Part shown: positions 1 through 35,275 of the stretch, piece after piece
Layout: each line of letters starts with the position of its first letter
Position numbering within the stretch: the stretch's first letter is position 1
DNA from: Desulfobacteraceae bacterium
Lineage (GTDB): Bacteria > Desulfobacterota > Desulfobacteria > Desulfobacterales > JAABSP01
DNA length: 35,275 nucleotides
Assembly: GCA_011390065.1 (NCBI GenBank)
Contig: JAABTD010000023.1
Location: 1 to 35,275 of the forward strand
Direction: 5' to 3'
Notes under the pieces: model-generated
What the model was told of the DNA's origin: nothing
The model's database searches: none
What the model saw: the letters and a program-made list of their open reading frames with translations, nothing else
Made by a program: the position numbers and the translations under genes

Positions 1-1
1 G

Positions 2-142
2 GACATGATTGCCGGCGCATATTCCCGCGCCAAAAAAAGCGCCGCCCTGGAAACTGGACTGCCCGCTATGACCTTCCCAGAAACCTGCCCGTATTCCCAG
101 GAAGAAATTTTGGATGCGGATTTTTTGCCAAGAGAAATATAG
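2..142 (+). CDS. C-terminal tail of a DUF29-family protein (5' end outside the window)
   Basis: Open frame from the left edge: DMIAGAYSRAKKSAALETGLPAMTFPETCPYSQEEILDADFLPREI*, which resembles the DUF29 C-terminus (ETGLP..TFPETCP.S.E.ILD.DFLP). Confidence 0.7.
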   Translation, partial: DMIAGAYSRAKKSAALETGLPAMTFPETCPYSQEEILDADFLPREI

Positions 143-168
143 CGGAAAGCTCAGCGTGGGAGGCCCGA

Positions 169-229
169 CGTGAATATTCTGCATATCTCCGATCTCGGCA
201 CTGGTTCAGTTGAATGGGAATGTCCATAA
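169..229 (+). pseudogene. Truncated start of a metallophosphoesterase-like gene
   Basis: GTG after a GGAGG-like RBS gives VNILHISDL, the usual N-terminus of calcineurin-like phosphoesterases (M.ILHISDLHFG). It is cut off inside the inverted repeat and soon terminates. Confidence 0.4.
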
Positions 230-333
230 TATCAACAAGTTAGAATCTTGCTGCAATATGCGCCAACATTCTGGATTTTCAAGATAAAAAGCCCTGACCT
301 ATTGGCGTCTCCCATTCAACTGAACCAGTGCCG
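196..333. repeat. 138-bp element bounded by a 24-bp perfect inverted repeat (MITE-like or recombination remnant)
   Basis: Left arm 196-219 cggcactggttcagttgaatggga; right arm 310-333 tcccattcaactgaaccagtgccg, an exact reverse complement. AT-richer 90-nt interior. Confidence 0.75.
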
Positions 334-335
334 CA

Positions 336-626
336 TTGATCGTGGAGGTGATTTCTCCGAGCACGGAATCCTTCGACCGCGGCAAAAAATTCCAGCTTTA
401 CCGGTGCATCCCGTCATTTCAGGAATACCTGCTCATCTCTCAAGATTCGCCGACGGTGGAACGATTTTTCAAGCAAGCCGAAAACAGCTGGCTCTATTCC
501 GTTTCAAACGGGTTGGATGGGAGCGTGGCCATCCAATCGGTCGGGTGTGAACTGTCCCTCGATCATATTTACCGGAAGGTCGCATTCGACGACGCCAATG
601 GAAACCACCGCCCGCAACAAAGATAA
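336..626 (+). pseudogene. Uma2-family (DUF820) endonuclease fragment, C-terminal part only
   Basis: LIVEVISPSTESFDRGKKFQLYRCIPSFQEYLLISQDSPTVERF matches the Uma2 core (LIVEVLSPST..DRG.KF..Y..IPS..EY.L..Q). An in-frame stop (321-323) in the repeat arm cuts off any N-terminus. Confidence 0.65.
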
Positions 627-736
627 CTCCTTATCGATTCAAAGCATTAACAAAAAATGTCCGTCGAAAAAACAAGACCATTGACAATTTCCCCCAATCA
701 TTTTATAGTATCGGACTTGACGCATGGGACCCATGC

Positions 737-830
737 GGAGAGGTGGCCGAGCGGCTGAAGGCCCCGCTCTCGAAAAGCGGTAACCTGGCTAAAACCGGGT
801 TCGTGGGTTCGAATCCCACCCTCTCCGCCA
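737..830 (+). tRNA. tRNA-Ser(CGA)
   Basis: Acceptor GGAGAGG/CCTCTCC, anticodon stem ccgct/agcgg with loop CTCGAAA (anticodon CGA), long variable arm, T-loop GGTTCGAATCC, encoded CCA. Confidence 0.95.
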
Positions 831-855
831 CCTGTGCAGACGTTGTTTCACATAA

Positions 856-897
856 GGGCGCCACGCGCCCGGGGTTCTTAAAGGCCCCTTTTTTTCG
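856..897 (+). terminator. Hairpins plus T-run between the two tRNA-Ser genes
   Basis: gggcgc-cac-gcgccc hairpin at ~856-870 followed by ggggttcttaaaggcccc and TTTTTTT. Confidence 0.4.
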
Positions 898-900
898 TGC

Positions 901-994
901 GGAGAGATGACCGAGTTGGCTGAAGGTGCACGACTGGAAATCGTGTGTGCTGTTAATAGCGGCACCGAGGGTTCGAATCCCTCTCTCTCCGCCA
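901..994 (+). tRNA. tRNA-Ser(GGA)
   Basis: Acceptor GGAGAGA/TCTCTCC, anticodon stem cacga/tcgtg with loop CTGGAAA (anticodon GGA), long variable arm, T-arm GGGTTCGAATCCC, encoded CCA. Confidence 0.95.
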
Positions 995-1032
995 TTTTTA
1001 TTTCTTGAGGTTTTGGCAAAAAAAGCCCCTCC

Positions 1033-2793
1033 ATGTCCTATCTCGTCCTTGCACGCAAATACCGCCCCCAGACCTTCGACGATGTCGTCAAGCAGGATCA
1101 TGTCACCCGCACCCTGAAAAACGCCATCGAAGCCGAACGGGTGGCCCACGCCATCTTGTTTTCCGGTCCCCGGGGCACCGGCAAGACCACCGTGGCCCGG
1201 ATACTGGCCAAGGCCATGAACTGCAAAAACGGCCCTACGGCCGCGCCCTGCAACGCTTGCAGATCCTGCCGGGAGATCACCAGCGGCAACGCGGCGGACG
1301 TTTTTGAAATCGACGGGGCCTCCAACAACGGGGTGGATCACGTCCGGGAGCTGCGGGAAAACGCCAAGTACATGCCCCAGCACAGTTCCTACAAAATCTA
1401 CATCATCGACGAAGTCCACATGCTTTCCACCCCCGCCTTCAACGCCCTGCTCAAAATCCTGGAGGAGCCTCCGGACCACGTTCTCTTCTTTTTCGCCACC
1501 ACCGAACCTCACAAAATCCCCATCACCATCATGTCCCGGTGTCAGCGCCACGACCTTCGGCGCATCCCCATCGAGGACATCACGGCCCACATGGCCGATC
1601 TGTGCCGGCGGGAATCGGTGACCATCGACGACGAGAGCCTGTCCATCATCGCCCGGGAGTCCGGCGGGAGCATGCGGGACGGCCTGAGCCTTTTGGATCA
1701 GGTGATGAGCGCCGCCGAAGGGGAAATCGCCCATGGCGAGGTCCTCGACATCCTCGGCGTGGTGGACCGCCGGGTGCTGTTCGACCTCTCGGCCGCCCTT
1801 TTCCAGGGGGACGTCCCCGCTGTTCTGGGGATCATCGATGATGCCCATGATCTCGGCCACAATCTCAAAATCCTTTATTCAGATCTCATCGAGCATTTTC
1901 GAAATCTCCTGGTGACCCGGCTGGGCAAAGACTCGGATCACCTGGTGGACGTTCCGGCCCACGAGCGGGAGTGGCTGAAAGAACAGGTCAGGGATCTCTC
2001 CGAGATCTACCTGAGCCGGATGGTGGATGCGCTGCTCAAGGAGGAGACCGCCATCAAGTTTTCGGTCCAGGCCAAAATCGCCCTGGAGATGGCCGTTATC
2101 CGGATGTTTCAGGTCAAACCGGCCCTGCCCATCGAGGACCTCATCCAGACGCTCGATCGGTTGCGGGACGAAATGGGCTCGGCTCCGACGGCGCCGGTTC
2201 CCACGCCGGTCAAACGGACCGGACCGCCCGAAACCCAAGTGCATGAACCGCCCCCCGGGTCCTGGTCTCAGCCGACGACGCCGGCGAACCCGCCGCCTGA
2301 GCCGCGGGCGCGCCCTGCAGAATCGAGCCCGGAACCATCGCCTGAGACGGTCCCGCCCGCAGATCCGGCGCCTCTGCCCAAACCGGCGGCTACGTTCAAC
2401 CCATCGGATTCCGAAGAAAAAACGTGGGAAAAGCTGGTGGCCTGCGTAGCCGGGGAAGCGCCTTCGGTGAGCGGCTGCCTGGCCAAATGCCGGCTCAAGG
2501 CGCTGACCGACAACGGACTGACCATCGAAACGCCCGACAACGGCTTCAACCTGAAGCAGATCAAACGGAAGCGCGATAAGATCGAAGCGGCATGTGAAAC
2601 ATTTTTTTGTAAAGAGATGACGTTGAACGTCCAGTCAGGGGACGGCGCCGGCGCCGATCGGCGGGAGAAACTGAACCGCGCGGAGCAGGCGCGGAAGGAA
2701 GCGCTGGGCCATCCCCTGGTGGCGGCGACCCTGGAGATTTTTCAGGGGAAACTGGTCGATATCGACATAATAGACGGTACGGAAGGAGGATAA
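1033..2793 (+). CDS. dnaX: DNA polymerase III subunit gamma/tau
   Basis: MSYLVLARKYRPQTFDDVVKQDHVTRTLKNAI..., Walker A GPRGTGKTTVARI, zinc-binding cysteines (CNACRSC), IIDEVHMLSTPAFNALLKILEEPP. Confidence 0.97.
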   Translation: MSYLVLARKYRPQTFDDVVKQDHVTRTLKNAIEAERVAHAILFSGPRGTGKTTVARILAKAMNCKNGPTAAPCNACRSCREITSGNAADVFEIDGASNNGVDHVRELRENAKYMPQHSSYKIYIIDEVHMLSTPAFNALLKILEEPPDHVLFFFATTEPHKIPITIMSRCQRHDLRRIPIEDITAHMADLCRRESVTIDDESLSIIARESGGSMRDGLSLLDQVMSAAEGEIAHGEVLDILGVVDRRVLFDLSAALFQGDVPAVLGIIDDAHDLGHNLKILYSDLIEHFRNLLVTRLGKDSDHLVDVPAHEREWLKEQVRDLSEIYLSRMVDALLKEETAIKFSVQAKIALEMAVIRMFQVKPALPIEDLIQTLDRLRDEMGSAPTAPVPTPVKRTGPPETQVHEPPPGSWSQPTTPANPPPEPRARPAESSPEPSPETVPPADPAPLPKPAATFNPSDSEEKTWEKLVACVAGEAPSVSGCLAKCRLKALTDNGLTIETPDNGFNLKQIKRKRDKIEAACETFFCKEMTLNVQSGDGAGADRREKLNRAEQARKEALGHPLVAATLEIFQGKLVDIDIIDGTEGG

Positions 2794-2799
2794 CGCCCT

Positions 2800-3111
2800 A
2801 TGAAAGGCATGGGAAACATGATGAAGCAGGCCCAGAAGCTCCAGGCCAAGATGATGAAGATGCAGGAGGAGCTGGGCGATCAAACGGTGGAGAGCGCAGC
2901 CGGCGGGGGCATGGTGAATGTCGTGGCCAATGGCAAGCAGCAGATCGTCTCCATCCGGATCGAAAAGGAAGTGGTCGATCCCGAAGATGTCGAGATGCTT
3001 CAGGATCTGGTGATGGCGGCGGTCAATGACGCCCTGGCCAAATCCCAGGAGATGGTTTCTTCCGAGATGAGCAAGGTCACGGGCGGCATGAGCATACCGG
3101 GACTGATGTAA
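2800..3111 (+). CDS. YbaB/EbfC family nucleoid-associated protein
   Basis: [26 protein letters not shown]... immediately after dnaX and before recR, the conserved order. Confidence 0.95.
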
Positions 3112-3710
3112 TGAGCCACTACCCGGCGTCCATTCTCCGCTTGATCCAGCATTTTTCCCGGCTCCCGTCCATCGGGGAAAAGACGGCCGAACGGTTGGCC
3201 ATGCATGTGCTTCGGGCCCCGAAAAAAGAGGCAGAGGGGCTGGCGGCCGCCCTTCTCGACCTCAAAGAAACGGTCCGGCTCTGCAGCCAGTGCTTCGGCC
3301 TCAGCGATGCCGAGGTCTGCCGCATTTGCGCCGATCCGGCCCGGGACGCCGCCCTGGTCTGCGTGGTGGAGCAGCCGGCCGAGATGGTCGCCATTGAACG
3401 GGCGGGAGCGTTCAGGGGAAAATACCACATCCTCCAGGGGACGCTTTCGCCCATGAACGGGGTGGGGCCCGAGGAGATTCGGATCAAGGAACTTCTGGAC
3501 AGGGCCGAACGCGGCGGGGTCGCGGAGATTGTGCTGGCCACCGGCACCAGTGTCGAGGGAGAGGCCACGGCCAGCTATATTGCGGAATGCCTCAAAGGTT
3601 TCCCCGTCAAGATCACCCGCATCGCCTCGGGAGTGCCCATCGGCGGAGACCTGAAATTCGTGGACGGGATGACCCTCAAGCGGGCTATGGAGACCCGGTA
3701 TGTTCTCTGA
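3111..3710 (+). CDS. recR: Recombination protein RecR
   Basis: LIQHFSRLPSIGEKTAERLA, zinc finger CSQCFGLSDAEVCRICADPARD, Toprim region VVEQPAEMVAIERAG..YHILQGTLSPMNGVGPEEI. Confidence 0.97.
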   Translation: MSHYPASILRLIQHFSRLPSIGEKTAERLAMHVLRAPKKEAEGLAAALLDLKETVRLCSQCFGLSDAEVCRICADPARDAALVCVVEQPAEMVAIERAGAFRGKYHILQGTLSPMNGVGPEEIRIKELLDRAERGGVAEIVLATGTSVEGEATASYIAECLKGFPVKITRIASGVPIGGDLKFVDGMTLKRAMETRYVL

Positions 3711-4110
3711 CCTCGGTCCCGACGACCTCTTTGAATGCCAAATGTGCGGCGAATGCTGCCGGGGCTACGGCGGCGCCTACGTTGGCCCCGGGGATGTCCG
3801 CGCCATCGCCGAATTTATCGGCGAAGATCCGGAAACCTTCCGGGATCGATACTGCCAGCTGTCCGGCAGCCGGCCGCTGCTGGCTCAGGGCGGCGATGGA
3901 CGGTGCGTTTTCTGGGATCATCTGTGCACCATTCATCCAGTGAAGCCCCGCATGTGCCGTCAGTGGCCTTTTATCCGGGCGATTCTGGTGGATGTCCGGA
4001 ACTGGCGGACCATGGCGGATTCTTGCCCGGGCATCCGGGCGGACGCTCCCGAGGAAGCGGTTCTGCGCGTCGTCCGGGAGAAACTGGCCGAAAGCGGCGC
4101 CCCGGCATGA
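3700..4110 (+). CDS. YkgJ-family cysteine cluster protein
   Basis: CQMCGECCRGYGGAYVGPGDV...CVFWDHLCTIHPVKPRMCRQWPF, the cysteine pattern of this family. Confidence 0.85.
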   Translation: MFSDLGPDDLFECQMCGECCRGYGGAYVGPGDVRAIAEFIGEDPETFRDRYCQLSGSRPLLAQGGDGRCVFWDHLCTIHPVKPRMCRQWPFIRAILVDVRNWRTMADSCPGIRADAPEEAVLRVVREKLAESGAPA

Positions 4111-4916
4111 TCGGCATCCTGGACGACGGTTTGGGCGGCCTCGCCGCCGTGGACTCGTTGAGACGCCATTTGCCCGATTGCGACCTTCTCTATTTCGGGG
4201 ACACCGCCCACGGACCTTACGGAGCCAGAAGCGCCGAAACCGCGGCTCGGTTTGCCCTGGACGGCGCCCGGCGCCTGGCGGCCCTGGGCGCCCGCCTGAT
4301 TCTGCTGACGTCCCACAGCATCGCCGCCGCATCCGGTGATCGGTTGGCGAAGGCCGTCGATCTCCCTGTTTTCAGTCCGCTCCAGCCGGGCGCTGCAAAG
4401 GCGGCAGCCCGGACCCGAAAGGGCGCCGTCGGGGTGATCGGCGCCCCCCTCACCGTCGAGGCCAACGCTTACGCCGACGCGATGTTATCCCTCAACGCCG
4501 GCATTCGGGTTTACCAGGTCGCTTGTCCCCTCCTGCCGCTCTTGATCGAAGAGGGACGGCTCAAAAAACCCGAAACCATCCTGATAGTCCGGAAATACCT
4601 TCTGCCGCTGAAAACCCGCCAGATCGACGCCCTGATCCTGGGCGAGGCCCATTATCTCCGCCTTTCCGGGACCATCGCCAGAAAAGCCGGCAAACGGGTC
4701 GCGTTGATCGATCCCTTCGAGGCCATGGCCGAATCCGTTCGCATCTTTCTGGAGGACGCCCCGGATGTCGAGGCCCGGCTTCCCCGAAACGGACGCCTCC
4801 GGATCGTGCTGTCGGACATCCCCGGAGGCGCGGAGAAAACAGCCCGGGCCCTCCTGGGCCGGAACCTTCAACTGGAACCGGCGCCCATCACGACTCCGGC
4901 GGCCGCTGCTTCCTGA
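4107..4916 (+). CDS. Glutamate racemase (MurI)-like Asp/Glu racemase superfamily protein lacking both catalytic cysteines
   Basis: MIGILDDGLGGLAAVDSLRRHLPDCDLLYFGDTAHGPYG... LLTSHSIAAA (in place of .ACNTAS.), VACPLLPLLIEEG, LILGEAHYL (in place of LGCTHYP). Start overlaps the ykgJ-like stop (ATGA). Confidence 0.85.
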   Translation: MIGILDDGLGGLAAVDSLRRHLPDCDLLYFGDTAHGPYGARSAETAARFALDGARRLAALGARLILLTSHSIAAASGDRLAKAVDLPVFSPLQPGAAKAAARTRKGAVGVIGAPLTVEANAYADAMLSLNAGIRVYQVACPLLPLLIEEGRLKKPETILIVRKYLLPLKTRQIDALILGEAHYLRLSGTIARKAGKRVALIDPFEAMAESVRIFLEDAPDVEARLPRNGRLRIVLSDIPGGAEKTARALLGRNLQLEPAPITTPAAAAS

Positions 4917-4927
4917 TCTGCTTCGAT

Positions 4928-6814
4928 TTACCGCTTTTCCTCTGCGCCTTTGTCTTTCAGTCCTTTTCGAATAAACGCTTCGGCATCTGCCTTGTTCAGA
5001 GGCCGTGCAAAGAGAAATCCTTGGGCGAGCTGACATTTCATGCCGGATAAGACCGTCCGCTGATCCACTGTCTCCACGCCTTCGGCGATGACGTTCATCC
5101 CCAGGCGATGGGCCAGGGAGATGATGGCCTCCACGATCTCCCGGTCCGGTGTGGCGGTCTGCTGAATGGGCATGACAAACCGGCGATCCACTTTGAGGGT
5201 GTCCACGGGGAGTTGCTGGAGATAACTCAGGGATGAGTAGCCGGTGCCGAAATCATCGATGACGATCTGGATGCCGAGTTTTTTCAGCCGGAGCAGGGTC
5301 TCCATGGCCGCTCCGGCATCCGTCAGCAACATGCTTTCGGTGATCTCCAGTTTCAGCAACTCCGGGGAAAAGCCGGTTTCCTCGAGCGCCGTTTTCACTT
5401 CCCGCAAAAGGGCCTCATGGGAAAACTGCTTGACGGAGATGTTGACGCTGACGAAAAGCCGTGGACAGTCCGGGTTCTCCATCTGCCATTCAACCATCTG
5501 GCGGCATGCTTCGTTGAGGATCCACCGTCCCAGGGGGATGATGATGCCGGTCTCTTCGGCAAGGGGGATGAAGGTATCCGGATAGATCACCCCGTGCGAC
5601 GGGTGGCGCCATCGGATCAGGGCCTCGAATCCGATAAGATCCCCGGTCTCCATGGATACGATGGGCTGGTAATAAAGTTCGAACTCGTTCCGGGTCAGGG
5701 CCCGGCGGAGGTCCATCTCCAGTTGCAGGTTCTGGAGGGCTCGCTCGTGGAGCCGGCGGTCGAAAATCTCATATCGGGTCTTGCCCTGCTTTTTAGCATT
5801 GTACATGGCGGCATCCGCATCCCGAATGACATTATCCGGCCATTCGTAGGTTTCGGCGTTGAGGACGACCCCGATGCTGACCCGAACGAATATTTCCTGA
5901 TCGCCCATAAGGAACGGGTCGTAGAGCAGTTCATGGATCCGGTCGGCGATGGCCAGGGCCGATGCGGAGACGTCGATGTCTTCCAGCAGGATGGCGAACT
6001 CGTCGTTTCCAATGCGGCAGAGGGTGTCGAAGTCCCGCAGGCAGCTTTTCAGCCGCTGGGCAAAGGACTGGAGGAGGTTGTCCCCTGCCTGATAGCCTAA
6101 GCTTTCGTTGACGTTCCTGAACCGGTCGATATCCAGATAGAGCAGGGTGAACCGGTAGCCCGGATGACGCCGGCGCCGGTTAATGGCCATGGTCAGATGA
6201 TCGATCAGGAGCGCCCGGTTGGGCAGATCGGTCAGTCCGTCGTAGAGGGCTTGGTGCTGCAATTCTTCCTCCGCCGCCTTCAGTTCCGAGATGTCCGACA
6301 GGGAGACCAGTCTATCCCCGGCGCCGGGGATAACGGAGAAGTTGATGAAAACCGGTTTTGCGCCTCCGTTGCGATCCACGAAGGCGCAGTCGCAGGTTCG
6401 GGGCCCGGATGCATCCGCGTCGTCCATGCGCAGCGCCCTTCGCACTTTCTCCTGATCTTTGGAATGGATGAACGCCATCCAGGTCTTCTGGCCTTCCACC
6501 TCCTCCCGGCGGTAGCCGGTGAGGGTTTCGAATTGGCTGTTGGCCTTGATGATGATCATGTCGGCATCGACGATGAGGGCGCCGGCGCCGTTGTTCTCGA
6601 AGATGGATCTGAATCGTTTCTCGGATCGACGGAACCGATTCAGCAGAAACTGGGTGACCAGTCCGTAAAAGAGGATGGTGAGGGCGGCCACATATATGGC
6701 GGGGTCCAGCTTTCGCGTCCACAGCGCCAGGGCTAAATAAAAGCCCGCCGCGCCGACGGCGACGATGCCGAGGCCGATCGTTTCGTATGAGAGCCTGCCG
6801 GAACGGATTCCCAT
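4928..6814 (-). CDS. PAS-GGDEF-EAL signalling protein with N-terminal TM helices
   Basis: Two hydrophobic segments, PAS region, GGDEF domain with RIGNDEF, EAL domain with GFEALIRWRHP and DDFGTGYSSLSYLQQLPVDTLKVDR. Confidence 0.93.
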   Translation of the reverse strand: MGIRSGRLSYETIGLGIVAVGAAGFYLALALWTRKLDPAIYVAALTILFYGLVTQFLLNRFRRSEKRFRSIFENNGAGALIVDADMIIIKANSQFETLTGYRREEVEGQKTWMAFIHSKDQEKVRRALRMDDADASGPRTCDCAFVDRNGGAKPVFINFSVIPGAGDRLVSLSDISELKAAEEELQHQALYDGLTDLPNRALLIDHLTMAINRRRRHPGYRFTLLYLDIDRFRNVNESLGYQAGDNLLQSFAQRLKSCLRDFDTLCRIGNDEFAILLEDIDVSASALAIADRIHELLYDPFLMGDQEIFVRVSIGVVLNAETYEWPDNVIRDADAAMYNAKKQGKTRYEIFDRRLHERALQNLQLEMDLRRALTRNEFELYYQPIVSMETGDLIGFEALIRWRHPSHGVIYPDTFIPLAEETGIIIPLGRWILNEACRQMVEWQMENPDCPRLFVSVNISVKQFSHEALLREVKTALEETGFSPELLKLEITESMLLTDAGAAMETLLRLKKLGIQIVIDDFGTGYSSLSYLQQLPVDTLKVDRRFVMPIQQTATPDREIVEAIISLAHRLGMNVIAEGVETVDQRTVLSGMKCQLAQGFLFARPLNKADAEAFIRKGLKDKGAEEKR

Positions 6815-6816
6815 GG

Positions 6817-7623
6817 TCAGACGATCTGCAGGTGCTTTCGAACCTGGGAATGGATGCCGGGGGGCGTCGCGAGGAGGTGCTCCGCTTCCTTGTCTCCATG
6901 GATGTAATCGGCCAGGAAAAACTCGCCGCCGTCCATTTTGTGGATCTTTCCCCCGGCGGCATTGACGATGATGGAGGCGGCGGCCAGTTCCTGGTAGGAT
7001 TCATTGGCGATTACGGCGCCTTCGGCGCATCCGGCGGCCACGTAGCACAGATGGGCGGCGGTGCAGCCCAGGTTCCGGATTTTTCCTGGAAAGTTCGAGC
7101 GGTACCGTTGATGGAACCGGGAATAGGTGAGCAGGAGGCTCTCGTCGTTGATGACGTCCTGGGATGAAATCCGAATGGGACGGTCGTTCCAGTAGGCGGC
7201 CTCTCCGGCCCGGGCCTGAAACAGATCGCTGGTGGCGGCCATGTAGAAAGCGCCGAAAAGAGGCCAGTAGTTTTCAAACAGCGCCAGGGAAATCCCCCAT
7301 ATGGGGATGCCCGCCTGGAAATTGGCCACGCCGTCCAGCGGGTCGAAGATCCACAGGTGCCGGTTCTCCTCGTGGGTGTAGTCGTTGCCCTCCAGAAGGT
7401 CCGGGAAGATCCGGTGTTCCGGGAAGGTCGCCTTGAGTTCCCGGGCGAAATATTCCGAGAGCTGAATTTCCGCCTCCGTGACCAACCCCTGGTCGAACTT
7501 CACTTTGTTTTCACCGCGACCGGAAAATGCCAGAGCCTTTTCCCCCAGCCGGTTGACGATGTCCAGCGCAAAACCGCTCAGCTCGTCGATCTTCTGACCT
7601 GGCCTGTGATCCGCAACCGCCAT
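6817..7623 (-). CDS. Inositol monophosphatase family protein
   Basis: HLWIFDPLDGVANFQAGIPIWGISLAL resembles W.IDP.DGT.NF..G.P. ATG at 7623 (MAVADHRPGQ) has a GAGGAGG RBS, so the ORF-track start at 7704 is probably too long. Confidence 0.85.
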   Translation of the reverse strand: MAVADHRPGQKIDELSGFALDIVNRLGEKALAFSGRGENKVKFDQGLVTEAEIQLSEYFARELKATFPEHRIFPDLLEGNDYTHEENRHLWIFDPLDGVANFQAGIPIWGISLALFENYWPLFGAFYMAATSDLFQARAGEAAYWNDRPIRISSQDVINDESLLLTYSRFHQRYRSNFPGKIRNLGCTAAHLCYVAAGCAEGAVIANESYQELAAASIIVNAAGGKIHKMDGGEFFLADYIHGDKEAEHLLATPPGIHSQVRKHLQIV

Positions 7624-7736
7624 TTCGCCTCCTCTTTTTTTCGGTGTCAAGCTTTTGGCTGTTGTATCAAAACCGTCCGTATTGTAAAAGGGAATTTTTT
7701 GCAATCCTTACTATGGGCGCATAAACGACGGATTGG

Positions 7737-8372
7737 ATGATGGCCGGATCGAATGATAGATTGATATATAGATCGATATCAGGGACCGAATTGAACGATC
7801 GACATGGACCAGAAGCGTCAGGGGCGAGCATTCCGGGCAATCGTGTTCAGCGCGTTTTAAAGAGCCTCTACCAGCGGCTCATCAGGATCCGGGGCAAACC
7901 CACTGAAATTGCCCGGGGCTTTGCCTTGGGCGTCTTTGTGGGCATGTCGCCGTTCATCGGATTCCATACGGCCCTGGCGATTTTCATCGCCAGTCTTTTG
8001 AAGTGGAATAAAATCGCGTCGGCCATCGGCGTCTGGATTTCCAACCCGGCCACGGCCCCGATCCTCTACAGCCTGACCTATTATGTCGGCACGCGCCTTC
8101 TGGGAAAGAGCGGGACGCTGTCGTTTCCCCTGGGCATCGACGTCCCGGCTTTTCTGACCACCCTCGCCGGCGTACCCGAAATCCTCTGGTCCATGGTGCT
8201 GGGGGGCGTGGTTCTGGGCCTGCCCCTGGCCCTGGCGGCTTATTATTTCGTCCTTTCAGCGGTCCGGAAATACCAGGAGGAAATCAGGGAAAAGCTCATT
8301 CGACAAAAAGCACTGAGAGCCAGAAAAAGGGAGCATCGGCGGAAAAAGCGAAATCGGGTAGAAAATCCTTGA
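7737..8372 (+). CDS. DUF2062 domain-containing membrane protein
   Basis: PTEIARGFALGVFVGMSPFIGFHTALAIFIASLLKWNKIASAIGVWISNPATAP, a DUF2062 signature. Exact start uncertain. Confidence 0.85.
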   Translation: MMAGSNDRLIYRSISGTELNDRHGPEASGASIPGNRVQRVLKSLYQRLIRIRGKPTEIARGFALGVFVGMSPFIGFHTALAIFIASLLKWNKIASAIGVWISNPATAPILYSLTYYVGTRLLGKSGTLSFPLGIDVPAFLTTLAGVPEILWSMVLGGVVLGLPLALAAYYFVLSAVRKYQEEIREKLIRQKALRARKREHRRKKRNRVENP

Positions 8373-8397
8373 CAAGAAAGGGATCTTTTTGTACATA
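8369..8397 (+). promoter_or_regulatory. Candidate sigma-70-like promoter for rpsT
   Basis: TTGACA (8369-8374), 17-nt spacer, TACATA (8392-8397), overlapping the end of the DUF2062 gene. Confidence 0.4.
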
Positions 8398-8453
8398 AAC
8401 GGTTTTATTGATGAATATATAGATGTGTATACCTCAGGAAAGGAGCAGGAAGC

Positions 8454-8714
8454 GTGGCAAATCATAAATCCGCTTTGAAGCGGGCCCGTCAGAACGTGGT
8501 TCGCAGGGAGCGCAACAAGGCCGTCAAAACCCGGGTCAAGAGCGTGGTGAAGGAAGTCCGCCAGACCGTCGCAGCCGGCGATGCAGCCCAGGAAAAGTTG
8601 AAAGAGGCGAAATCCATCATCGACAAAGCCGCCGGAAAAGGGGTGATCCACAAGCGAACCGCCGCCCGGAAGATCTCCCGCCTCAGCCGGATGATCAACG
8701 CCTCGGCCGCCTAG
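8454..8714 (+). CDS. rpsT: 30S ribosomal protein S20 (GTG start)
   Basis: MANHKSALKRARQNVVRRERNKAVKTRVKS..., RBS aaaggagcagg upstream of GTG. Confidence 0.97.
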   Translation: MANHKSALKRARQNVVRRERNKAVKTRVKSVVKEVRQTVAAGDAAQEKLKEAKSIIDKAAGKGVIHKRTAARKISRLSRMINASAA

Positions 8715-8866
8715 TTTCCCCTCGCGTTTTTTTCCGGATCGTCAGAGAGGCCGGGTTGCCCAATCCACGGGGGCGCGTTCCATCTGATGATCCGGATTCC
8801 CTTCCCTCCATTGAATGGATCCTCGTACATCCTCACAGTGCGGCCGCAGGGGGATGTTGCCGCCCA

Positions 8867-9394
8867 TTAAAAATCCGTCGTGAATCCGTTATAGATCGTT
8901 TCGGCCATCCGCTGGGAAATCTGCAAAAGGGCTTCCTGCCGGTTGTGCTCCGTTGCCAGTTTGTCCCCGGAGACGATATAGGCCTCGTTGTCGGTGAGCT
9001 TTTCAACAGACCAGAGAACCGTTCCGTTTGAACTGACGATGGTGGCCGAAAGGGTCGCGGTTACCCGTCGTTCCAGGGCCACCTGTTGGCCCCGGTGGGT
9101 GATGGTCTTGATGGTGATGGGGCCGATGACTCCCGTCAGTTCGGCATCGGCTTCGGCCCCGCTTCGGGCCAGCTGCGCCGAAGCCCGGCTGGCCCGGGTA
9201 AATTCGTAGATGAGGTCGTTGGTGAAGACCGTCTCGATGCCGGTGACGCCCGATCGGTTCTCCAGCAGGGGGATGTCGATCCGTTGGACGGATGAGGGCA
9301 ACTCCCCCTGACCGGCAAACCGATAGCCGCAGGCCCCCAAAAACAGCAGGGCTCCCAGGAGGATCGGCGTTTTGCATCGTTGCAGGCGCTGCAT
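8867..9394 (-). CDS. lptE: LPS-assembly lipoprotein LptE
   Basis: Lipobox LLFLGACGYRFAGQGELPSSVQRIDIPLLENRSGVTGIETVFTNDLIYEF; directly downstream of leuS. Confidence 0.88.
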   Translation of the reverse strand: MQRLQRCKTPILLGALLFLGACGYRFAGQGELPSSVQRIDIPLLENRSGVTGIETVFTNDLIYEFTRASRASAQLARSGAEADAELTGVIGPITIKTITHRGQQVALERRVTATLSATIVSSNGTVLWSVEKLTDNEAYIVSGDKLATEHNRQEALLQISQRMAETIYNGFTTDF

Positions 9395-9395
9395 C

Positions 9396-11993
9396 TTACA
9401 CCACGATGTTGACCAGCTTGTTTTTGACCACGATCACCTTCTTGATGGCCTTGCCGTCGATGAATTTCCAGACCTGGTCGTCTTCAAGCGCCCGTTGCTT
9501 GACAGCGGACTGGTCGGCGTCCGCATCGATGGTGAACCGCCCCCGGAGCTTGCCGTTCACCTGGACCACGATGAGGATCTCGTCGGTTTTCAGAGCGGCC
9601 TCGTCGTAATCGGGCCAGGAGGTCAGCAGGACGCTTCCCTCGTGACCGGTGGCCCGCCAGAGTTCCTCGGCGAAGTGGGGCACCATGGGGGAAAGCAGCT
9701 TGACGGTGGTCTCCATGGCCAGCTTCATGACGGCGGCGGTTTCCCGGGAAGCGTTTTCAGGAGCCGCGGCGTTCGTTTCCACGGCGTTCATTCCATTGAC
9801 CAGCTCCATGACGGCGCTGATGGCCGTGTTGAAATGGAACCGTTCCTCGATGTCGTTGGTCACTTTCTTGATGGTTCCGTGCGTTTTCCGGTACAGGCCT
9901 TTCACCTCGCTCGGCAGTCCTTTTCCGTCCGAGGGGGAGACCTCCCGAACGGCTTCTTCCCAAGCGTTGAACAACCGCCATACCCGGTTGAGAAACCGGT
10001 GGCCGCCTTCGACCCCCTGCTCGCTCCATTCCAGATCCCGCTCCGGCGGGGCCGCGAAAAGGCAGAAAAGGCGGGTGGTGTCGGCCCCGTATCGGTCCAG
10101 CAGCACATTGGGGTCGATGACGTTTTTTTTGGACTTGGACATCTTCTCCACCCGGCCCACCGTCACCTGGTCCCCGCATTTGCGGCAGAGCCGGTCCTCG
10201 CCCGACTCCTGGATCTCTTCGGGAAAGAGAAACCCGTGGGCCGGGCAGGCGACGGTTTCCTTGCAGACCATCCCCTGGGTCAAAAGCCGGGTGAAGGGTT
10301 CTTTGCAGTCGATCAAGCCCAGCTCGTTCAGCACCCGGGTGAAGTACCGGGAATAGAGCAGGTGGAGGATGGCGTGTTCCACGCCGCCGATGTACTGATC
10401 CACCGGCATCCAGTAGTCCACCGCCTCTTTGTCGAACATGGCGTCGTGGCGCCGGGGGCTGCAGTACCGGTCGAAATACCAGGAGGACTCCACGAAAGTG
10501 TCCATGGTGTCCGTCTCCCGGCGGGCCGGCCGGCCGCACCCGGGGCAGGTGGTCTGGATGAAAGCCTCCAGGGAGGGGAGGGGTGATTTCCCGCCTTCCA
10601 GCAGTTCCGCATCTTCGGGCAGCAGGATGGGCAGATCCGCTTCGGCGGCCGGGACGATGCCGCAATCCTTGCAGTGGACCATGGGAATGGGCGCGCCCCA
10701 ATACCGCTGACGGGAGATGCCCCAGTCCCGCAGCCGGTAGTTGACGGTCTTTTTCCCCACGCCTTTTTTCTCCATCCGTCCGGCGATGGCCTCCATGGCT
10801 TCCCGGTTGTGGAGGCCGTTGAAGGCCCCGGAATTGACCATGGTCCCGTCGCCGGCATAGGCTTCGGTCATGGTCGTCGGGTCCAGCTCCTCGTTTGGTG
10901 GTTGAACCACCACCACGATCTCCAGGTGGTATTTGCGGGCGAATTCAAAATCCCGCTGGTCGTGGGCCGGCACCGACATGACGGCCCCGGTGCCGTATTC
11001 CATCAGGGCGAAATTGGCCGTGTAGACGGGCATCCGCCGGCCGTTCATGGGGTTGATGCAGTAGCCGCCGGTGAAGACGCCTTCTTTTTCGTATTCCTCA
11101 ACCGCCCGGCTGGAGCGGTCCGACAAGGCCATTCGGTCGATGAAATCCGCCACCGCGGCTTCTTGTTGAGTGCCGTGGGAAAGGGTCGTCACCAGCGGAT
11201 GCTCCGGCGCCAGGCACATGAAGGCGGCGCCGAAGACCGTGTCCTGGCGGGTGGTGAACACGGTGATGGCTTCATCCCGGTTTTCCACCGGAAAATGGAT
11301 TTCGGCGCCGGTGGACCGGCCGATCCAGTTTTTCTGCATGGTGGTCACCTTCTCGGGCCACCCCTCCAGCCGGTCGCAATAGGCCAGCAGGTCCTCGGCG
11401 TAATCGGTGATGCGGAAAAACCACTGCCGCAATTTTTTCTGGCGCACGGGTTTGCCGCACCGCCAGCACATCCCGGCCTCCACCTGTTCGTTGGCCAGGA
11501 CCGTCTGGCAGGTTTCGCACCAGTTGACGAAGGATTCCTTGCGATAGGCCATCCCCTTTTCGTACATTTTAATGAAGAGCCACTGCTCCCATCGGTAATA
11601 TTCCGGGCGGCAGGTGGCGATTTCCCGATCCCAGTCGTAGGAGAAACCGAGCCGCTTGAGCTGGGTCCGCATGGCGTCGATGTTGTCGTAGGTCCATTGG
11701 GCCGGATGGGTGTTGTTGGCGATGGCCGCGTTTTCGGCGGGCATGCCGAAGGCGTCCCATCCCATGGGGTGGAGAACGTTGAACCCGCGCATCCGCTTGT
11801 ACCGCGCCACCACATCCCCGATGGTGTAGTTGCGCACATGGCCCATGTGGATCTTGCCTGACGGATAGGGAAACATCTCCAGCAGGTAGTATTTTTCCCT
11901 GGACGGATCTTCCGAGACCTTGAACAGATCGGTTTTTTCCCAGAAAGCCTGCCATTCGGTTTCAATGGTTCGGGGATCGTATTTTTCTTTCAT
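9396..11993 (-). CDS. leuS: Leucyl-tRNA synthetase
   Basis: [46 protein letters not shown] (HIGH), [12 protein letters not shown] (KMSKS). Start placed at ATG 11993 rather than the ORF-track 12065. Confidence 0.97.
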
Positions 11994-12122
11994 TCTATGC
12001 GTCGCCTCCAGTGATATCGTTCGAAAAGCTTGTCCTTTCATACAATAATATCCAACCAATAGCAAGACGCCAGATGAAGGGGCTTTTCAAAGGGGGGGTT
12101 TTGTGTTAATGCCTTATCTATT

Positions 12123-12896
12123 ATGACACAGACCATATGCATCGCCAATCAGAAGGGCGGAGTCGGCAAAACCACCACAGCGGTGAACCTGTCGGCCGCC
12201 CTGGCCATATCCGGGAAACGCACCCTGCTGGTGGATTGCGACCCCCAAGCCAACGCCACCACCGGCGTGGGCCTCGACAAGAACGCCGTTGACCGGACGC
12301 TTTATCACGGCCTGATCGGCGAGGTCTTGGTTCGGGACCTTATCCAGGATACCGAAATCGATCACCTCAAGGCCATCCCCTCCCGGGTCGAACTGATCGG
12401 GTTCGACGTGGAGATGATGGAACGCCCCGACCGCGAAAAGATCCTGAAGCGGCTTCTGTCCGACCTGAACGACGCTTTCGATTACATCCTCCTGGACTGC
12501 CCTCCTTCCCTGAGTCTTTTGACGGTCAACGCCATGACGGCGGCGGACAGCCTTCTCATCCCGCTTCAGTGCGAGTTTTACGCCCTGGAAGGGCTGGGCC
12601 AGCTGGTGGGGACCATGCAGCGGATCCGGAAAGGGCTCAACCCCGATCTGAAAATCGAAGGAATCCTGTTGACCATGTTCGACGGCCGCACCAATCTGTC
12701 CCAGCAGGTGGCGGAAGACGCCAGAAACTATTTCAAGAATCAGGTGTTCGGGACCATCATTCCCCGAAACGTGCGGCTGGGAGAGTCGCCCAGCTTCGGC
12801 AAACCCATCATGATCTACGACCCCCATTCCGTGGGCGCCAGAACCTATGAGGCCCTCTGCCGGGAGATTCTGGCCCGCGGAAAGGCGACCCAATAA
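12123..12896 (+). CDS. parA: Chromosome partitioning ATPase ParA/Soj
   Basis: ICIANQKGGVGKTTTAVNLSAALA, LVDCDPQANAT, DYILLDCPPSLSLLTVNAM; followed by parB. Confidence 0.95.
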   Translation: MTQTICIANQKGGVGKTTTAVNLSAALAISGKRTLLVDCDPQANATTGVGLDKNAVDRTLYHGLIGEVLVRDLIQDTEIDHLKAIPSRVELIGFDVEMMERPDREKILKRLLSDLNDAFDYILLDCPPSLSLLTVNAMTAADSLLIPLQCEFYALEGLGQLVGTMQRIRKGLNPDLKIEGILLTMFDGRTNLSQQVAEDARNYFKNQVFGTIIPRNVRLGESPSFGKPIMIYDPHSVGARTYEALCREILARGKATQ

Positions 12897-12904
12897 GGTG
12901 ACAC

Positions 12905-13813
12905 ATGCCTGATCCTTCACCCCCCAGCAGCGAAGCCCGCAAAGGGAAGAAACGGGCCCTGGGCCGCGGTCTCGACGCCCTGATTCCGGGGATCGGCGGC
13001 GGAGACGACGCCCCCGACGCCGATGTGTCCCGGGAGTATTTCCTGTGCGATATCGAGGCCATCCGGCCCAATCCCTATCAACCGCGAACCCGGTTTGCCG
13101 AAGAGGCCCTGAACGAACTGGTGGCGTCCATCCGGGAACAGGGGGTTCTGCAGCCGGTGCTGGTGCGAAAGGTCGAAACCGGATACGAACTCATCGCCGG
13201 CGAGCGGCGTTTCCGGGCCGCCAAGCGGGCGGGCCTGGGCCAGATGCCGGTGGTGGTCAAGGACATCTCCGACGACCGGCTGCTGGAACTCTCCCTCATC
13301 GAAAACATCCAGCGCCAGGACCTCAACCCCCTGGAAGAGGCCGACGCCTACCACATGCTCACCACGGAATTCAACCTGACCCAGGACGAGGTGGCCCGGC
13401 GGGTGGGCCGGAACCGGGCCACGGTGACCAATTTCCTCCGGCTCAGGGGGCTGCCCGACCAGATCAAGGAGACCATCCTCGACGGCACCCTCAGCATGGG
13501 CCACGCCCGCGCCCTCCTGAGCGCCGACACGCTGGCCCAGCAGAGCGCCGCGTGGCGGGAGGTGGTGACCAAAGGCCTTTCCGTGCGGGAGACGGAGAAG
13601 TTGATCCGGAAGCTCAAGGCCAAACGGAACGCGCCGGAAAAACCCAAACCCGACGAGAGCGACCGGTACTTTATTGGCGTGGCCGAGGATCTCTCCCGAC
13701 ACTTCGGCGCCAAAGTGGAAATTCGCCGGCGGGGGAAAAAAGGCAAGGTGGAGATCGAGTTCTACAGCGACGACGACCTGGACCGTCTCCTCGGGTTGTT
13801 GAACCGGGCGTGA
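12905..13813 (+). CDS. parB: Chromosome partitioning protein ParB/Spo0J
   Basis: ALGRGLDALIPG, IRPNPYQPRTRF, GERRFRAAKRAGL, ENIQRQDLNPLEEA, HTH region LTQDEVARRVGRNRATVTNFLRL. Confidence 0.96.
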   Translation: MPDPSPPSSEARKGKKRALGRGLDALIPGIGGGDDAPDADVSREYFLCDIEAIRPNPYQPRTRFAEEALNELVASIREQGVLQPVLVRKVETGYELIAGERRFRAAKRAGLGQMPVVVKDISDDRLLELSLIENIQRQDLNPLEEADAYHMLTTEFNLTQDEVARRVGRNRATVTNFLRLRGLPDQIKETILDGTLSMGHARALLSADTLAQQSAAWREVVTKGLSVRETEKLIRKLKAKRNAPEKPKPDESDRYFIGVAEDLSRHFGAKVEIRRRGKKGKVEIEFYSDDDLDRLLGLLNRA

Positions 13814-13838
13814 GCGCCGGGAAGCGCGCTGACCAATC

Positions 13839-15578
13839 ATGCGGATCATCATCGCTAAAACCGCCGGCTTCTGCATGGGCGTGCGTCGGGCCGTGGAAAT
13901 GGTGCTGGACGCCCCCGGACGCCATGAGACCCCCATTTGCACCTATGGCCCCCTGATTCACAACCCCCAGGTGCTCTCTCTCCTGGAGGAAAAGGGGATC
14001 AGCGTGTTGCGAAAGATTCCGGCCTCGGGCAGCGGGACCGTCCTCATCCGGGCCCACGGCGTGCCTCCGGAGGCCGGAGCGCAACTGGAGAAGGCCGGGT
14101 TTACGGTGATCGACGCCACCTGCCCCCGGGTGATCAAGGTGCAGCGGATCATTCAAAAGCATGCCGACCGGGGGGCCGAGGTGATCATTATCGGCGATGC
14201 GGACCATCCGGAAGTCATCGGACTGCTGGGGCATGCCGGCGACCGGGGTCATGTGGCGAAGAACATGGCGGCGGTGGAAGCGCTGCCCGCTTTCGACAAG
14301 GCCATCATTGTGGCCCAGACCACCCAGAACACCCGGTTTTTCGAAGCCGTCAAAGCATGGGCCGCCGAGACCCATCCCCATTATCGGATCTTCGACACCA
14401 TCTGCGATTCCACTGAAAAGCGTCAGGCGGAGGTCAAGCGGCTTGCCGGTGAAGTGGACGTCCTGGTGGTGGTGGGGGGGCGCAACAGCGGCAACACCCA
14501 GCGTCTGGCCGACGTGGCCAGGGGGTCGGGGAAGACGGCGATTCACGTGGAGACCGAATCTGAACTGGACCCGGAGGCGCTGGCGACCGCCCGCAGCATC
14601 GGCATCACCGCCGGGGCGTCCACTCCCAACTGGATCATCCGACGGATCTACCGCACCCTGGAGGCCCTTCCCTACAGCCGGAAAAAAAAGAGCTGGCGGG
14701 GGGGGCTTTTCGCGTTTCAGCACTCCCTGCTGCTGACCAACATCTATGTCGCGTCAGGGGCGGGATGCCTCTGCTACGCCTCCACCCGACTCCAGGAAAT
14801 CCCCGATGCAGGCCCATACATCGTCATCGCCGTGCTTTACGTCCTGTCGATGCATATCCTCAACCACCTGACGGGCCGGGAGGAAGACCAGTACAACGAC
14901 CCCCATCGGGCCCGCTTTTACGAAAACCATAAACGCGCTCTGGTGGTTCTGGCTGCGGCGGCGGGCGCCGCCGGGCTTCTGACCGCCTTTGCCGTGGGGC
15001 CCACGTCCTTTCTGACCCTTCTGATCATGAGCCTGATGGGTCTTTCTTACAACATCCGGTTTCTGCCCAAGGGGCTGAAGAAGGTCAAATACCGGCGGAT
15101 TCGGGACATTCCGGGCTCCAAGACGATCCTCATTGCACTGGCCTGGGGCATCGTCACCTCCGTGTTTCCGCCGCTTTCCGAATGGGGCGGGATGGGCGTC
15201 GACGCCTTCCTGGTCTTTCTTGCGGCCACCCTCATGGTGTTCATCCGGACGGCGTTTTTCGACATTCTCGACATGCAGGGGGATCGGATCGTGGGAAAGG
15301 AGACCATCCCCATTCTCCTGGGAGAGAAGCGGAGTCTGCGGCTGCTGAAGCGGCTGTTGTTGATCGTGGCCCTGTCCCTTGTTCTGTCGGTCCCCATAGG
15401 GCTTCTGCCGCCTCTCGCCCTGCCCCTGGCCTTCTGCCCGGCGTCTTTCTACATCGTCATGCGGGCCCATGAGCGGGGCTGCATGCTGCCGGGCATCCGC
15501 CTGGAGTTCCTGGTGGAGAGCCATTTTATCTTCTTCGGCGTTCTCACCCTTTTGTGGTCCTTGGTCGCTCAAGGATAA
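13839..15578 (+). CDS. ispH: Fusion: HMBPP reductase (IspH) N-terminal domain plus UbiA-superfamily prenyltransferase-like membrane domain
   Basis: IspH: GFCMGVRRAV, YGPLIHNPQV, RAHGVPPE, DATCPRV, HPEVIGLLGHA, VAQTTQNT, CDSTEKRQ, NSGNTQRL. From ~14700 multiple TM segments with NHLTGREEDQYNDPHRA and DILDMQGDRIVGKETIPILLG, the two UbiA-type Asp motifs. One uninterrupted 579-codon frame. Confidence 0.9.
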   Translation: MRIIIAKTAGFCMGVRRAVEMVLDAPGRHETPICTYGPLIHNPQVLSLLEEKGISVLRKIPASGSGTVLIRAHGVPPEAGAQLEKAGFTVIDATCPRVIKVQRIIQKHADRGAEVIIIGDADHPEVIGLLGHAGDRGHVAKNMAAVEALPAFDKAIIVAQTTQNTRFFEAVKAWAAETHPHYRIFDTICDSTEKRQAEVKRLAGEVDVLVVVGGRNSGNTQRLADVARGSGKTAIHVETESELDPEALATARSIGITAGASTPNWIIRRIYRTLEALPYSRKKKSWRGGLFAFQHSLLLTNIYVASGAGCLCYASTRLQEIPDAGPYIVIAVLYVLSMHILNHLTGREEDQYNDPHRARFYENHKRALVVLAAAAGAAGLLTAFAVGPTSFLTLLIMSLMGLSYNIRFLPKGLKKVKYRRIRDIPGSKTILIALAWGIVTSVFPPLSEWGGMGVDAFLVFLAATLMVFIRTAFFDILDMQGDRIVGKETIPILLGEKRSLRLLKRLLLIVALSLVLSVPIGLLPPLALPLAFCPASFYIVMRAHERGCMLPGIRLEFLVESHFIFFGVLTLLWSLVAQG

Positions 15579-15597
15579 GGACGGCCGCCTCCGATCC

Positions 15598-16206
15598 TCA
15601 GAATTTCGGTTCCGTTCCGGCCATCATGCGCTGGATGTTGTCCTTGTGACGGACAAAGATGAGAACCGCCGCCATCCCGGCGCAAATTGTCAGGGGGACG
15701 GAGCCCAGGGCCTCCCAGATCGCCAGGGGCAAGAATGCCGACGCCGCCAGGGAGGCGGCGGAGACCCGGCTCGTCATGCAGGCGAAGAGGATGAAGATCA
15801 ACAGCGCCGCGAAGACGGCGGCCGGGGACAGGGCCAGAAAGCATCCGGCGGCCGTGGCCACCCCTTTTCCCCCTTCCCGCCCTTTCAGATAGAGCGGGAA
15901 GAGGTGGCCCAGGAAGGCGCACAGGGCCACCAGACCGACAGCCCACTGCTCCGAGGGATCATCCATGCCGATGATCCGAACCGTCAGCAGGACCGGGACC
16001 GTCCCCTTGAGGACGTCCCCCGCCAGGGTCAATGCTCCCAGCGGGCTTCCGGCCACCCGGCGCACATTGGTGGCGCCGATGTTTCGGCTTCCCTCCCGGC
16101 GAATATCGACCGAAGTGAAAAGCCGTGTCCAGACAATCCCCCAAGGTATGGAGCCCAACAGATAGCCCAGGATGGACAGGGTTCCGACGATGATGATGCG
16201 CATCAT
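15598..16206 (-). CDS. plsY: Glycerol-3-phosphate acyltransferase PlsY
   Basis: YLLGSIPWGIVWTR, GSRNIGATNVRRVAG, GDVLKGTVPV, FLGHLFPLYLKGREGGKGVATAAG, RHKDNIQRMMAG. Confidence 0.95.
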   Translation of the reverse strand: MMRIIIVGTLSILGYLLGSIPWGIVWTRLFTSVDIRREGSRNIGATNVRRVAGSPLGALTLAGDVLKGTVPVLLTVRIIGMDDPSEQWAVGLVALCAFLGHLFPLYLKGREGGKGVATAAGCFLALSPAAVFAALLIFILFACMTSRVSAASLAASAFLPLAIWEALGSVPLTICAGMAAVLIFVRHKDNIQRMMAGTEPKF

Positions 16207-16269
16207 GATGATTTCTTGAATGAGTGTTGGTTCAAAAGACGATCGTTTACCTCAACCCTAGGTTTGACA

Positions 16270-18288
16270 ATGACGTTTGTAACCCCAAAGTGGATGTCGG
16301 TTCAACCCCGAATCTCCCCTTACGCCGTTTTGTTTGCATCGGCCACCCTCCTTTTGCTCTATATGAGCAGCCGGATCCACTACCTGTTGTTTCACAGCAT
16401 CGCCGAAATGTTCAGCATCGCCATCGCCAGTGCGGTCTTTATGATTTCATGGAATTCCAGGAAATTGACAAGCGCCCCCTCCCTGGTATATCTGGGCGTC
16501 GCCTATCTGTTCATCGCGATCCTCGATCTGTTCCATACGCTTTCCTACAAGGGAATGGCGATTTTTACGGACTATGATTATTACGCCAATCAGGTGTGGA
16601 TCGCCGCACGGTATATGGAGAGTTTGACCCTGTTGTTTTTTTTTATTTTTGTCGGCGTTCGGAAACGGATCCCCTACGGCGCCGTCTTTCTCTTTTATGC
16701 CGCTTTGACGGGGCTGATCCTCTCTGCGATTTTCCATTGGCGGATATTTCCCGTCTGTTTTGTGGAAGGCCAGGGCCTGACCCCTTTTAAAAAGATCAGT
16801 GAATACATTATCTGCCTGATCCTGGCAGGCGCGCTGACAGCAGCTCACAGCAATCGGGGCGCCTTCAGCCATGATGTTTATCGATTGCTGGCAGGGTCCA
16901 TTCTCCTGACCATCGGCGGCGAACTGGCTTTTACGTTTTACATCAGCAACTACGGGTTTTCCAATCTGGTCGGACATTTTTTGAAAATCGGGTCTTTCTA
17001 TCTCATTTACAAAGCCATCATCGAGACCAGCCTCAGAAGCCCTTTTGATGTTATTTTTCGAAAACTTACGGAAAGTGAACAGCAGTACCGAAATCTTTTC
17101 AACATGGCCCTGGTCGGCATCTTCCGCACCAGCATGGACGGCGCCAGAGTCCTGACGGCCAATCCGGCGGCGGCCGCCATCTCGGGTTACGATTCCGTGG
17201 ATCACTTGATCGCCGAATTTGTCCCCCGCAACGCCTGGGCCGATCCAAGTCAACGGGCGGCGCTGATGGCGCGCCTGGAAAAAGGCGAGCAGGTGGACTA
17301 TGTCGAAACGGTGCTGATGGACCGAGGCGGGCATGAGAGACAAGTGGCCCTGAGCATTGCGCCTTATCCTGAAGCCGGTTATATGGAAGGCGCGGTCCTG
17401 GACATCACCGAGGCTGTGGAGAGCAAGCGGCGCATGGCCGAAGCCGCCGAGCAGGCGGCTCTGCAGCGGGGCAAGATCGAGATGGCCGGCAGCGTTCTCC
17501 ACGACATCGGCAATGCCGCCACCAGTTTGGGAACCCGGGCGACCCGCATTCTGGGAGAGGCGGACTGGGTGGAGATCCAGGAACTGGGCAACCTCCAGGA
17601 GATGGTGAAACGGCAACAGGCCGCCTTTGCCGGGGCCCTGGGATCCGACAAAGCCGAGGCTCTGATCGCGTTTCTCAGGGAACTCAGAAACAGCATGACG
17701 GACCGGCGCCGGCAGCTGCTGGACGATTGCGCCGCCGTCTCCAAGACCGTGAGCCACATCAACGAAATTCTGCACCTGCAGCGGCGATACGCCGTGGAGG
17801 GGGGCGGGGGGCGATTATCCCTGAACATGATCGAACTGGTGGAAGACGCCCTGGCCATGACATGGGCCGGGTTGCAGAAACGGTCCATCGCCCTGGAACG
17901 GCGTTTCCACCGTCCTTTGCCTGCGGTGTCGGGAGATCGCACTCGTCTGATTCAAGTGCTCATCAATCTCCTGAAGAACGCGGGGGAGGCTTTTGACGCC
18001 AGCGACCGGCAAGAAGGGCGGCAACTGATCATCGACATCCAGGAGAGGGCGGGCGGAGCCGTCCGAATCGTCATCCGGGACAACGCCGTCGGTTTCGACA
18101 GTGAACAGATGGAGCGCTTTTTCGAACGCGGATTCAGCACCAAAAACCGATCGTCGGGGATGGGGCTTCAGCAGTGCCGGGACATCATCGTCTCCCATGG
18201 CGGGACGCTGCAGCTCGAGACGGCTGGAGTGGGGAGAGGAGCGAGCGCAATCATTGAACTGCCGGGCATGGAGGAGATGACCGAATGA
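16270..18288 (+). CDS. Membrane sensor histidine kinase (MASE3-like TM sensor, PAS, HATPase)
   Basis: About 7 hydrophobic segments, then PAS (YRNLFNMALVGIFRTSMDG...), H-box SVLHDIGNAATSL, N-box INLLKNAGEAF, G-boxes IRDNAVGFD and GFSTKNRSSGMGLQQC. Start estimated inside the longer ORF-track ORF (15469). Confidence 0.85.
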   Translation: MTFVTPKWMSVQPRISPYAVLFASATLLLLYMSSRIHYLLFHSIAEMFSIAIASAVFMISWNSRKLTSAPSLVYLGVAYLFIAILDLFHTLSYKGMAIFTDYDYYANQVWIAARYMESLTLLFFFIFVGVRKRIPYGAVFLFYAALTGLILSAIFHWRIFPVCFVEGQGLTPFKKISEYIICLILAGALTAAHSNRGAFSHDVYRLLAGSILLTIGGELAFTFYISNYGFSNLVGHFLKIGSFYLIYKAIIETSLRSPFDVIFRKLTESEQQYRNLFNMALVGIFRTSMDGARVLTANPAAAAISGYDSVDHLIAEFVPRNAWADPSQRAALMARLEKGEQVDYVETVLMDRGGHERQVALSIAPYPEAGYMEGAVLDITEAVESKRRMAEAAEQAALQRGKIEMAGSVLHDIGNAATSLGTRATRILGEADWVEIQELGNLQEMVKRQQAAFAGALGSDKAEALIAFLRELRNSMTDRRRQLLDDCAAVSKTVSHINEILHLQRRYAVEGGGGRLSLNMIELVEDALAMTWAGLQKRSIALERRFHRPLPAVSGDRTRLIQVLINLLKNAGEAFDASDRQEGRQLIIDIQERAGGAVRIVIRDNAVGFDSEQMERFFERGFSTKNRSSGMGLQQCRDIIVSHGGTLQLETAGVGRGASAIIELPGMEEMTE

Positions 18289-19877
18289 AGCATATGGCAA
18301 AAGATCTTTACAATGACCGGGTGCTGGTGATCGACGACGAGGAGACGGTTCGGGACAGTTTCCGGGAGATTCTCGTTCCCCGGCGACGGGATGTCCGGGG
18401 TCTGGAACGGGCCAGCAGCGCTCTGTTCGACGACGGCCCGCCTGCCCCCCGGAAAGGACAGACCGTCGCCATGGCGGCCTTCGACCTGACCGAAGCAGCC
18501 ACGGGGTTGGAGGGTCTGGAAGCGGTGAAACGGGCTGTGGCGGCGGATGCGCCCTTTGCCGCTATTTTCGTGGATATGCGGATGCCGGGCTGGGATGGTC
18601 TCCGGACCGTGGAGAAAATCCGGGAGATCGATGCCAGGGCCGAGATCATCTTGGTGACGGCGTACAGCGATTTCGGCATCGATGAAGTGGTGCAGCGGGC
18701 CGGAATGAATGTCAGCTACCACTGCAAGCCCTTTTCCGTGGAGGAGATCCGTCAGATCGCCGCCAAAGCCGTCTACGAATGGAACCGGGCCCGCAATCTG
18801 GAAGAACTCATCGAGGTGATTTCCCATTTCAGGGCCCACCGGTGGGAGTTGGACTCTCTGCTCTGGAACATTCTCCGGCAGACGGGCGAAATCGTCCGGA
18901 CCCCCTCCGCCATGTTGGCGGAAAAGGACGAACAGACCGGTCGATACCGGCGGCTGATGGGCATCGGCGATCTGGCGGACCCGGCAGCGGCCGATGCACG
19001 CCTGGAAATGATGCCTGAGTTGTCGCGAGGAACGGATGTCCGAACTGACGGGCATGCCCTTTTCCGGGTGGGGCGATACGTCATCCTCACCCTCCTGGAG
19101 GGGGGCGCGCCAGCCATCGACAAGGAGCGGATCTACCTCGCCCGCCTTTTTCTGGAACAGGCGGCCCTGGCCATCGATAACGTTGATCTCCAGGAGACGC
19201 TGATCCGCCGGGAGAAGCTGTCGGCTGTCGGCCAGGCCATCAGCATGCTGGCCCACGATCTGCGGGGCCCCATCGGCGGCATCTGTCAGGGAATAGAAAT
19301 GCTGGAAGCCGTTTCGGATGATCCGGTTCAGAAGCGGGATCTGCATCGAATGCTGCTCAATGAGGCCCGGCGTTCCTTGTCCATGGTCAATGATCTTCTC
19401 GACTTCACCCGGAACGCGCCGATGACAAAATCGCCGGTGGATGTCGCGCAGTTGCTGGCGGCAGTGTCGGCGGCGGCGGCGTCGCATCTGGATGAGTTGG
19501 GGATTCCGCTGCGGATCAAAACCCATGGGGTTTCCGAATTCAACGCTGATGAAAGCAAGGTCCGTCGCATTCTGCTGAATCTGGTCTTAAACGCTGCAGA
19601 AGCCCTTCATGGGGCAAAGACGCCCGACCCCCGCATCGCGCTTTCCGCCGGACGTGAAAATGACGCCGTCATTTTCCGGGTGGCGGACAACGGTCCGGGC
19701 ATTCCCGAGGCGATCCGCGACAAGCTCTTTGTCCCCTTCGTGACCGGCGGGAAATGCGGCGGCACGGGGCTGGGGCTGACCATCGTGGAACAGTTTGCGA
19801 CGGCCCATGGGGGGAACGTCGACTATGCGACCTCCCCCGAAGGGACTGTCTTCACCGTATGGCTGCCCTGGAAGTAG
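18285..19877 (+). CDS. Response-regulator/histidine kinase hybrid (N-terminal REC, GAF-like middle, HisKA, HATPase)
   Basis: VLVIDDEETVRDSF, FVDMRMPGWDGL, VTAYSDF, CKPF; then MLAHDLRGPIGGI, NLVLNAAEAL, VADNGPGIP, GGTGLGLTIVEQ. ATGA overlap with the upstream kinase. Confidence 0.9.
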   Translation: MKHMAKDLYNDRVLVIDDEETVRDSFREILVPRRRDVRGLERASSALFDDGPPAPRKGQTVAMAAFDLTEAATGLEGLEAVKRAVAADAPFAAIFVDMRMPGWDGLRTVEKIREIDARAEIILVTAYSDFGIDEVVQRAGMNVSYHCKPFSVEEIRQIAAKAVYEWNRARNLEELIEVISHFRAHRWELDSLLWNILRQTGEIVRTPSAMLAEKDEQTGRYRRLMGIGDLADPAAADARLEMMPELSRGTDVRTDGHALFRVGRYVILTLLEGGAPAIDKERIYLARLFLEQAALAIDNVDLQETLIRREKLSAVGQAISMLAHDLRGPIGGICQGIEMLEAVSDDPVQKRDLHRMLLNEARRSLSMVNDLLDFTRNAPMTKSPVDVAQLLAAVSAAAASHLDELGIPLRIKTHGVSEFNADESKVRRILLNLVLNAAEALHGAKTPDPRIALSAGRENDAVIFRVADNGPGIPEAIRDKLFVPFVTGGKCGGTGLGLTIVEQFATAHGGNVDYATSPEGTVFTVWLPWK

Positions 19878-19884
19878 GCGTCGG

Positions 19885-22557
19885 TTATGCCGCGGGTTCA
19901 GCCTCTTCCTCTTCCTCCTCCGGCATCTCGGTAGGAGTGGCGGGGGGTGGAAAGGTCTGTTCCAGAATCTTTTCCGACTGCCCCCTTACCCGCACCTCGA
20001 GGTTCCGGAAGCCTTCCTCGATCGAGGTCGACATCTCCACCAGGGTGCCCTGGCTGATGATGACCCGGATGAGCTGGGGGATCTGGGTCCGGGCCGTAGA
20101 CGTCAGATAGACCGGTTGTATGTAGAGGAGGGCGTTGCCTACCGGTAAGATGATCATCCGGCCCCGGTTGATTTTGGACCCCTGCTGATCCCACAGACTC
20201 ATTTCCTGGGCAATCCGGTCGTCGTTGTCGATCAGGGAGCTGACCTGGGCCGGTCCGTAGATCTGCTGGCCCTTGGGGAAGTTGTATGTGACGATCCTGC
20301 CGTAATTGTCTTCGTCGCATCCGACGACCATCAGAGACCGCAGGTTGTCCCGGCCTATGGGACTCATGGGGGACAGGAGCATGAATTCATGCTTTCTATC
20401 TCTAAAGAGATTGATGGTCATGTAGTAAGATCTTTGCAGATCGGTTTCCACGCCGGCGAACTCCCAATGGTCCTCCTGGTGGTAGAAGCGGTCGGAGGTT
20501 TTCTGGTGGTATTTCCTGAACACGCTCATCTGAATCTCGAACATGCCTTTCGGGTAGCGCAAATGTTGCCTGACATCCTCATTCATCTCGCTCATGGGCG
20601 AGAACAACCCCGGATAGATGCGGGAATAGGCCCGGATAATGGGGTCTTTGGGATCGAAGAGATAGAATTTTATATCTCCGTGATAGGCGTCCACTACGAT
20701 TTTGACCGAGTTGCGGATATAATTGATCTGCTCCGATTCGTAATGCTGGTCTGTGTAGAAGCCGGTGTATGGATAGAGATAGGATGCGGTATAGGCGTCC
20801 TGTATCCAGAAGAACCGGTCTTTGTCCGCCACGATGTAGGGGTCGCCGTCCAGCAGCAGAAAGGGCGCCAGGTTTTCGATGGCTGTCTGGATGTTCCGGC
20901 GAATCAGAATCCGGCTGTCCTCGTTGGTTTTAGTGGTGAAAAAGATGTTTTTTTCCCTGAAATAGAGCGCGAAGATCGCTTTTTTGATCAGATTGGCCAT
21001 GGGGATGCCGCCGCGGCCCTCGTAATGCGTCACAGTGTTGTTGTCCTCCTGCGGATAGTCGATCTCTCCCTGTTCGTTGGGCGCAATGGCGTACTGATAT
21101 TTCTCCATGCCGAAATAGATGCCCGGCCGGGATATAGTGTAGGGAAGCTCCGACTGGAGCGGAAGGTTTCGGATAAACCATTCCATATCGGCATCGCCGC
21201 TCTGGGCCGCGGGACTCATGACCACGCCGTACCCATGGGTGTACTGGAGGCGTCGGTTGATCCAGCTCTGGGAGGTGGCCGGCAGCCTCCGTGTGCTGAT
21301 CTCCCGCGCCGCTATGTTCACCTGCTGATAGATGCCGTTGACGGTGTACCGGTCCACATCCACGCCGGGGAATGAATAATAGGGGCGGATGCCCTGTCGC
21401 TGTTCGTAGACTTTTCCCAGCATATCCCGATCCCAGACCGGGATGTTCCGAAGGTTTTTCTGGAGGTAAATGTCCTCGGCGACGAGTTGCATCACCGGCT
21501 TGATGTCATATTGGCGTTCTTCCACTTCTGCAAGGTTGAAGGCGTCCAGCGTGGCGTCGATGTTGTACTGGATATACGGCGCCTGGCGGACCATCTCGTT
21601 GGGTATGACGATGAACTGGTTGATCATTCTGGGAATGAACGGGGTGCGTTCCAGCCCCAGGACCAGGACAAAGGCGATGGCCAGGCCCGCAAACAACCTG
21701 CCGCCCCTCCGGAAATGGATGAATCGGATGAGCGCCAGCGAGGCGAGGGTGAAGAACAGAATTTTGAGATAGATCATCGGCAGGTTGAACCACATCTCCA
21801 CGAAACCGGGGCCGAAGAAGACGGAGGCGGGATCATCCCGGTAGAGCAGACCGTACCGCTGGAGGAAATAGCCCCACACCTGGATGCCCAGCACGATGAG
21901 CACCAGGATGGTGAGATGGATCAACGCGCCCGCGGCCAGTTTCTGATCCTCTTTATCGAGGAGACGGTTTTCGAGCCAGTAGAGGCATAGCACGCCCAGA
22001 AACAGGATGGCGAAGATGACGAGCAATTGCTGCTGGATCAAGGTATAGATGGGATAGGAAAAGAGGTAGAAGGAGATGTCCAGGCCGTAAAACGGATCTG
22101 TCAGATGTTTGCCGATGCTTTCGGTGGCCGGGGCAAAGAGATACAGAAGGGTTCGTTCCCAGATCCGGTACAGGGGAATGGCCACCAGGATGGCCAGCGC
22201 CACTGAAAGCGGGGTGTAAACTCGCATGGAGCCGGTTCGGAACAGTTTGACAATGTCCCGTCGATCCGGTTCCGGGGCGCTTTTGCCCCCTTTTTTCACT
22301 GTTTCCGTGTTGCCCAGAAATCGGGAAGCGATGCGGAAGTTGAGAAAAAAGAGGAAAAAAAAGACCACGGTCACGACCAGAAATACGAGGGAAGGATAGA
22401 TCAGGCGCTGGAAGAAATAGAAGGTGTAATCCATGGAGGCGAACCACCAGTATTCGACGATGATTTCCAGCGTCGCCCGTCGGGTCAACAGATAGGCGAG
22501 CCCTGCCAGGACAGCCAGTATGGCGAGAACCCACAGCCACTTTTTCACTCTTCGCAT
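19885..22557 (-). CDS. UPF0182 family membrane protein
   Basis: Seven or so N-terminal TM segments, ERTPFIPRMINQFIV.PNE...PYIQYNIDATLDAFNL, NGIYQQVNIAAREIS, acidic C-terminal tail EEEEEEAEPAA. Confidence 0.88.
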   Translation of the reverse strand: MRRVKKWLWVLAILAVLAGLAYLLTRRATLEIIVEYWWFASMDYTFYFFQRLIYPSLVFLVVTVVFFFLFFLNFRIASRFLGNTETVKKGGKSAPEPDRRDIVKLFRTGSMRVYTPLSVALAILVAIPLYRIWERTLLYLFAPATESIGKHLTDPFYGLDISFYLFSYPIYTLIQQQLLVIFAILFLGVLCLYWLENRLLDKEDQKLAAGALIHLTILVLIVLGIQVWGYFLQRYGLLYRDDPASVFFGPGFVEMWFNLPMIYLKILFFTLASLALIRFIHFRRGGRLFAGLAIAFVLVLGLERTPFIPRMINQFIVIPNEMVRQAPYIQYNIDATLDAFNLAEVEERQYDIKPVMQLVAEDIYLQKNLRNIPVWDRDMLGKVYEQRQGIRPYYSFPGVDVDRYTVNGIYQQVNIAAREISTRRLPATSQSWINRRLQYTHGYGVVMSPAAQSGDADMEWFIRNLPLQSELPYTISRPGIYFGMEKYQYAIAPNEQGEIDYPQEDNNTVTHYEGRGGIPMANLIKKAIFALYFREKNIFFTTKTNEDSRILIRRNIQTAIENLAPFLLLDGDPYIVADKDRFFWIQDAYTASYLYPYTGFYTDQHYESEQINYIRNSVKIVVDAYHGDIKFYLFDPKDPIIRAYSRIYPGLFSPMSEMNEDVRQHLRYPKGMFEIQMSVFRKYHQKTSDRFYHQEDHWEFAGVETDLQRSYYMTINLFRDRKHEFMLLSPMSPIGRDNLRSLMVVGCDEDNYGRIVTYNFPKGQQIYGPAQVSSLIDNDDRIAQEMSLWDQQGSKINRGRMIILPVGNALLYIQPVYLTSTARTQIPQLIRVIISQGTLVEMSTSIEEGFRNLEVRVRGQSEKILEQTFPPPATPTEMPEEEEEEAEPAA

Positions 22558-22889
22558 GCGTTTCCTCCTCGCGTATGGGGGTGACGGCGATCATTAAAAA
22601 ATGATGATAAAAATCAGACTCATCCTAACAGAGGTCGCCGCTATTTTCAAGCAAGTTTCGCGAGGTCTTGCCGATCCCATCCCGGCGCCTCTTTGCCTGG
22701 ATCAAGCGGCGCGGCCCATCGGATGGACGGAAAAGATCGGGCGATGATCCGTTATGGACTTGATCTGTTTTGTGAATTGGCAGTATGGTGGGAAGGCAGT
22801 GCCGATTTGCGGAAAAGAATTGAAAGGGGCCCGAAAAAGATCGATGCCCCATTGACAGCAACAGAAGGGGCGTTCAAACAGGGGAAGCC

Positions 22890-23720
22890 ATGATGCGGAC
22901 GACGATTTTAGGGATGGCGTGGGTGACTGCGCTGCTGCTGGCCGGCGGGTGCGCGACGCTTCGGGGCATCGCCCAGAAGCCGGAGGTCCAGTTTGCCGGG
23001 GTCTCCCTGGAGCATATGACCCTCTTCGAGGCAACGCCGGTGTTCAATTTCAAGATGACCAATCCGAACCCCGTGCGCATCTCCGCCAAGCGCATCTCCT
23101 ACAAAATGAAGATCAACGACCGGAAATTCGTCAACGGCGTGGCGGATAAAGGCAAGCGGATCGGACCCGGCGCATCGGAGATCATTTCCGTTCCCGTCAC
23201 CATCGATTATCTGGATCTGTTCGATACGTTTTCCGAACTCGACAGATCGGAGCAGATCCGCTACGAATTGTCCGGCGGCATCGATGTGGGCCCCTTCACC
23301 GTTCCCTTCGGCCACAAGGGCGCCTTGACGGCGCCCAAACTGCCGAAGATATCCCTTAAGGACGTGGCGGTTTCGGATATTTCCCTGACCGGCGCCAAGG
23401 TCCAACTGGTGCTCGGGATCTTGAACGACAACCCCTTTGCAGTGAAATTGAACGGTCTTGAGTACGGCGTCAAGCTCCGGGGGAAGACCTTCGCCCAGGG
23501 GGAGATGCTGACAGTGCCCCCCGTCAATGAGAACGGCGTCTCGACGGTGACCATCCCCTTGGACATTAATTTTTTCAAGCTGGGCCGTTCGGTCTATGCG
23601 TTGTTGAGAGAGGCCTCTTCCGGTTATGAATTGACCGGGGAGATGCGGTTCGACATCCCCAAACTGGGAGAAAGGCGGATCCCGTTCCGTGAGGAGGGGG
23701 AGGTGTCGGTCCGCAAATAA
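22890..23720 (+). CDS. LEA type 2 / WHy-domain lipoprotein with two tandem repeats
   Basis: Lipobox LLLAGGCATL; FNFKMTNPNPVRISAKRISYKMKINDRKF and VQLVLGILNDNPFAVKLNGLEYGVKLRGKTF are the two WHy-like cores. Confidence 0.8.
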   Translation: MMRTTILGMAWVTALLLAGGCATLRGIAQKPEVQFAGVSLEHMTLFEATPVFNFKMTNPNPVRISAKRISYKMKINDRKFVNGVADKGKRIGPGASEIISVPVTIDYLDLFDTFSELDRSEQIRYELSGGIDVGPFTVPFGHKGALTAPKLPKISLKDVAVSDISLTGAKVQLVLGILNDNPFAVKLNGLEYGVKLRGKTFAQGEMLTVPPVNENGVSTVTIPLDINFFKLGRSVYALLREASSGYELTGEMRFDIPKLGERRIPFREEGEVSVRK

Positions 23721-23771
23721 ACAGAGACCGGTCAGCGAATGGGCGGCCGCTGGGCCGGGAACTGTCGAGCG

Positions 23772-25880
23772 TTACCCCGAGGCTTCGAAAAGGGCCGTTT
23801 CTTCATAGAGAAGGGTCGGTTCGTTTTTGCTGAGAACGCTGTTCCGGGACGGGGCGTCGGATAAATCGGACTCGTCCAGTCCGCCCCATTCCTCCCGGTA
23901 CATGGCGGTGAAGACGATGTCGAACAATACCTTGGAGAGGTCGTAAGCCGACAGACGGGGCGTCTCTTTCTCAAGCAGCCGCATGAGCTGTTTCTGTCGT
24001 TGGGACCGCGCTTTCAGCTGCTCGAGATCTCGCAACAGCCTCAATATCTGCGTCCGCATGCCCGGCGGCGTCTTGGGCAGATTCTCCCCTTTTTCCCAGC
24101 GCTCCCTGAGGCGGCCAACCTCCATGACAGGCGCCTTGAGAAGATTTTTCCTGTTTTTGTCGCTGTGGAAGATCACCTGGGCGTCGACGTATTTCTGGAC
24201 CTGTTTTTCGGTGTTTTTATGCTCTCGCTTGATGTCCTCCCGGATCATGACGCTCGCTTTGTCCGACAGGGAGATGGGGATCGACTTGAGCAGACCTTTT
24301 TTCTCCGACAGCTTCTCCTCGAACTCGGCAACAGCGCCGCTCCAGTACATGCGGCTGACCTCCTTGAACCCTTCGGACAGAGGCAGGTTCAATTCGGTGG
24401 TCCGCTGGATGGTTTTTTTGGTCTTGAACAACAGCTTTCGGGTATGTTCGAACAGCAGTTCTCCGGTGACGATGTTGTAGATCATGGCGATGGCGGCCTG
24501 CCAATCCTGGTAGTTGAAGACCCGGGGCAGGTCCGTCAGGGTCTGGCCCAGCAGACGGTTGGGAAAGAGATGAGACGGCGTGGCGTAAGCCGGGGTTCCG
24601 GCCAGCAGGGGTTGAGGGATTTCCTTTTCCGGATAGTCGGTAAAATCGACGGCCGTTTCAAAGTCGATGAGTCCTAAAGATGCGTCTTCGGGCGAGGCGA
24701 TGAACAGGGGATATCGGTCTTTTTCGGCGACGACGAAGAGATTGTCCGGCTTCAGATCCCGGATGGCGATCTGACGATCCCGCAGGCAGGCCAGAAGGTG
24801 GATGATGTTGTAGATGAGCCCCGACATCTGGTCTTTATTCTGTATGAACGACACGTGGTGGATATAAGACAGCACGGTTGCCCGATAGGCATCGACCTCC
24901 TCGCTGTTTTCAAGGAGCACCTCTTTGACCATCTCATTGAATTTGAGCAGAAATTCTTCGGGAAAGGCATCGTCCAGCCGGGTCACGGTTCTCTCGGCCA
25001 GGTGATGAAGGAACCATTCCTGTTTCCGAGAGGTGGGGATTGGAAACGAAAGCCCCTGGCCTTGCATCATCTCTGAAAGATGGGTTTCGTATTGGGAATA
25101 GACCTTGTTGATGTTGAAGCAGGTGGTCAGAGCCTCGCTGCCGTATTTGTTTTCGAACGCCAGGATATCCCACAGCAGGTTGTGGGATTTGAGGATCTCC
25201 TCTCCCATCTTCCACCGGTAGACGTCCGCATCATGCATGGCCTCGACTACCTGGGAGAGGAAAGCGTATTTCGACAGGTCCATGACGAAGACGAATCCCC
25301 CGGAGATCTTGAGGAAATCCTGGTAGGCGGGCTGTTCCCGGAGCCAGGCGATGTAACGGCTCTCCAATTCCGACGGCTTCAGTTCGGCGGCGTCTTTAAA
25401 GGGATGGACTTTCCGCATGATCGCCGTCACGCCCGGCGCCACGAATTCTATTTCGGGTTCCAGTTTGACCGCGATGCGGCCTTCGGTATGAAGGCTTTCG
25501 GTGTATTCCTCGAATTTGCGGATCGGAACGGGGGGGACCTTGATCACCAGCAAATTGTCGTAGGTCACCTTGAAACAGGTGCTTTTACTCCCCTTGGTTC
25601 TGGAGCCGGTCCGGCTCCTGCTGCGGCTCCGGGTGTTGGGGTTCTCGCCGATGATCCCAACGCTCATGCGGCGGCGTTCCCATTTGTCGTTTTTTTTAAC
25701 GCGCAGTTCGTAGGTCAGGTCCGGGCCGTCATCTTCGCCGCTGATCTGCGTTGCCCGGACCTTCGCATCCGGGTCGGCGCCGCACTGATGTTTGAAGAGT
25801 TTCAGAAAAAGTCCGATGACGGCTGCCCGCTCAGGGTCGGGTCTGGCGTTTCCAACAAATCGTATTTGGTCTGTATCCAT
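23772..25880 (-). CDS. Divergent eukaryotic-like Ser/Thr protein kinase superfamily protein
   Basis: N-lobe-like TCFKVTYDNLLVIKVPP, catalytic-loop-like IAIRDLKPDNLFV, LGLIDFETAVDF in place of DFG, activation-segment-like AGTPAYATPSH, DWQAAIAMIYNIVTGELLF. Confidence 0.7.
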   Translation of the reverse strand: MDTDQIRFVGNARPDPERAAVIGLFLKLFKHQCGADPDAKVRATQISGEDDGPDLTYELRVKKNDKWERRRMSVGIIGENPNTRSRSRSRTGSRTKGSKSTCFKVTYDNLLVIKVPPVPIRKFEEYTESLHTEGRIAVKLEPEIEFVAPGVTAIMRKVHPFKDAAELKPSELESRYIAWLREQPAYQDFLKISGGFVFVMDLSKYAFLSQVVEAMHDADVYRWKMGEEILKSHNLLWDILAFENKYGSEALTTCFNINKVYSQYETHLSEMMQGQGLSFPIPTSRKQEWFLHHLAERTVTRLDDAFPEEFLLKFNEMVKEVLLENSEEVDAYRATVLSYIHHVSFIQNKDQMSGLIYNIIHLLACLRDRQIAIRDLKPDNLFVVAEKDRYPLFIASPEDASLGLIDFETAVDFTDYPEKEIPQPLLAGTPAYATPSHLFPNRLLGQTLTDLPRVFNYQDWQAAIAMIYNIVTGELLFEHTRKLLFKTKKTIQRTTELNLPLSEGFKEVSRMYWSGAVAEFEEKLSEKKGLLKSIPISLSDKASVMIREDIKREHKNTEKQVQKYVDAQVIFHSDKNRKNLLKAPVMEVGRLRERWEKGENLPKTPPGMRTQILRLLRDLEQLKARSQRQKQLMRLLEKETPRLSAYDLSKVLFDIVFTAMYREEWGGLDESDLSDAPSRNSVLSKNEPTLLYEETALFEASG

Positions 25881-26053
25881 CGCGTTAGCGGGGCCGCCTC
25901 ATCTGAGATCGCTGGGAAGTGTGCTTTTTTTTATCGAGCCAATGATAGTATGACGGCCTTTTTTTTTCAAGGCTGTTTTATCCGGAGGGGTCGATGCGCC
26001 TTCCGGAATGCAGGGACCATGGCAATGGCTGGGTGCGCGGGAGGAAACGGGCT

Positions 26054-26527
26054 TCAGGCAACCCTGTAGACGCCCCGTTTGACGCTTTCGATTTTGCCTT
26101 CCTCTTTCAGTTTGGAAACAACATTGTGAATCGTTCGAACGGTAAAGCCGGTGTTCCGGGCCAGGGTGGGGGGGTCGAGACCTTCCGGGCTTTTAGAAAG
26201 TTCTTTCATCACCGCATCGGTGGAAGACATCCTGGGCGGCGTTTTCCTCGGCGTCTTTTTGCCGCCTTCGGATTTCCCGCTGGCGGTTTTTTTCTTCGGC
26301 CTTGTGGACTTGGCGGCCTTCGGCGCTTTTTTTTCACGGGCAACCGTTTCCGTTTCCGGCGGGGTTTCGGGTACGCCCTTTTCGTCAACCTCCTGCTGCT
26401 GAAACGTCTCCAGGCCTTCGGCAACTTCTTCAATGCCTTTTGCCAGCGCCTTCAATCCTTCGGAGATGCTCTTCAGGAAGATCTCGCTGTTTTTCATCAT
26501 CTGATTCCGACTCGCTTTCTTTCGCAT
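26054..26527 (-). CDS. Winged-helix DNA-binding protein with Lys/Pro/Ala-rich linker
   Basis: Linker KKAPKAAKSTRPKKKTASGKSEGGKKTPRKTPP; C-terminal wHTH DAVMKELSKSPEGLDPPTLARNTGFTVRTIHNVVSKLKEEGKIESVKRGVYRV. Confidence 0.7.
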   Translation of the reverse strand: MRKKASRNQMMKNSEIFLKSISEGLKALAKGIEEVAEGLETFQQQEVDEKGVPETPPETETVAREKKAPKAAKSTRPKKKTASGKSEGGKKTPRKTPPRMSSTDAVMKELSKSPEGLDPPTLARNTGFTVRTIHNVVSKLKEEGKIESVKRGVYRVA

Positions 26528-26531
26528 AAAG

Positions 26532-26547
26532 GGTTTAAACTTAAACC
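26532..26547. promoter_or_regulatory. 16-bp inverted repeat, candidate operator of the wHTH gene
   Basis: ggtttaa-ac-ttaaacc, perfect 7-bp arms, directly upstream of the minus-strand start at 26527. Confidence 0.4.
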
Positions 26548-26679
26548 ATCAGGGAACAACCGATAACTTCGGGATAAGTTAACGAGCGCCATGAAAAAAT
26601 CAAGGAGAAAATGAAGAAATTGTCATTTTTCAGGAAATGACTTCTGAAACGCCGTGATCCGGGCCGCCGCCCATCGCCG

Positions 26680-27777
26680 TTATTTCTGACAGAAAAAGTG
26701 GAAGTTGAAGGGATCGTCGGGGATCTCCGTCACCTCGGTTTTCTGAAAACCGGCTTCGGAGAGCATTTCCATCGCCTTTTCTTTTCCCCACATCATGCCC
26801 AGGCCGGCGCCCCCTTCGACGCGCCCGACGGGCATGCAATGCATGAGGCTGACCGTGTAGAGAAACGGTCCCATGGGATGGTTTCTATTGCCGGCGATGT
26901 CCGTGTGAGCGGCGATATCGACCATGGAGAAACGCCCGCCGGGTTTCAGAATGGCGTAAACCGATTCCAGGGCTTCCGACGGCCGGGTCTGGTCGTGAAT
27001 GGCGTCAAAGGCGGTGACGTAGTCGAAGGCTTCTTTGAAGGTCGGATCGTCTTTCATATTGACGGCGTCAAGGGCAAAGAAAGCAACGTTTTTCAGGCCC
27101 CGGCGGGCGGCCTCCTGCCGGGCAATCTCGATGGCCTCCCGGGAGACGTCGACGCCTGTGAACCGGCTTTCGGGGAAATGTTGCGCCATGAGCAGCGCCG
27201 CCACGCCTTCGCCGCAACCCAGGTCGCAGACTTCCAGGCCGTCCTGAAGCTGTTTCACGATCTTTCCGTTCTCCACGGCGGGCAGAAACCGATCCACCAG
27301 CACCTGACGGTGCTTGGCGTTGGCCAGTTCGGTCATGAATGCCTGGAATCGGGGATAGTGAGAATAGGAAACCCCGTCTCCCGTGCAAAACCCCTTGATC
27401 ACCGGTTCCATGGCGCAGTGGGTCAGCAGCGGGATTTCCTGGGTGTAAACGCCGAGGTTGGCGTTTCCGGACCGGCGGGTGAGCAGGTCGCCGTAGGGTT
27501 TGGGCAAGTGAAATCGCTCCTGACCCGCTTCGTTTCGGGAAAGCGCGATGATATCGCCGCAGACCATCACGCCCAGCCATTCCTTCAGGTACCGCGGGTC
27601 CACTCCGGCAGCCGTTGCGATGTCATCGGCGGCAACGGGTTCGCCCAGGGCGTCCATGGCGTCGAAGATCCCGGTTCGGTATCCGATAGCCAAGGCAAGG
27701 TTCAGGGCGCCGTGGTTGAGGATGTCGGAAATTTTGCTGGAAGCGTCAGCCGGTTTGGGGTCGGTCTGTTGGGTCAT
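26680..27777 (-). CDS. Class I SAM-dependent methyltransferase with N-terminal winged helix (Rv2258c-like)
   Basis: N-term HGALNLALAIGYRTGIFDAMDALGEPVAADDIATAAGVDPRYLKEWL; motif I VCDLGCGEGVAALLMAQHFPESRFTGVDVS. Confidence 0.85.
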   Translation of the reverse strand: MTQQTDPKPADASSKISDILNHGALNLALAIGYRTGIFDAMDALGEPVAADDIATAAGVDPRYLKEWLGVMVCGDIIALSRNEAGQERFHLPKPYGDLLTRRSGNANLGVYTQEIPLLTHCAMEPVIKGFCTGDGVSYSHYPRFQAFMTELANAKHRQVLVDRFLPAVENGKIVKQLQDGLEVCDLGCGEGVAALLMAQHFPESRFTGVDVSREAIEIARQEAARRGLKNVAFFALDAVNMKDDPTFKEAFDYVTAFDAIHDQTRPSEALESVYAILKPGGRFSMVDIAAHTDIAGNRNHPMGPFLYTVSLMHCMPVGRVEGGAGLGMMWGKEKAMEMLSEAGFQKTEVTEIPDDPFNFHFFCQK

Positions 27778-27791
27778 GGCGATGCGTTAAG

Positions 27792-27819
27792 TCCTTGCAT
27801 TGGAATCCTTGCATTGGAA
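27792..27819. repeat. 14-bp direct tandem duplication
   Basis: tccttgcattggaa repeated exactly twice with no gap. Confidence 0.8.
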
Positions 27820-27821
27820 CT

Positions 27822-27854
27822 AAAAAAGGCCGATCCATACTGATCGGCCTTTTT
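27822..27854 (-). terminator. Rho-independent terminator of tRNA-Glu
   Basis: aaaaaaGGCCGATC-catact-GATCGGCCttttt: 8-bp stem flanked by A and T tracts, just 3' of the minus-strand tRNA. Confidence 0.8.
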
Positions 27855-27858
27855 AATC

Positions 27859-27933
27859 TGGTGATCCCAAGGGGAATCGAACCCCTGTTTCCGGCGTGAG
27901 AGGCCGGCGTCCTAACCGCTAGACGATGGGACC
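27859..27933 (-). tRNA. tRNA-Glu(CTC)
   Basis: Minus strand GGTCCCATCGTCTAGCGGTTAGGACGCCGGCCTCTCACGCCGGAAACAGGGGTTCGATTCCCCTTGGGATCACCA; anticodon loop CTCTCAC, encoded CCA. Confidence 0.95.
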
Positions 27934-27992
27934 GATTAGCACTCGTTCGTTAAAAACCGACCATACAAAAAAACCGTTTGATATGTCAAGGC

Positions 27993-28211
27993 TTAAATAG
28001 GAGGGGATTCGATTTTTTCGGGAACCCGTCCCTTTCGAAAACCGATGGCGAAATACGCCAGACATCCAATGAAGGGGATCAGAGCAATGACCGCCCACAT
28101 GGCTTTTTTCCCCATGGAGCCGAAGTCTTTGCGGGCGATATCGAAAATGGCGAGCCAGGTGAGGGCGAGAAAAGCGACCCCTACCCCCACGAAAAAGGTG
28201 ATGGTGTTCAT
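27993..28211 (-). CDS. PLDc_N (phospholipase D-nuclease N-terminal) domain small membrane protein
   Basis: FDIARKDFGSMGKKAMWAVIALIPFIGCLAYFAIGFRKGR, two TM segments with the PLDc_N pattern. Confidence 0.75.
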   Translation of the reverse strand: MNTITFFVGVGVAFLALTWLAIFDIARKDFGSMGKKAMWAVIALIPFIGCLAYFAIGFRKGRVPEKIESPPI

Positions 28212-29119
28212 GAGGGGGCCTTTAAGATCCGGACAATATCCAGAATGATGTTTACATAGTAGCTGCTGTGGTTATAGCTGTAGACCACGTCGTAGGCCCG
28301 CTCGGCGGGGATGTTCGGGTACCAGCCGTTGTGGTGCAGGTAATTGGCGATGCTCATGATGGCGTCGGCGTGGTTGAACAGATCGATGCGCCCATCGCCG
28401 TTGCCGTCCCGGCCCAAGGGGGCGATGTTGGAGGGAATGAACTGGCAGATTCCCATGGCGCCGGCGTAAGATCCTTTGATGTTCAACGGGTCCAGGTTTT
28501 CGGCGCGAACGTACCGCAGGAAGGCCGTCAATTCCCCATAGGCCCAGTTTGATTTCTGGCGGGCCTTATGGTTGAAGGCGGCGCCGCTCAGGCGGGTGGT
28601 GTTTTGCACATACCGGCGCAACGCTTCCCGAACCTTGGCGTCGGACAGGGCCGCCATGGTGGAGAGCGTGTTGAGGACCGATCGCTTGCCCACATACGTC
28701 CCCAAACGCGTTTCCACCAGCGCGATGGCGGTGACCACCTCCCGGTCGACGCCGTGAATCCGCTCGGCCCGGGCCAGGGGATCTTTGTGGGCCTTCATGT
28801 AACGCCGCGCGTTTAGAATGGCGTCAGGGGCCTTGAACTGGTCGTAGTTGAGGGCGCCTTCTGAATGGACGAAATAGCGCGACACCCCCTGCATGTCGAA
28901 ATCGATCCGGGGGTCGGCGTAGAGCTTCCGGATCCAGGTTCCATCGAACCCATCCCGCATCAACTGCTGCTGGAGGGTTCTGAAATAGAGGCCGTCGGCG
29001 CCGGCCAAACAGGGCGGGGCGATGGAGGCGACGGTCAGGGAGAAGGCCGCAAAAAAAAGTAAAACAGCCGGAAGGCCGAAGACGTTACGGTGCATGGGGG
29101 ATGGACATTCTCCAATCAT
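28208..29119 (-). CDS. Lytic murein transglycosylase, MltB-like
   Basis: IALVETRLGTYVGKRSVLNTLSTMAAL, NIKGSYAGAMGICQFIPSN, GDGRIDLFNHADAIMSIANYLHHNGW. Start may be ATG 29095 (MHRNVFGLPAV, signal peptide). Confidence 0.9.
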   Translation of the reverse strand: MIGECPSPMHRNVFGLPAVLLFFAAFSLTVASIAPPCLAGADGLYFRTLQQQLMRDGFDGTWIRKLYADPRIDFDMQGVSRYFVHSEGALNYDQFKAPDAILNARRYMKAHKDPLARAERIHGVDREVVTAIALVETRLGTYVGKRSVLNTLSTMAALSDAKVREALRRYVQNTTRLSGAAFNHKARQKSNWAYGELTAFLRYVRAENLDPLNIKGSYAGAMGICQFIPSNIAPLGRDGNGDGRIDLFNHADAIMSIANYLHHNGWYPNIPAERAYDVVYSYNHSSYYVNIILDIVRILKAPS

Positions 29120-29147
29120 TTGTTATATTTAACATGGTAAATGGCAG

Positions 29148-29170
29148 GGATCGGCCCTTTGGGCCGATCC
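29148..29170. promoter_or_regulatory. Perfect hairpin in the mltB-like/radA divergent intergenic region
   Basis: ggatcggccc-ttt-gggccgatcc, 10-bp perfect stem, no T-run. Confidence 0.5.
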
Positions 29171-29266
29171 GTTCGTTCACGGCGCTTGATAAGGCATAGA
29201 TGACATGTTAATACACAGTTGTCAATTGGTATCCACGCTGCTTAAATGCAGGGAGAAGGTTCATTT

Positions 29267-30640
29267 GTGAAGAAAAACCCCAAGATCATTTACGCCTGTC
29301 AGAACTGCGGATATCAGGCGCCCAAGTGGATGGGGCGCTGTCCCGACTGCGGGGGCTGGAACACCTTCGCGGAGGAGCGCGTTCAGGGCGGCGCCGGCCG
29401 CCGGACGGCGGCCGGAGACGTCAACCGGCCGGTCCCCATCGACGCCGTCGATCTGGATGAAGAAGACCGGATCACCACAGGCATCCTGGAATTCGATCGG
29501 GTCCTGGGCGGCGGGTTGGTCTCCGGTTCCATGGTGTTGATCGGCGGCGATCCCGGCATCGGCAAGTCGACCCTGATGCTCCAGGCCCTTTACGGACTGG
29601 CGGTGAGGGGCCATCGGGTTCTCTACGTGTCCGGGGAGGAGTCGGTCCGGCAGATCCGGCTCCGGAGCCGGCGGCTGGCCACTGTCGCGCCCGGTCTGCT
29701 GGTGGTTTCCGAAGTGGACCTGGAATCGATCCTCCAGATGGCGGCAACGGAAAAGCCCGACGTCCTGGTGATCGATTCCATCCAGACCCTTTACAACAGC
29801 GATCTGGCGTCGGCGCCGGGCAGCGTGAGCCAGGTGCGGGAATCGGCCATGCGGCTGATGTTCATGGCCAAAAAGGCCAACGTCTCCACCTTTCTGGTGG
29901 GGCATGTGACCAAGGAAGGGGCCATTGCCGGGCCGCGTCTGCTGGAGCACATGGTGGACACCGTGCTTTATTTCGAAGGGGACCGGAGTCACGTTTTCAG
30001 AATTCTGCGGGCGGTGAAGAACCGGTTCGGTTCCACCAACGAGATCGGGGTCTTCGAGATGAAGGAGGAGGGACTGGCCGAGGTGGGCAATCCCTCGGCG
30101 GTTTTCCTGTCGGAGCGGGCTCCGGATTCCCCCGGTTCCATCGTCACCGCCTGCATGGAGGGGACCCGGCCCATCCTGGTGGAACTCCAGGCCCTGGCCG
30201 CCGCCACCCACCTGGGAACGCCCCGGCGGACCATTCTGGGCCTCGATCCCAACCGGGTGGCCCTTCTGGTGGCGGTGATGGAAAAGAGCATGGGCATCCA
30301 CCTGACCGGCCACGACATCTTCATGAACGTCGCCGGCGGCGTCAAGGTGGCCGAACCGGCGGTGGATATCGGCATTGTGGCCGCCATCGCCTCCAGTTTT
30401 CTGGACAAGCCGGTGCCCGAGGGCGCCATCGTCCTGGGGGAAGTGGGGCTGACCGGCGAGGTCCGGGCCATCGGACACGTGGAGATCCGGGTGGCTGAAA
30501 TGGCCAAGATGGGGTTTGCAAAATGTCTGGTCCCCGAAAGCAATCTGAAGCGGATGACCGTGGAGGGCAATATCGAGGTGAAGGGAATCAGAACGGTGGC
30601 GGAGGCGATGGAAACGCTGTTCTGGAAGGAAAACGGATAG
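29267..30640 (+). CDS. radA: DNA repair protein RadA/Sms
   Basis: Zinc finger YACQNCGYQAPKWMGRCPDCGGWNTF, Walker A GGDPGIGKSTLML, KNRFGSTNEIGVFEM. GTG at 29267 has a GGGAGA RBS; ORF-track start is 29246. Confidence 0.96.
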   Translation: MKKNPKIIYACQNCGYQAPKWMGRCPDCGGWNTFAEERVQGGAGRRTAAGDVNRPVPIDAVDLDEEDRITTGILEFDRVLGGGLVSGSMVLIGGDPGIGKSTLMLQALYGLAVRGHRVLYVSGEESVRQIRLRSRRLATVAPGLLVVSEVDLESILQMAATEKPDVLVIDSIQTLYNSDLASAPGSVSQVRESAMRLMFMAKKANVSTFLVGHVTKEGAIAGPRLLEHMVDTVLYFEGDRSHVFRILRAVKNRFGSTNEIGVFEMKEEGLAEVGNPSAVFLSERAPDSPGSIVTACMEGTRPILVELQALAAATHLGTPRRTILGLDPNRVALLVAVMEKSMGIHLTGHDIFMNVAGGVKVAEPAVDIGIVAAIASSFLDKPVPEGAIVLGEVGLTGEVRAIGHVEIRVAEMAKMGFAKCLVPESNLKRMTVEGNIEVKGIRTVAEAMETLFWKENG

Positions 30641-30701
30641 CGGCGCAGAGGCGCAAAGGGGTCGGCCATGGGCCGGCTTGACTTGGAAGGAACTTGGTTA
30701 T

Positions 30702-31304
30702 ATGACACGGCGACGGCCCAGGGGAAATCCCTGGGCGGATCATTATACGCGGAAAGCGCAGAAGGAGAGGTATCCGGCCCGATCGGTTTACAAGCTTCAG
30801 GAGATTCAGAAGAAGCATCGGATCATTGCCAAAGGGGGCCGCGTTCTGGATCTGGGGTGCGCGCCGGGATCCTGGCTGCTGCATGCAGCGGAACTGACGG
30901 GCCCATCAGGACGGGTGGTCGGCGTCGATCTTCAAGCGGTGACGATAACATTGCCGGCCCATGCAGAGGCCCATGTGGGGGATCTGCAGGCGTTGGAAGC
31001 GGATTTCTGGGATAAGGCCGGGGCGCTTTTCGATGTGGTGTTGTCGGACATGGCGCCGGCCACCACCGGCAACAAAGATGTGGACGCGGCCCGGTCCCTG
31101 AATCTGTGCGAGGCGGCCTTTTCCGTGGCCCGGGAACGACTGTCGCCGGGCGGCGCTTTCGTGTGCAAGATTTTTCAGGGAGAGGATGTGAAACGATTTT
31201 CCGACGCCGTTCGAAGCGCGTTCAAAATCCACAAGATTTACAAACCCCAGAGCAGCCGAAAGGCCAGCCGGGAAATCTATATCATTGGAGCAGGGAAACA
31301 CTGA
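30702..31304 (+). CDS. rlmE: 23S rRNA (uridine-2'-O-)-methyltransferase RlmE/FtsJ
   Basis: [76 protein letters not shown] 30702 preceded by GGAAGGA. Confidence 0.95.
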
Positions 31305-31317
31305 GGAGGAAAAGCGC

Positions 31318-32052
31318 ATGTCAGGACACAGCAAATGGTCCACCATTCGACATAAGAAAGGGGCCGCGGATGCAAAACGCGGCAAAATTTTCACCAAACT
31401 CATTAAGGAGATCACCGTGGCCGCCCGCATGGGGGGCGGCGATCCCGAGAGCAATCCCCGGCTGCGGACTGCCGTCGCGGCGGCCAAGGCCGAGAACATG
31501 CCCAAGGACAACATCGAGCGGGGCATTAAAAAGGGGACCGGGGAACTGGAGGGGGTCAACTACGAAGAATCCACCTATGAAGGGTACGGTCCCGGCGGGG
31601 CGGCGGTCATGGTGGAATCGTTGACCGACAATAAAAACCGGGCCGTTGCGGATATCCGGCACATTTTCAGCAAAAACGGCGGCAACCTGGGAGAGAACGG
31701 GTGCGTGGGCTGGATGTTCGACAAGAAAGGCTACATCAGCGTGGAAAAATCGGCCACGGATGAGGAAACCCTCATGGAGGCGGCCCTGGAAGCCGGCGCC
31801 GAAGATGTCCGGGAGGACGGGGACTCCTTCGAAGTGATTACCGCCCCCGAAGACCTGGATGCGGTCCGTGAGGCCATCGAGGATGCCAATATCCCCTGCC
31901 AAGAGGCGGAGGTCACCATGCTGCCCCAGACCACGGCCAATCTTCAGGGGAAAGAGGCCGAACAGATGCTCCGGCTCATGGAGGCGTTGGAAGATTGCGA
32001 GGACGTCCAGAAGGTCTATACGAATGCGGATATTCCGGAAGAGTATGTGTAG
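31318..32052 (+). CDS. YebC/PmpR family protein
   Basis: [53 protein letters not shown]... Confidence 0.97.
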
Positions 32053-32240
32053 GTTTCGACGGGGGCGCCGGGAAATCGATTGACAAGACGCCCCAAATAG
32101 GTTTTGTTTAATTATCGGGAAGATATTGAGATCATCAACCTGTTGAAACAAGCCGCGGCCGGGTCGTTGTCAATGGAAGCCGCGGTTGGTGACGCAACCA
32201 AAATGGCAACGCCAAAATGTCAACAACGGAGGAAACGCCC

Positions 32241-32795
32241 ATGTTGGAGAAAAACATGGACCGACTGGTTTCGGAAATTGTTCAAACATTGGCGTCTGGT
32301 CGAGATGCCGAGGCCGATCATGTGCTGGACGCCGTTTCCCGGAAATGGGCGCCCGATCCTTTGGCCATAAAAATTGTACAAGGATTGCGGAAAAATCCGG
32401 CGGAGTTCTCTCCCCTTTTCGAGGATCTGCTCAGGGAAAAGCTCCCAAAGGACGAGGCGTTGGCCGACGATCTGGGTCGGATTGCGTCGGGGGGATACGG
32501 CGATGAATTGGCGGCTTCCCGGGCCGCCGAGTTGTCCCGGGATGAGATCGACGTGCTCAAAGCCCTTGAGCAGATCGGGGGCGGCGGCGATCCGGTTGAT
32601 ATCGCCGTGGAGGGAATGCTCGACATCGATCAGACGCGCAAAACCGCGGAACGCCTTTGGCAGAAGGGGTTGCTTTTGTCCCATCCATTGAAAGATCCGG
32701 ATGCAAAGCGCTTTTTCTCATTTTCGGATCTGAACCGGGGTGTGTACAAGAAGCTGATGGAGACCTCCGATGCCAAGCTGGCTTCAGAATCCTGA
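32241..32795 (+). CDS. Uncharacterised protein: N-terminal helical segment plus putative C-terminal winged helix
   Basis: ATG 32241 preceded by GGAGG (32228-32232). N-term MLEKNMDRLVSEIVQTLASGRDAEADHVLDAVSRKWAPD...; C-term EIDVLKALEQIGGGGDPVDIAVEGMLDIDQTRKTAERLWQKGLLLSH..FFSFSDLNRGVYKKLME looks like a wHTH. Confidence 0.6.
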   Translation: MLEKNMDRLVSEIVQTLASGRDAEADHVLDAVSRKWAPDPLAIKIVQGLRKNPAEFSPLFEDLLREKLPKDEALADDLGRIASGGYGDELAASRAAELSRDEIDVLKALEQIGGGGDPVDIAVEGMLDIDQTRKTAERLWQKGLLLSHPLKDPDAKRFFSFSDLNRGVYKKLMETSDAKLASES

Positions 32796-33678
32796 TCCGA
32801 CGACCATCAAGGTTCTGTTAAACCTCTTTATCTCCTTTCTTTCAGGCTTCCTGATCGGCGCCACCGAAATCATTTCCACCTTCCAATACCGCCGGAAACT
32901 GTTCAGAATGCCTTCCGCCGTGGTCTTTCTCAGCTTTTACGGTCTGCTGGGCGTCATGGCGTTCATCCTGTTGACCTATCAGGATCTGTCGTATTGGGAG
33001 AACACCCCGGCGGCTTTTGCGGCGGGCATCAGCCCCCATGTGATTTTGCGGTCCCGGTTCAGCATCATCCGCAGCCGGGATGCAAAGGGGGAGAAGAAGC
33101 TGGATTTGAGCCTGGATCTGGAACAGGTGTTCAACGCCTGGGTGAAATTTTTCAAAAACCGGATCGACGTGGTCTACATGCAGGATCAGCGAAAGCTGGT
33201 CGACCGTTTGGTGAAGAAATACACGACGACCCAGGCCATGCGCCGGGAGGTTTCTAAATTGCTTTACTCACGGCAGGCCATGGAACCCGATGACCGGAAC
33301 ACGAAACTGGGCGAGGCGGAAGCGATATTCCAGGAAGCCGAGGATCTGAACGATGAGGTCTGCCTGCACCGGTTGGCGAATCTGATCGTCAGAATATCGG
33401 ATTTCGACGCCTTGGACGCGGTTCTGAGCCAGGAAGGCGCGGCCCAGAGCCGGGAGGCAGGAAAACGGGGCACTGTGGCGGCGTTTCTGGAAGATCATCC
33501 CAGGTTCATGAATCAAATGGAGAGATGGAAGACGCTGCTCACCGAAAGGGAGCAGCAATACCTGGATCAGATCACCCTATCCGCGACGCTCACCGACAAG
33601 GGCAAGGCGGGAGCGGTCGCAAAATACCTGGCGTCCCGAAAAAAGCTCGCCGATGTTGCCTCGACCCTGGAGGGCTGA
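32770..33678 (+). CDS. Uncharacterised membrane protein with 2-3 N-terminal TM segments and a large cytosolic helical domain
   Basis: VLLNLFISFLSGFLIGATEII...AVVFLSFYGLLGVMAFILLTYQ...AFAAGISPHVILRSRFSIIRS, then a long charged region. Start overlaps the previous ORF by 26 bp. Confidence 0.65.
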   Translation: MPSWLQNPDPTTIKVLLNLFISFLSGFLIGATEIISTFQYRRKLFRMPSAVVFLSFYGLLGVMAFILLTYQDLSYWENTPAAFAAGISPHVILRSRFSIIRSRDAKGEKKLDLSLDLEQVFNAWVKFFKNRIDVVYMQDQRKLVDRLVKKYTTTQAMRREVSKLLYSRQAMEPDDRNTKLGEAEAIFQEAEDLNDEVCLHRLANLIVRISDFDALDAVLSQEGAAQSREAGKRGTVAAFLEDHPRFMNQMERWKTLLTEREQQYLDQITLSATLTDKGKAGAVAKYLASRKKLADVASTLEG

Positions 33679-33696
33679 TAACGGCCGTATCCTGTT

Positions 33697-33716
33697 CGAA
33701 CAAGGCAGATTGTTCG
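33697..33716. promoter_or_regulatory. Hairpin/operator-like dyad upstream of the AprA-like gene
   Basis: cgaacaa-ggcaga-ttgttcg (7-bp perfect arms), overlapping a second palindrome TGTTCGAACA (33693-33702). Confidence 0.35.
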
Positions 33717-33739
33717 GGGTTCACGATAAGGAGAACAAA

Positions 33740-35275
33740 ATGACTCACGATTATCCGGTCCTGGAATGCAGCGTCCTGGTCGTCGGCGGCGGCAGCGCCG
33801 GCGTCATGGCCGGCATCCGGGCCAGGGAGGCGGCGCCGGACGGGGAGGTCGTCGTCCTGGAGAAGGGCGACGCCAAATATTCCGGCTGCATCGCCCGGGG
33901 CATGGACGCCCTCAACATCGTGGCGGTGCCGGGGATTTCTTCGCCGGAACTGTACGTGGAATCCAACGCCATCGCCTGCGAGGGGGTCATGGACGAGCCG
34001 GTCAACTACCGCATGGCGGAACGGTCCTGGCCGCTGATGCAAAAACTCATCGACTGGGGCGTCTGCTTTCCCACCGATGAAAACGGCGACTACGAGGTCT
34101 TGCAGGTTCATCCCAAGGGCAAGTTCTGCGTCACCATGAAGGAACCGGAGTTGAAGACCATCCTGGCGAAACGGATGGTCGACGCCGGGGTCCGGGTGCT
34201 CAACCGGACCATGGCCGCCGAGATTCTAATCGAAGACGGCCGGGTGGCCGGCGTCATCGCCCTGAACGTCCGCACCGGGGAAATCCTGGTGGTCCGGGCC
34301 AAAACGGTCATCCTCACCGCCGGCGGCACGGCCCGGTTCGGGCTGCCGGCCAACGGCAACCTCTACGGCGTGTACGACTTCCCGGGCAACACCGGCGACG
34401 GCTACATGCTGGCCTACCGGGCCGGGGCCGAGCTGTCCGGCTTCGAGTTCACGCTTTATTACTACATCACCAAGGACATCAACGCGCCCCTGCTCTACAT
34501 CACCCTCACCCGGGGGGCGCATTTGCTCAACGCCTTCGACCAGCGCCGGGACAAGGAGCACCCCTCCATCAAGACCATGTGCCTCGAGGATTTCTTCGAT
34601 CATTCCGGTCCCCTGCGCATCCGCATGGACCACCTGCCCGAGGACCGGATCCGGGAGATCGAAGAGATCCTCTTCACCACCGAGCGGCCCGCCTGCGAGC
34701 GGTTCCACGCCGGGCGGAACAACGATTTCCGCACCGGCGAGATCGAACTGTGGCCCACCGAGGTCTACCTGTGCGGCGGTCACGGCATGACCGGGGTCCG
34801 GATCAACGAAAAGGGCGAGACCAACATCCCCGGCCTGTACGCCGCCGGCGACACGTCCCTGTGCGCCCGGGGCCACCTGTCCGGCGCCTTTGTCTACGGC
34901 GAGATCTGCGCCGAGAGCGCTGCCGCGTATGCCGCCGGCGTCGGCCAGGCCCGGCTGGAGACCGACAAGGTGGACGCCTTCCGAAACGAGCGGGAGGAGC
35001 GGCTCTCCCGGCGGAAAAACCCCATCGCCGTGGAGGAGTTCGAGTACAAGGTCCGCCGCATCATCAGCGACTACCTCCGCCCGCCCAAGAACGAATACAA
35101 GCTCAAACGGGTGTTGTGGTGGATGGACCGCTTCCGGGAGGAACTCAAGACCATGGTCTACGTGCGCGACCAGCACGATCTGTTCAAGACCTACGAGGTG
35201 GAAAACATCATCGAATGCGCCTATCTGAGCGCGGCGGCCAGCCTGGAGCGGAAGGAAAGCCGCTGGCTAGATCGG
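33740..35275 (+). CDS. AprA/FrdA-superfamily FAD-dependent oxidoreductase subunit (3' end outside the window)
   Basis: ECSVLVVGGGSAGVMAGIRAREAAP..VVVLEKGDAKYSGCIARGMDALN, GNTGDGYMLAYRAGAELSGFEF, IPGLYAAGDTSLCARGHLSGAFVYGEICAESAA. Preceded by aaggag RBS. Open to the window end, hence missing from the ORF track. Confidence 0.88.
   Translation, partial: MTHDYPVLECSVLVVGGGSAGVMAGIRAREAAPDGEVVVLEKGDAKYSGCIARGMDALNIVAVPGISSPELYVESNAIACEGVMDEPVNYRMAERSWPLMQKLIDWGVCFPTDENGDYEVLQVHPKGKFCVTMKEPELKTILAKRMVDAGVRVLNRTMAAEILIEDGRVAGVIALNVRTGEILVVRAKTVILTAGGTARFGLPANGNLYGVYDFPGNTGDGYMLAYRAGAELSGFEFTLYYYITKDINAPLLYITLTRGAHLLNAFDQRRDKEHPSIKTMCLEDFFDHSGPLRIRMDHLPEDRIREIEEILFTTERPACERFHAGRNNDFRTGEIELWPTEVYLCGGHGMTGVRINEKGETNIPGLYAAGDTSLCARGHLSGAFVYGEICAESAAAYAAGVGQARLETDKVDAFRNEREERLSRRKNPIAVEEFEYKVRRIISDYLRPPKNEYKLKRVLWWMDRFREELKTMVYVRDQHDLFKTYEVENIIECAYLSAAASLERKESRWLDR

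Follow-up and report, generated by a model that had tools for sequence, protein, structure and literature searches.

A divergent, order-restricted family of Hanks-type Ser/Thr protein kinases with a D-x-E metal-binding motif in Desulfobacterales

Hanks-type Ser/Thr kinases of bacteria (PF00069, PknB-like) are marked by a C-lobe with an RDLKPxN catalytic loop, a metal-binding Asp, an activation segment and an Asp in αF; the His of the HRD motif and the Gly of the DFG motif are usual in these enzymes, not absolute. In the PpkA-PppA-Fha pathway of type VI secretion, a kinase, a PP2C-type phosphatase and an FHA protein are encoded together. Pseudokinases are recognised by loss of the β3 Lys, the HRD Asp or the DFG Asp (review, PMC12599244), and the bacterial families ActPs1-3, DLHK, GLW, CP1 and DYD, which have altered catalytic motifs and insertions, lose at least one of the three (PMC12599244). 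The kinase domains of the LanKC/LanL lanthionine synthetases (ThurKC, CurKC) carry D-F-E-T-A at the metal motif. In ThurKC, a class III enzyme, DFE is found in a domain with the kinase fold and phosphorylating activity, and the Glu (Glu384) makes contacts to residues stabilising the activation segment (PMC10604976).

The gene described here lies in a 35,275-nucleotide stretch of Desulfobacteraceae DNA (contig JAABTD010000023.1 of assembly GCA_011390065.1), which is the whole of the sequence analysed and is referred to as the window. The product and its relatives have each of the C-lobe features of Hanks-type kinases listed above, and differ from those kinases in the absence of the HRD His, in D-x-E for DFG, in a Pfam score under the cut-off, in added residues between the β3 Lys and the catalytic loop, and in an N-lobe that profiles do not recognise. 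They resemble the bacterial pseudokinase families in their altered motifs and insertions, whereas all three of the residues used to recognise pseudokinases are kept. D-F-E-T-A is shared with the lanthionine synthetases, from which the divergent kinases differ in that no cyclase domain was found and scores fall far under the cut-off. As in the PpkA-PppA-Fha pathway, kinase, PP2C-type phosphatase and FHA protein are encoded together, in relatives of the window kinase and not in the window itself; the kinase is of a different family, the FHA partner is a small double-FHA protein, and no type VI secretion gene was seen among the annotated neighbours. The divergent family, which previously had no name, is a real, coherent and order-restricted variant of the Hanks-type kinases and not a new kind of system.

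The kinase gene and its family

The 702-aa open reading frame lies on the minus strand, which a previous sequence-only reading had not specified, and contains all of the motifs quoted in that reading (Table 1). Pfam identified Pkinase as the sole domain (aa 346-500, E=3e-6) with a PF00069 score of 27.3 bits, below the gathering cut-off of 31.7, and scans with NCBIfam and Pfam models gave no match above threshold. In profile-profile comparisons (hhalign), the family profile matched the C-lobe of canonical kinases of the same genome with Prob 97-98 and E about 1e-11 to 1e-14, the match for aa 346-490 had an E of 5e-13 to 2e-14, and with a deeper collection of 36 kinase domains the family C-lobe matched at E=2e-14. 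Given the Pfam E-value and the profile-profile probabilities, the likeness of the C-lobe to protein kinases is judged to be more than chance. The earlier description of a eukaryotic-like kinase thus holds for the C-lobe, and the distinct subfamily that it proposed is borne out as a coherent family with 100 aligned members, the alignment on which the residue counts given here are based. Close homologs in a characterised kinase family, which would have told against that proposal, did not emerge, the NCBIfam and Pfam matches being sub-threshold. PADLOC, which searches for defence systems, returned only weak matches through the generic kinase C-lobe, and a defence-system reading was rejected on these grounds.

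Table 1. Features of the divergent kinase gene in the window (aa, residue of the 702-aa protein; fractions refer to the 100 aligned members)
Feature	Position	Strand	Basis
702-aa divergent Ser/Thr protein kinase gene	23772..25880	minus	ORF; Pfam Pkinase; 100-member alignment; dN/dS
RS-rich tract and GSKS (RSRSRSRTGSRTKGSKS), aa 84-100	25581..25631	minus	Alignment: S100 100/100, C102 97/100
Proposed β3 strand with Lys114 (NLLVIKVPP), aa 109-117	25530..25556	minus	V112, K114 100/100
Proposed β5/hinge, FVFVMDLS, aa 196-203	25272..25295	minus	M200 98/100, F207 95/100; assigned by motif only
Proposed αD-αE insert, aa 217-345	24846..25232	minus	No Pfam/NCBIfam domain
Catalytic loop IRDLKPDN, aa 373-380	24741..24764	minus	R374, D375, K377, P378, N380 100/100
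Metal-binding LIDFETA (D406, E408) in place of DFG, aa 404-410	24651..24671	minus	D406, E408 100/100
APE-like end of activation segment, GTPAYATPSH, aa 428-437	24570..24599	minus	T429 99/100, P435 98/100
αF motif YQDWQA (D459)	24495..24512	minus	Q458, D459 100/100; aligned with canonical αF Asp
Acidic C-terminal tail with Thr motifs (EPTLLYEETALFEASG)	23775..23822	minus	Related tails in many members

Purifying selection acts on the gene: comparison with a 78%-identical protein of a congener gave a dN of 0.14 against a dS of 0.69 (dN/dS about 0.2). In whole-genome searches it was found in 25 of 58 close relatives and in 124 of the 291 genomes searched from its class, all 124 belonging to the window's own order, Desulfobacterales; a 297-genome sample of the phylum contributed a single genome from outside this order. 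By these searches within the phylum, the family is largely confined to Desulfobacterales, and some carriers have two to four copies. No relatives were found among viral contigs, plasmids and phages, and by these collections the kinase is therefore not a phage or plasmid gene. An N-terminal transmembrane segment was scored in 47 of the 100 members. Most of these have two helices flanking about 50-110 residues, and because the stretch between them is short and extracytoplasmic the transmembrane members look like sensor kinases. A motif common to them, VxLKNG...W..G...FY....NK.EI (residues 25-80 in L101, L067 and L073), lies in the extracytoplasmic part and may be a sensor. The window's clade is soluble and has no transmembrane part.

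Catalytic residues and the D-x-E motif

Thirteen positions are identical in 100/100 aligned members: V112, K114, R374, D375, K377, P378, N380, G403, I405, D406, E408, Q458 and D459. The β3 Lys, the HRD Asp and the DFG Asp are accordingly each kept throughout. Position 373, which corresponds to the HRD His, is I, M, L, V or A and never His, and DFG is replaced across the family by D(V/F/L)E, with V, F or L at position 407. Because of the invariant residues across 100 members, D-x-E and (I/M/L)RD are regarded as family traits and not as decay; the non-canonical motifs noted earlier are indeed present, and can now be described as fixed properties of a family. The proposed αC Glu, at position 133, is Glu in 74 members and Asp in 20.

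These features bear on whether the protein transfers phosphate. The loss of the HRD His and of the DFG Gly, a position 133 that is not strictly Glu, and an N-lobe match that does not reach significance all count against an active enzyme, and the first three are what would be expected of a pseudokinase family that binds nucleotide or partner proteins, transfers no phosphate, and affects FHA proteins only by scaffolding or by allosteric switching. Such a role is nonetheless unlikely, given that the three residues by whose loss pseudokinases are recognised (PMC12599244) are invariant and that DFE is present in the phosphorylating ThurKC (PMC10604976). Of the two possibilities left side by side in the earlier reading, active kinase or pseudokinase, the former is favoured because the catalytic residues D375, K377 and N380 and the metal-binding D406 are all retained. 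Homology suggests that K114, N380 and D406 would bind ATP-Mg and that the hydroxyl group of the substrate would be positioned by D375. By analogy with Glu384 of ThurKC, the Glu of D-x-E may stand in for the DFG Gly and fix the activation segment.

In a profile search of the PDB, LanKC chains aligned with the divergent kinase through IIDFETA, and the NCBIfam LanL model was matched weakly by all 26 members of alignment A1. If the protein were the kinase fragment of a lanthipeptide-type biosynthetic system and phosphorylated a precursor peptide, this would explain the common DFETA and these weak LanL/LanKC matches; it would not explain a score of 15.3 bits against a LanL cut-off of 650, or the lack of a LanC-like cyclase domain in Pfam scans of the window protein and the other members scanned. 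The catalytic loop also differs, being GDLQPAN in the aligned LanKC chain and RDLKPDN in the divergent kinase, and the genes next to the kinase in the loci inspected encode FHA proteins, PP2C phosphatases and various other products. A biosynthetic role of this kind is exceedingly improbable.

Several kinase folds carry out other chemistry, SidJ being one example. With this precedent, the altered DFG, the unusual N-lobe and the inserts would be compatible with a SelO-like nucleotidyl transfer (AMPylation) or with modification of a small molecule. The family has, however, conserved an APE-like activation segment and an αF Asp, both typical of protein kinases, and the presence of phospho-Thr readers and a PP2C phosphatase beside its members points to protein phosphorylation, which makes a different chemistry very unlikely.

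N-lobe, inserts and C-terminal tail

From K114 to R374 the window kinase has 260 residues, in comparison with 87-115 for canonical kinases from its own genome and from the phylum, and the excess of about 150-165 residues is therefore real. Locating the elements of the N-lobe within this stretch depends largely on motifs. A sub-profile of the N-lobe (aa 55-216) aligned with canonical kinases in the correct register at a score no better than that of column-shuffled versions, and in the best local profile alignment K114 fell on the canonical β3 Lys, again with a score no better than shuffles. AlphaFold models of the full-length protein and of its segment 53-216 had pLDDT values of 39 and 38; the input to each was two sequences (the window protein and L031), to which the poor quality of the models is attributed.

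The assignment proposed from motifs places the glycine-rich loop at GSKSxCF, β3 at V112-K114, the αC Glu at E133, αE at residues 349-372, and β5, the hinge and αD in FVFVMDLSKYAFL. By this reading the extra residues would be divided into roughly 35 between β4 and β5 and about 125 between αD and αE. The proposed αD-αE insert gave no Pfam or NCBIfam domain and no match to the kinase profile. The large inserted domain suggested by the sequence-only reading is thus supported as to the presence of extra sequence between the β3 Lys and the catalytic loop; the motifs suggest that two inserts, together with the usual kinase elements, account for the extra length better than a single inserted domain does. 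Directly before GSKS, the RS tract forms an insertion that the alignment shows in no members outside the window's own family (G000-G003), and its interpretation as a separate domain was rejected for this reason.

The C-terminal region, previously described simply as Lys/Glu-rich, is conserved across the kinase family, is probably helical, and terminates in an acidic tail that contains Thr. The tails of 23 of 80 family members end in T[IVLM], compared with 1.5 expected in shuffles, which ignore kinship. Many tails finish in ATI, ATV or TTI-COOH and are enriched for acidic Thr motifs. As a hypothesis, the tail is a candidate phospho-site, possibly for autophosphorylation, or a docking motif for FHA domains.

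Gene neighbourhoods and the proposed pathway

The genes around the window kinase encode a winged HTH protein, a methyltransferase, a LEA_2 protein and a transglycosylase, an arrangement that is kept only in the congener. The LEA14/WHy and winged HTH genes had been put forward as possible conserved partners, and are in fact common to only one other member of the genus; with conservation limited in this way, the winged HTH, methyltransferase and LEA_2 genes were rejected as partners. The winged HTH protein (157 aa, window 26054-26527, upstream on the kinase's strand) has a Lys/Pro-rich middle and a C-terminal winged HTH. Elsewhere in the window, a large UPF0182 membrane protein with an acidic C-terminus (19885-22557) is 94% identical in the congener, far above the conservation of its neighbours.

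Comparison of homologous loci, as the earlier reading had recommended, uncovered FHA and PP2C genes as the recurrent partners instead. A double-FHA protein of 216-284 aa is encoded at ≤1 kb from the kinase in 27 of 100 loci, on the same strand in 15 and on the opposite strand in 12, and FHA neighbours were confirmed by Pfam for several loci. In 26 of the 27 adjoining FHA proteins, GR and SxxH are found, as expected for binding to phospho-Thr. Mapping the FHA-neighbour label onto the kinase tree needs six changes, so that the association has been gained or lost repeatedly. Since genomes have from one to fourteen FHA matches (15 genomes counted), chance adjacency is estimated to be of the order of one per cent if about 4000 genes are assumed. 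In eight genomes from four genera (G059, G085, G096, G219, G111, G012, G082 and G063), the sole FHA protein detected adjoins the divergent kinase. A PP2C gene joins the FHA and kinase genes in six of the 100 loci; five of these have the order PP2C-FHA-kinase, and L145 has kinase-PP2C-FHA.

Other arrangements are found at individual loci. In one clade (L157:5529-8632 and similar loci) the kinase and double-FHA genes are divergent, and after the latter comes a gene for a hybrid histidine kinase that has two receiver domains, a layout that suggests cross-talk between Ser/Thr and two-component signalling. About 2 kb past the kinase, L068 (6128-7021) and L121 (7555-8448) encode a 297-aa protein whose N-terminal sequence is cyclase-like and whose C-terminal part carries an FHA domain. 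An AMMECR1 neighbour in one clade is taken as local synteny.

The window's member has neither an FHA nor a PP2C gene adjacent to it. The double-FHA protein of this genome instead adjoins a canonical kinase, in an operon on contig C338 (L206:353-4574) that encodes an 843-aa canonical kinase, a PP2C phosphatase and the double-FHA protein. This FHA protein is 47-51% identical to the FHA partners of the divergent kinase elsewhere (47% between L206 and L145), and because the L206 and L145 operons share gene order, the canonical and the divergent kinase occupy the same slot. The genome has seven canonical kinases above the Pfam cut-off, any of which could do the writing if the divergent protein were a pseudokinase. 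Against that possibility, the FHA protein of G063 adjoins the divergent kinase in a genome that is 96% complete and in which no PF00069 match, and so no canonical kinase, was detected.

A working signalling kinase is the most likely explanation, because the catalytic residues are kept and relatives lie repeatedly beside FHA and PP2C genes. The product of the window gene is probably a strongly diverged but active Ser/Thr kinase of the Hanks type, from a soluble branch of a family whose output would go to FHA readers. The likely output of the relatives would be phospho-Thr on partner proteins or on their own Thr-bearing tails, which would be read by the neighbouring double-FHA protein and erased by the PP2C phosphatase. 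As the window's member has no transmembrane part and no FHA neighbour, that it works in the same FHA/PP2C kind of pathway is something we infer. A more elaborate proposal, tentative and as a whole somewhat doubtful, is that this order-specific family has its own inserted regulatory segment, reached DFE independently of the lanthipeptide kinases, displaced a canonical kinase in kinase-PP2C-FHA operons, and uses its tail for FHA docking.

A sizeable kinase family missed by Pfam's cut-off is now defined, with a testable double-FHA partner and phosphatase. Besides the lanthionine synthetases, it is a second group in which the DFG Gly is changed to Glu throughout a family, and it makes it possible to test how far DFG can vary before activity is lost. 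The family also calls for caution, in that motif variants alone are insufficient for calling bacterial kinases dead.
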